Shown: piece by piece, positions 1 to 45,461 of the stretch
Layout: each line of letters opens with the position of its first letter
Position numbering within the stretch: position 1 is the first letter of the stretch
DNA from: Alkalibacillus salilacus
GTDB lineage: Bacteria > Bacillota > Bacilli > Bacillales > Alkalibacillaceae
Direction: 5' to 3'
Length of the DNA stretch: 45,461 nt
NCBI RefSeq assembly: GCF_030812915.1
Contig: NZ_JAUSTQ010000015.1
Coordinates: 1-45,461 of the forward strand
The notes under the pieces: generated by a model
The model's input: only the letters and a program-made list of their open reading frames with translations
What the model was told of the DNA's origin: nothing
The model's database searches: none
Translations under genes and position numbers: made by a program

Positions 1-91
1 CACCTGTTCCCATGCCGAACACAGCAGTTAAGCTCTCTAGCGCCGATGGTAGTTGGGGTTCTTCCCCTGCGAGAGTAGGACGCCGCCGGGC
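1..91 (+). rRNA. rrf: 5S ribosomal RNA, 3' part
   Basis: The window opens inside a 5S rRNA. The stretch holds the conserved CCGAACACAG / GTTAAGCTC core, the GCCGATGGTAGT loop E region and the closing GAGAGTAGGACGCCGCC strand, ending in GGGC at 91. The 5' quarter lies outside the window. It marks the end of an rRNA operon and is followed by two tRNA genes. Confidence 0.95.
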
Positions 92-177
92 TTGAAATAT
101 TTCATGTATGTAAGATCTGCAAAATATTAATTATTCATTTTAAGCTGAGGTCTTTTTAGAAGGCTGACAGTCAATAT

Positions 178-254
<77 letters not shown>

Positions 255-273
255 AATTAAATTTCAATAAAAT

Positions 274-350
274 GGTCCGGTAGTTCAGATGGTTAGAATG
301 CCTGCCTGTCACGCAGGAGGTCGCGGGTTCGAGTCCCGTCCGGACCGCCA
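274..350 (+). tRNA. tRNA-Asp (GTC)
   Basis: A complete tRNA with encoded CCA. The acceptor GGTCCGG pairs with CCGGACC, the discriminator base is G, the T-loop is GGTTCGAGTCC, and the anticodon loop reads CTGTCAC, giving anticodon GTC for aspartate. It lies 19 bases after tRNA-fMet and ends the rRNA/tRNA transcript before the terminator at 371-400. Confidence 0.96.
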
Positions 351-370
351 TTTTATTTCAGACCATTTAC

Positions 371-400
371 ACCTTGTGACATTGATCGCAAGGTTTTTTT
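371..400 (+). terminator. terminator of the rRNA/tRNA operon
   Basis: ACCTTG (371-376) pairs with CAAGGT (389-394) and is followed by an uninterrupted T run to 400. It follows tRNA-Asp directly, so it is the rho-independent end of the rrn-tRNA transcript. Confidence 0.85.
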
Positions 401-507
401 ATGTCTTTTATCGCATTTATATTATGATTAATCAAAGCTGAAAAGATTTTCTTTATGGAGCGATTTTTGCTATGATACGTATATAATCATTCGAATGAGG
501 GATTTGT

Positions 508-1470
508 ATGAAGGAGCGAGAATGGCTTCAAGCGATTAAACCAAAGTCTTATAGGCAACCCTCTGTTATTAAAGGGTTTGGTGATGATGGTGCAGTGATT
601 AAGCCACCTGTTGGTCATGAATTAGTGATCGTAACAGATGCTATGGTGGAAGATGTTCATTTTTCTTTAGATTATATGTCGTTATATGAAGTGGGGTATC
701 GTGTATTAGCAGCCAATATAAGTGACTTAATTGCTATGGGTAGTCGACCACTTTATTATTTGGTTAGCTTAACTGTTCCTTCTCATTATCAAGTTCAAGA
801 TATGACTTTACTTTATGAAGGTATGGGTGAGTTGGCTAAAGAAGCACATATGGACTTAATTGGTGGTGACACGACTGGTGGGTCCCAATTAATGATTTCA
901 ATTACGGCATATGGATCTGTATTACCTCAATATAAGCGATTACGTCAGCATGCCAAACCAAAGGATATCGTGTTTACAACTGGTTACTTGGGTGAAGCTG
1001 GTTATGGGTTTGATTTATTACAAAAGAACCCTAGTCATTCTAATCGCTTTGCGAATCAGCATAAACAGCCAAAACTAAGATTAGCCTTTACATATGTAAG
1101 CGAAAACTTAACTCGTTTAGCTTTAAACGATATAAGTGATGGGATCGCGACAGAATTAAATGAATTAGCAGAAGCTTCACAGGTTAATATCACGATTGAA
1201 GCAGATGCTTTGCCGATTCATCCAGATATGCAGCATCTGTCAAAAAACAAGCAATTAAAATATGCTTTAACAGCAGGCGAAGACTTCGAATTAGTCGGGA
1301 CTTGTTCAAACGAAGAATGGAACAAGCTTGAAGATTTATGTAATACATACTCCATTCCAGTAAAAAGAATTGGAACCGTGAGTTCGATGACTTCATCTAC
1401 GCCTCAAGTATTTCTGTATCAAAATAATCAAGCTCATCTTCTCACGTCCAGTGGATATGAGCATCAGTAA
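508..1470 (+). CDS. thiL: thiamine-monophosphate kinase
   Basis: ThiL phosphorylates thiamine monophosphate to thiamine pyrophosphate, the last step of cofactor synthesis, in the cytosol. The 320-residue length is usual for the family. An N-terminal FGDDGAV motif (about residues 24-30), the GGDTTGG turn near 118 and the DISDGIATEL segment near 209 are hallmarks of the AIR-synthase-like fold and its metal/ATP site. The ATG is preceded by GAGGG at a workable distance. It opens a tight five-gene run with tsaE, tsaB, rimI and tsaD, only a few bases apart or overlapping, so one transcript is likely. The same order is found in B. subtilis (ydiA-E). Confidence 0.96.
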   Translation: MKEREWLQAIKPKSYRQPSVIKGFGDDGAVIKPPVGHELVIVTDAMVEDVHFSLDYMSLYEVGYRVLAANISDLIAMGSRPLYYLVSLTVPSHYQVQDMTLLYEGMGELAKEAHMDLIGGDTTGGSQLMISITAYGSVLPQYKRLRQHAKPKDIVFTTGYLGEAGYGFDLLQKNPSHSNRFANQHKQPKLRLAFTYVSENLTRLALNDISDGIATELNELAEASQVNITIEADALPIHPDMQHLSKNKQLKYALTAGEDFELVGTCSNEEWNKLEDLCNTYSIPVKRIGTVSSMTSSTPQVFLYQNNQAHLLTSSGYEHQ

Positions 1471-1482
1471 TAGGTGGTTAAA

Positions 1483-1932
1483 ATGTTTCAGTTTACAATG
1501 TCATCGGAAGAGTCGACTAAACAATTGGCAGAACGAATTGGACAACGGCTACAAGCTAATGATGTTCTGACCCTTGATGGTGATTTAGGGGCTGGTAAGA
1601 CGACATTCACAAAAGGCTTAGCGTTAGGGTTAGATGTGAAACGGACTGTAAACAGCCCAACCTTTACAATCGTGAAACAGTATCGAGGGCGTTTACCTTT
1701 GTTTCATATGGATGTTTACCGATTAGAAGATAGTGAAGAGGATATTGGATTTGATGATTATTTTGATGCTGACGGCGTGACTGTGATTGAATGGTCACAG
1801 TTTATAGAAGAATTTTTACCGTCTGAGCGCTTAGGAATTTATATTGAAAAAACAGGTGATGACAAACGTTTAATCACTTTAACACCATATGGTGATCGGT
1901 TTGAAAGACTATGTGAGGAGATCAAATTATGA
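1483..1932 (+). CDS. tsaE: tRNA t6A biosynthesis ATPase TsaE
   Basis: TsaE is the ATPase that works with TsaB and TsaD in making the N6-threonylcarbamoyl modification at A37 of ANN-reading tRNAs. The Walker A motif GAGKTTFTKG lies near residue 40, the VNSPTFT switch near 60, and HMDVYRLE near 76. I chose the ATG at 1483 because AGGTGG (1472-1477) sits 5 bases upstream; an in-frame GTG at 1474 lies inside that site. The protein is about 149 residues, normal for the family. The stop overlaps the start of tsaB by four bases, which suggests translational coupling. Confidence 0.95.
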   Translation: MFQFTMSSEESTKQLAERIGQRLQANDVLTLDGDLGAGKTTFTKGLALGLDVKRTVNSPTFTIVKQYRGRLPLFHMDVYRLEDSEEDIGFDDYFDADGVTVIEWSQFIEEFLPSERLGIYIEKTGDDKRLITLTPYGDRFERLCEEIKL

Positions 1933-2627
1933 ATGTACTAGCAATTGATACCTCGAATCAGCCCATGAGTGTGGCTGTACTTAAAGAAGGCATATTGGCG
2001 GCAGAACTTACGATTAATATGAAACGAAATCATTCGATTCAAGTGATGCCAGCGGTCGATTATGTGATGAATCAAGCAGACTTGAAACCTAAGGATCTAC
2101 AGCTAATCGCTATTGCAGAAGGACCTGGCTCGTATACAGGTCTTCGTATTGGAATGTCTTCTGCAAAATCTTTAGCATGGTCACTCGATATCCCGATCGT
2201 AGCCCTATCGAGTTTGAAAGTATTAGCAGCACAAGTGACCGATCAACATAAACTCATCGCGCCTTTCTTTGATGCACGTCGTGGGAATGTCTATGCTGGT
2301 TTATATGAACGGACTAATACAGGAATTGAGACTATTCAATTCGACCGCAATGTTGAGATGACTGATTGGTTAAAGACTCTAAAAGAGATGAATCGTGATG
2401 TCATTATAACGAGTTCAACAAGTCATCAATTTACAGATGAAATTTATGATACTTTAGGAAAAAATGTTCGGTTGATTGATTCTGTCTTGCAATATCCGAA
2501 AGCGAGTATGCTTGCTTATTTAGCGATGTCAGAAGAGCCAATATCTGTTCATGCGCTGGCCCCGCAATATCATCGCATGGTCGAGGCAGAATCGAAATGG
2601 TTGGAAAAGCGCCAAAAGGAACGATAA
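1929..2627 (+). CDS. tsaB: tRNA t6A biosynthesis protein TsaB
   Basis: TsaB is an inactive paralogue of TsaD that forms the TsaB-TsaD platform for t6A synthesis. The N-terminus MNVLAIDTSN is the degenerate ASKHA phosphate loop, and EGPGSYTGLRIG near residues 64-75 is the family signature. At 232 residues it has the usual length. GAGGAG of the upstream gene's end serves as ribosome site for the overlapping ATG. It is followed within 4 bases by rimI. Confidence 0.95.
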   Translation: MNVLAIDTSNQPMSVAVLKEGILAAELTINMKRNHSIQVMPAVDYVMNQADLKPKDLQLIAIAEGPGSYTGLRIGMSSAKSLAWSLDIPIVALSSLKVLAAQVTDQHKLIAPFFDARRGNVYAGLYERTNTGIETIQFDRNVEMTDWLKTLKEMNRDVIITSSTSHQFTDEIYDTLGKNVRLIDSVLQYPKASMLAYLAMSEEPISVHALAPQYHRMVEAESKWLEKRQKER

Positions 2628-2630
2628 ATC

Positions 2631-3074
2631 ATGTCAGAAGTACGTGTACGTAAAATGGAAGTCACAGATTTAGATGATGTCATGGCTGTAGAACATGCGT
2701 CGTTTGCTTCACCGTGGAAACGAGATGCCTTTGAAGTTGATTTGGTCAAAAATCGCTTTTCATACTATCTTGTTTTAGAGAAAGATGATCGGATCATTGG
2801 ATACTGTGGAGTTTGGATTGTTTTAGAAACAGCACAAATAACGAATATCGCTATTTTGCCGAGTGAACGAGGGCATAGATATGGGGAAAAATTATTTCGC
2901 CATGTCCTTAAATTAGCCAGACAAACGGGTGCAGAAGAATTGTCTTTAGAAGTCAGGCAATCAAATCATGTTGCCCAAAACATGTATCAAAAGTTTGGCT
3001 TAAAAATTGTTGGTCGACGTGAAAATTATTATCCAGATCAAGAAGATGCTTATGTAATGTGGGTGAACTTATAA
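2631..3074 (+). CDS. rimI: ribosomal protein S18-alanine N-acetyltransferase
   Basis: A 147-residue GNAT-fold acetyltransferase. The acetyl-CoA loop is in the segment [20 protein letters not shown] (about 80-99), and [14 protein letters not shown] near 120 is the C-terminal GNAT motif. RimI acetylates the N-terminal alanine of S18 in E. coli; in Firmicutes the identity of the substrate is less certain. Its place between tsaB and tsaD is the standard arrangement. The final A of its stop codon is the first base of the tsaD start codon. Confidence 0.93.
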
Positions 3075-4087
3075 TGACTGAACACAATGAAATCATATTA
3101 GCTATTGAAACGAGTTGTGATGAGACAGCGGCAGCAGTTGTTCAAGGTGGAACAGAGTTATTATCAAATGTTGTGGCTACACAAATGGATATCCATCAGA
3201 AATTCGGTGGGGTAGTGCCTGAAGTGGCTTCTCGACATCATATTGAACAAATGACTGCTGTGCTTGAACAAGCAATGGATGAAGCAGATGTAACATTTGA
3301 TGATATAGATGCTGTCGCTGTCACGCAAGGACCAGGATTAGTTGGTGCATTATTAGTCGGAGTTAATGCGGCCAAAGCGGTTGCTTATGCACATGATTTG
3401 CCGTTAATTGGTGTTCACCATATTGCGGGCCATATTTATGCCAATCGACTACAGCAGCCATTTGAATTTCCGCTTTTATCCCTCGTCGTTTCTGGAGGTC
3501 ATACTGAACTAATTTATATGAATGAACATGGTGATTATCAATTGATTGGTGAGACACGTGATGATGCAGCAGGGGAAGCGTATGATAAAGTCGCAAAAGC
3601 CTTAGAACTTCCTTATCCAGGTGGACCTCAAATTGATCAGCTTGCTCAATCAGGCGAGGATACTTATCAGTTTCCACGTTCTTATTTAGAAGAAGGGTCT
3701 TATGATTTTAGTTTTAGTGGCTTGAAAACAGCGGTCATTAATAAACTCCATCAGAAACGCCAAAAGAATGAACCAATTGATCGCGAAAATGTTGCGGCAT
3801 CCTTTCAAGCAAGCGTCATTGATGTCTTAGTTAACAAAACGTATCAAGCTGCCTTAGAACATAATGTGAAGCAATTAATTGTTGCTGGTGGTGTGTCCGC
3901 CAATCAATCACTGCGAGCACGATTACAGGAAAAATTCGAAGGTAGTGGCATTGAATTATATATTCCGCCGCTTTATTTATGCACTGATAATGCAGCAATG
4001 ATTGGAGCGGCTGCTTCGATTCAGTATCACCAAGGTGATTTTGCAGGGTTAGATCTTAATGCCAATCCAGGATTAATGATGGAATAA
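3074..4087 (+). CDS. tsaD: tRNA N6-adenosine threonylcarbamoyltransferase
   Basis: TsaD transfers the threonylcarbamoyl group to A37 of tRNA together with TsaB and TsaE. The [10 protein letters not shown] phosphate loop is at the N-terminus, the metal-binding HHIAGH motif near residue 110, SGGHTEL near 135 and the GGVSAN turn near 275. I chose ATG at 3074, which overlaps the rimI stop by one base and has GGTGA upstream; an in-frame GTG at 3059 would add five residues. The resulting 337 residues match the family. It ends the operon at a strong terminator. Confidence 0.96.
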
Positions 4088-4090
4088 TTC

Positions 4091-4127
4091 TTCCACAGCT
4101 TTTACACCAAGCTGTGGAATTTTTTTA
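4091..4127 (+). terminator. terminator of the thiL-tsaD operon
   Basis: TTCCACAGCTT (4091-4101) pairs with AAGCTGTGGAA (4109-4119), followed by seven T. It lies 3 bases after the tsaD stop. Confidence 0.93.
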
Positions 4128-4156
4128 TTAAAGATGGACAAAACAGGCTGTGAGCA

Positions 4157-4252
4157 AGTGGATAATTCTGTGGATAAATAGCCCACAAGTTGTTGATAAT
4201 GTGCATAACTCTGTTGAAAACCCAGTTTATCAAGAAAATTGCCTGTTGATAA
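4157..4252. promoter_or_regulatory. cluster of DnaA-box-like 9-mers
   Basis: Six 9-mers close to the DnaA box (TTATCCACA; reverse TGTGGATAA) lie in one orientation: AGTGGATAA 4157, perfect TGTGGATAA 4169, TGTTGATAA 4191, TGTGCATAA 4200, TGTTGAAAA 4212 and TGTTGATAA 4244. They fill the space between the tsaD terminator and the converging terminator of the ABC-F gene, so they are unlikely to be promoters. From memory, the same gene interval (gcp-ydiF) in B. subtilis is a mapped DnaA-binding cluster outside oriC that affects replication timing; conservation here would fit that role. Confidence 0.7.
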
Positions 4253-4254
4253 AT

Positions 4255-4308
4255 AAAACCCGTTCAATCTAAGACGAAGCAAAACTTCATCTTGATTGGA
4301 CGGGTTTT
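4255..4308 (-). terminator. terminator of the ABC-F gene
   Basis: AAAACCCGTTCAATC (4255-4269) and GATTGGACGGGTTTT (4294-4308) form a long stem with an inner AGATGAAG/CTTCGTCT pairing. It starts right after the ABC-F stop codon on the minus strand and ends in GGGTTTTATTT on that strand. Confidence 0.85.
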
Positions 4309-4310
4309 AA

Positions 4311-6263
4311 TTAATGACTTGATTCGTACATGTCCCATTGTTCTTGCAGTGTTTCCCATTCTTCCATCAGGTCATCAATAGCTTGTTGATTTTCTTGGAT
4401 GGTATCATTGATCTCTTGTAAAGTTGAATAATCACCAGCTAAATCTGGATCGTTCATACGTGATTGTTCATTTTCAATGACTTGTTCATGTTCCTGAATG
4501 GATGACTCAATCGTTTCAATTCGACGTTCTAACTTTCTAAGATCACGTTTAACTTGTTTATCTTGCTCGAATTGTGATTTCGTGGTGTTTACAGATGACT
4601 GTTGTTCCTGTTTAACTTCTTCCATGGCTTGGATTTCAGCTTCTTCTTGTTTCTTCTCTAAATAGTAATCATAATCACCAAGATACGTTTTCACACCGTC
4701 GTGATTCATTTCGAGCACTTGTGTTGCGATGCGATTGATGAAGTAACGATCGTGTGAGACGAATATAATCGTGCCAGGAAAATCAGCTAATGCCGCTTCC
4801 AGTACTTCTTTACTATCCAAGTCTAAGTGGTTCGTCGGCTCGTCCATAATGAGTACGTTGGCTTGTTGAAGCATGAGTTTGGCTAATAATACTCGCGCTT
4901 TTTCACCGCCACTTAGCATACTGACTGTTTTTAAAACTTCCTCACCTGTGAATAAGAAGTTTCCGAGTACAGTCCGAACATCTTTCTCATTCATCAGTGG
5001 GTAATCATCCCATAACTCATCTAAGGCCGTTTTGGAACGATTGAGTGTCGTTTGTTCCTGGTCGTAATAGCCGAATTCGACGTTAGTCCCGACTTGAATA
5101 ACACCATCGACAAACTCCATTCGTTTTAAAATAGCCTTTAATAATGTTGTTTTACCGACACCATTCGGACCAACAATTGCAATGCGGTCACCACGATTTA
5201 CATTAAAGGTCACATTTTGAAAAATCGGTTCGTCGACTGCTCCGTAACGCGCTTCTAATTGATTGACCTTAAGCACGTCGTTTCCACTCTTTTGTTTGAT
5301 ATCGAAACTAAACTTAGCGGATGCATCGTCTAAATCAGGCCGTTCGATCCGCTCCATCTTCTCTAATTGTTTCCGTCTTGCTTGCGCACGCTTACTCGTT
5401 GAATCTCGCGCAATATTACGCTGGACGAAATCTTCTAGTCGTTTAATTTCACTTTGTTGCTTCTCGTAATGCTTGAGTTGCAACTCATAATCTTCTTGTC
5501 GCTTTTGTAAATAATAGCTATAATTCCCGTTATATCGCTTAGATGATTGAAACGCGACTTCATACACCACATTAACAGTCTGGTCTAAGAAGTAACGGTC
5601 GTGTGAGACTATCACGACAGCACCTTCATAACTATTTAAATAGTTTTCAAGCCAGTTTAATGTATTGATATCCAAATGGTTCGTCGGCTCGTCTAAGATT
5701 AAGACATCAGGCTTGGCGAGTAACAATTTACCGAGCGCAAGCCGCGTCTTTTGTCCGCCACTTAAGTCATTAATCGGTGTTTGATAATCAAAAGTCCCGA
5801 AATTCAAGCCTTGTAAAATGGACTTGATATCAGCTTCGTAGTCAAAGCCACCCATAGCTTGGAATTCGTTTTGTTTTTGATCATAAGTGGCCAATAATTG
5901 CTGATAGGACTCATCATCGTCAAAGCCCTCTGGATTAGCCATTTGCATCTCTAATTCGCGTAATTCAGACTCAAGCTTTACGATTTCACTGAAAACTGAA
6001 AGCATTTCATTCCAAATCGTTTCGGATGAATCGAGTCCAGAGTGCTGCGCTAAGTAGCCAATCGAGACGTCTTTTGGTTTATATATATCCCCTTCATCGT
6101 ATGATGCTTCGCCTGCCATAATTTGAAGTATGGTAGATTTTCCTGCTCCATTGCGGCCGACGATTGCGATTCGGTCACGATGATGTACTTCTAATTTAAT
6201 TTTCGATAAAATAGTATCAGCACCAAACGATTTGCCGATATTATCTAATTGCATTACGATCAT
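4311..6263 (-). CDS. ABC-F family ATP-binding protein (YdiF-like)
   Basis: A soluble protein with two ABC ATPase domains and no membrane segment, the ABC-F type that binds the ribosome and acts in translation or ribosome rescue. The first domain has GRNGAGKST (about 38-46) and LSGGQKTRLALGKLLL; the second has GPNGVGKTT (about 365) and LSGGEKARVLLAKLML. Each has a DEPTNHLD Walker B. The linker between them is charged and helical, and the C-terminus is a glutamine- and glutamate-rich coiled coil. I chose ATG at 6263 because GAGGTGA lies just upstream; a GTG three codons earlier is inside that site. The position after tsaD matches B. subtilis ydiF. Confidence 0.93.
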   Translation of the reverse strand: MIVMQLDNIGKSFGADTILSKIKLEVHHRDRIAIVGRNGAGKSTILQIMAGEASYDEGDIYKPKDVSIGYLAQHSGLDSSETIWNEMLSVFSEIVKLESELRELEMQMANPEGFDDDESYQQLLATYDQKQNEFQAMGGFDYEADIKSILQGLNFGTFDYQTPINDLSGGQKTRLALGKLLLAKPDVLILDEPTNHLDINTLNWLENYLNSYEGAVVIVSHDRYFLDQTVNVVYEVAFQSSKRYNGNYSYYLQKRQEDYELQLKHYEKQQSEIKRLEDFVQRNIARDSTSKRAQARRKQLEKMERIERPDLDDASAKFSFDIKQKSGNDVLKVNQLEARYGAVDEPIFQNVTFNVNRGDRIAIVGPNGVGKTTLLKAILKRMEFVDGVIQVGTNVEFGYYDQEQTTLNRSKTALDELWDDYPLMNEKDVRTVLGNFLFTGEEVLKTVSMLSGGEKARVLLAKLMLQQANVLIMDEPTNHLDLDSKEVLEAALADFPGTIIFVSHDRYFINRIATQVLEMNHDGVKTYLGDYDYYLEKKQEEAEIQAMEEVKQEQQSSVNTTKSQFEQDKQVKRDLRKLERRIETIESSIQEHEQVIENEQSRMNDPDLAGDYSTLQEINDTIQENQQAIDDLMEEWETLQEQWDMYESSH

Positions 6264-6360
6264 GATATTCACCTCAACGTGACCTAGTTTATCTTATAGT
6301 CTTACTATAAAGCAATGCATGACGATTTTAAATCGTTTTTATAAAGGAGATACCTAAACG

Positions 6361-6990
6361 ATGGTTGATCAAAAAATACCAAAAGCAACGGCCAAACGCT
6401 TGCCGTTATATTACCGCCACTTAAATTCCATGCAACAACAAGGGAAACAACGTATTTCATCCAAGGAACTGAGTGATGCTGTCAAAGTCGACTCTGCCAC
6501 TATTCGAAAAGATTTTTCTTATTTTGGTGAGCTTGGGCGTAAAGGCTATGGCTATGACATAGAGCATTTGATTTATGTTTTCCGTAAAGTACTCGACCAA
6601 GATGAAATTGCGCACGTCGCCTTGGTTGGCGTGGGGAATTTAGGAACGGCACTGCTTAACTATAATTTTATTAAAAATAATAACACCAAAATCGAAATTG
6701 CCTTCGATACAAATGACGATAAAATTGGGACAACCATCGGAGGTGTGCCGATTTACAGTGTGAATGACCTTGAAAAGGAGCTCAGTCGTACGAATATTAA
6801 TGTTGCAATTTTAACTGTTCCGATGCATGCAGCTGAAGAAGTGACCGAACGATTGGTCGAAACAGGAATTGAAGGGATCTTGAACTTCACACCTGCTCGG
6901 TTGTCTGTCCCGGATGATGTTCGTGTCCGTCACATTGATTTATCCGTTGAACTACAGTCACTCATTTATTTCTTAAAAAATGAGCAATAA
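6361..6990 (+). CDS. rex: redox-sensing transcriptional repressor Rex
   Basis: Rex senses the NADH/NAD+ ratio and represses fermentation and respiration genes when NADH is low. The N-terminal winged helix covers about residues 1-80 ([20 protein letters not shown]). The Rossmann motif GVGNLGTAL near 92-100 binds the dinucleotide, and the C-terminal helix is the domain-swap element. At 209 residues it has the usual length. AAAGGAGA precedes the ATG by about 10 bases. Neighbouring genes in B. subtilis (moaC before it, tatAy-tatCy after it) are absent here. Confidence 0.96.
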
Positions 6991-7069
6991 ACTGATCATA
7001 TTACCTTTCAATTAACCTAGTAAAACAGTACAATAGTTCGTGAGACGAAAAATCAAAGGAGATACCAAT

Positions 7070-8470
7070 ATGTCGAACGTGTCGAATAAATGGCTAGTTG
7101 TATTAGCCGTGCTGTTCGGAACCTTTACGGTTATTTTAAACAATAGTATGTTGAATCCAGTTTTGCCGGAATTTATGAAGATTTTTGATTCCGATGCAGT
7201 CGGCGTCAGTTGGATCTTAACCATCTTTATGATCGCGATGGGTATGACGATGCCGTTAACTGGTTATTTAGGTGACCGTTTTGGTCGTAAAAAGGTCTAT
7301 ATTATTGGTGTGTGTCTGTTCATTGTGGGCTCGATTTTAGGTGCTATGTCACAAACTTTGACCATGGTTATTATCGCGCGTTCCGTTCAAGGAATTGCGG
7401 GTGGCTTAATGTTGCCGAACGCGATGGCACTGATTTTCAATGCCTTTCCTAAAAATGAACGCGGATTTGCGGTCGGTACATACGGCATTTCGGTGATGAT
7501 TGCACCGGCGATCGGACCGACAATCGGCGGTTTAATTGCTGAAAATCTAAATTGGATTTATTTATTCTTATTTAATATTCCGTTTGCTTTGTTAAGTTTA
7601 TTCTTCTCAACAAAATATTTAAAACCAACCGAATCAGACCCGTCACTGAAATTCGATGGACTCGGTTTTTTAATGGTCACGCTTGGTGTTGGACCTGTAC
7701 TGTATGTTCTTGGTCAAGGACGTGAAATCGAAGGATTAGTTAATCTGACTAATGGGCTATTGCTCGCAGTAGGGATTATCTTTATTGCCCTGTTCATTCG
7801 CCATGAATTGAGACAGCAACAGCCACTTCTTGACTTGCGAGTATTTAAAATTAAAACCTATCGCTATTCAATTTTAGTCACATCTGCTGCTTCAATTGGG
7901 TTATTTTCAACATTGTTCCTTGTCCCGTACTTGATCCAGGAGGCATTCATGCTCGGGATTGTCATGACCGGCTTAATTTTCTTACCGAGCTCACTGCTAA
8001 GTGGAATATTTATGAATGTCGGCGGAAAAATTCTCGATAAAAAAGGGCCTAAACTCGTTATTCCAACAGGCTTAATTATTTTGTCATTAGCGAGTTTTGC
8101 CTATGGTTTTGTGGAGTTATCTACAGCTGTTTGGGTTATTTTCGTCATTCAGGCAATTCATGGAGCTGGACTTGGCTTTGGTAATATGCCTGCGACAACT
8201 GCTGGCATGAACAAAATTCCAGAAAACTTGGTAGCCCAAGGGTCAGCGATGAATAACTTGATTCGCCAATTTTCATCATCGCTCGGGATCGTATTTTTCT
8301 CAGTCTATTATGAAATAAGACGCGGTCATATGATGTTATTAGACGACTTCTCAACACAAGAAGCAACACTACAAGCGTTAAATGAAGCATTTATCGTAGC
8401 AGGTGTTATTATTGCTCTAGCGATTCCAGCGGCTTATAAAATGAAAGGTGTCGATGAGGAGGAGACTTAA
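7070..8470 (+). CDS. DHA2-family MFS multidrug efflux transporter
   Basis: A 466-residue membrane protein with about 14 hydrophobic segments, the size and layout of the EmrB/QacA (DHA2) drug:H+ antiporters. The first loop has GYLGDRFGRKKVY, the MFS motif A, and the fifth segment has the motif C pattern GISVMIAPAIGPTIGG typical of exporters. I chose ATG at 7070, preceded by AAAGGAGA; the in-frame GTG at 7040 has no ribosome site. No regulator is adjacent. The substrate cannot be told from sequence. The next gene starts 1 base after its stop and uses a GAGGAGGAG ribosome site inside the end of this gene, so the two are co-transcribed. Confidence 0.9.
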   Translation: MSNVSNKWLVVLAVLFGTFTVILNNSMLNPVLPEFMKIFDSDAVGVSWILTIFMIAMGMTMPLTGYLGDRFGRKKVYIIGVCLFIVGSILGAMSQTLTMVIIARSVQGIAGGLMLPNAMALIFNAFPKNERGFAVGTYGISVMIAPAIGPTIGGLIAENLNWIYLFLFNIPFALLSLFFSTKYLKPTESDPSLKFDGLGFLMVTLGVGPVLYVLGQGREIEGLVNLTNGLLLAVGIIFIALFIRHELRQQQPLLDLRVFKIKTYRYSILVTSAASIGLFSTLFLVPYLIQEAFMLGIVMTGLIFLPSSLLSGIFMNVGGKILDKKGPKLVIPTGLIILSLASFAYGFVELSTAVWVIFVIQAIHGAGLGFGNMPATTAGMNKIPENLVAQGSAMNNLIRQFSSSLGIVFFSVYYEIRRGHMMLLDDFSTQEATLQALNEAFIVAGVIIALAIPAAYKMKGVDEEET

Positions 8471-8471
8471 T

Positions 8472-9137
8472 ATGTGTGGACGTTTTACATTAACAGTTGG
8501 ACCAGATATGTTGGCGAAGCGATTCGAACCAGATGGGACCATTGCATGGGAACCAAGCTATAATGTGGCACCGACACAAGATGTGATCGCTGTGGTTAAC
8601 GATGGTGAGCAAAATCGAATCGGACAGATGAGTTGGGGGCTTATTCCATCATGGGCAAAAGACGAATCCATGCGACACAACATGATTAACGCCCGACTCG
8701 AAACCGCTGATCAAAAACCAAGTTACAAAAAGTTATTGGCGAAACGACGCTGTTTAATTGTAGCGGATAGCTTCTATGAATGGATGAAGATTGATGGGCA
8801 AAAGCAACCTGTTCGAATTTACTCACCTGATCAGGAACTATTCACCTTTGCTGGATTGTGGGATCGCTGGCAGACTGAAGCGGGAGAAAAGGTAACGTGC
8901 ACGATCTTAACAAAGGAAGCAAATGATGATATGGCTGAAATTCATCACCGCATGCCTGTTATGTTGCGAGCTGATCAAGAGCAAGAATGGATCAATTTTG
9001 CGCAACAAGATGCTAGTGACATGAAAGATTGGCTTTATACTCAAAAAGATTTACCGCTGACGTACGACGTCGTGAGCACGTATGTGAACAATCCGAAGCA
9101 CAATGATCCTAGTTGTATTGATCCTGTTAATTTGTAG
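8472..9137 (+). CDS. SRAP-domain protein (YedK/HMCES family)
   Basis: The sequence begins MCGRFTL: Cys2, exposed after removal of Met, is the residue that SRAP proteins use to cross-link to abasic sites in single-stranded DNA. The other family landmarks are present: NMINARLET near 75, DSFYEW near 104 (catalytic Glu) and HHRMPVML near 158 (catalytic His). At 221 residues it has the bacterial family length. ATG 8472 is fixed by Cys2 and by the GGAGGAG just upstream; an in-frame GTG at 8448 would bury the essential Cys. It shares a transcript with the MFS gene. Its stop is followed in the same frame by an open stretch built of 21-bp repeats (see 9146-9279). Confidence 0.94.
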   Translation: MCGRFTLTVGPDMLAKRFEPDGTIAWEPSYNVAPTQDVIAVVNDGEQNRIGQMSWGLIPSWAKDESMRHNMINARLETADQKPSYKKLLAKRRCLIVADSFYEWMKIDGQKQPVRIYSPDQELFTFAGLWDRWQTEAGEKVTCTILTKEANDDMAEIHHRMPVMLRADQEQEWINFAQQDASDMKDWLYTQKDLPLTYDVVSTYVNNPKHNDPSCIDPVNL

Positions 9138-9145
9138 TGGAGAAT

Positions 9146-9279
9146 TGAGTCAAGTGATCCGAAATATGATTCAAGACTTCTCAAATTTGAGTCAAGCAAA
9201 CTCAAAAGTGACGCAACGTCTTTTAATTTTGAAGCAACACTTGTACAAAATGACGCAAGAGCTTTAAAATTTGACGCAA
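9146..9279 (+). repeat. seven-copy 21-bp periodic array
   Basis: The 8-mer TGA(C/G/T/A)(T/G)CAA starts at 9146, 9167, 9188, 9209, 9230, 9251 and 9272, exactly 21 bases apart each time, while the bases between vary. The array begins 9 bases after the SRAP stop codon and is in frame with it: read through the TAG, it would encode a degenerate seven-residue repeat around F-D/E-A/S up to a TGA near 9317. Either a coding-derived repeat fused to the SRAP gene and cut off by a stop, or a non-coding array with two-helical-turn spacing. Confidence 0.85.
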
Positions 9280-9321
9280 GTATAACTAAGAACATATCGA
9301 AGAAGGAAAATTCCTGATCAA

Positions 9322-9345
9322 AAGTAGTTCAGTTTTGGAATGCAA
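9322..9345 (+). repeat. solo copy of cassette left-end sequence
   Basis: AAGTAGTTCAGTTTTGGA at 9322 matches the terminal sequence seen at 9894, 15652 and 22302. The second, inverted half of the palindrome found in the other copies is missing or eroded here. It lies just upstream of the frameshifted lipoprotein gene, so that gene was probably cassette cargo. Confidence 0.65.
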
Positions 9346-9406
9346 TAGCGTAATTTGTCCCCTTATCGTGCAGATTAGTTGGTTAATCGACAAATGGAGT
9401 GTGAAG

Positions 9407-9746
9407 ATGAAGAGCTTAAATCAATATAAAATTTATGGTTTGTTCTTAATGATTTCTGTCTTTTTAGTTGGATGCTCAAATAGTGAGGACAGTATTGAGG
9501 TTGAGGGGTATGTTGTAGAGATTGAAGAGGATCGAATCTTTAGTTGTTGATAATATAACAGAAGATCGTTATGAACAATTGCAGGATCAAAGTGTTGAAG
9601 AGTTAAAGGAACAAGAAGAGGATTTAATCTATTTGGAGACTAATAGCTCAAATTTCACTATAGGAGATAAAGTTAAAGCCATAGTATCAGACATAGATAC
9701 ATCCTATCCAGCACAAGCTAATCCAGATCATATTAACAAAGAATGA
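9407..9746 (+). pseudogene. frameshifted lipoprotein, DUF3221 (YobA)-like
   Basis: ATG 9407 follows GGAG at a good distance. The N-terminus has a hydrophobic signal with lipobox LVGC, then VEGYVVEIEEDRI and a premature TGA at 9547-9549. The downstream frame resumes at once with LVVDNITEDRYEQLQDQSVE and ends in FTIGDKVKAIVSDIDTSYPAQA, the pattern of DUF3221 lipoproteins such as YobA. One extra T in CGAATCTTTAGTT (about 9533-9545) explains the break; removing it restores about 112 residues. Either a decayed gene or a sequencing error. The family function is unknown to me. Confidence 0.7.
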
Positions 9747-10029
9747 AAGACATGCCTTGCTTAACAAACGTCCCAGTTAATTGACTAGAGGCTAAAGTGT
9801 TTCGTTCAGAAGTGCAAACAGACAAACACACATAATTGTCATAAACATTGTTGAAGTAGAACATTCCATGCTAAAGGGACTTAGAAATAATCTAAGTAGT
9901 TCAGTTCTGGAGTACAGAATTGCAATTTTTACCCTTAATTGAACTACTTTCTACATATTAAATTGTTATTTAAAATGTATGGTAATTTGTAATGCATATT
10001 GTTTACATATTCGATGGTAATTTAGGATA

Positions 10030-10067
10030 ATTAACATTTATATGGTAAAATAAGTTAAATAATGTTA
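10030..10067 (+). promoter_or_regulatory. recurring promoter-like leader (copy 1)
   Basis: ATTTATATGGTAAAATAAG carries an extended -10-like TGGTAAAAT and lies about 60 bases before the cargo start. Near-identical leaders occur at 36097-36134 (+), 15776-15805 (+), 17801-17830 (-) and 10847-10869 (-), each ahead of an unrelated gene. The -35 region is not conserved enough for me to place. Confidence 0.55.
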
Positions 10068-10123
10068 CTTAACTAACTGGTAGCAATGTTTATAAAGAAA
10101 ATTTTAAATGGAAGGTGAATATT

Positions 10124-10324
10124 GTGGGGAAAGGAATTTGGTATTTATTAGTTCTAATAATTGTATCTACTATACTTTTTTTAATTGTAGCTAATATATT
10201 TAATACAAATAACCCAACGGTAGCGTATCTTCTTTCAATGATTGTAAGTCACCTAATATTAGATAAAAATGAATGGCTTATTGACTCTATAATAAGAGGA
10301 TTAATATGGGGTTCCAGACAATAA
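10124..10324 (+). CDS. small membrane protein, cargo of cassette A
   Basis: A 66-residue protein with a long hydrophobic helix at about 5-27 and a second weaker hydrophobic stretch at about 32-46, then a charged tail. I chose GTG 10124 since GGAAGG lies 8 bases upstream; a GTG three codons earlier overlaps that site. It is the only gene in the cassette and ends 60 bases before the cassette's first hairpin. I do not recognise the family; the role is unknown. Confidence 0.6.
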   Translation: MGKGIWYLLVLIIVSTILFLIVANIFNTNNPTVAYLLSMIVSHLILDKNEWLIDSIIRGLIWGSRQ

Positions 10325-10383
10325 AATATTGTAATTAATGGGGCGTTAGTTCAATAAAAGCAATGGAGAATTTGAAAAAGTAT

Positions 10384-10419
10384 GAGCATTTTCCAATTAG
10401 GAATTTGCTCTTTATTTTT
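10384..10419 (+). terminator. cassette A cargo terminator
   Basis: GAGCA...TTCC pairs with GGAA...TGCTC around a short AATTA loop, then TTTATTTTT. The same hairpin stands after the cargo of the module at 39300 (39322-39357) and, eroded, at 22925. Confidence 0.7.
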
Positions 10420-10551
10420 GTTGTTGAAATTGCATCAGTTTTTGCACGTGGTTTTGCAGGACAACAATAATTATTGTAGGTTTTCAAATTAGGTTCTATT
10501 TCCCTCTGTAAATAACTATTCAAAATCAAATGAACATTGATATAACAATGA

Positions 10552-10592
10552 AAAATGAGCGTTGAATTACTATGCAATTCAACGCTCATTTT
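10552..10592. repeat. perfect 17-bp hairpin in the cassette 3' module
   Basis: AAAATGAGCGTTGAATT (10552-10568) and AATTCAACGCTCATTTT (10576-10592) are exact complements around a 7-base loop. Homologous but less perfect hairpins lie at about 23055-23093 and 39488-39530. It may be a bidirectional terminator or a structural element of the cassette end. Confidence 0.75.
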
Positions 10593-10675
10593 ATAATGGA
10601 TTTTTATTGTTTGTACTCCAAAACTGAACTACTTAGAAAAAATCTAAGCCCTTTTTTGTAATTTCTAAGGATCGC

Positions 10676-10795
10676 TCAATCAAGATTACCAAGTAACATT
10701 TGAGCTGAGTAGTATCCAGAAAAGACAATCATAGTGCTAATGATGACAAGAAAACAATATTTTAAAAACGGTCTATGATCCATTAAATCAAGCAT
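10676..10795 (-). CDS. small single-helix membrane protein
   Basis: A 39-residue peptide with a basic N-terminus and one membrane helix (about 11-29), ending YYSAQMLLGNLD. AAGGAAGG lies 12 bases before the ATG at 10795; an in-frame TTG at 10807 would add four residues (MKKN). It sits behind the recurring promoter-like leader at 10847-10869, like other cassette cargo. No family recognised. The right flank of cassette A abuts its 3' end. Confidence 0.5.
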   Translation of the reverse strand: MLDLMDHRPFLKYCFLVIISTMIVFSGYYSAQMLLGNLD

Positions 10796-10846
10796 ATTTT
10801 TCTTCAACCTTCCTTATATAGATATTCTAATCATTAACCCATCTTC

Positions 10847-10869
10847 TTTAACTTATTTTACCATATAAA
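10847..10869 (-). promoter_or_regulatory. recurring promoter-like leader (copy 2)
   Basis: On the minus strand this reads TTTATATGGTAAAATAAGTT, the same leader as at 10030, and points to the small membrane protein gene starting at 10795. No cassette terminus is visible beside it. Confidence 0.5.
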
Positions 10870-10906
10870 ATTTCCTTTTCTAGTCCTGATTGCTTCCTTA
10901 CTTAAA

Positions 10907-10933
10907 ATAAAAAGGCGCTGACGAATCAGCGCC
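10907..10933 (-). terminator. terminator of the AGCS symporter gene
   Basis: AAGGCGCTGA and TCAGCGCCTT (10912-10933) form a perfect 10-bp stem with a CGAA loop; on the minus strand it is followed by TTTTTATTTT. It lies 10 bases after the symporter stop. Confidence 0.9.
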
Positions 10934-10942
10934 TTCGAATCA

Positions 10943-12298
10943 TTATGATTGTTCGTTTGCTTCTTCTTCCTGTTTAACTTTAATAAATCTCCGTGTCTCA
11001 TTAACAACGACACCAGAAAGGAGCAGGAGACCGATTAAGTTCGGTACAGCCATTAGACCATTCATGACGTCAGCGAATGCCCATACAACATCAAGTTGTA
11101 CGACAGCCCCAACGAAGATTAATGCAATAAAGGCAATGCGATAACCCGTTAAGCCTTTATGCTTCGTTAAGTAACCGAAACATTTCTCACCATAGTAAGA
11201 CCAACCGAGAATCGTTGAGAAGGCGAAGAATACTAGACCGAGTGATACAATCATAGATCCAGTTGAACCTAAGAACGTTTCAAATGATCTTGCTGTTAAA
11301 CTTGCACCTTCTTCGCCACCCATATACATATCAGCCATAACAATAGTAATACCTGTGATCGAACAAACGACAATCGTATCGATAAAGACTTGCGTCATGG
11401 ACACAAGCGCTTGACGACCTGGATAGTCTGTACGTGCAGCTGCTGCAGCAATTGGTGCAGAACCGAGACCAGCTTCGTTTGAGAACACGCCTCGAGCAAC
11501 ACCCCAACGAATGACAGCACCGATTGCACCACCAGCTACTGCTTCACCTGTAAAGGCATCTGTGAAAATAAGTGCAACTGCTTCACCAGCCATGCCTAAG
11601 TTAGAGAATAAGATGATTAAGCCACCAATTACATAAAATAAAGCCATAAAAGGTACGATATAAGCCGTTACACGGCCGATACTCTTAATTCCACCTACAA
11701 TCACAAGTGCAGCTAGTACGGTTAAGATCACACCTGTTGCAATCACAGGCACGTTAAACGTTGATTCTAATGCATCTGATACTGAGTTAGATTGAACCAT
11801 GTTACCGATACCAAACGCGGCAACGGCACCGAAGATGGCAAATAAGACCGCTAGCCATTTCATGTTTAAACCTTTCTCAATATAATACATTGGGCCACCA
11901 GACATATTACCGTTTGGATCTTTCACACGGTATTTAACTGCCAAAATTGCCTCAGCGTATTTCGTTGCCATCCCGAATAAGGCTGAGATCCACATCCATA
12001 GGACCGCACCAGGACCACCTAATACAACGGCTGTAGCAACACCGGCAATGTTACCCGTACCAATTGTCGCAGCTAATGCTGTCGTTAAGGATTGAAAGTG
12101 GGAAATATCCCCTTCTGAGGTCTTGTCTTGCTTTTTAGGACTAAAAGATAATTTCAATGCATATGGTAGTGTCTTAAACTGTAAGAAACCAAGACGCACA
12201 GTTAGTAACACACCAGTAAAGACTAGGAGTATGAGCAACCAAGGTCCCCATACGATACCGCTTACTGCTTCTAAAAAGCTAATCACTTGCTCTTGCAT
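10943..12298 (-). CDS. alanine/glycine:cation symporter (AGCS family)
   Basis: A 451-residue integral membrane protein with about 11 hydrophobic segments that imports alanine or glycine with Na+ or H+. Family signatures are ALAATIGTGNIAGVATAV near 76-93, GGPMYYIEKG near 134, and GVFSNEAGLGSAPIAAAAA near 272, the AGCS sodium-substrate region. The start is firm: GGGAGGAATACGATG. It is monocistronic with its own terminator. In B. subtilis this slot between rex and ydiK holds tat genes, so the symporter belongs to an inserted or rearranged segment. Confidence 0.94.
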   Translation of the reverse strand: MQEQVISFLEAVSGIVWGPWLLILLVFTGVLLTVRLGFLQFKTLPYALKLSFSPKKQDKTSEGDISHFQSLTTALAATIGTGNIAGVATAVVLGGPGAVLWMWISALFGMATKYAEAILAVKYRVKDPNGNMSGGPMYYIEKGLNMKWLAVLFAIFGAVAAFGIGNMVQSNSVSDALESTFNVPVIATGVILTVLAALVIVGGIKSIGRVTAYIVPFMALFYVIGGLIILFSNLGMAGEAVALIFTDAFTGEAVAGGAIGAVIRWGVARGVFSNEAGLGSAPIAAAAARTDYPGRQALVSMTQVFIDTIVVCSITGITIVMADMYMGGEEGASLTARSFETFLGSTGSMIVSLGLVFFAFSTILGWSYYGEKCFGYLTKHKGLTGYRIAFIALIFVGAVVQLDVVWAFADVMNGLMAVPNLIGLLLLSGVVVNETRRFIKVKQEEEANEQS

Positions 12299-12460
12299 CG
12301 TATTCCTCCCTATAAATAAAATTTACAACCTATAACAACATCATATATAAAAATAGTTATTTCGACAATAGTATTTTGAAAATTTAGATTAATGGGACGT
12401 GTTAGGTTGATAAATTATATGAATAGAAGAGAAAGAATATGCGAGCTTATCCATTAAAAA

Positions 12461-12489
12461 AACCGTCATGTGATCGATACATGACGGTT
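12461..12489 (-). terminator. terminator of ydiL-ydiK
   Basis: AACCGTCATGT (12461-12471) and ACATGACGGTT (12479-12489) pair perfectly; on the minus strand they are followed by TTTTTTAATGG. It lies just after the ydiK stop at 12495. Confidence 0.92.
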
Positions 12490-12494
12490 GAATC

Positions 12495-12689
12495 TTATTT
12501 ACTTTTCTTCATAGCTTGTTTGACTGTGAATAGGCGAATCGCAACACCAAAGTCAACCGCTGCAATAAAAGCGAAGACCATGGTTCCAAAATTCCATATC
12601 GTTGTTTCAGCTGTTTCTACTGCTAAATAGACAAATAAAACGCCCATCAGTACATAAATCCAAGCTAAAGCTGTTTGTGAAATCTTCAT
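12495..12689 (-). CDS. ydiK: YdiK family small membrane protein
   Basis: A 64-residue protein with two membrane helices (about 8-28 and 32-54) and a basic tail. Length, topology and its place directly after the CPBP protease gene and next to groES identify it as YdiK (DUF4305), of unknown function. GGAGGATAAGACATG gives the start, and this ribosome site overlaps the stop codon of ydiL, so the two are translationally coupled. Confidence 0.85.
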   Translation of the reverse strand: MKISQTALAWIYVLMGVLFVYLAVETAETTIWNFGTMVFAFIAAVDFGVAIRLFTVKQAMKKSK

Positions 12690-12692
12690 GTC

Positions 12693-13403
12693 TTATCCTC
12701 CAAAGAAAATCATTAACGCATTTTCCATATCTTCTAGTTGTCGTTCAAGGTCTTCAACATCCACACTTAATTGAATGATAACGACAAACGCGTTCATAGC
12801 CATATGCGCAATAATCGGTACTATAATGCGTTTTGTTTTGACATATAAATACGCAAAGGCAAAGCCCATCGCCGTGTACGTTAAGATAAACGTAAAGTCC
12901 ATATGCAACGCCGCAAAAATTAAGGCTGATAGTAGACCCGCAATGATAAAGTTCGTCCGTTTATAAATTTCGCCGAATATAATTTTACGGAAAATAATCT
13001 CTTCCAAGATTGGTGCGAATATAATCGGTAATAGAATAAACCATATATTCGCTTCGATAATCTGAATAATTTCTTGCGTATTTTGTGAGCCCTGATCAAT
13101 TCCAAGTACATAAATATTGATTAAGTTAGCGACTATTTGTGTACCGTAAGCTAAGAATACACCAATAATTGACCATTTGACAATCTCACCGGTTGAAAGC
13201 CCGCTGCGGTGATTAAGTTCCGCCATATCTTTTCGTAATAAAGTGAAAATCCAAACTGTTGCAAGCGCTAAACTTACAATCGTCCAAAGCACACCCACAT
13301 CTTGAGGTGGAAGCTCAGGTTGGTATATAAACCCTAAAATAACACCTGGTAGCAGTTGAGCTGCAATGTATATAATTAGTATTCCCCAATAACGTCTTGG
13401 CAA
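12693..13403 (-). CDS. ydiL: CPBP intramembrane metalloprotease family protein
   Basis: A 236-residue polytopic membrane protein of the CPBP (CAAX protease and bacteriocin-processing, Abi) family. Motif 1 EEIIFRKIIFGEI, with the paired Glu and Arg, lies near 138; the FAALHMDF His motif near 162 and the final HMAMNAF motif near 199 complete the metal site. The start is TTG, with AAAGGGA 8 bases upstream; I see no ATG that would keep the N-terminal helix. The family includes bacteriocin-immunity and prenyl-protease-like members. Location next to groES matches B. subtilis ydiL. The substrate is unknown. Confidence 0.88.
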   Translation of the reverse strand: MPRRYWGILIIYIAAQLLPGVILGFIYQPELPPQDVGVLWTIVSLALATVWIFTLLRKDMAELNHRSGLSTGEIVKWSIIGVFLAYGTQIVANLINIYVLGIDQGSQNTQEIIQIIEANIWFILLPIIFAPILEEIIFRKIIFGEIYKRTNFIIAGLLSALIFAALHMDFTFILTYTAMGFAFAYLYVKTKRIIVPIIAHMAMNAFVVIIQLSVDVEDLERQLEDMENALMIFFGG

Positions 13404-13502
13404 AATGATCGTCCCTTTCTCGCTTATTCTGTAAATTACAATCTATCTAAACGTTATTCTATACTAATTAATACTTAGAAACAAAAATTTTAATGTTTTT
13501 AC

Positions 13503-13569
13503 TTGCAAAATTTTTTCTGATTGATTATTATAATAAGTGGATTTAGCACTCGACTAACTTGAGTGCTAA
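13503..13569 (+). promoter_or_regulatory. groESL promoter with CIRCE operator
   Basis: TTAGCACTC (13543-13551), nine bases, GAGTGCTAA (13561-13569) is a perfect CIRCE element, the operator of the HrcA heat-shock repressor. Upstream are TTGCAA (13503-13508) and TATTAT (13526-13531) spaced by 17, a vegetative promoter that puts the transcript start at the CIRCE edge. HrcA loses grip on heat stress when GroEL is titrated. Confidence 0.96.
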
Positions 13570-13609
13570 TAAACTGATTCAACATATCAATTAAGAGGAG
13601 GTCTTGATC

Positions 13610-13894
13610 ATGTTAAAACCACTAGGAGATCGCGTTATTGTCGAATTAGTTGAGGAAGAATCAACAACAGCAGGGGGCATTGTCCTACCAGACTCAGCTA
13701 AGGAAAAACCGCAGGAAGGTAAAGTCGTTGCTGTCGGCTCTGGCCGCGTAACAGATAACGGCGAAAAGATTGCACTAGAAGTTAGCGAAGGAGACCGCGT
13801 TGTCTATTCTAAATTTGCCGGAACTGAAATCGAAAAAGACGGCAAAGAATACTTAGTTTTACGCGAAAATGACATTCTAGCAGTCGTTCAATAA
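13610..13894 (+). CDS. groES: co-chaperonin GroES
   Basis: The 10-kDa lid of the GroEL folding chamber. The sequence [12 protein letters not shown] with the mobile loop [14 protein letters not shown] (about 15-28) and the closing DILAVV strand are typical. ATG 13610 is 8 bases after AGAGGAGG; an in-frame TTG at 13604 is too close to it. The 94-residue length matches. First gene of the CIRCE-controlled operon. Confidence 0.98.
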
Positions 13895-13915
13895 AGCAAA
13901 CGCTTAAATCGGTAA

Positions 13916-15571
<1,656 letters not shown>

Positions 15572-15651
15572 GGAAGACGAATAAACCTATACAAACCAAG
15601 GTTTATGACCTAATAATTAAAAGTAAGAGAAAAGTAAAAAATACTGTAGGT

Positions 15652-15707
15652 AAGTAGTTCAGTTTAGGGGTGCAAATTGTAATTTTGCACCCCTAATTGA
15701 ACTACTT
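15652..15707. repeat. 56-bp palindromic cassette left end (copy B)
   Basis: AAGTAGTTCAGTTTAGGGGT and its inverted partner CCCCTAATTGAACTACTT form a near-perfect hairpin, followed by TTTTT. It is the best-preserved copy of the left terminus at 9894 and 22302. Here it stands 80 bases after groEL and, with its T run, may also terminate groESL transcription. I could not find a matching right end for this copy. Confidence 0.8.
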
Positions 15708-15775
15708 TTTGCGTATGAAAATGTATGATGATTTGATATGTGAGTTGTATAATTACTTGAGAAATTTTTATGATA

Positions 15776-15805
15776 ATAACATATATAGTAAAATAAGTTG
15801 AGGAA
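15776..15805 (+). promoter_or_regulatory. recurring promoter-like leader (copy 3)
   Basis: ACATATATAGTAAAATAAGT is the same leader as at 10030, about 60-80 bases ahead of the lipoprotein gene at 15857. Confidence 0.5.
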
Positions 15806-15856
15806 CGTCTTTCAATTAACTAGAGAGTAGAATTGAAGGAGAGGTGAGAACCGGAA

Positions 15857-16321
15857 GTGGGGGATAAAGTGAAGGTAATTAAAATACTACTGTTATTTTC
15901 ATTTGTTATTTTCGGTGCATGTAGCGGGGATCAACATCTTACATTTGAAAAGAAGGAAGATGCAGAACAAGAAATTGGTGAATTTAAAACGCCTGCAATG
16001 CCAAAGGGATATGTAATTAAAAAAATAACGTATGATCATGATGGCTTTACACACCCAGAAACTAAAGTGTTTTACGAAAAGGAAAGTCATAGCATTACGT
16101 TTATGATTGCATCATCATGGTTTGATAATAGACCTTCGGAGAAGATTGAAAACGATAAAATAGCTGACATGGTTTGGATTTCAAAAGATAAAGATTATGT
16201 ATTAAAGTGGAGAAGTTCCGACAAGCAAAGTTATAAATATCTATTCACAAAAAATGAAAAAGACAAAGAATGGTTGATTTCTATTGCAGAAGGCTATTCA
16301 ACTAACGCCCACGTTACTTGA
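15857..16321 (+). CDS. putative lipoprotein, cassette-associated
   Basis: A 154-residue protein with a basic N-terminus, a hydrophobic segment and lipobox FGAC (Cys near residue 22), then a soluble domain with aromatic and charged residues. The pattern GYVIKKITYDHDG...KVFYEKESHSITF...MVWISKDKDY weakly resembles DUF4367-type extracellular domains; I would not assign it. GTG 15857 follows AAGGAGAGG by about 11 bases; a GTG four codons later is another option. It lies behind the palindrome at 15652 and the recurring leader, in the layout of cassette cargo. Confidence 0.65.
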   Translation: MGDKVKVIKILLLFSFVIFGACSGDQHLTFEKKEDAEQEIGEFKTPAMPKGYVIKKITYDHDGFTHPETKVFYEKESHSITFMIASSWFDNRPSEKIENDKIADMVWISKDKDYVLKWRSSDKQSYKYLFTKNEKDKEWLISIAEGYSTNAHVT

Positions 16322-16336
16322 ATAAATCTAATTTGT

Positions 16337-16999
16337 TTACATACCTTTACCGTTGTTCACACCTGTAATTTTTAGCGCTTGTACGAATTCATTTATGTTA
16401 CTTAACATTTGATCTGGTTGAACACCAAACTCTAATGTCTGATAGTTTGGTAACCACTGTACTCCGATAGTATGTATGTTAGCTTGTTTACCAGCCAAAA
16501 TATCAGCGTCACTATCTCCTAAAAATATAGTATCGGTGTTATCTATATTAAGCTGTGCCAATGCCTTTTCCAATCCTTCTGGATGAGGTTTAGGTGTAGA
16601 AACATCATCACCAGTGATTATCACATCAAATAAGTTTTTCATATTAAGGCAATCTAAAGAGATAAATAAACTTCTGCAAGCTTTTCCTGTTACAATCCCC
16701 AATTTATAACCTTCTCTTTTTAAAAACAGGAGTAAATCGTTAATCTCCTCATTCTTAGGAACAAGTTCTTGGTGTTTTTCACTATACTTCTCATAATATA
16801 ATTCAATTGCTTTGTCATGATTTGAATCCATAAGATTTTCTCTGATGATTTCAGTCTCAGATGGTCCGAACATAGCCTTTATTTCATTTGGTGTTACCTC
16901 TTTGTTGTCAAAGTCCTTAAATACAGATTGAAATGCATAAAAACAAACTGGCAAAGTATCAGCAAGTGTACCATCAAAATCAAAAATAATCGCTTTAAT
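16337..16999 (-). CDS. HAD-superfamily hydrolase, start codon unclear
   Basis: The frame encodes IKAIIFDFDGTLADTLPV (motif I with the nucleophile Asp), GYKLGIVTGK (motif II), KPHPEGLEKAL (motif III Lys) and IFLGDSDADILAGKQA (motif IV), so the whole phosphatase core of a PGP/PpaX-like HAD is present. There is no ATG, GTG or TTG before motif I: the frame runs back to the HD gene's stop at 17057. An ATT at 16999, 9 bases after AAAGG, is the best available start. The gene may have lost its start codon or depend on an unusual one. It follows the HD gene and may form a two-gene unit with it. Confidence 0.6.
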   Translation of the reverse strand: MKAIIFDFDGTLADTLPVCFYAFQSVFKDFDNKEVTPNEIKAMFGPSETEIIRENLMDSNHDKAIELYYEKYSEKHQELVPKNEEINDLLLFLKREGYKLGIVTGKACRSLFISLDCLNMKNLFDVIITGDDVSTPKPHPEGLEKALAQLNIDNTDTIFLGDSDADILAGKQANIHTIGVQWLPNYQTLEFGVQPDQMLSNINEFVQALKITGVNNGKGM

Positions 17000-17056
17000 A
17001 TCTACACAACCTTTATCAAAATAATGTATCTTCGAATTAAAAATTGCCTCGGATAA

Positions 17057-17694
17057 TTAATGATCTGTACTTGTATATATTGAATCTTCTACACCTGGGA
17101 GAAGTTTGTATATGCTTTTATTGAGTAGCCCTTCTAGTTCATTTTTAATTTTGTAAAATCCTTTCCAGTGAAGCGAAGTATGTATAGTTGTTCCATGCCG
17201 TAATCCAACCGATATTAATCTTTTCTCAAGTGTAGTAAAGCCCTCGGAATCAGCAAGAGCATCGCACAAAGTGATTACTTTATTATAAATATCATATGTG
17301 CTGTTCTCATTAAGAATCTCAACCAACTTTAACTTCATATGTTCAGGGACAAGGCCCCAATCAGCTGCTTCTTCTATATGTTCATTCATACAAGGAAATG
17401 AATGAGTAACACAAACAATTGCATTGCCAGTAAAGCCTAAATCCTTGAAAAAAATGTAGCCATCGAATGAATAACAGATTTGGTAAATCCTTTATACCTA
17501 CCTATATCGTGTAAGAGAGCCGCATTGTAACCTAAATCAACGTCAAAATCATATCCGTTTTTATTTAATTCAATTAAAATATTTTCAGTCGCTTTTGCAA
17601 CATTCACCGAATGTTTAAACCACGGTCCTGGGTTTTGGTTATATGCCCACTCAATAAGCTCATATGCATAACTTCTGTCCAATATATATTTCAC
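17057..17694 (-). pseudogene. HD-domain phosphohydrolase, frameshifted
   Basis: The first part (17694 to about 17460) has WFKHSVNVAKATENILIEL and NAALLHDIGRYKG, the His and His-Asp of an HD metal site. It then runs into a TAG at 17440. The next frame reads on without break as GYIFFKDLGFTGNAIVCVTH and then MNEHIEEAADWGLVPEHMK, containing the last HD-domain His, to a stop at 17057. A one-base loss near 17460, where HSM should read HS-x-DGYIFF, explains both pieces. GTG 17694 has AAAAGGA upstream. Restored length is about 212 residues. Substrate unknown; sequencing error is the alternative. Confidence 0.7.
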
Positions 17695-17800
17695 GGGATC
17701 ACATTCCTTTTCTAATTGAAAATCTGTAAATTATCCCTTCTCTACTAAAGTATAATTTTCCTTCTTAAACTAAACTGCTTTGTAAGTTGAATAACACTCT

Positions 17801-17830
17801 TTAACTTATTTTACCATATAAATGTTAATC
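17801..17830 (-). promoter_or_regulatory. recurring promoter-like leader (copy 4)
   Basis: On the minus strand it reads ATTAACATTTATATGGTAAA and onward, identical over about 30 bases to the leader of cassette A at 10032-10061. It points to the frameshifted HD gene about 110 bases away. Confidence 0.6.
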
Positions 17831-18108
17831 ATCTTGAAATTCCCTTATTATATTTATACTATTTGTATTACAAATAGCCTTACATTTTAGAAATCGGGTA
17901 AGACAAGACTTAACAATGCTTGTTTTAGTAATTTTCATTATATTGAAGATGAGTGGAAAATAATTAATTATAATCAAACTTCTTATCTAGAATAGAATTT
18001 TGAAGGTGACTTAATATAGAAGAATGGTGCATATTATTTTCATGACTTGTTACATTAGTTAACAAAAAATAGACAAAAACGCTACAGTTTTTGACTTGAA
18101 CTCTGTAG
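17831..18108. other. AT-rich intergenic stretch
   Basis: I see no gene with a ribosome site, no strong hairpin and no copy of the local repeats here. It separates the decayed HD/HAD pair from the unclear reading frame at 18109. Confidence 0.5.
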
Positions 18109-18294
18109 GTGTTAAGTAATCCATCGATTCAAGGTGTCCCCCGACAAAGGCTATTAGGATTACTTAAACGTGTACTGAGCAACGGTTTTGTCATAGAGAT
18201 CATCTTTGTTGCCGATAGACCGTCCAACTTCGAACGACTTAAGAGCCTCAATAATGAGCACATTCTAAGGTTAATCGATGAATTTCAAATCTAG
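18109..18294 (+). other. short reading frame, probably a gene remnant
   Basis: An open frame of 61 codons (LSNPSIQGVPRQRLLGLLKR near the start, ending HILRLIDEFQI) begins right after an in-frame TAG and has no ribosome site before its GTG. The composition is protein-like and the frame may be the tail of a lost gene. The bases GTAATCC (18116) and GGATTAC (18158) form distant inverted arms. I do not recognise it. Confidence 0.25.
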
Positions 18295-18371
18295 TTATAT
18301 AAGTTGTATTGATTACTTTAGATATATTTGGTAATATTTATAATCAAATATTGAAAATTTCATATTTATGC

Positions 18372-18640
18372 AATGAAGAGGACAGTAGGTATTTAAATTC
18401 TTCACAGAGAGCTCCGTTTGCTGAAAAGGAGTAAGAATTGATTATTGAATCAAACCTTAGAGCATCACGTTGGATCAGGTTATGTGATAGCGTGACGGTA
18501 GCTTCCGTTATAAAGTAGATACATTTAATTGTATCAGTAAAGGTTAATTATAATTAATTAATAAACTGGGGTGGCACCGCGATGACTCGTCCCTAAGACA
18601 TGAGAATGTCTTAGGGACGAGTTTTTTATTTTATAAAGAA
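18372..18640 (+). promoter_or_regulatory. T-box riboswitch, probably tRNA-Ser responsive
   Basis: The T-box motif GGGTGGCACCGCG lies at 18569-18581. A strong terminator follows: ACTCGTCCCTAAGACAT (18585-18601) pairs with ATGTCTTAGGGACGAGT (18605-18621), then TTTTTTATTTT. The AG-box AGAGAG is at 18406-18411. In the Stem I 3' strand, GAA-TCA-AACC puts the specifier at 18450-18452 as UCA (Ser); AUC (Ile) one base earlier is the rival. The variable antiterminator base is C (18575), which pairs with discriminator G; tRNA-Ser has G73 and tRNA-Ile has A73, so two features agree on serine. Uncharged tRNA would switch the MFS gene at 18675 on. Confidence 0.9.
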
Positions 18641-18674
18641 GAAATAATTAAGTTATTGAAGAAGGAGTTTAGTT

Positions 18675-19907
18675 ATGAAACCCAAAAGTCTATTAGAGAG
18701 CTGGAAATACCCTTCAATTTTATTATTTGGAATAGGTGTTTCCAATGTGGGTGATTGGATTTACTTAATTGCATTAAATCTTATTGTACTTGATATGACT
18801 GGTTCTCCACTTGCTGTGTCAATCCTTTATATTTTAAAGCCATTGGCAACACTTTTTACAAATGGGTGGGCTGGTAGTGTAATAGATAGGTTGAATAAAA
18901 GAAACTTAATGATAGGACTTGATGTGTTCCGAGCATTTTTTATAGCCATATTGCCTATACTTCCGACAGTGTGGGCAATATACAGTTTAGTTTTTATTAT
19001 TAACATGGCCAGTTCAATGTTTGAACCAACCTCAATGACTTACATAACTAAACTTATTCCTAGAGACCAAAGGAGACGTTTTAATTCATTAAGAAGCTTG
19101 ATAGACTCTGGAGGTTTTTTAATTGGTCCGGCGATAGCAGGATTAATGTTTATGAATGGTACTCCTTTTTTCGCAATATATATGACTGCCATTGCGATAT
19201 TTATATCGGGATTAATAACTACCATAATGCCGAACTTAGAAAAAGGTAGAGCAGCAGATATTGAGGAAAGTAAATTTAGTTTAAATTTGCTAAAAAGAGA
19301 TTGGCAAGTTGTATCCAGCTTCAGTAAGGCCCATGTATTTACTATGACTATATACTTGCTTTTTGGCTGTATGATGGTAATGGCAACCGCCATTGATTCC
19401 CTAGAGGCGGCTTTTGCTAAAGAAGTACTTTCATTAACGGATAGCAAATACGGGTTTTTAGTTAGTATAGCTGGTGCAGGCATTGCTGTAGGAGCCTCAG
19501 TTAATGCTGTTTTCGCAAAAAAATTCACGACTTCTATGCTTTTAGGTTTTGGAACTTTACTTGTGTCAGTGGGATATATTATTTACGCATTCTCTAGTAC
19601 ATTTATAGTTGCTGCTATAGGTTTTTTCGTATTATCGTTCTTCCTTGCATTTGCCAATGCTGGTTTCCATACTTTCTATCAGAATAATATTCCTGTTGAA
19701 GTTATGGGGAGGGTTGGAAGTGTTTATGGTTTAATCGAGGCTTTTCTTATAATTGTTGTGACTGCTCTATTTGGGTTTGCAGCTCAATTAATTTCAATAA
19801 AATTAGTTGTTATTATTGGAACATTAATGATGCTAGTAGTTACATTAGTGATGTTTGTATTCAACCTGCAGTCCTCAAAGTTCAAGTTTACTTCTACAGA
19901 ACCCTAA
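18675..19907 (+). CDS. MFS transporter under T-box control
   Basis: A 410-residue membrane protein with about 12 hydrophobic segments and the motif A form AGSVIDRLNKRNLMIGLD in the loop after segment 2. The overall look (GVSNVGDWIYLIALNLIVLD at the N-terminus) is that of the MFS branch containing macrolide and siderophore exporters (MefA/EntS-like). The ATG is preceded by GAAGGAGTTTAGTT. The leader is a T-box, so expression should rise when the cognate tRNA, probably tRNA-Ser, is uncharged. That points to amino-acid-related traffic rather than drug efflux, but the substrate and direction of transport are unknown. Confidence 0.88.
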   Translation: MKPKSLLESWKYPSILLFGIGVSNVGDWIYLIALNLIVLDMTGSPLAVSILYILKPLATLFTNGWAGSVIDRLNKRNLMIGLDVFRAFFIAILPILPTVWAIYSLVFIINMASSMFEPTSMTYITKLIPRDQRRRFNSLRSLIDSGGFLIGPAIAGLMFMNGTPFFAIYMTAIAIFISGLITTIMPNLEKGRAADIEESKFSLNLLKRDWQVVSSFSKAHVFTMTIYLLFGCMMVMATAIDSLEAAFAKEVLSLTDSKYGFLVSIAGAGIAVGASVNAVFAKKFTTSMLLGFGTLLVSVGYIIYAFSSTFIVAAIGFFVLSFFLAFANAGFHTFYQNNIPVEVMGRVGSVYGLIEAFLIIVVTALFGFAAQLISIKLVVIIGTLMMLVVTLVMFVFNLQSSKFKFTSTEP

Positions 19908-20043
19908 AGTGCCCCTATTTATTCCTTATCTGGAAGATGAAATTATACAGATGAAGGAGTATCTAATCTAGCCCAAGATAACTTAGGGAGGGTATATTAT
20001 CCGATTAAAACTTATTTAAGATTGGAACATAATGTGAATAGAA

Positions 20044-20790
20044 TTACTTGAAATACCATTCGAACGCGTTAGTGTAAAAAATCTTTTCAGTAGCACGTTC
20101 GTCAAATGATCGTTGAATTAGTTCAATATCAGCATATTCGAAAGGTCTCTTTGCTCTTGTTGATGGCAAATCTGTACCAAACATAAGTGAATCGGGATTT
20201 ACTTTATATATAGCTTTTAGAGCATTTTCAACATTTAGATCTACTCGCCCAAAACCTGTTGCTTTGACACGTACACCTTTATCAACTAATTTCAACAGAG
20301 GTGTTAACCCTTCTTCTGATAACCCTAAATGGTCAATAGAAATAGCAGGTAATCTTTCAATAGTCGATGCAATACTAGGTAACTCTTTTGCATCAATATA
20401 AAGCTCACTATGCCAACCAACTAAGTCATAAACCCTTCTTGCAAAATAGTCGAGTTTTGATAAATCCTCTGAACCACCTCGTTTAATGTTAAATCGTAGT
20501 GCTCTGACTCCTTTGTTATGTAGGTCTATGATTTCTTCATCTGTCACATCAAACGGTAATTGCGTTACACCACAATATGTCGGACCCATTTGTTTAAGTG
20601 CATTCAACAAGTAGTCTTGGTCAAACCCTTGGAAAGAACCAGATACAATTGCCCCGCCCTGCACATTTAAATTAGTAGTTTCATGTTGATAATCTGATAC
20701 AACATAGCTCGGGGGAGTATACCCTTGGTTTTCTATAATTGGAAAGTCAAAATCAATAATATGAAAATGTGCATCAAAAATTTTCACCAT
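20044..20790 (-). CDS. amidohydrolase-2 family (TIM-barrel) hydrolase
   Basis: A 248-residue protein of the amidohydrolase-related family (PF04909 type, which includes 2-pyrone-4,6-dicarboxylate lactonase). IFDAHFHIID at the N-terminus gives the His-x-His metal ligands, AISIDHLG near 165 a third His, and SLMFGTDLPST near 209 the catalytic Asp. I chose ATG 20790, with GGGGA just upstream; a GTG follows at the next codon and a TTG lies nine codons earlier. It is alone on the minus strand with no pathway neighbours, so the substrate cannot be inferred. Confidence 0.85.
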   Translation of the reverse strand: MVKIFDAHFHIIDFDFPIIENQGYTPPSYVVSDYQHETTNLNVQGGAIVSGSFQGFDQDYLLNALKQMGPTYCGVTQLPFDVTDEEIIDLHNKGVRALRFNIKRGGSEDLSKLDYFARRVYDLVGWHSELYIDAKELPSIASTIERLPAISIDHLGLSEEGLTPLLKLVDKGVRVKATGFGRVDLNVENALKAIYKVNPDSLMFGTDLPSTRAKRPFEYADIELIQRSFDERATEKIFYTNAFEWYFK

Positions 20791-21150
20791 AATTCCCCAT
20801 TTCATAATATAATTCAAAGGTTAATACGCTGTTAATGTTTGTCTCATTCAAGCCAGATTGTTTGATTAAACAAACACCTCAGTTAGTTGAAAAAGCAGAA
20901 TGAAATATTAAATTCAGTTACAATTAAATACTACCTTAAATTTGCAATTGTGTGATAGAAATTTCAAAAAATCATTGTATAAATACGATATCTTTCGTCA
21001 CCGATTATCCCTAAACAAAGGGCAGTTGTAGATCCTGTATTTTTCATAAAAACATAATTTATAAACCATGGAAACTAGCAGAAAATATAAGAGATAGTAT
21101 GGAAGGAATTGGTGGAAATTTGTAGAATGATACAATGAGGAGGTGGTTAG
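20791..21150. other. intergenic stretch without a clear gene
   Basis: About 360 AT-rich bases. I see no frame with a ribosome site until the small gene at 21151, no strong terminator and no copy of the cassette repeats. Confidence 0.5.
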
Positions 21151-21300
21151 ATGCCCAAAGTGGAAATTAATCAATTTTTATTAGAATCCATAATGTATAT
21201 TTTAAAAATTGTTACTGATTATTTATGGTTTCTAATACCTATCGTTATTTTTGTTATTTGTGTTAATAGGAAAAGTTTATTTTCTATGTTAGATTTTTAA
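21151..21300 (+). CDS. small membrane protein, 49 residues
   Basis: ATG 21151 is preceded by GAGGAGG at 9 bases, a strong ribosome site. The protein has one hydrophobic helix (about residues 24-39, YLWFLIPIVIFVICV) and a short basic tail. I know no family for it. It is followed 74 bases later by another small gene with a strong ribosome site, so they may form a pair. Confidence 0.6.
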   Translation: MPKVEINQFLLESIMYILKIVTDYLWFLIPIVIFVICVNRKSLFSMLDF

Positions 21301-21373
21301 AATAAAAATTCTGTTGTTAGATTGTATAAATTACACTGACTATAAAATATGGTTAAAAAGGGAGGGGGGGACT

Positions 21374-21490
21374 TTGTCCGAATACGAAAAATTTCTCAAT
21401 GGAATGGATGAGGAATTGGTTAGAGAGGAAGAAGACCAAGAGCAAGACACTTGTGCAATGCAAAATAAAAGTGCAAAAGTGTGCAACTGA
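21374..21490 (+). CDS. small acidic protein, 38 residues
   Basis: A TTG start follows GGGAGGGGGGG by 3-4 bases. The product is very acidic (MDEELVREEEDQEQD) with two cysteines near the C-terminus. No family recognised. The G tract in its ribosome site (seven G) could vary in length. It may be partnered with the membrane peptide just upstream. Confidence 0.45.
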   Translation: MSEYEKFLNGMDEELVREEEDQEQDTCAMQNKSAKVCN

Positions 21491-21619
21491 AAGTAAATAA
21501 ATTTAAGTTAAAAAGCTGTCAGTTCAATCAATCCGTGCTACTTTTATTGGTAACTGTTCAATTAAAGTAAACTTCTTCTTTAAGTGCTATTCCCCATTTA
21601 AATGGGAGGGAACAAATGC

Positions 21620-22225
21620 ATGAAACAACTGTTTATAACTTTTTTCCTCATGTTAAGTACATCTTTATTGTTTGCTTGTACAAATGATACAGGTGAAGCG
21701 GACGAAATGGCAAATGATCAAGTGAGTGACCGACAAGAAACAGGGCATGAAGAGTTTGAGACATTAACGTACGAGCATGAAGTAGAAGACAAATACCGTG
21801 ATTTTCTTAATGATGAACAGCTAAAAGCATTAGACGAATTACAAAAAACAATCCTCAGTTTGTTTGTAGAACAAGAAGATCAAACGATTGTCGCTGATTA
21901 TATTAGCGAAGAATCGATTGAGATGTATTTAGATTCATATTCCAATGACGCCGAAACGAAGGAAGAGGTGTATGAACAAATTGGAAAACATTTGAATGAG
22001 GCCTCATCTCAAGCTATTGAAGATCAAGAGCTTGAAACGGTTAATATAGATGAAGCTATTGCATACAGTGACGAGGGTGAAAATGGCCAAGAAGAACTTT
22101 TTGCGACAACTATTTACTACGAATTTAGTTTCCGTAACGGCAGCACTCAATTAACTGAATTGACTTTAGACTTTATCGATGGTGTGTTTAAAGTTCGCGA
22201 TTTTACTCGGGTTGATGAAGAATAA
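21620..22225 (+). CDS. putative lipoprotein
   Basis: A 201-residue protein with signal peptide and lipobox LFAC (Cys about 20), followed by an acidic linker and a folded region (about 55-200) ending TLDFIDGVFKVRDFTRVDEE. ATG 21620 is preceded by GGGAGGG; an ATG at 21602 lies ahead of that site. The extracellular acidic surface fits a salt-adapted organism. I cannot assign a family. It is monocistronic and followed by cassette C. Confidence 0.75.
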   Translation: MKQLFITFFLMLSTSLLFACTNDTGEADEMANDQVSDRQETGHEEFETLTYEHEVEDKYRDFLNDEQLKALDELQKTILSLFVEQEDQTIVADYISEESIEMYLDSYSNDAETKEEVYEQIGKHLNEASSQAIEDQELETVNIDEAIAYSDEGENGQEELFATTIYYEFSFRNGSTQLTELTLDFIDGVFKVRDFTRVDEE

Positions 22226-22301
22226 AATACTAGCTTTGACGATTAAAACGATAAAGAACGAAATTTTCCGGGATAAACAGAAAAGATCTTAGTTATTTGA
22301 T

Positions 22302-23135
22302 AAGTAGTTCAGTTTTGGAGTGAAAATTGCAATTTGCCCTCTTAAATGGACTATTTTTTTGCATATGAAATTTTAGACTGAAATGAAAAAACTAAATTAA
22401 TTAAGTGGGTGCGGTTATGGAGGTAAGGTTAGAGAAAGCAACTGATAAAGATGCACAGTCTATTTTTGACATTCAAGTTAAAGCTTTTATGCCACTTTTG
22501 CATAAGTATAAAGACTATGAAACTAACCCAGCATATGAACCTGTTGAAAGAGTGATTACGAGAATAAATAATCCTGATGGTGGTTTTTATAAGATATTAG
22601 CTGATAACAAACTTGTAGGTGCTATCTGCATTTTATGGAGGGAAAACTTACAATTCTGGATAAGCCCGATGTTTATTCTACCTTCTTATCAAGGGAAAGG
22701 AGTAGCCCAGAAGGCTATAACATTAATCGAAGAACTGTTTCCTCAAGCAATTACTTGGGAGTTAGCTACAATTTTAGAAGATGATAGAAATTGTTATTTA
22801 TATGAAAAAATGGGCTATAACAAAACGGGAGTTAGTAAAAAGATAAACGATAATGCAACACTTATTTATTATAAAAAAACTTGTTAACGTTCTTATTCTA
22901 AATGGTGGCAGTACTTGAGGAAAAGTGAGCGATTTCCAATAAGGAATTTTCTTTTTTGTAGGTCTTCGTTAATTATTTTGACTTTGCTAATTTGGCTACA
23001 TTTCCTGTATAAATAACAAATCAAAATATAAACGAACATTGATATAACAATGAAAATGAACATCAAATTGTTATGTAATTTAATGCTCATTTAATAATAC
23101 ATTTTCATTATTTGTACTCTAGAACTGGACTACTT
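22302..23135 (+). mobile_element. 834-bp cargo cassette carrying an acetyltransferase (copy C)
   Basis: The left end (22302-22357) is the same palindromic terminus as at 9894 and 15652: AAGTAGTTCAGTTTTGGAGT, then an inverted half ending GGACTATTTT. The right end (23112-23135), TACTCTAGAACTGGACTACTT, is its inverse. The 3' module (22925-23110) aligns with those at 10384-10610 and 39320-39545, including AACATTGATATAACAATGAA and the final hairpin. Flanks CTTAGTTATTT (left) and CTTAAGTTATTT (right) are similar but differ by one base insertion. No transposase inside. Confidence 0.7.
22417..22887 (+). CDS. GNAT acetyltransferase, cargo of cassette C
   Basis: A 156-residue GNAT-fold acetyltransferase. 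The acetyl-CoA loop is SPMFILPSYQGKGVAQKAI (about 86-104) and the C-terminal motif is CYLYEKMGYNKTG near 130. ATG 22417 has GGGTG upstream; an in-frame GTG at 22405 is the alternative. It is the only gene between the cassette ends, so it appears to have travelled as cargo. The substrate is unknown. Confidence 0.85.
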   Translation: MEVRLEKATDKDAQSIFDIQVKAFMPLLHKYKDYETNPAYEPVERVITRINNPDGGFYKILADNKLVGAICILWRENLQFWISPMFILPSYQGKGVAQKAITLIEELFPQAITWELATILEDDRNCYLYEKMGYNKTGVSKKINDNATLIYYKKTC

Positions 23136-23284
23136 AAGTTATTTTTCTCCGCTTTTAATCCCGTTTTTCAGACTTCTCGTCATATTTTTTATTCAAGCAA
23201 TGTTCTTAGTTAAAACGTTTTACTTTTATTCTTTTTATACAATATCCATAAATAAGGTAATAACATTAATGTAGCAGGGACTAT

Positions 23285-23518
23285 CTAAAAAATCCAAACT
23301 CCATACACACCTAATGCAATTCCAGATACAATCAGAAACCCATTTCCATTTCCGTTGTTTTGTGTTTTAAAAGAACCCACAATTCCCAAGATGCTTCCCA
23401 ATATAGCTAGTATACCAAAATTACCAAACGTATAAGAATCATCCACAATAGCTAACAGTATTGCTGTTATTGAAATTAACACTTCTGATAATCCACCGAT
23501 CCTAATTATATTCTTCAA
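23285..23518 (-). CDS. small membrane protein, 77 residues
   Basis: Start TTG 23518 with AAAGGAGGGTGATTA upstream. Three hydrophobic segments (about 10-25, 31-48, 60-76) and a GSILGIVGSF turn between them suggest a small polytopic protein. An NNGNGNG loop separates the last helix. I do not recognise a named family. Confidence 0.65.
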   Translation of the reverse strand: MKNIIRIGGLSEVLISITAILLAIVDDSYTFGNFGILAILGSILGIVGSFKTQNNGNGNGFLIVSGIALGVYGVWIF

Positions 23519-23902
23519 TAATCACCCTCCTTTTGAATTGAAAAATATTGATGTTTAAAAGTAGTGTAGATAGCTTAAATCAAAAGCATCGTCTTTTGCT
23601 TTTTATGACCTAAGCCGGTTAATAATGCAGATCCAGTTGCATTTTATATGTAACATGTTTTGGCTCTTTCAACATTATTAGATATTATTGGAGGGTTTCC
23701 TGTTAAATGTTGAAAACTAGGGATGATGGAGGAGGTTGGTTGTGTTCTGTGCTTGTAGCTGGATCATTGTTAGGTTTGTTAGTTTTTGGGTTCTTTTTAT
23801 TATTGCGAAATTTAAGGAGCAATATTACTAGGCCCACTGCTGACATTCATCACATCTTTAGCCGTAATTATATATAGTTTTTTCTTTGTAAAAGGATGCT
23901 CT
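23519..23902. other. region with a broken membrane-protein frame
   Basis: GGAGGAGG at 23728 precedes frames that are hydrophobic but broken: from about 23749 LVAGSLLGLLVFGFFLLLRN, and in another frame from about 23832 [20 protein letters not shown], the latter running straight into the transposase remnant at 23903. It looks like a decayed membrane protein cut by an insertion. Low certainty. Confidence 0.3.
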
Positions 23903-24100
23903 ATGCGAATTCTGCTTAAGCCTGATGGTAAAGTTCTTACAAAGGGACTTTATCACATCCAAAACGTCAACAATTACGATCGTAGGCTTAAAGGGTGGAT
24001 ACAACGATTTAACGGAGTTCCCACCAAATATTTGAACAAATACCTTACTTGGTTTCAAGAATTAAAAGCATTCGCCATCAGAGAAAAGAAGTCTCTATAA
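23903..24100 (+). mobile_element. C-terminal remnant of an IS1595/ISXO2-like transposase
   Basis: The frame reads [20 protein letters not shown] and then [20 protein letters not shown], the C-terminal pattern of ISXO2-like (IS1595 family) DDE transposases, in which HxQxVN...RLKxWxxRFxGVxTKYLxNYL is typical. Only about 65 residues of a protein that is normally around 300 remain, with no zinc-ribbon N-terminus and no catalytic DDE core. I see no terminal inverted repeats. A dead insertion-sequence fragment. Confidence 0.75.
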
Positions 24101-24241
24101 ATGACTTGATGATTAAAGGGAATTTGATACAAAACTTAGAAAAGCATGATACACTTAGGTTATCTTAGTTCACTATATAAAAATTATTCCTTATTTAAAG
24201 GGAACTTGCTAGCACAACAATCATAAATATTATTTCTCATA

Positions 24242-24251
24242 GGGGGGGGGG
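24242..24251 (+). repeat. G10 tract forming a ribosome binding site
   Basis: Ten consecutive G end 4 bases before the ATG of the isochorismatase-family gene at 24256 and are its only Shine-Dalgarno-like sequence. Slippage would change the site's strength and spacing. Confidence 0.6.
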
Positions 24252-24255
24252 AATA

Positions 24256-24786
24256 ATGGAGAAAGCACTTCTAATTATAGACGTTCAAAATGGAATGTTT
24301 CAAGAAGGTAATGTTGTATATCAAGGGGATAGGTTACTTCAAAATTTAAATGATTTAATCTCTCAAGCACGCTCTACTAAGACACCAATTTTTTATATAC
24401 AGCATAATGCACCTGCTGGGAAACCTTTAGAGTATGACACAAAGGGTTGGGAGATTCATCCTAAAATTACTCCAAACACTCAAGATGTAATCATTCAAAA
24501 AACTACTCCTGATTCATTTTTTAATACTTCTTTAGATGACGAACTGAAAAAACAAGGGATTGAACATTTAGTAATTGCGGGGATTCAAACAGAAGCGTGC
24601 GTTGATACAACTTGTAGGAGAGCTTTTAGCATGGAATATAAGGTCACTTTAGCATCAGATACACACAGCACTTGGGATTCACAAGATATTACTGCCCAAC
24701 AAATTATAAACCATCATAATGGTGTATTACGTTGGTTTGCCAATGTTTACCCAAGTAAAAAAATCACATTTGATAGTCCATACTGA
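24256..24786 (+). CDS. isochorismatase-family cysteine hydrolase
   Basis: A 176-residue enzyme with the family's catalytic triad: Asp in ALLIIDVQNGMF (residue 9), Lys in VIIQKTTPDSF (about 81) and Cys in AGIQTEACVDTTCRRAF (about 114). The cis-peptide IAGIQT is also typical. Members hydrolyse isochorismate, nicotinamide, or amides such as ureidoacrylate; this one lacks features that would single out a substrate. The start is ATG 24256 behind a G10 tract. It is monocistronic and ends at a hairpin. Confidence 0.9.
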   Translation: MEKALLIIDVQNGMFQEGNVVYQGDRLLQNLNDLISQARSTKTPIFYIQHNAPAGKPLEYDTKGWEIHPKITPNTQDVIIQKTTPDSFFNTSLDDELKKQGIEHLVIAGIQTEACVDTTCRRAFSMEYKVTLASDTHSTWDSQDITAQQIINHHNGVLRWFANVYPSKKITFDSPY

Positions 24787-24789
24787 AAA

Positions 24790-24820
24790 ATAGGGGTTTC
24801 CAATTTGGGTAAACCCCTAT
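24790..24820 (+). terminator. hairpin after the cysteine hydrolase gene
   Basis: ATAGGGGTTT (24790-24799) and AAACCCCTAT (24811-24820) pair fully but are followed only by TAATTAA, so termination may be weak. Confidence 0.6.
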
Positions 24821-24905
24821 TAATTAAGTAATATCAACATTAAACTTTAACAGAACCAATTTAATAGTAGACATTCGTTCAAAACTATTAGCATATCATT
24901 CAACA

Positions 24906-24952
24906 AAAGGTTCACAGCCGCTAACAAGGTGGTTGTGAACCTTTTTATTTTT
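24906..24952 (+). terminator. second terminator upstream of betAB
   Basis: AAAGGTTCACA (24906-24916) and TGTGAACCTTT (24934-24944) with TTTTTATTTTT. It isolates the betAB promoter region from upstream transcription. Confidence 0.85.
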
Positions 24953-25049
24953 CAACAACTTAAGGACGTAAAATAGTGCGAACAATAAGTTTGTTTTAAT
25001 AAGGTGGCTAATAGAGTTTACAACCTCCTCAGAGTGTGTTAAATTAAAA

Positions 25050-25159
25050 TTGTTAAATTCGTTAAAAAATAATTTAACAAAATTAACGTAACGATGGGTG
25101 AATCATTTTTTCATTAAAACAACTCCCCTTTAGTGATATTAAATGTCATTCATCGTTAC
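25050..25159 (+). promoter_or_regulatory. nested inverted repeats upstream of betA
   Basis: TTGTTAAATT (25050) and AATTTAACAA (25071) are exact 10-bp arms 11 bases apart. GTAACGATG (25088) and CATCGTTAC (25151) are exact 9-bp arms about 54 bases apart, with similar bases continuing inward. They lie in the 240-base betA leader and are candidate operator sites for a choline- or salt-responsive regulator; no gbsR-like gene is in the window. Confidence 0.5.
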
Positions 25160-25194
25160 TCTGATGTTAGTTAAATAATCTAGGAGGTTTTCAT

Positions 25195-26880
25195 ATGACA
25201 GAAAGATATGATTACGTCGTAGTTGGAGCTGGTAGTGCTGGCTCGATTATGGCAAACCGTCTGAGTGAAGATGATAAGAATAGTGTTTTGGTATTAGAAG
25301 CAGGTCGTAGTGACTATGCGTGGGACCTATTAATTCAAATGCCGGCTGCGTTACCATTCCCGGCTGGTAAGAGTCTATATGATTGGAAGTATGAATCAGA
25401 TCCAGAGCCTTACATGGGTGGTCGTCGTATTTCGCACGCTCGTGGTAAAGTATTAGGTGGATCAAGTTCAATTAATGGTATGATCTATCAACGTGGTAAC
25501 CCAATGGACTATGAGCGTTGGGGTTCTGATGAAGGAATGGATGAATGGGATTATGCTCATTGCCTTCCTTATTTCAAACGTTTAGAAAATACGGTAGCAG
25601 CGGATAAAGATGATCCGTATCGTGGCCATGATGGTCCGTTCACCCTAACGCGCGGCCCGGCGAAAAATCCATTGTTTAAAGCGTTTTTCGATTCAGCAGT
25701 TGAAGCGGGTTATAACCGGACACCAGACGTTAACGGGTATCGCCAAGAAGGGTTCGGCCCGTTTGATAAACACGTCAGTAACGGCCGCCGTATGTCAGCG
25801 TCACGTGCGTATTTACGTCCAGCAATGAAACGCAAAAACTTAACGGTTAAAACGCGGTCGTTCGTGCAACATATTGACTTCAGTGGCCGTCGTGCGCAAG
25901 GGTTAACGTATAAGCGAAACGGGAAAACGCATTATGTTGAAGCAGGTGAAGTGATTTTATCAGGTGGTGCGATTAATACACCGCAGTTACTTCAACTATC
26001 AGGTGTCGGCGATGCAGAGCATTTACGCTCAGTTGGTGTTGATCCAATTGTTCACTTGCCAGGTGTCGGTGAAAACTTACAAGACCACTTAGAAGCGTAT
26101 ATTCAATATGAATGTCCAGAGCCTGTTTCAGAGCAGCCGAATTTAAATAAAGCGAAAATGCCTTGGATTGGCTTGCAGTGGATTTTCGGTCGTAAAGGAC
26201 CAGCTGCAACGAACCACTTTGAAGGTGGCGGCTTTATTCGTTCGAACGAAGAAGTAGATTATCCGAACTTGATGTATCATTTCCTACCGCTTGCGGTTCG
26301 TTATGATGGTCAAAAGGCTGAAGCGGATCATGGTTTTCAAGTTCACGTTGGTCCGATGTATTCGGATGCACGCGGTTCACTTAAGATCCGTTCGAAAGAT
26401 CCGAAACAACATCCAAGCATGGTTTACAATTATCTTTCAACAGAGCAGGATCGTCGTGAGTGGATTGAAGCGGTCCGTATAACACGTAAGATTATGTCAC
26501 AACCAGCGATGGCTAAGTATAATGGTGGTGAAATTTCACCTGGACCAGATGTACAAACAGACGACGAAATTTTAGATTGGGTGGCAAAAGATGCGGAAAC
26601 AGCTTTACACCCATCATGTACAGCAAAAATGGGTCCTGAATCAGATCCAATGGCCGTTGTCGATCCGAAAACGATGAAAGTTCATGGCTTAGACAATCTA
26701 CGTGTCGTGGACGCATCAGCTATGCCATACGTCACAAATGGTAATATCCACGCACCAGTGTTAATGTTGGCAGAGAAAGCAGCTGACTTAATCCGTGGTA
26801 AGAAACCGTTAGAAGCTGAAAATCTACCATATTACCGTCACGGTGTCGATCCGAAAGATGCAGGGGCAGTTGAAGCTTAA
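25195..26880 (+). CDS. betA: choline dehydrogenase (GMC oxidoreductase)
   Basis: A flavoenzyme that oxidises choline to betaine aldehyde in glycine-betaine synthesis. The FAD fold is seen in [20 protein letters not shown] at the N-terminus with the Glu of VLVLEAG, the GMC signature [18 protein letters not shown] near 83, and the catalytic His in [11 protein letters not shown] near 465. The last FAD strand is [20 protein letters not shown]. The 561-residue length is close to E. coli BetA. AGGAGGTTTTCAT fixes the start. It is followed by betaine-aldehyde dehydrogenase, so the pair completes the pathway. Its use with an ALDH partner replaces the GbsB alcohol dehydrogenase of B. subtilis. Confidence 0.94.
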
Positions 26881-26888
26881 AATTTTGA

Positions 26889-26920
26889 CAAGACGCTGTT
26901 AATTGATTGACAGCGTCTTG
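26889..26920 (+). terminator. intercistronic hairpin between betA and betB
   Basis: CAAGACGCTGT and ACAGCGTCTTG form an 11-bp stem, followed by ATGTTATATT rather than a T run. It may set the relative levels of the two mRNAs by partial termination or 3'-end protection. Confidence 0.6.
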
Positions 26921-26958
26921 ATGTTATATTAAACCTTAACCAATAGGAGTTGATCATA

Positions 26959-28431
26959 ATGACGTTAAAACAGAAACAATACATTAACGGGGAATGGGTC
27001 GACGCGAAGTCTGGTAAAACGCGTGACATCATTAACCCGTATAACCAAGAAGTCGTCGCAACTGTTCCAGAAGGCGATGAAACCGATGCACAAGCAGCGA
27101 TCGCAGCTGCACGTGAAGCGTTCGACCAAGGTGATTGGGCGACAATGCCAGCGACAGAACGTGGTAAGATCGTGCGTGAAATCGCTGACTTCATCGAGCG
27201 TGACCGTGAAGAACTAGCGCGCTTAGAATCATTAGATACAGGAAAAACAGTAGAAGAAAGCCGTGGCGACATGGATGACATCGCAGGCGTATTTCACTAT
27301 TACGCGGAAATCGCGGACAAAAACGGTGGCGAAATCATCGAATCACCACTACCGAACTCGATTAGTAAAGTTGTTCATGAACCAGTCGGTGTCTGTGGTC
27401 AGATTACGCCGTGGAATTACCCATTACTTCAAGCGTCATGGAAGCTAGCACCAGCCTTAGTAGCGGGTAATACACTGATCATGAAGCCAAGTGAAATTAC
27501 ACCACTGACAACGCTTAAAACATTTGAATTGATGGAAGAAGCGGGTGTACCGAAAGGCGTTGTTAACCTTATCCTTGGTGCTGGTCATGATGCAGGTGCT
27601 GAGCTATCAACGAATCATGATGTCGACTTGATTTCATTTACAGGCGGTATTGTGACAGGTAAGAAGATTATGCAAGCTGCAAGCACGAATGCGAAGAACT
27701 TAGCGCTTGAACTAGGCGGGAAAAATCCGAATGTTATTTTTGCTGATGCTGATTTTGAACTAGCGGTTGATCAAGCATTAAACGGCGTCTTTTTCCACGC
27801 GGGTCAAATTTGTTCAGCGGGTACGCGCCTGATTGTCGAAGAAAGCATTCACGACGATCTAGTCGAAGCCCTTGTAGAACGCGTGAAGCAATTCAAACTC
27901 GGAAGCGGTTTTGATGAAAATACACAAATGGGACCACTGATCTCAGCAGAACATCTTGCAAAAGTCGAGAAATACGTTGAGACAGGCATTAAAGAAGGTG
28001 CAACATTAGCTGTTGGCGGTAGTCGTCCAGACGATCCTGAATTACAAGACGGCTTCTTCTACTTGCCGACGATTTTCACGGACTGCACAACAGATATGGA
28101 AATCGTTCAAGAAGAAGCGTTCGGTCCGATTATTACTGTTGAGAAATTCACACGAGAAGAAGAAGCCGTACAACTCGCAAATGACTCGATTTACGGCCTT
28201 GCGGGTGGCGTATTCACAAATGATGTCGCCAAAGCTGAACGCTGTGCTGCCAAAATGCGCATGGGTACCGTTTGGATTAACGAATTCAACGTTTACTTCC
28301 CACACGCACCATGGGGTGGCTATAAACAATCAGGTATTGGTCGTGAACTAGGTAAGCTCGGTTTAGAAGAATATACTGAAACAAAACACATCCTCCAAAA
28401 TACGAAACCAGAACCACTTAACTGGTTCTAA
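26959..28431 (+). CDS. betB: betaine-aldehyde dehydrogenase
   Basis: An aldehyde dehydrogenase of 490 residues that oxidises betaine aldehyde to glycine betaine with NAD(P)+. ITPWNYPLLQASWKLAPALV (about 152-171) is the coenzyme site, LALELGGKNPN (about 252) carries the catalytic Glu, and FHAGQICSAGTR (about 282-293) the catalytic Cys; the C-terminal NEFNVYFPHAPWGGYKQSGI is typical of the betaine branch (B. subtilis GbsA). ATG 26959 has AGGAG upstream; an in-frame TTG at 26950 overlaps it. Glycine betaine is a main compatible solute under salt stress. Confidence 0.95.
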   Translation: MTLKQKQYINGEWVDAKSGKTRDIINPYNQEVVATVPEGDETDAQAAIAAAREAFDQGDWATMPATERGKIVREIADFIERDREELARLESLDTGKTVEESRGDMDDIAGVFHYYAEIADKNGGEIIESPLPNSISKVVHEPVGVCGQITPWNYPLLQASWKLAPALVAGNTLIMKPSEITPLTTLKTFELMEEAGVPKGVVNLILGAGHDAGAELSTNHDVDLISFTGGIVTGKKIMQAASTNAKNLALELGGKNPNVIFADADFELAVDQALNGVFFHAGQICSAGTRLIVEESIHDDLVEALVERVKQFKLGSGFDENTQMGPLISAEHLAKVEKYVETGIKEGATLAVGGSRPDDPELQDGFFYLPTIFTDCTTDMEIVQEEAFGPIITVEKFTREEEAVQLANDSIYGLAGGVFTNDVAKAERCAAKMRMGTVWINEFNVYFPHAPWGGYKQSGIGRELGKLGLEEYTETKHILQNTKPEPLNWF

Positions 28432-28437
28432 AATGCA

Positions 28438-28482
28438 ACCCCTCTCACTTGTTCATCTTTGAATAGAGTGAAAGGGGTTTTT
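28438..28482 (+). terminator. terminator of the betAB operon
   Basis: ACCCCTCTCACT and AGAGTGAAAGGGGT pair with one bulge, followed by TTTTTGTT. It lies between betB and the converging lipoprotein gene. Confidence 0.88.
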
Positions 28483-28483
28483 G

Positions 28484-28951
28484 TTATTCTCTTATAAATT
28501 CATACTCATTTTCCATAGCTAAATTTATATTCATATAAAATTTTTGAAAATGGCTTACTTCATTATCATCTGGCGGTTGAAAATCAAGATTATTAATTTC
28601 TGCAGAATACTTACTAAAGTCTTTTTTGCTTTCTTCCAAGTTAAAACCAATTTCTAAGTGTTCATTGTTGTTTTCAAAACGAATTGTAAATTCCTTATCA
28701 TCACGATCCAATTCATATGTGCCTTTTCCAAGTTGAGTACTTGTGAATTCATTTTCATTCAAAAATTCTAATGTCAGAAAAGTTTTATACCAATCATCAT
28801 CATCAATCTCTTCTCTAGATACATCTGGTGGGATCAGACTTATTGCTTTGTGACTAATCGCAAACGTTTTTCCAGATAAATCATTTTTACCATCACAAGC
28901 TGGTAAAATAAACAAAGTCAAGATTGATAGGAATATTAATCCTTTTTTCAT
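28484..28951 (-). CDS. putative lipoprotein
   Basis: A 155-residue protein with basic N-terminus, hydrophobic core and lipobox LPAC (Cys about 19). The mature part begins DGKNDLSGKTFAIS and alternates short beta-like strands (FLTLEFLNENEFTS, KGTYELDRDDKEFTIRFENN), the look of a small lipocalin-like or meander fold. ATG 28951 has GGAGGGATTGGTT before it; an earlier in-frame TTG overlaps this site. Acidic mature domain. No known function. Confidence 0.72.
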   Translation of the reverse strand: MKKGLIFLSILTLFILPACDGKNDLSGKTFAISHKAISLIPPDVSREEIDDDDWYKTFLTLEFLNENEFTSTQLGKGTYELDRDDKEFTIRFENNNEHLEIGFNLEESKKDFSKYSAEINNLDFQPPDDNEVSHFQKFYMNINLAMENEYEFIRE

Positions 28952-29337
28952 AACCAATCCCTCCTTTCTCAATAGATATTACTTTGACCGAATTTCAATG
29001 TACCACTGAATGTAGTGTTAGTTACTCCAATCCTAAGAGTAAAACCAATTAAAGTCAAATAATTCAAAAAATTAACTATATTTATTTTTAGTATCCAGAA
29101 ATCCAGTCCATGCAACATAATCACGGCTTAATTATTCTTAGATTTCCATATTGCATTTTTAATTTAATGAAACTCAAGTGATTCGACATGAGTTGATTAA
29201 TGGAATATTTTTGAGTATGATTATGATAATTGTATGATAGACTACATTCATAATTCGAAACACCTATCCTCAAGGTCTCACTTCATAAGTATTAAAAAGT
29301 CTGTTAATTAGTTAGCTCACCATTGTTCCAAAATTAA
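28952..29337. other. intergenic stretch without a clear gene
   Basis: About 390 AT-rich bases upstream of the minus-strand lipoprotein gene. I see no frame with a ribosome site and no family of repeats; its right edge is the T run of the terminator at 29338-29382. Confidence 0.5.
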
Positions 29338-29382
29338 TAAAAAAGTACAGAACCATGTTTTCGATCTCACATGATTCTGTAC
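29338..29382 (-). terminator. terminator of the secreted peptide gene
   Basis: On the minus strand GTACAGAATCATGT pairs with ACATGGTTCTGTAC (29369-29382 and 29345-29358, one mismatch) and is followed by TTTTTTATTAATTTT. It ends the short transcript of the peptide gene at 29465-29626. Confidence 0.85.
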
Positions 29383-29464
29383 ATCATAATAAAATGAATC
29401 AACTGGTAAATTCATAAATGTTTCCTGTTATTCGGTACTGAAAAATTGTGACTATGACTTCATG

Positions 29465-29626
29465 CTAATCAATAGTACCTAAATCATCTTCAATTTCTCC
29501 GCTGGTCGTAACGTAGTTGTCACCCAAGCTTGTTGAATCACTAGCTGATAAGTCACCAGCTGAGTACGTTGAAGAAAATGAAACGATTAAAGAAAGACTG
29601 AATAAGAGATAAAAAACTTTTTTCAT
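29465..29626 (-). CDS. small secreted peptide, candidate signal precursor
   Basis: A 53-residue peptide: MKK, a hydrophobic core to about residue 20 (VFYLLFSLSLIVSFSSTYSA), then a small acidic Ser/Thr/Asp-rich tail ending GEIEDDLGTID. AAGGAGGGTTTACC gives a strong start and a terminator follows, so it is a real single-gene transcript. It is divergent from, and 170 bases away from, the HTH-TPR regulator at 29797. In RRNPP systems (PapR-PlcR, NprX-NprR) such short exported precursors are trimmed and re-imported to bind the TPR receptor. That role here is inferred from context; the usual precursor lies downstream in the same direction, so the divergent layout is atypical. Confidence 0.6.
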   Translation of the reverse strand: MKKVFYLLFSLSLIVSFSSTYSAGDLSASDSTSLGDNYVTTSGEIEDDLGTID

Positions 29627-29751
29627 GGTAAACCCTCCTTGTCATATATAAATAAATTATATAACATTATAAAAATATCAGTATTAACTAAATATAAGCA
29701 ATAGTCAAATAATTTAGTGTATTTAATACGATTATCTAACACAGATATCAC

Positions 29752-29775
29752 AAAATATAAAAATAGTTATATTTT
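29752..29775. promoter_or_regulatory. perfect inverted repeat before the HTH-TPR regulator
   Basis: AAAATATAA (29752-29760), six bases, TTATATTTT (29767-29775) stands just ahead of the regulator's ribosome site, inside the divergent promoter region. It could be an operator for autoregulation, though AT-only palindromes also arise by chance. Confidence 0.4.
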
Positions 29776-29796
29776 AATACTGAGGAGGAAACACGG

Positions 29797-30672
29797 ATGG
29801 ACGAACAACGGATTGGGGAAAAAATTAAAGATCTTAGAAACTATTATGGCCTATCACAAAAGGAATTATCAGAAGGGATCTGTACACAGGCTTACATTAG
29901 CCAAGTTGAATCAGGGAATAAAAATGTAGCTTCGTATATTTTATATCAGCTAGCAGAGAGACTCGGTGTTGATGTGGACTATATTTTGTTTGCATCTAAT
30001 AATGAGAGATTTGATTATATAATGGAAGTTGAACGGCAAGCCAGAGTGCTAGTTGAAACTAAAGATTTTCAGTCACTTATGAATTTGGTTAAAGCGGAGG
30101 AGAATAGTCCATTGATGGAGGTGGCACATTTTCATCAATTCTTACTTTGGCATAAAGCGATTGCGATTCGTTACGTCGAAAATAATCTTGACCAAGCCTT
30201 GTCGGTGCTACAAGATGCGTTGAAATTAGCCAAAACGACCAATAAAACAGCTTCTGAAAGAGAAGTGCATATATTATCTAATATAGGTAATATATATGCT
30301 GAAAAAGAAGAGTATTTATTGGCGATTGATTCATATGAAACAGCCTTAAGCAACTTAAGGCTAATGCCATTGTATGAAACTAAATTAGAGACAGGTTTAT
30401 TATATAATTTAGGAAGAGTCTACTTTATACAAAATCAGATTAATAAAAGTTTAGCATGTTGTGATGAAGCTATTCGATTGTGCAAGAGACATTACACTTT
30501 TCATGGATTAGGTGAGTCTTATTTTATTCAGGGGCATTGTTATAAATCGTTGAATAATCTTGAGGAAGCGCGGACGTGTTTTATGAATGCTAAAAGTTTG
30601 TTCGGTGTGATTGACCACGAGAAGTTTGTGGAAAAAGTAGATAACCAATTGAATAAATTACAAGAGTGTTAG
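29797..30672 (+). CDS. PlcR/NprR-like HTH-TPR regulator (RRNPP type)
   Basis: A 291-residue regulator with an XRE-type helix-turn-helix at about residues 6-60 (IGEKIKDLRNYYGLSQKELS and QAYISQVESGNKN) followed by degenerate TPR helices to the end (repeats around NIGNIYAEKEEYLLAIDSYE and NLGRVYFIQNQINKSLACCD). This size and architecture are those of the peptide-sensing RRNPP family (PlcR has 285 residues). TGAGGAGGAAACACGG fixes the ATG. A small secreted peptide gene lies divergently upstream and a secreted protease gene downstream, both typical partners. Expected role: bind DNA in response to a re-imported peptide at high cell density. Confidence 0.85.
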   Translation: MDEQRIGEKIKDLRNYYGLSQKELSEGICTQAYISQVESGNKNVASYILYQLAERLGVDVDYILFASNNERFDYIMEVERQARVLVETKDFQSLMNLVKAEENSPLMEVAHFHQFLLWHKAIAIRYVENNLDQALSVLQDALKLAKTTNKTASEREVHILSNIGNIYAEKEEYLLAIDSYETALSNLRLMPLYETKLETGLLYNLGRVYFIQNQINKSLACCDEAIRLCKRHYTFHGLGESYFIQGHCYKSLNNLEEARTCFMNAKSLFGVIDHEKFVEKVDNQLNKLQEC

Positions 30673-30778
30673 TAGTTTCGACATAACTTGACAAAAAAAG
30701 ACATAAATTATTACTATTTTTATATTTAATTAGTTTATGAAAGCAATTAGTAGGATTTCAAATATAATTGAGTGACAT

Positions 30779-30808
30779 GATGCGTGATTCTAAACGCATC
30801 ATTTTTTT
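30779..30808 (+). terminator. terminator of the HTH-TPR regulator
   Basis: GATGCGT (30779-30785) and ACGCATC (30794-30800) with a T run to 30808. The rest of the 375-base gap to the protease gene holds no ribosome-site-bearing frame that I can find. Confidence 0.8.
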
Positions 30809-31000
30809 GTCTGTGATAGTGTAACTTTAACACTCATTAACTTCTTCATAACTCATTGTTGATCAATTTAAATCTCAGCTAACAAGTTATCAATCAAGTA
30901 ACCAAACGTAGTCTACTATTTTGTAATTGAAAAAGCAAGCCATCGAATAATCAAGTTATACATGCAGATGTTGTGTAGGAGTTAGTGGTGCGAATCAAAG

Positions 31001-31020
31001 TTATGATGTAAAAGTCATAA
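31001..31020 (+). promoter_or_regulatory. inverted repeat in the subtilisin leader
   Basis: TTATGA (31001-31006), eight bases, TCATAA (31015-31020) lies 11 bases before the ribosome site. It recalls the PlcR box TATGNANNNNTNCATA, but the inner spacing is two bases longer. Candidate target of the adjacent HTH-TPR regulator, or an mRNA hairpin that covers the ribosome site. Confidence 0.4.
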
Positions 31021-31047
31021 CAAAAAATTTGGAAAGGGGACATGATT

Positions 31048-32166
31048 GTGAAGAAGTTAATTGTTGTCGTAAGTATGCTGGTGTTATTTTTAGTGCCAAT
31101 GCATACGGTGTTCGCTGAAGAAGGTAATGGTCAAAGCACTGACGAATACTTGGTGCAGTTTGATGGCCCGGCTAAGAAAGGTTTGCTTAATGCTTTCGGT
31201 GTTGATGAGGATAAGGTCTTGCATGAATTTGATTTGTTACCAGTCTATCATTTGGAACTAACTGAAGGACAAGCAAATGGATTAAGTAATCATCCCCAGA
31301 TTAAATTTGTTGAAGAAAATGCAGAAGCAGAAGCATACGCTCAAGATACACCTTGGGGAGTACCTCATGTAGAAGGTGATACATCACAAAATAATGGTTA
31401 CACAGGAGCAGGTGTTGATGTTGCGGTTCTAGATACTGGAATCGATCGGTCACATGAAGATTTAAATGTATCAAGTGGCCATTCAGTGTTTGGTGATTCA
31501 CCTTATGCTGATGGACAAGGACACGGCACTCATGTCGCAGGAACGATTGGTGCGAACGATAACAATACAGGTGTTGTTGGCGTTGCTCCAGATGCATCAT
31601 TACATGCTGTTAAGGTGTTAGATGATGATGGAAGTGGCTCCTATGCTGGGATTGCAGAAGGAATTGAGTGGGCTATTCAAAACGATATGGACGTTATCAA
31701 TATGAGTTTAGGTGGTTCTTCAAGCTCATCAATTCTAGAAGAGTACTCAGATATGGCATACTCAGAAGGTTTATTAGTTGTAGCTGCAGCTGGTAATAGT
31801 GGTAACTCATGGGGCTGGGGTGACACAGTTGGTTACCCAGCAAAATATGATTCGGTTATTGCCGTAGCAGCTGTTGATCAGAATAATAATCGTGCAAGCT
31901 TCTCTAGTCATGGTCCAGACGTTGAATTAGCGGCTCCAGGCGTTGGCGTGCAAAGTACTGTTCCAGGTAATGGTTATGATTCATTAGATGGTACATCAAT
32001 GGCTTCACCACATGTTGCTGGTGTTGCAGCACAAGTTTGGGAAGCAAAACCAGGTCTGACGAATGTTGAATTACGCTCGTTACTACAAACAACAGCAGAA
32101 GATTTAGGTAACTCAGATTACTATGGTAATGGTTTAGTTCAATCATACGACGCGATCAGTCAGTAA
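31048..32166 (+). CDS. secreted subtilisin-family serine protease
   Basis: A pre-pro-subtilisin of about 372 residues: signal peptide ([22 protein letters not shown]), I9 inhibitor-like propeptide ([15 protein letters not shown] to [13 protein letters not shown]), then the catalytic domain starting [12 protein letters not shown]. The triad is Asp in [12 protein letters not shown], His in [11 protein letters not shown] and Ser in [13 protein letters not shown]; the oxyanion Asn is in AAAGNSGN. The mature part is strongly acidic, as in halophilic subtilases. GTG 31048 lies 8 bases after AAAGGGG; the ATG at 31042 is too close to it but is in frame. It follows the HTH-TPR regulator, which may control it as NprR controls a protease. 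Confidence 0.95.
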
Positions 32167-32242
32167 TAGGTTGATAGAATGAGATATTCACTCTTTTAAA
32201 CATTTAATAAAAAACTGGCTGGGGTAGTAAAGTTCGCAAAGT

Positions 32243-32278
32243 AGGAGTTAGAAATTTTATTTCTAACTCCTATTTTTA
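32243..32278 (+). terminator. terminator of the subtilisin gene
   Basis: AGGAGTTAGAAAT (32243-32255) and ATTTCTAACTCCT (32259-32271) form a 13-bp stem with a TTT loop, followed by ATTTTTA. Confidence 0.9.
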
Positions 32279-32447
32279 TGTTAATTCGAGTTTAGTAGGT
32301 TATTAAGACGTTGGAAATGTTGTATTAGTTCTAATCTTGAAAATATTTGATGATGAGGCGCTGTATTTTTGGTTTTTTATGGTAATATAGATTTAAATTA
32401 TTATTCTACATTTAGAGTAATAATGAGTTTTGATAGGGGGGGTTAGG

Positions 32448-33311
32448 ATGTTAAAGCGTGTCATTCATCAATTTGATTTGAACGTTTTATCGATTAATGA
32501 AGTTGAAGATTCCCGTAGCTCAACAGTCTATAAATGCAATTTGTCTAATGGTAACAATGTTTATTTGAAAATTCCTTTTACAAAATTGAAGTTTCAGCGA
32601 GAGTTAGATGCTTATGAGCTATTAAAAGGTGAGGTCTCGATTCCGGAAATGAAGGATTATTGGTCAGGTGATGCAGAATGTCCAGGTGCTTTTGTATTAT
32701 CTGAATTAAAGGGGAGGCCATTAACATCTAATGCTACACCAAAAATAGCATATCAAGTGGGAGTTCTTCAGGCTAGAATGCATTCACTTCGTCCACCAAT
32801 AGACCAAAAGTTAGTTGGTATGCAAAATCAATTCTCGAACTGGTCTCATTTTGTCGAACAACAATTTTATAGTTTCGCTGAAGATGTTAGAGAGATTCTG
32901 GATGAACGTTTATATAAACTGGCTGTTGAGAGATTTGAAGATATGAAACACGGTCTTCCCCTTCCTGATGGACCAAGTTTCATACATATGGATTTTCGTC
33001 CAGCAAATATAATTTTTGATCAAGATGAAGTCACAGGTGTGATCGATTTCGAAAGTGCAAGGTTTGGTTCCACAGAAATTGATTTTACAAAGCTTTATCG
33101 TGATTTTTTAAGTTATGATGAAAGCTTATATAGTGCATTCCAGGAAGGTTATAAGAGCATTAGACCATTGGTTGACTTAGATCAAGTTTTACCTTTCTAT
33201 CGGTTTACGGATGCTTTTAATAGCATTGGATGGTGTAAGCGGCGGGGGATTGAAGAAAATGCTTCATTTTTAGAAAAAAATTTAACACGATTAAAAACGT
33301 GGTTGTTATGA
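32448..33311 (+). CDS. APH-family phosphotransferase
   Basis: A 287-residue protein of the aminoglycoside/choline kinase-like fold. The N-lobe has the Lys in NVYLKIPF; the catalytic loop is FIHMDFRPANIIFD (His-x-Asp...Asn, about 186-199) and the metal Asp is in VTGVIDFESARFG. Substrates of the family include aminoglycosides, choline, homoserine and sugars; nothing here decides between them. ATG 32448 is preceded by TTAGG and a run of seven G. A resistance role should not be assumed. The ABC pair downstream starts after 95 bases and may be independent. Confidence 0.82.
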   Translation: MLKRVIHQFDLNVLSINEVEDSRSSTVYKCNLSNGNNVYLKIPFTKLKFQRELDAYELLKGEVSIPEMKDYWSGDAECPGAFVLSELKGRPLTSNATPKIAYQVGVLQARMHSLRPPIDQKLVGMQNQFSNWSHFVEQQFYSFAEDVREILDERLYKLAVERFEDMKHGLPLPDGPSFIHMDFRPANIIFDQDEVTGVIDFESARFGSTEIDFTKLYRDFLSYDESLYSAFQEGYKSIRPLVDLDQVLPFYRFTDAFNSIGWCKRRGIEENASFLEKNLTRLKTWLL

Positions 33312-33406
33312 GATGGTTTTATCTAATGATTGTGAACTTACTTTTATCTATAGATCTTTAGAATACTGAGCTATTATTTTAATAAATTATTGTGAAGGAA
33401 GGTTAC

Positions 33407-34141
33407 ATGAACCGTACGTATGAATTTTTTATTTTGTTTTTAAAAGAAAATGTTTATAATAAGATGATTTTATTTTGGGTCGTCTTCATTCCGTTAATTT
33501 TTTTCTTTATTAATTATAATGATTGGTTTGTTAATCGACCTCAAGAGCAAGAAGCCTACTTGGTATTGGCCTTTTTTTGGAGCCTCATGATTTTAATTTC
33601 CGCGGTGATTAATACAGCTGTTTCCCTTTTTATGATGCGTGAAGAGGGGTTTATGAAGATGTTTAGTTTTATTGCAGGGTCAAAGCGTTCAATTATTTTC
33701 GGAAAAGGTTTAGCGAACTTGTTGTTTCTGATTGTATCGATGATCGTGTTCAATTTAGTCGTTGCTTTGCTATTTCAAATGAATCCATTCATGTTGATTA
33801 TGAATAGTTTACTCTTGATTGCTGTGACCTTTATTCCAGTAGTGCTGTTCTTTTCGTGGATCATGACCTTACCATTTAAGGAGGATTCGATTGCGCCGGC
33901 GTTTAGTTTGCTTACCATCGTTTTAATGTATCTAACGAGCGATATGGTTGGGGTGCAATCTCCGTTGTTTCTAATTAATCCGGCTGAGTTTATTTTGCGC
34001 GTAGCTGAAGCGGTTATTATTTCTGATGTTGTGGATGTAACGAATGTGTTGACCCTGGTCATCGTAGGTTGCATATATATGATCATTGGCCTAGTAACTA
34101 TTAAACTTGCGAATTTAGAATCCAGGACGATTCGACAATAG
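33407..34141 (+). CDS. ABC-2-like transporter permease
   Basis: A 244-residue membrane protein with six hydrophobic segments (about 16-36, 46-70, 97-120, 127-150, 160-178, 208-230) and no catalytic motif, the layout of an ABC-2-type permease. ATG 33407 is preceded by GGAAGG; an in-frame GTG at 33392 would add five residues. Its stop lies 11 bases from the ATPase gene start, so they form one exporter. Such two-gene exporters often handle peptides, drugs or lipids, but no substrate can be named. Confidence 0.75.
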   Translation: MNRTYEFFILFLKENVYNKMILFWVVFIPLIFFFINYNDWFVNRPQEQEAYLVLAFFWSLMILISAVINTAVSLFMMREEGFMKMFSFIAGSKRSIIFGKGLANLLFLIVSMIVFNLVVALLFQMNPFMLIMNSLLLIAVTFIPVVLFFSWIMTLPFKEDSIAPAFSLLTIVLMYLTSDMVGVQSPLFLINPAEFILRVAEAVIISDVVDVTNVLTLVIVGCIYMIIGLVTIKLANLESRTIRQ

Positions 34142-34152
34142 GAGGTGTTGGT

Positions 34153-34851
34153 GTGGAAATCGTAAATATGGATTTTCGGTATCAAGAGGGCGGGAGAAAG
34201 ATTCTAGACAATGTAAATGTGAAATTAAAACCTGATCAATTAAATGTCGTGCTAGGTTTGAATGGTTCGGGTAAGACGACGTTGTTTAATATTATGGCTG
34301 GTTCGCTAAAACCAAATGCTGGTGAATTGAGCGAATGGGTGAAGAAGTCTGAAATAGCTTATCAAGTCCAAGGTGTGCCGTTCCTGAATGCATTGAAAGG
34401 CAAAGATTTGGTGCGATTATTTTTGAAGACGGCCTCGAGACCATTTGACGTGCAGAATCCTGTCTTCTTCAATGGGATGAATGAAAGAGAGCGATCACTT
34501 TCTGAACACTTATGGCATTTGAAGCTTGGTGATATGTCACTCGGCGAAAGAAGATGGTTGATGGTGACGGCGATGTGTGCACTAGATCGGAAGCTATACA
34601 TATTTGATGAACCGACATCAGGTGTTGATCCCGACTCGCGGTTAAACGTGTTAAATCGGTTGGAATCTGTTGCTAGAAGTTCTGGTCAATACGTTGTCAT
34701 GTCAACACATACGTTACAAGAACTAGGGCATGTCGACTGCCGTGTCTTCTTACTACATGATGGAAAAATCGTTTTTGAAGGATCTTATAGTGATTTAACG
34801 TCGGTGCATCAGAATCCTGATGAGGCGTTTCGTGAGTTAGTTCGGGGTTGA
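34153..34851 (+). CDS. ABC transporter ATP-binding protein
   Basis: A 232-residue ATPase that powers the adjacent permease. Walker A is GLNGSGKTT (about 35-43), the Q-loop Gln is in AYQVQGVPF, the signature is the variant MSLGERRW near 128, Walker B is LYIFDEPTSGVD and the switch His is in MSTHTLQEL. GTG 34153 has GGAGG 7 bases upstream. Its terminator is shared with the converging ATP-grasp gene. Confidence 0.88.
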   Translation: MEIVNMDFRYQEGGRKILDNVNVKLKPDQLNVVLGLNGSGKTTLFNIMAGSLKPNAGELSEWVKKSEIAYQVQGVPFLNALKGKDLVRLFLKTASRPFDVQNPVFFNGMNERERSLSEHLWHLKLGDMSLGERRWLMVTAMCALDRKLYIFDEPTSGVDPDSRLNVLNRLESVARSSGQYVVMSTHTLQELGHVDCRVFLLHDGKIVFEGSYSDLTSVHQNPDEAFRELVRG

Positions 34852-34914
34852 TCGTTAATACAATTTAGATCGGAATATAAGTAGAACTTTGGTATATGTT
34901 CGACATAGATATAG

Positions 34915-34951
34915 AAAATCGCACCTAGGATCAAGTCCTCAGTGCGATTTT
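34915..34951. terminator. bidirectional terminator
   Basis: AAAATCGCACCTAGGA and TCCTCAGTGCGATTTT form a long stem with T-rich ends on both strands, between the ABC ATPase gene (+) and the ATP-grasp gene (-). Confidence 0.9.
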
Positions 34952-34957
34952 GTTTAT

Positions 34958-35911
34958 TTATCCGGCGTGTTGTGCGTCTTTTGTTTGCTGATTGAGGTAA
35001 TGTGCAAGTGTGTTGGCAATTTCTTGCATACCGAATTGTTCGACTTTAGCTTCAGCGTCTGAATTGTAGTTGGTATTTGTGTTGACGTCATATGTGTACA
35101 GGTATCCAGCTTCATCACGAATGAATTCAATTCCGGCAAATGTAATGTTATTTTGCTTTAAAAACTGCTCGTATTGCGTAATGATTGGATCATCAAAGTC
35201 TGTGATGATTTGAAATTTATCCCGCGTATTCTCGGTTGTCATGCAAAATTGGTCTTCAATCGAGCAAGCATCAGCTGGGCATAATTCGAAGCCTTCTGAT
35301 GTGTCGACATTGACCGCGTAGAAAAACTGGCCATTAATAAATTCACACCGTGTGATCGATGAATCCGGTGATTCAATATATTGTTGCAGTAATGTGATGC
35401 CATCGATTGGCTCTTCGAAATCGTCTGAGTATACGTATTGTTTTAAGCCTTCGATGCTATAAAATAGTTGCACACCAAGCCCTTTTCCAGCACGATTATG
35501 TTTCGTAATGAACGGCGCTTCCATCTGTTTCGCTGATTCGATCAATTGATCTTTGCCAGTAGTAACGATCGTTTTCGGTGTGCGAATGCCTGCTTTTTGC
35601 AAAGCGCTATATTGTCTTGCTTTGTTAATTTCTAAGTCGAGTGCGTGGCTACCATTTAAGACGACACGATCATGTTCTTCTAGCCAAGCGAGCACTGCTG
35701 AAGTGAATTCGGGTGCATATCGGTGTGAGCGGGTATGTGATGATGCGCTCATACGATTATAGAAAATGCCTTCAGGTGGCGCTTCGGACAAATCAATTGA
35801 TCCTTGGTCTATGAACCAATCTTCATAAGGCACGCCTAATGCGTCGAGTGCTTCGAAGAGGGGTTCTGACCATTCTGCGTTTTCATGGATGACGTATATT
35901 TTTTGAGCCAT
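34958..35911 (-). CDS. ATP-grasp (RimK-like) ligase family protein
   Basis: A 317-residue ATP-grasp protein. KHNRAGKGLGVQLF (about 148-161) is the nucleotide-binding loop, FAGIEFIRDE near 274 and YLYTYDVNTNTNYN near 287-300 supply the metal-binding Glu and Asp-x-Asn-x-Asn residues. Enzymes of this fold join a carboxylate to an amine (RimK, glutathione or alpha-aminoadipate ligases). ATG 35911 has AAGGGAG upstream; the frame could start further out but without a ribosome site. It is monocistronic, and no carrier protein or partner gene is nearby to suggest its substrate. Confidence 0.85.
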   Translation of the reverse strand: MAQKIYVIHENAEWSEPLFEALDALGVPYEDWFIDQGSIDLSEAPPEGIFYNRMSASSHTRSHRYAPEFTSAVLAWLEEHDRVVLNGSHALDLEINKARQYSALQKAGIRTPKTIVTTGKDQLIESAKQMEAPFITKHNRAGKGLGVQLFYSIEGLKQYVYSDDFEEPIDGITLLQQYIESPDSSITRCEFINGQFFYAVNVDTSEGFELCPADACSIEDQFCMTTENTRDKFQIITDFDDPIITQYEQFLKQNNITFAGIEFIRDEAGYLYTYDVNTNTNYNSDAEAKVEQFGMQEIANTLAHYLNQQTKDAQHAG

Positions 35912-36096
35912 ATTGAAAAACTCCCTTAATTCTGATGTGTTTACTAGTATATTCAATTTTTAATGAAATGCCAATTAAAAAGTTTTGTCTCTTGGTTATT
36001 TGGTTTTGGATAAAAGAGTGATTTGTATCTTTAAAGAGGCGCTTTATCTATGAAAATGTAGTTTAAACTATGTGAATAATAGAAAAGAATACAATA

Positions 36097-36134
36097 GGAT
36101 TAATATTTATATAGTAAAATAAGTTAAATAAAGT
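36097..36134 (+). promoter_or_regulatory. recurring promoter-like leader (copy 5)
   Basis: TTTATATAGTAAAATAAGTT and its surroundings match the leader at 10030-10067 at about 34-35 of 38 bases. It lies about 85 bases before the GNAT gene. No cassette end is visible nearby. Confidence 0.55.
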
Positions 36135-36219
36135 TGTTTGAAAATTTAGCAGTAATGGTGGAGAAGCACTAATTTTAAATAGGACCTTTCAAGATTAAAG
36201 TGATAATTATGGAGTGGTA

Positions 36220-36741
36220 ATGTTGATAAGGGAAGATGTTGTTATTCGACAAGCAAAAATAGAAGATGCCTCAGGGATATTACACATACAAGAAGAAGTG
36301 GTTTTGGAAGGAAAGTTTTTAACAACTGTATCAGAGGAATTTAATAAGACAGTAGAACAGCAAAGAGACTGGGTAGAAAAGGTTTTAAAAAACGATAAAG
36401 AAACAATGTTGGTTGCAGTATATCAAGGTACGATATTAGGTTGGATCGTGTTTTTTTCATCAAACAGAGTAAGGCTTTCCCACACTGGATCAATTGGAAT
36501 GATGGTGAAGAAAGATTTTAGAAGTATGGGGGTTGGAAAATTATTGATAAAACATTTGTTGGATTGGGCTGAACAACATCAATCTATCGAGAAAGTTTCC
36601 TTGGGTGTTTTTTTAACAAATCAAAAAGCAATTGCGTTATATAAAGATATGGGCTTTATTGAGGAAGGCAGAAAAGTTAAAGAATTCAAGCTCAATGAGG
36701 ATGAATATGTGGATGATATTTTAATGTGTAAATTTGTCTAA
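36220..36741 (+). CDS. GNAT acetyltransferase
   Basis: A 173-residue GNAT-fold enzyme. Motif A is SIGMMVKKDFRSMGVGKLLI (about 90-109) with the acetyl-CoA loop RSMGVGK, and motif B is NQKAIALYKDMGFIEEG. It resembles the RimJ/RimL/PhnO-like single-domain acetyltransferases; the substrate is unknown. ATG 36220 is preceded by GGAGTGG. The promoter-like leader it shares with cassette A suggests acquisition by the same route, although no ends are found. Confidence 0.85.
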   Translation: MLIREDVVIRQAKIEDASGILHIQEEVVLEGKFLTTVSEEFNKTVEQQRDWVEKVLKNDKETMLVAVYQGTILGWIVFFSSNRVRLSHTGSIGMMVKKDFRSMGVGKLLIKHLLDWAEQHQSIEKVSLGVFLTNQKAIALYKDMGFIEEGRKVKEFKLNEDEYVDDILMCKFV

Positions 36742-36925
36742 ATTGATCTTGCTAATATAGAGTGCTAGTTGAAAAGGGGAGAGAGTTATTCGATATTGCA
36801 TTTCTTATTGTCTAGTCCTTTGAATAACTGGAGTAATTATTTGTTGATTATGCTCTCATTTTACTGTGTAAGTGGGATAAGCTATAATAAAAGATCAAAG
36901 GTAAAAAGAAAGTTAGGTCGTGACT

Positions 36926-38380
36926 ATGAGTAAACGTAAAAAGCAACAAAATCATAAAAAGCAACAGAAACAATCGGGTTATAATCAAACGAAACCCAAA
37001 GATGCTAAGCATGGGAATGTAAAACCGCGTGACAAATCACCGCAAAAAGGACAAACGGCGAAAGTGACGTGCACTGGCTTTACGAATGATGGAAAAGGAA
37101 TCGCTGAATGGGAAGGTAAGCAGTTGGAAGTGCCTTATTTACTCCCTGGCGAAACGGCTGAAATTTATGTCACGAAAAAGGATCGGTTCGTGAATGCTAG
37201 TGTTAAACGTATTCTTGAATCCGCTGATAGTCGGGTGAAACCATCTTGTCCCTATTATTATGATTGTGGTGGTTGCCAGCTTCAGCATATGAGTAACCGT
37301 GCGCAAGGGCACTTTAAGCAAGATGTGGTTAATGCGCTTATGAAGCCGTTTGGTAAGCCGAACGCTATTATGACCATGGATCACCCGTATGATTATCGTA
37401 ATAAGAGTCATACAACATTCGGTATGAACCGGAAACGCCAGATTATTGGTGGCTTGTACGCCCAAAACAGTCACCAGATTATCCCGATGGAAGAGTGTTT
37501 GATTCACGATCCGAAAGCCGATGAGATCGTGGGCACGATCAAAGGCATGATGAAGTCATTTAAGATGGAGCCTTATAATGAGGACACGGGACGCGGGTTT
37601 TTACGCCACGTTTTAGTGAAAGTCGGTAAGAAGACAGGCGAAATCATGGTCGTTCTAATCGCAGGAACACAAATGTTTAAAGGTAAAAACAATTTCGTTA
37701 AAGCTCTACGCAAAGAACACCCTGAGATATCGACGATTTTGTTAAACGTAAATGATAAAAACACGAGTATGGTCCTTGGTGATCAAGAGAAAGTCTTGTT
37801 TGGTAAAGGAACGATTACCGACGAATTGTGCGGTTTGAAGTTTGAGATTTCATCGAAGTCATTCTATCAAATTAATCCGGAGCAAACGGAAAAACTATAC
37901 GGCAAAGCGATCGAAATGGCTGGATTAACAGGCGAAGAAACGGTGATTGATGCTTACTGCGGTATCGGGACAATTGGCCTCGTCGCAAGTCAGCAGGCCG
38001 GTCGTGTCATCGGTGTGGAGTCAAATAAAGACGCCGTGCGTGATGCGATTCGGAACTCCAAGCGTAACGGCATCCAAAACGCACGTTTTTACCAAGGAGA
38101 CGCAGGCGAATTCATGACTCAAATGGCTGCACATGGTGACCAAGCAGACGTCGTTATCCTAGACCCACCACGAACAGGAAGTGACGAAGCATTTTTATCA
38201 AGCGTCGTTAAACTAAAGCCGAGTCGAGTTATTTACGTCTCGTGCAACCCAGAAACCCAAGCCCGAGACATGAAATACCTTACTAAAAACGGCTACCAAG
38301 TCGAAGAAATGCAACCTGTTGATATGTTTCCGCAAACTTATCATGTTGAGTCTGTGGCGAAGTTGACGTTGAAAATGTAA
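36926..38380 (+). CDS. rlmCD: 23S rRNA (uracil-C5)-methyltransferase, RlmCD type
   Basis: A 484-residue RNA m5U methyltransferase. A lysine- and glutamine-rich N-terminal tail is followed by a TRAM RNA-binding domain (about 40-100), iron-sulfur cysteines in CPYYYDCGGCQLQH, and the SAM domain with VIDAYCGIGTIGLVAS near 338, DPPRTGSD near 414 and the catalytic Cys in VSCNPETQARD near 438. In Gram-positives one enzyme modifies U747 and U1939 of 23S rRNA. ATG 36926 has AGGTCGTG upstream. It is monocistronic and ends at the hairpin 38456-38510. Confidence 0.93.
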   Translation: MSKRKKQQNHKKQQKQSGYNQTKPKDAKHGNVKPRDKSPQKGQTAKVTCTGFTNDGKGIAEWEGKQLEVPYLLPGETAEIYVTKKDRFVNASVKRILESADSRVKPSCPYYYDCGGCQLQHMSNRAQGHFKQDVVNALMKPFGKPNAIMTMDHPYDYRNKSHTTFGMNRKRQIIGGLYAQNSHQIIPMEECLIHDPKADEIVGTIKGMMKSFKMEPYNEDTGRGFLRHVLVKVGKKTGEIMVVLIAGTQMFKGKNNFVKALRKEHPEISTILLNVNDKNTSMVLGDQEKVLFGKGTITDELCGLKFEISSKSFYQINPEQTEKLYGKAIEMAGLTGEETVIDAYCGIGTIGLVASQQAGRVIGVESNKDAVRDAIRNSKRNGIQNARFYQGDAGEFMTQMAAHGDQADVVILDPPRTGSDEAFLSSVVKLKPSRVIYVSCNPETQARDMKYLTKNGYQVEEMQPVDMFPQTYHVESVAKLTLKM

Positions 38381-38386
38381 CCCAAC

Positions 38387-38658
38387 AATAAAGTTGTAAC
38401 ATTTATAAAAAAGTCATAACAAATCGGCTAATTCGTGAGAATAAAGTTGAAACAGACGTCTGAGAGATAAGGGATAAAAGGTTGATGTCCTGCGTTTCTC
38501 AGGCGTTTTTGTGTTACGAGTTTATTGTGTGTGTGAATAAAGTCATGACACATTTTTTGAAACAAAATCGGTAAAAATCGGGGTTTGTGTTACGACTTTA
38601 TTATGAAAGGCGACGGTGGAAAGCGGGTTGAAGGGGTGGAAAGTGTTACGAGTTTATT
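38387..38658. repeat. seven copies of a 15-mer in both orientations
   Basis: Consensus TGTTACGACTTTATT. Plus copies: 38512, 38588, 38644. Minus copies: 38387, 38407, 38440, 38536. The pair 38512/38536 forms a hairpin around GTGTGTGTG. Spacing is irregular, unlike a simple tandem repeat. The minus copy at 38407 (AAAGTCATAACAAA) also resembles bases at 31011 before the subtilisin gene. Confidence 0.8.
38456..38510 (+). terminator. terminator of the rRNA methyltransferase gene
   Basis: ACGTCTGAGA (38456-38465) and TCTCAGGCGT (38497-38506) with TTTTT. It lies inside the 15-mer repeat cluster. Confidence 0.7.
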
Positions 38659-38786
38659 GTGAATGCACATAGTAGAGACATAAAAACGGTGTTTTTATTA
38701 GGAAATAGGAAGTAAGGGGTTTAGGGTTCATTCAACTAACGATTATTGGGTATTAACACTTGAGTTATTACACAAATTCACAAAGC

Positions 38787-38836
38787 AAATAGCACAATGT
38801 TAATAGCTGTTGTCAATGTACTATTTCCTATGTGGA
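38787..38836 (+). repeat. 50-bp repeat, left copy
   Basis: Inverted relative to 40648-40697; 44 of 50 bases match when reverse-complemented. Each copy is itself an imperfect palindrome (AAATAGCACAATGTTAA against AAATAGTACATTGACAA). The two copies bracket 1.9 kb with three small genes. Confidence 0.8.
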
Positions 38837-39027
38837 TTTAAATCTTATTTGCGATGCTGATTTTTTAAAAACAAGAAGGTAATTGTATTTTTTATGTTAA
38901 AATAAATGTAAAATTTGTGGAAGAACGCATTTAAACTAATGGGCAGGTCCTTTAAATCCCATAGTTGTTATTGGAGTAGCGGGTGGTGTTACTTCATGCA
39001 ATTTTTAAGTATAGGGGAGGTTGCGTA

Positions 39028-39282
39028 ATGATAAATGAGTGTGCAATTTGTCCGTGTTTTAATAAGATGAACAATGCGATGAAAGTCTTGATTACTACTT
39101 TAACTGTTATTATTTTTGGAGTATTATATTATTTTTTAATACCTCAAGTAATGCCAGGTGATTCTGGTTTTGTGATTTTAATATTCACGCCTTACTTAAT
39201 TGGAGGTCTTTTATTTGGTTTGGGATTGTTTGGTCTTGCTTTTGGGATAAGCAAGTTTTGCGAATGGATAAAAAGAAAGTGA
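39028..39282 (+). CDS. small membrane protein with N-terminal Cys cluster
   Basis: An 84-residue protein starting MINECAICPCF, with three cysteines, followed by two or three hydrophobic segments (about 19-37, 43-60, 60-76) and a basic end. ATG 39028 is preceded by GGGGAGG at 7 bases; the frame is open further upstream but without a ribosome site. It is followed by the same 3' module as cassettes A and C, so it is probably cassette cargo. No family recognised. Confidence 0.6.
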   Translation: MINECAICPCFNKMNNAMKVLITTLTVIIFGVLYYFLIPQVMPGDSGFVILIFTPYLIGGLLFGLGLFGLAFGISKFCEWIKRK

Positions 39283-39299
39283 TTTGATTTAAATTAACG

Positions 39300-39570
39300 G
39301 GAACGTTAGTTGAAGAAGGGTGAGCATTTTCCGAAATGGAATTTGCTCTTTTTTTGTTGGTGAAATTGCATTAGTTTTTGCACGTGATTTTGCAATTCTT
39401 CATTAATTATTTGGGCTTTGGAAATCGGGTTGCATTTTCCTGTGTAAATAACTACTCAAAAAGTAAGAAAACATTGGTATAGCAATGAAAATGAGCACCA
39501 AATTGCTATGCAATTCAACCCTCGTTTTATACAATTTATCTATTGTTTGTATACTAAAACTGAACTACGT
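39300..39570 (+). repeat. cassette 3' module with right end (copy D)
   Basis: CGTTAGTTGAAG, the hairpin GAGCATTTTCC/GGAATTTGCTC with its T run, TGAAATTGCATTAGTTTTTG, the TGTGTAAATAACTACTC segment, the second hairpin and the terminus TATACTAAAACTGAACTAC follow in the same order as in cassette A (10340-10634). The left end of this copy is not found upstream of the gene at 39028; the 50-bp repeat at 38787 lies there instead. Confidence 0.75.
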
Positions 39571-39744
39571 ATATGAACTTTTTTCAAATATATCAACCGT
39601 GATTGGATTTAACGTTTACATCCATCGTTAACATCACCCTTCATTCCATAAAAATCAACCAATGATGTCTATGTATCCTTTTTTAAACCAAAAGGATTAT
39701 GTTACGTTAAGATAAACATAACACTAAAACTGGAGGTGATTTAG

Positions 39745-39921
39745 ATGGACAATGCTTATCTTCCATTAACGATGCTCGGTCTTATGTTAGTCATGATCGC
39801 TTTAGGCTTTCTTGATGGAGTCGGTCTTATTCAATATCTTGTAGCAGGCGCGGGTGTCGTTTTATCTGCAGTGGGCACTTTTAAGTTACTCCGTCATGAG
39901 AGAAAGGAAAAAGAAACGTAA
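39745..39921 (+). CDS. small membrane protein, 58 residues
   Basis: ATG 39745 has TGGAGGTGATTT before it. Two hydrophobic helices (about 6-22 and 28-46) are followed by a basic tail LLRHERKEKET. A strong terminator follows at 39970. Expression signals are convincing; the function is unknown and no family comes to mind. Confidence 0.72.
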   Translation: MDNAYLPLTMLGLMLVMIALGFLDGVGLIQYLVAGAGVVLSAVGTFKLLRHERKEKET

Positions 39922-39969
39922 TGCAATAGTATCGTCATGTTAGGGATAGTATCCTTTCGATGAAATAAA

Positions 39970-39998
39970 ACGCTTGGGTAATCCAAATACCCAAGCGT
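39970..39998 (+). terminator. terminator of the 58-residue membrane protein gene
   Basis: ACGCTTGGGTA (39970-39980) and TACCCAAGCGT (39988-39998) pair perfectly; ACTATTTTATATTTTC follows. Confidence 0.82.
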
Positions 39999-40059
39999 AC
40001 TATTTTATATTTTCTTGTAGAACAAAAGCACACGATAGTTGAATATGTATGAAGTATTA

Positions 40060-40470
40060 TTAACCTTGAAATGTATAAGGAGATGATGCTTTAAGTAGGC
40101 TATTAACACCATTAGGATGATAAGGCATTAAATCATTAGCTCTTTGTATGTTTACCCATTCAATTTCTGAAATTTCATCTTTATCTATAATTGAAATTTC
40201 TCCTTCGATGACTTTTGCTTTAAATGTTATAAATAAAGCGTGATGACCGTTTTCTTTAAACATTGCTTCATTGACAGCTATAATTTCACCAACCTCAATT
40301 GTTAAATTTGTTTCTTCCTTAACCTCTCGAATAACTGCTTCTTCTAAAGTTTCCCCTTGTTCCACTGCACCACCAGGAAGAGACCAACTTCCACCCTTGT
40401 TATTAACCATAAGGATATTATTCTCATCTTCCTTATAAATAAACGCATATGCTACATCCACTCTAATCAT
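40060..40470 (-). CDS. NUDIX hydrolase
   Basis: A 136-residue NUDIX enzyme that would hydrolyse a nucleoside diphosphate derivative. The NUDIX box runs from GGAVEQGETLEEAV to REVKEETN (about 33-55) with all key Gly, Arg and Glu residues. GGAGCGAGTAAGAA precedes the ATG. Family members range from MutT-like sanitising enzymes to sugar-nucleotide hydrolases; this one is small and single-domain. It lies between the two 50-bp inverted repeats. Confidence 0.9.
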   Translation of the reverse strand: MIRVDVAYAFIYKEDENNILMVNNKGGSWSLPGGAVEQGETLEEAVIREVKEETNLTIEVGEIIAVNEAMFKENGHHALFITFKAKVIEGEISIIDKDEISEIEWVNIQRANDLMPYHPNGVNSLLKASSPYTFQG

Positions 40471-40647
40471 TTCTTACTCGCTCCTATCTATTTCAGGGTT
40501 AAATTATCAAAATTATAACAGTCTGTTATTCAACTATATTGCGCCGTTAGTTTAAGCACGTTCTTTCACAAATTCGATATTTATTTTAACATAAAATAAA
40601 TATTATCCTCTGGGTTTAAAAGATCAACATTGGAAATAACATACAGG

Positions 40648-40697
40648 TTCACATAGGAAAAAGCACATTGACAACAGTTATTGACATTATGCTATTT
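40648..40697 (-). repeat. 50-bp repeat, right copy
   Basis: Starts TTCACATAGGAAAAAGCACA and is the inverse of the copy at 38787-38836. Ten bases further on is a cassette-type right end. Confidence 0.8.
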
Positions 40698-40706
40698 CGA
40701 ATGTTT

Positions 40707-40728
40707 CACCACCGAAACGGAACTACTT
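40707..40728 (+). repeat. diverged cassette right end
   Basis: CACCGAAACGGAACTACTT corresponds to the right terminus CTCCAAAACTGAACTACTT of cassette A with a few changes. No left end facing it was found. Confidence 0.5.
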
Positions 40729-40802
40729 AATGTTATCCCTGGTTTTTTTCATATAGGTAAGGCCAGCAACGGTTGTTACAGCATTCCTATGGTTATGTAA
40801 AC

Positions 40803-40920
40803 AAAAAACTACCTTGCTCGGCCAAGCAAGGTAGTTCAAAGAAAGACAGTCAAGAGTAACAACAACCTACGCCTTGTGACGTATAGATTGCTTAGCAGGA
40901 TGTTCAACGCATCTCTGCTT
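40803..40920 (-). ncRNA. candidate small RNA of about 118 nt
   Basis: A minus-strand promoter TTGACA (40956-40951), 18 bases, TATATT (40932-40927) predicts a start near 40920. The transcript has a GCAAGCAG/CTGCTAAGC hairpin and a CTATACG/CGTAGG hairpin, and ends in a strong terminator: AACTACCTTGCT (40836-40825 on the minus strand) pairs with AGCAAGGTAGTT (40818-40807), then TTTTTTG. There is no open frame with a ribosome site inside. I cannot match it to a named RNA family. Confidence 0.6.
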
Positions 40921-41097
40921 GCTCTTAATATAATGCTTCTGATTCAGTAATGTCAACCCACATTATAATTATATTGGTTTAGGGTAAGGCTGTGCAACAT
41001 AGTTGTTTAGACTTAAATAGTCAGAAGAATATGTTGAAAAAATTAGGAAAAATAGCAGATAACAGGAGGGGGTAAAGCATATTTTAGGGGGATTATA

Positions 41098-42309
41098 TTG
41101 ACTTGTGATAATTGTGATTATAAGAATAAGAAAGGGAGTAAGTTTTGTAATAAATGTGGTCAGGAGTTAAACACTGCTTCCAATGAATCGAAATATGAAA
41201 CGATTAGACAGCGTAAGCCAATGATTCTGATGGCCTCTATTGTTGTTATTGTTATAGGGCTTTTCGTATCGTTTGCTGTAATATTGAATAATCCGTTAAA
41301 TGCTTTTGAAAGCCATTTAGAGAACCGTGAGTTTTAAGAAGCACATGTCGTGTTAGAAGAAGAACTCGAAGGTGAAGAGGATATGAGTGAAGCTGAAAGC
41401 ATTGTCCTTAATGAAAGTGAGAACATTGAAAAGCGTTATATATCGAAAGACTTTGAATTTGAAGATGCTGAATCTTGGCTTAATGAATTAAAAGAATTCG
41501 ATATGAATGCCTCAACGATTGATGATTCATTGACTCATGTTCAAACGATTGAGGATTCGCGACAAGCATTTAGTGAAGGTGAAACGTTCATGAATGATGG
41601 TGAAATACATAGTGCGATATCGCAATTTCAGGACGTTAATGAAAAGGATGAGGGAAATTATGAACAAGCACAGGAACATATTAATGAGTTAAGCCAAGAA
41701 TTAGAGAGCGATTCACTGAATGAAGCGAAACAATTAGCAAATGAGGAAGACTTTGAAGAGGCTGTTAATGTATTAGAAAAAGCGGATCGTGTATTAGATG
41801 ATAACGATGATATTGCTACTTTGTTGGACGAGTATGATAAACGTTTAGCAGAAAATAAAGAGCAAGAACGTATTGAGGAAATGAAGAAAGCTAAATCAGA
41901 TCAGTTAGTTGTGGTTCAAGAATCGAATATCGTTGAACAATCGGCAGAACATAAAGCACTTTATCCTGATATGTTACAAATGATATTGCGAAATGAATCT
42001 GATAAAACCATTGAAAATATGGAAGTGCGATTTTTAGTGTATGATGAAGATGGTTATCCCGTAAAAACAAGACCGAGCATGAGTGTATCCGGGAAGGTCC
42101 ACGAATTTAGAGGTAATGCTGAATCCATTAATGTTCAACCAGGTGAAACATTCGGAAGAGAAAATGGTTGGGAAATCGAATCACCACATGATGCGGAAGA
42201 AGTACTTTCAGTCGTCAAAACAGTTGATTTTTATGACGGAACGACGTGGGATAACCCATATTATGACTATTGGATTGAAGAGTACAAAGATGAACCTTTG
42301 GGAGATTAA
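41098..42309 (+). pseudogene. zinc-ribbon membrane protein split by an in-frame stop
   Basis: TTG 41098 follows AGGGGG. The product begins with a zinc ribbon (CDNCDYKNKKGSKFCNKCG), then a membrane helix (about 42-64, MILMASIVVIVIGLFVSFAV). After FESHLENREF comes TAA at 41335-41337, and the same frame goes on as EAHVVLEEELEGEEDMSEAE for 320 more residues. That part has a helical repeat region and a C-terminal domain ending VDFYDGTTWDNPYYDYW, similar to DUF5780-type domains of zinc-ribbon surface proteins. One substitution (for example GAA or CAA to TAA) explains the split. Restored length is 403 residues. Readthrough or sequencing error are alternatives. Confidence 0.72.
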
Positions 42310-42402
42310 TAGCTGTAGGTCATATTACCTGAAGGTTAAGTGATGAATCTTGATGAAATATCCGTGGATACATCTTTATTTTGAAAGTAACATCAATCAA
42401 TA

Positions 42403-42564
42403 TCAATCCTCTTGTGGTTGAGTTTCATCAATTGTTATATCAACCGGATTAAACTTTCTGTATCGCAACTCTTTCTCTAATAGATTAATAAATTCTTGTT
42501 CTGCTTTGGCTATTTTAGCTCCTTGATAGGCCCTGATTAAAGCGTGATCGTCTAATTGAAACAT
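42403..42564 (-). CDS. sda: Sda-like sporulation histidine-kinase inhibitor
   Basis: A 53-residue protein. The core LDDHALIRAYQGAKIAKAEQ followed by EFINLLEKELRYR lines up with B. subtilis Sda ([33 protein letters not shown]) in the helical-hairpin positions Leu, Asp, Leu-Ile, Tyr, Ala, Phe-Ile, Leu and Glu. Sda blocks KinA autophosphorylation when replication is disturbed. ATG 42564 has AGGAGGTCACAAACC upstream; the open frame before it is not likely to be coding. Unlike B. subtilis sda, I see no DnaA boxes beside it, and it has a longer acidic tail (DITIDETQPQED). Confidence 0.7.
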   Translation of the reverse strand: MFQLDDHALIRAYQGAKIAKAEQEFINLLEKELRYRKFNPVDITIDETQPQED

Positions 42565-42821
42565 GGTTTGTGACCTCCTGTTGTGTTGTTTAATATTTAA
42601 ATACCCTATATGGTTATAGCTCAAAAAGTTTCTGGGTTCAATAGATGCATGTATATAGTCACAAAATCGTAATAAATTAGATGTGAAAGATCAAAAAGGA
42701 AGTTAAAACAGGCACAAGGTGTATGTGGATGGTGTTGATTTAGGAAGTAGTGATAGGAAGAGGATGAGCGGTAGTTTTGGTAGATTGTTTTAGCTAAGTT
42801 TTAAAGCACATAATTATGAAG
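42565..42821. other. intergenic stretch without a clear gene
   Basis: It contains the sda ribosome site at its left edge and the hairpin 42822-42863 at its right edge. Nothing else stands out. Confidence 0.5.
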
Positions 42822-42863
42822 CAAAGCACCCACCTCAAACAATGATGTTAGGTAAGTGCTTTG
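42822..42863 (-). terminator. hairpin after the DUF2188 gene
   Basis: CAAAGCACCCACCT and AGGTAAGTGCTTTG pair with one mismatch. The T run on the minus strand is poor, so its strength as terminator is uncertain. Confidence 0.55.
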
Positions 42864-42883
42864 ATGAAGATTATAGTTAAAGT

Positions 42884-43111
42884 TTAGCCACGCGGAGGGT
42901 AGGGATCGTTACCGTAACTACGTCTCTCGCGAATACGGCCATCCTTACCATGTATGATAAGTTCTGATTTATAATTTTTGGCTAAGTCTTCGCCATAATT
43001 TATTGCTTCTTGTTGTGTTTGTGTGATTTTACTTGCCCTTGTATTACCTGCTCTCTTCACCTGCCAACCGTCATCATGAGGTAATACATGTATATTATTT
43101 TGGTTAGACAT
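42884..43111 (-). CDS. DUF2188 domain protein
   Basis: A 75-residue soluble protein. NIHVLPHDDGWQVKRAGNTRA followed by a helix ending INYGEDLAKNYKSELIIHGKDGRIRERRSYG is the DUF2188 pattern: a short beta-hairpin, a helix and the conserved HxxDGxI strand. ATG 43111 has GGGGAG upstream; the longer open frame starts without a ribosome site. Members occur near phage and stress genes; the role is unknown. Confidence 0.82.
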   Translation of the reverse strand: MSNQNNIHVLPHDDGWQVKRAGNTRASKITQTQQEAINYGEDLAKNYKSELIIHGKDGRIRERRSYGNDPYPPRG

Positions 43112-43206
43112 AATAATCAATAGCTCCCCTTTTTTTAATTTTGGATGGATGCATTTCACATTATCATTATTTTGTAATACAATAAGACAACAATATTTTT
43201 TCATGC

Positions 43207-43245
43207 CCCTTGTTTATGCCGTTACATAGACAAGGGTTTTTTTAT
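43207..43245 (+). terminator. plus-strand terminator between two minus-strand genes
   Basis: CCCTTGT (43207-43213) and ACAAGGG (43230-43236) with TTTTTTT on the plus strand. No plus-strand gene lies just upstream; it may end antisense transcription, or be part of the minus-strand mRNA structure. Confidence 0.45.
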
Positions 43246-43361
43246 CTTGTTTGGCGATTAATCCGTCTAATCTCTCGTTCCAAGTCTCTTGTAGTACGGT
43301 CAATCTTTCGCTCCTGTTGCTTCAATTTATTTTTTATTTGTGCTTTGCTCATTCTCGTCAT
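43242..43361 (-). CDS. small basic helical protein, 39 residues
   Basis: ATG 43361 is preceded by AAAGGAGGTGGAAAG, a near-perfect ribosome site. The peptide (MTRMSKAQIKNKLKQQERKI, then DRTTRDLEREIRRINRQTR) is almost entirely charged or polar and should form a single amphipathic helix or coiled coil. It stands upstream of the DUF2188 gene in the same direction. The role is unknown; a nucleic-acid-binding peptide is possible. Confidence 0.6.
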   Translation of the reverse strand: MTRMSKAQIKNKLKQQERKIDRTTRDLEREIRRINRQTR

Positions 43362-43392
43362 CTTTCCACCTCCTTTGATCATAGATTCTCAA
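43327..43392 (-). CDS. possible overlapping leader peptide, 21 residues
   Basis: A second strong ribosome site, AAAAGGAGGTGACAAAGG, precedes a TTG at 43392. The frame of 21 codons ends inside the next gene in another frame and runs across that gene's ribosome site. Translation of it would influence the downstream gene. Evidence is only the ribosome site and spacing. Confidence 0.3.
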   Translation of the reverse strand: MRIYDQRRWKDDENEQSTNKK

Positions 43393-43712
43393 CCTTTGTC
43401 ACCTCCTTTTCATTTCCAGTTTATATTATACATAGAGGAGCAGTGTATATCAATATATAGTGTTTTTAAATATTAATTATTTCTACATATAGTATATAAG
43501 GTCAAACGGTTAGTTGTTTGTCAAATGTTTTGTTCCCTTCATTTGTATAATGTGGTGAGATGATAATATGACGTATTTTAGTCAATCGAAAACGAGATGG
43601 TGATTGGAACGTGATTTAGAGGTTTGAGATGTTATTAGGTTTGCTATGTTCGGTGATGATATTGATTTGGTGGGGATTGCGGTTATGTATAGGGGTGACC
43701 ACCCCATCTTGG
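43393..43712. other. intergenic stretch without a clear gene
   Basis: About 320 bases, promoter region for the minus-strand small protein at 43242-43361. I see no other gene or strong hairpin. Confidence 0.45.
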
Positions 43713-43964
43713 TTAACGAAGCGTTTCTAAATCGATGTCGAGAATTCGAGCTGTTCTCTCTCGATGATTAAACGCATTATTGGCCCACATACGTTTAATG
43801 GCCTTTTCTAAAGCAAAGCGATTCTTATAAAATTTTGGGTGCTGTTTCTTGTAGTAAAAGCGAACCCCAAAATCAGTTGAGCCAGTTGCTTTGCCAATTT
43901 TGAGCAGGGTTTCATCGCTTAATCCCTTAACAAGATCCGGAAAATCAATGTACGATTGGTTCAT
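43713..43964 (-). CDS. uncharacterised small soluble protein, 83 residues
   Basis: AAGGAGGCAAATC precedes the ATG at 43964. The sequence (SYIDFPDLVKGLSDETLLKI early, FALEKAIKRMWANNAFNHRE late) is helical, basic in the centre and has no membrane segment or signal. The expression signals are convincing. I do not recognise the family. Confidence 0.65.
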   Translation of the reverse strand: MNQSYIDFPDLVKGLSDETLLKIGKATGSTDFGVRFYYKKQHPKFYKNRFALEKAIKRMWANNAFNHRERTARILDIDLETLR

Positions 43965-44129
43965 GATTTGCCTCCTTCAATATGTGATGATTCGATTATA
44001 GTTTATGGCTTTGGGTGATACAATGCTTTAGATGTTTGAGGGTGTTGGAGGTTTGAGTAGTCGTATCAAGCAACCCAACATTTTCTTTTAGTGCGTCTGC
44101 GTGATAAGGTGATGGTAAGCTAACTTTCA

Positions 44130-44169
44130 ATAACCTGATTCATGCTATAACGAGCATGGGTCAGGTTAT
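44130..44169. terminator. hairpin of uncertain partner
   Basis: ATAACCTGA..CATGCT and AGCATG..TCAGGTTAT form a long interrupted stem around an ATAACG loop. T content on either side is modest. No gene ends just upstream on the plus strand. Confidence 0.45.
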
Positions 44170-44171
44170 TT

Positions 44172-44453
44172 GTGTGTATAGTGTGGGCAGGTGTTGACTT
44201 ATCATGGTCGATTGACGATGTTCCCATGAGCGCGGGAACAGATGAATCATTTAGTGTAGAGATTAACCCTGAACCACGCGTCTTAGATGAAGTTCATGAA
44301 GATATGGCTAATCCATATGCGGATAACACAGCTGAAACATCGGTTGAGGTTCGTGAAAATACAGAACCATTTGTATGTGAGACACGTAACACGGATAACC
44401 AATGGACAACCGATCATGAGATTTATGAGTATGAAGGCGAGTGGGGAAAATAG
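44172..44453 (+). CDS. short acidic reading frame, doubtful
   Basis: An open frame of 93 codons with strongly acidic, protein-like content (SAGTDESFSVEINPEPRV, ENTEPFVCETRNTDNQW). GTG 44172 has no ribosome site; an ATG at 44226 is also poorly placed. The composition matches the organism's acidic proteome, so it may be the remnant of an exported protein whose front was lost. Confidence 0.3.
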   Translation: MCIVWAGVDLSWSIDDVPMSAGTDESFSVEINPEPRVLDEVHEDMANPYADNTAETSVEVRENTEPFVCETRNTDNQWTTDHEIYEYEGEWGK

Positions 44454-44664
44454 AGGGAGAGAAAAAAGGTATAAGGGTTGATGGTGTTAGGAAGATAACA
44501 TGAAGGGATTGTATAATAATCAATACATATATATAATTGACAGGTCCTTATAGGATATTAATCAATTCGCATTCGAAAATCGTATGACTAAACAATGTTT
44601 TAAAATGATTGAATATGGGAATGAAACGTTAGTCTTAGTTATATTAGCATGAAGGAGGGTTAAT

Positions 44665-45461
44665 ATGAGTGATCAAGATGAAATAGTGCCGGAAACGTTA
44701 TCGTTAGAGGCATATCGATCTATTGTGGCGTATAATCCTGATTCCGTATTAGTTGTATCAATTGATAAAACAATAATAGAGGTTAATAACCGCGCGACAG
44801 AACTGCTTGGCTATTCTAAAGAGTCATTAGTTAACCAGAGCTTTCACAGTTTATTTGAAAATGAGGACCGTATCAATCAGCTGTTTGGTGATGTTCGACA
44901 AGGATATTCAGGTGAAGAGGAACTTGTCGTCCATTTAAAGAACGGAGGCGCAACACATTTAAGCATCAAGTACATGCCTATGTTCCAACAAGATGCTTTA
45001 ATAGGTGTTTTTATTGTTTTACGTGATATTTCGACCCTGTATCAGACGCATGAATCGTTACAATATACGAAAAACATGTTTGAATCGTTATTTCATCATA
45101 CGTCAAATGCGATTGAGTCTTTTGATATGCAGGGCATTGTAGTAGACATTAACCCTGCATTTGAACGCATTTTTGGCTGGCAAAGGCAAGAAGTCATCGG
45201 AAAGCCGTCGCTATTTCAAGCGTGGTTACATGACATGAGTGATGAATTTGACGCTTTAACGGACTATAACGCAACAATCACAACTAAACATGATGAAAAA
45301 ATAACCGTTAACCTTGCGATATCTCCTATTATCGACAGACATGATAACATAACAGGTTATACAGTGGTTGCACGCGATGTTACTAAACAAAAACAATTGC
45401 AAGAGCAATTATCTGAAAGTGAAGAACGTTATCGCTTAGTAGCAGAAAACACCTTAGATGT
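44665..45461 (+). CDS. multi-PAS sensor protein, N-terminal part
   Basis: ATG 44665 follows GAAGGAGGG. The frame stays open to the window end, 265 codons. Two PAS domains are visible (IVAYNPDSVLVVSIDKTIIE to FIVLRDISTLYQTHE, then MFESLFHHTSNAIESFDMQG to YTVVARDVTKQKQLQ), each ending in the typical RDxT strand, and a third begins with SEERYRLVAENTLD. No membrane segment or signal is present, so it is cytoplasmic. Such PAS chains lead to histidine kinases (as in KinA/KinE) or GGDEF/EAL enzymes; the output domain lies beyond the window. The Sda-like gene 2 kb away makes a sporulation kinase an attractive but unproven idea. Confidence 0.85.
   Translation, partial: MSDQDEIVPETLSLEAYRSIVAYNPDSVLVVSIDKTIIEVNNRATELLGYSKESLVNQSFHSLFENEDRINQLFGDVRQGYSGEEELVVHLKNGGATHLSIKYMPMFQQDALIGVFIVLRDISTLYQTHESLQYTKNMFESLFHHTSNAIESFDMQGIVVDINPAFERIFGWQRQEVIGKPSLFQAWLHDMSDEFDALTDYNATITTKHDEKITVNLAISPIIDRHDNITGYTVVARDVTKQKQLQEQLSESEERYRLVAENTLD

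Follow-up and report, generated by a model that had tools for sequence, protein, structure and literature searches.

The window, by which we mean the whole stretch of 45,461 nucleotides analysed here, contains a short cassette with inverted ends, a putative gene and no transposase. We consider it highly probable that this cassette and a second one in the window are non-autonomous mobile insertion cassettes (MICs) of the sparsely described Tn7491 family, which would be moved into terminator dyads by a transposase of approximately 650 aa. The first cassette, element 1, and its target comprise the following parts.

9873-9883, forward strand: left arm of the split terminator-like target, AAAGGGACTTA.
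9884-9892, no strand: target duplication, left copy, GAAATAATC.
9893-10635, forward strand: element 1, a complete cassette of 743 bp with the left end (LE) on the left, inverted ends and a duplicated flank.
9894-9949, forward strand: LE hairpin, formed between the inverted-repeat tip and an inverted copy located further in.
9950-10117, forward strand: conserved leader adjoining the LE.
10124-10324, forward strand: putative cargo, a doubtful, hydrophobic ORF of 66 aa.
10468-10635, reverse strand: right end (RE) module, including a hairpin at 10552-10592.
10636-10644, no strand: target duplication, right copy, GAAAAAATC, identical to the left copy at 8 of 9 bases.
10645-10657, forward strand: right arm of the split target with a T-run, TAAGCCCTTTTTT.

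The sequence-only reading had placed this cassette at 9894-10634, between a 56-bp palindromic left end and an inverted right end. The palindrome was recovered at 9894-9949 by an inverted-repeat search, the right end is indeed inverted (10612-10634), and the limits held apart from one base missing at either end. Three copies of Tn7491 with different flanks share a core that starts with T and stops with A, and the outermost T and A of element 1 were placed by analogy with these cores. A 17-bp flanking repeat had likewise been proposed. The flanks match at 94% (9879-9896 and 10631-10648) and are palindromic as claimed; however, they do not form a single repeat unit, but a 9-bp duplication within a palindromic target, composed of GAAATAATC/GAAAAAATC, the terminal T and A of the element, and CTTA/TAAG. 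The latter part is palindromic target that equals the element tip by chance. When rejoined with one copy of the duplication, the target AAAGGGACTTA-GAAATAATC-TAAGCCCTTTTTT yields a terminator-like hairpin followed by a T-run.

Within element 1, the RE consists of a single tip followed by a hairpin unlike that of the LE, and the T-run of the LE has a length of 3, under the cut-off of 4. A Pfam search assigned no family to the 66-aa cargo ORF, and the longest ORF, 84 aa in length, runs antisense across the 3′ module. What speaks for the 'promoter-like leader' of the sequence-only reading is its conservation; promoter scans revealed no excess over shuffled sequences, with 1 site versus 5.7 in element 1 and 2 versus 4.0 in element 2. 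Between the two convergent genes that flank 9259-10902, the window comprises 1644 bp with two cassette ends, an accumulation spot; in the relative G005, the interval between these genes measures 63 bp and contains a terminator-like hairpin. As this closest relative lacks the whole block, an exact empty site for element 1 was not found there.

The second cassette and further ends are distributed over the window as follows.

9322-9365, forward strand: solo partial LE immediately upstream of element 1.
15651-15841, forward strand: LE and leader, with no RE found; a 154-aa ORF lies downstream (15857-16321).
17763-17891, reverse strand: relic of an LE leader without the tip (E 4.8e-18).
22301-23136, forward strand: element 2, a complete cassette of 836 bp, with both end modules in common with element 1.
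22405-22887, forward strand: cargo of element 2, a GNAT acetyltransferase of 160 aa (PF00583, 7.1e-12).
39404-39570, reverse strand: RE module without a recognisable LE close by.

Element 2, which spans 22302-23135 without its terminal bases, is flanked on both sides by AGTTATTT (22291-22298 and 23137-23144), that is by 8 identical bases, the remainder of the duplication having decayed. Its hairpins are weak: the LE stem comprises 6 Watson-Crick pairs only, and the terminator scan returned 0 sites. G005 matches the window at 92% across 22381-23229 and shares the RE and the right flank, but not the LE. Since cassette 2 has the same right flank in this relative, its insertion is old; an exact empty site was not found in G005. 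Two further observations concern the end of the window, where 38770-40730 shares ends and flanks with L062:2321-3198 (G000:C17), so that the two resemble copies of one block, and where an inverted repeat was seen by eye at approximately 38780 and 40690. In addition, a T-box leader (18364-18597, 120 bits) is located upstream of a 410-aa ORF at 18675.

Several of these ends are solo or decayed, element 1 carries an ORF without a family, the insertion of element 2 is old, and the genus lacks a transposase. All of this would fit dead relics, with the genes being ordinary neighbours rather than cargo that moved together with the ends. Yet the genes are enclosed by paired ends with duplicated flanks and the identical order is present in other genera, and we regard relics of this kind as quite unlikely.

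The ends recur far beyond the window. The 18-bp tip gave 29 matches in the own genome when up to 3 mismatches were allowed, versus 11 with the reversed control, and the 276-bp 3′ module recurs within this genome as well. The 22-bp tip yielded 95 matches in 29 of 60 genomes, the own genome included, at up to 3 mismatches (4 control matches); at up to 2 mismatches it was found in 60 of the 397 genomes of the order and in 32 of 136 genera (5 control matches). An exact tip scan of named genomes returned 29 stretches, mostly from Bacillaceae-type genera as judged by title, and two from lactobacillus-type assemblies. A script that pairs inverted ends with matching flanks delivered 26 pairs. Removal of the duplicates L174, L176 and L182 and of the doubtful L153 left 22, and removal of the Tn7491 copies L161 and L168 left the 20 elements used for site statistics. 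For comparisons of ends, interiors and orientation (n=24), we added L060, L099, L105 and L108, which were paired by orientation and spacing and had failed the duplication filter; hairpins and subterminal motifs were counted in 25 elements, namely these 24 and the Tn7491 copy L161.

The 24 elements range from 0.7 to 7.9 kb. The LE is common to 202 of 276 pairs and the RE to 183, whereas interiors, defined by trimming 200 and 290 bp and requiring at least 80 bp of match, are shared by 5 of 276, with the smallest elements leaving little interior; three of these 5 pairs share the transposase region. Duplications measure 9-10 bp, at times up to 11. When the transposase is excluded, 47 of 54 ORFs of at least 80 aa run from LE to RE. 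Of the 7 opposed ORFs, three are germination genes in L106 and one is the doubtful antisense ORF of element 1, while L060, L117 and L180 contribute one apiece; L061, L100, L181 and L185 contain no ORF of this length. A Pfam family was assigned to 7 of 10 encoded proteins, including GNAT, an ECF sigma factor (in two elements) and the GerA/GerB/GerC germination set. The idea that gene-carrying cassettes devoid of a transposase form a family with a constant order of LE, cargo and RE, put forward from the window alone with a copy at 22302 holding an unrelated gene, was thus upheld: element 2 combines the GNAT gene with both end modules of element 1, and end searches and the 24-element comparison extend the order across many genomes. 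That the family captures genes was not substantiated, as no capture event was seen.

With regard to multi-gene elements, nested insertion was rejected as their source, since none of the 24 elements contains internal end remnants (E 0.01). L106:1584-9445 (G028:C73) is a full-length member with the whole GerA/GerB/GerC germination-receptor set and a transposase; germination genes could spread in this way. L101:1504-6382 and L180:1682-7317, from different genomes, each carry an ECF sigma factor and an adjoining membrane or anti-sigma-like gene.

Short cassettes with structured ends and 47 of 54 ORFs in one direction could also be expected of integron-like cassettes, in which site-specific recombination takes place at the hairpin. 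The inverted terminal repeats and the duplications of 9-10 bp at differing targets contradict this idea, which we consider exceedingly improbable.

The ends led to a known transposon, as the tips in the window are identical to the published inverted repeat of Tn7491, TAAGTAGTTCAGTTTTGGAGTACAAAA, at 25 of 27 and 26 of 27 bases. According to the available part of PMC10763498, Tn7491 is a dfrG transposon for which the inverted repeat and a 9-bp duplication have been published, and the dfrG transposon was first seen in Tn6198 of Listeria monocytogenes. In the literature searched, the name Tn7491 and a 19-base piece of the tip occur only in this source. In the three plasmid records that were read, a protein of the 646-648-aa type adjoins dfrG between family ends. 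Published accounts differ here: mobilisation of dfrG has been ascribed to IS257 in the abstract and to an IS256 unit in the introduction of PMC4923244, in the sections accessible to us; the ends in the three plasmid records favour Tn7491 as the carrier of dfrG there. The 9-bp duplication of the Tn7491 family is present at element 1 (8 of 9 bases identical), and neither the window elements nor G000, the own genome, encode the 650-aa protein. Because this protein is absent, the window elements count as non-autonomous members of the family by their ends alone.

In three relatives (L101, L106 and L180), an ORF of 646-648 aa lies within paired ends flanked by duplications, which makes its product the likely transposase of the family. 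The L101 and L106 proteins are 91% identical, and the Tn7491 protein is 65.7% identical to that of L101. No Pfam family was assigned to the 646-648 aa protein, the only match being an unrelated repeat at E 0.14-0.17. The NCBIfam IS1 model matched the L101 protein at E 5.9e-5 and 23.1 bits, below the cut-off of 100, and a weak IS1 match was obtained for 10 of 10 aligned members (best E 1.4e-6). A marginal profile match to transposases of approximately 350 aa with an IS1-type N-terminus (E 1.1e-4, probability 56%) extends over no more than the zinc/HTH part and the beginning of the core. Four acidic residues, D277, D423, D425 and E577, are invariant; picked by eye, they could provide a DDE triad. 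The sequence-only reading had called the ends unlike those of ordinary DDE-type MITEs, which is at odds with the inverted ends, the duplications of 9-10 bp and the distantly IS1-like transposase candidate. A profile search of PDB sequences returned two irrelevant matches only (E 0.61 and 0.97), and the structure predicted from 5 sequences was too poor for use (pLDDT 29.7).

Relatives of the candidate transposase were found in 26 of 149 genomes. An RE-type end is located approximately 460-510 bp upstream of the transposase gene at 10 of 11 loci (L118-L128), and at 7 of 8 independent loci, L118-L120 being copies of training elements. L122 has no such end upstream of the gene, and the match at L126 is weak (E 0.019). 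On plasmids, the Tn7491 protein matched 114 records, 90 of them from Enterococcus; among the matches listed it is labelled 'hypothetical protein' or 'insertion element protein'. Distant relatives with 22-24% identity reside on Rhizobium and Acidovorax plasmids, among them L268 on the Acidovorax temperans plasmid pEP1, near parAB (23.5% identity over 91%). Moreover, the phage records OP328421.1, OP328422.1 and MN270274.1 (Staphylococcus, Streptococcus) match the transposase or a 95-residue piece of it, and prophages may carry the element. The candidate transposase was not detected in G000-G005, the six Alkalibacillus genomes searched. As the own genome lacks it, the cassettes were presumably moved in trans, and for want of a transposase in all six genomes mobility within Alkalibacillus is something we infer.

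Alternatively, the cassettes could be MICs that belong to an IS231/IS4-type element. The design known from Bacillus cereus is alike in its inverted ends, passenger gene, duplication and missing transposase, according to the part of PMC3913671 at hand. The ends in the window are, however, those of Tn7491, and for the protein that such ends enclose, Pfam gave no match and NCBIfam a weak one to an IS1-like model; an IS231/IS4 origin is therefore very improbable. The ends of IS231 also seem to differ from those of the cassettes.

We then turn to the landing sites, with every terminator being predicted from sequence. Of the 20 rebuilt empty sites, 13 have a terminator-like hairpin that overlaps the duplication, in comparison with 149 of 1751 intergenic control positions from the same loci (8.5%; Fisher p 8.7e-10), and the duplication lies fully within the hairpin in 11 of 20, in comparison with 59 of 1751 (3.4%; p 2.1e-11). 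The 13 include L061 and L104, where the duplication falls into the T-run right after the stem, which places them outside the 11. Likewise, 11 of 20 sites reach a centred hairpin score of at least 18, as opposed to 2.1% of 2850 random and 3.7% of 1048 intergenic positions, and, with offsets of up to 4 permitted, 10 of these 11 have their dyad no more than 1 nt from the centre of the duplication. The seven sites that missed the terminator test are the one at 22302 in the window, L098, L100, L101, L103, L107 and L181; L101 resembles a terminator by eye, has a high hairpin score and counts as a miss as it fails the A/T-run rule. By reading, the three plasmid sites of Tn7491 consist of hairpins followed by T-runs. 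For one Tn7491 insertion, a natural pair exists: plasmid CP030461.1 contains an intact hairpin with its T-run, and NZ_CP014378.1 contains Tn7491 in the loop with ACTTTATCT doubled. The check for empty sites that the earlier reading had proposed was thus answered exactly for a plasmid insertion, but not for the window elements.

Taken together, these sites suggest that family members tend to sit in terminator hairpins. The same picture could result from survivorship, if insertion were near-random and copies lasted only in harmless spots 3′ of genes: 19 of 20 insertions have a flanking gene whose 3′ side faces them, and for 13 of 20 both flanking genes converge on the insertion (counts without a control set); the sample consists of standing insertions only. 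Such harmless spots would hardly explain why intergenic controls from the same loci reach just 8.5% and 3.4%, why the centre of the duplication and the dyad are at most 1 nt apart in 10 of 11 sites, or why the natural empty allele reveals an insertion into the loop. We therefore consider survivorship unlikely and favour targeting of terminator dyads. Terminator targeting by the Tn7491 family was not found in the literature searched; the available sections of PMC10763498 mention neither a terminator target nor cassettes, and locate an extra copy between convergent genes.

Hairpins are likewise present at the ends of the elements themselves. A stem of at least 9 Watson-Crick pairs was found at the LE of 23 and the RE of 24 of the 25 elements, and 19 of 25 at either end combine the stem with a T-run of at least 4, so that most elements have terminator-like hairpins at both ends. 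The RE stems vary in sequence with complementarity being kept. Covariation at the RE was weak (0.166 versus 0.137; 19 of 500 shuffles as high), in part because the alignment seems to misplace rows of the second RE type; covariation counts at the LE were not significant. The RE of the 4.8-kb element L060 (L060:7043-6996) has the same tip with a quite different hairpin behind it, as if the hairpin adjoining the tip were exchangeable. The subterminal motif RAAWTGYA occurs 44 times at the LE and 55 times at the RE, versus 5.3 and 10.8 in shuffles, a lead only, given that the sequences are homologous and some elements lack the motif.

Based on these data, we propose that full-length members encode, beside the RE, a transposase of approximately 650 aa that would bind to the inverted ends and catalyse movement of the cassette. 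The cuts would be placed 9-10 bp apart, preferably with the dyad of an intrinsic terminator midway between them, and the duplicated bases would correspond to the loop. Insertion would split this terminator, and the hairpins near both element ends could then act as terminators and stop transcription arriving from either side. Host transcripts from both sides would thus meet an inward-facing terminator, which would leave the cargo insulated and the insertion cheap and nearly neutral. The window cassettes would have been moved in trans, as MICs are.

It is possible, though we advance it tentatively, that the family represents a widespread, integrase-free gene-cassette system of Bacilli, in which the transposase lands on terminator dyads and the elements replace the terminator that they destroy. 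If so, the chromosome offers very many harmless ports among which genes travel in one preferred orientation, and the clinical dfrG transposon is one escaped member. Beyond the sequence-only reading, the analysis adds a terminator-like target, a partner protein and the connection to Tn7491. It brings together a family of environmental cassettes and a clinical trimethoprim-resistance transposon, and it provides a testable rule for landing sites, as well as a simple proposal for how a transposon could settle free of cost, by combining a terminator target with a terminator that it carries itself. If the ends and the 650-aa protein were covered by a curated model, many unannotated passenger genes would come to light.

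In comparison with known systems, the ends and the design of a passenger without a transposase have precedents; the target rule was not found in the literature searched, and the candidate transposase has no curated family model in Pfam or NCBIfam. MICs were first described as trans-mobilised by IS231A, which mobilises MIC231A1 of Bacillus cereus in trans (PMC3913671, in the part at hand). Elements 1 and 2 both have the inverted repeats, passenger gene, duplication and lack of a transposase that characterise MICs, the cargo of element 1 being uncertain. Like MIC231, they hold a passenger gene between inverted repeats, with a target duplication and no transposase; they differ from it in the transposase candidate, the hairpins near both ends and the terminator-like target and, it appears, in the ends themselves, and their own mobilisation in trans is presumed. 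IS1272/TnSha1 also targets hairpins, several of which are transcription terminators, and carries a passenger gene; it makes blunt cuts and partly deletes the hairpin without a target duplication, as stated in the accessible sections of PMC4923244. The window family resembles it in hairpin or terminator-like targets and in the passenger gene and, in contrast to blunt, duplication-free insertion, leaves duplications of 9-10 bp. With the IS1 family it has a weak N-terminal zinc/HTH similarity in common, but its protein comprises 646-650 aa and scores 23 bits against a cut-off of 100. The IS1 family presumably differs from the cassettes in its ends and usual length, too. The window elements resemble Tn7491, with which they share the inverted repeat, the 9-bp duplication, the layout of the RE module and an LE hairpin with a T-run, and whose duplications, at the three plasmid sites read, likewise lie in hairpin loops; unlike Tn7491, the window elements are devoid of the transposase and dfrG and carry other genes.
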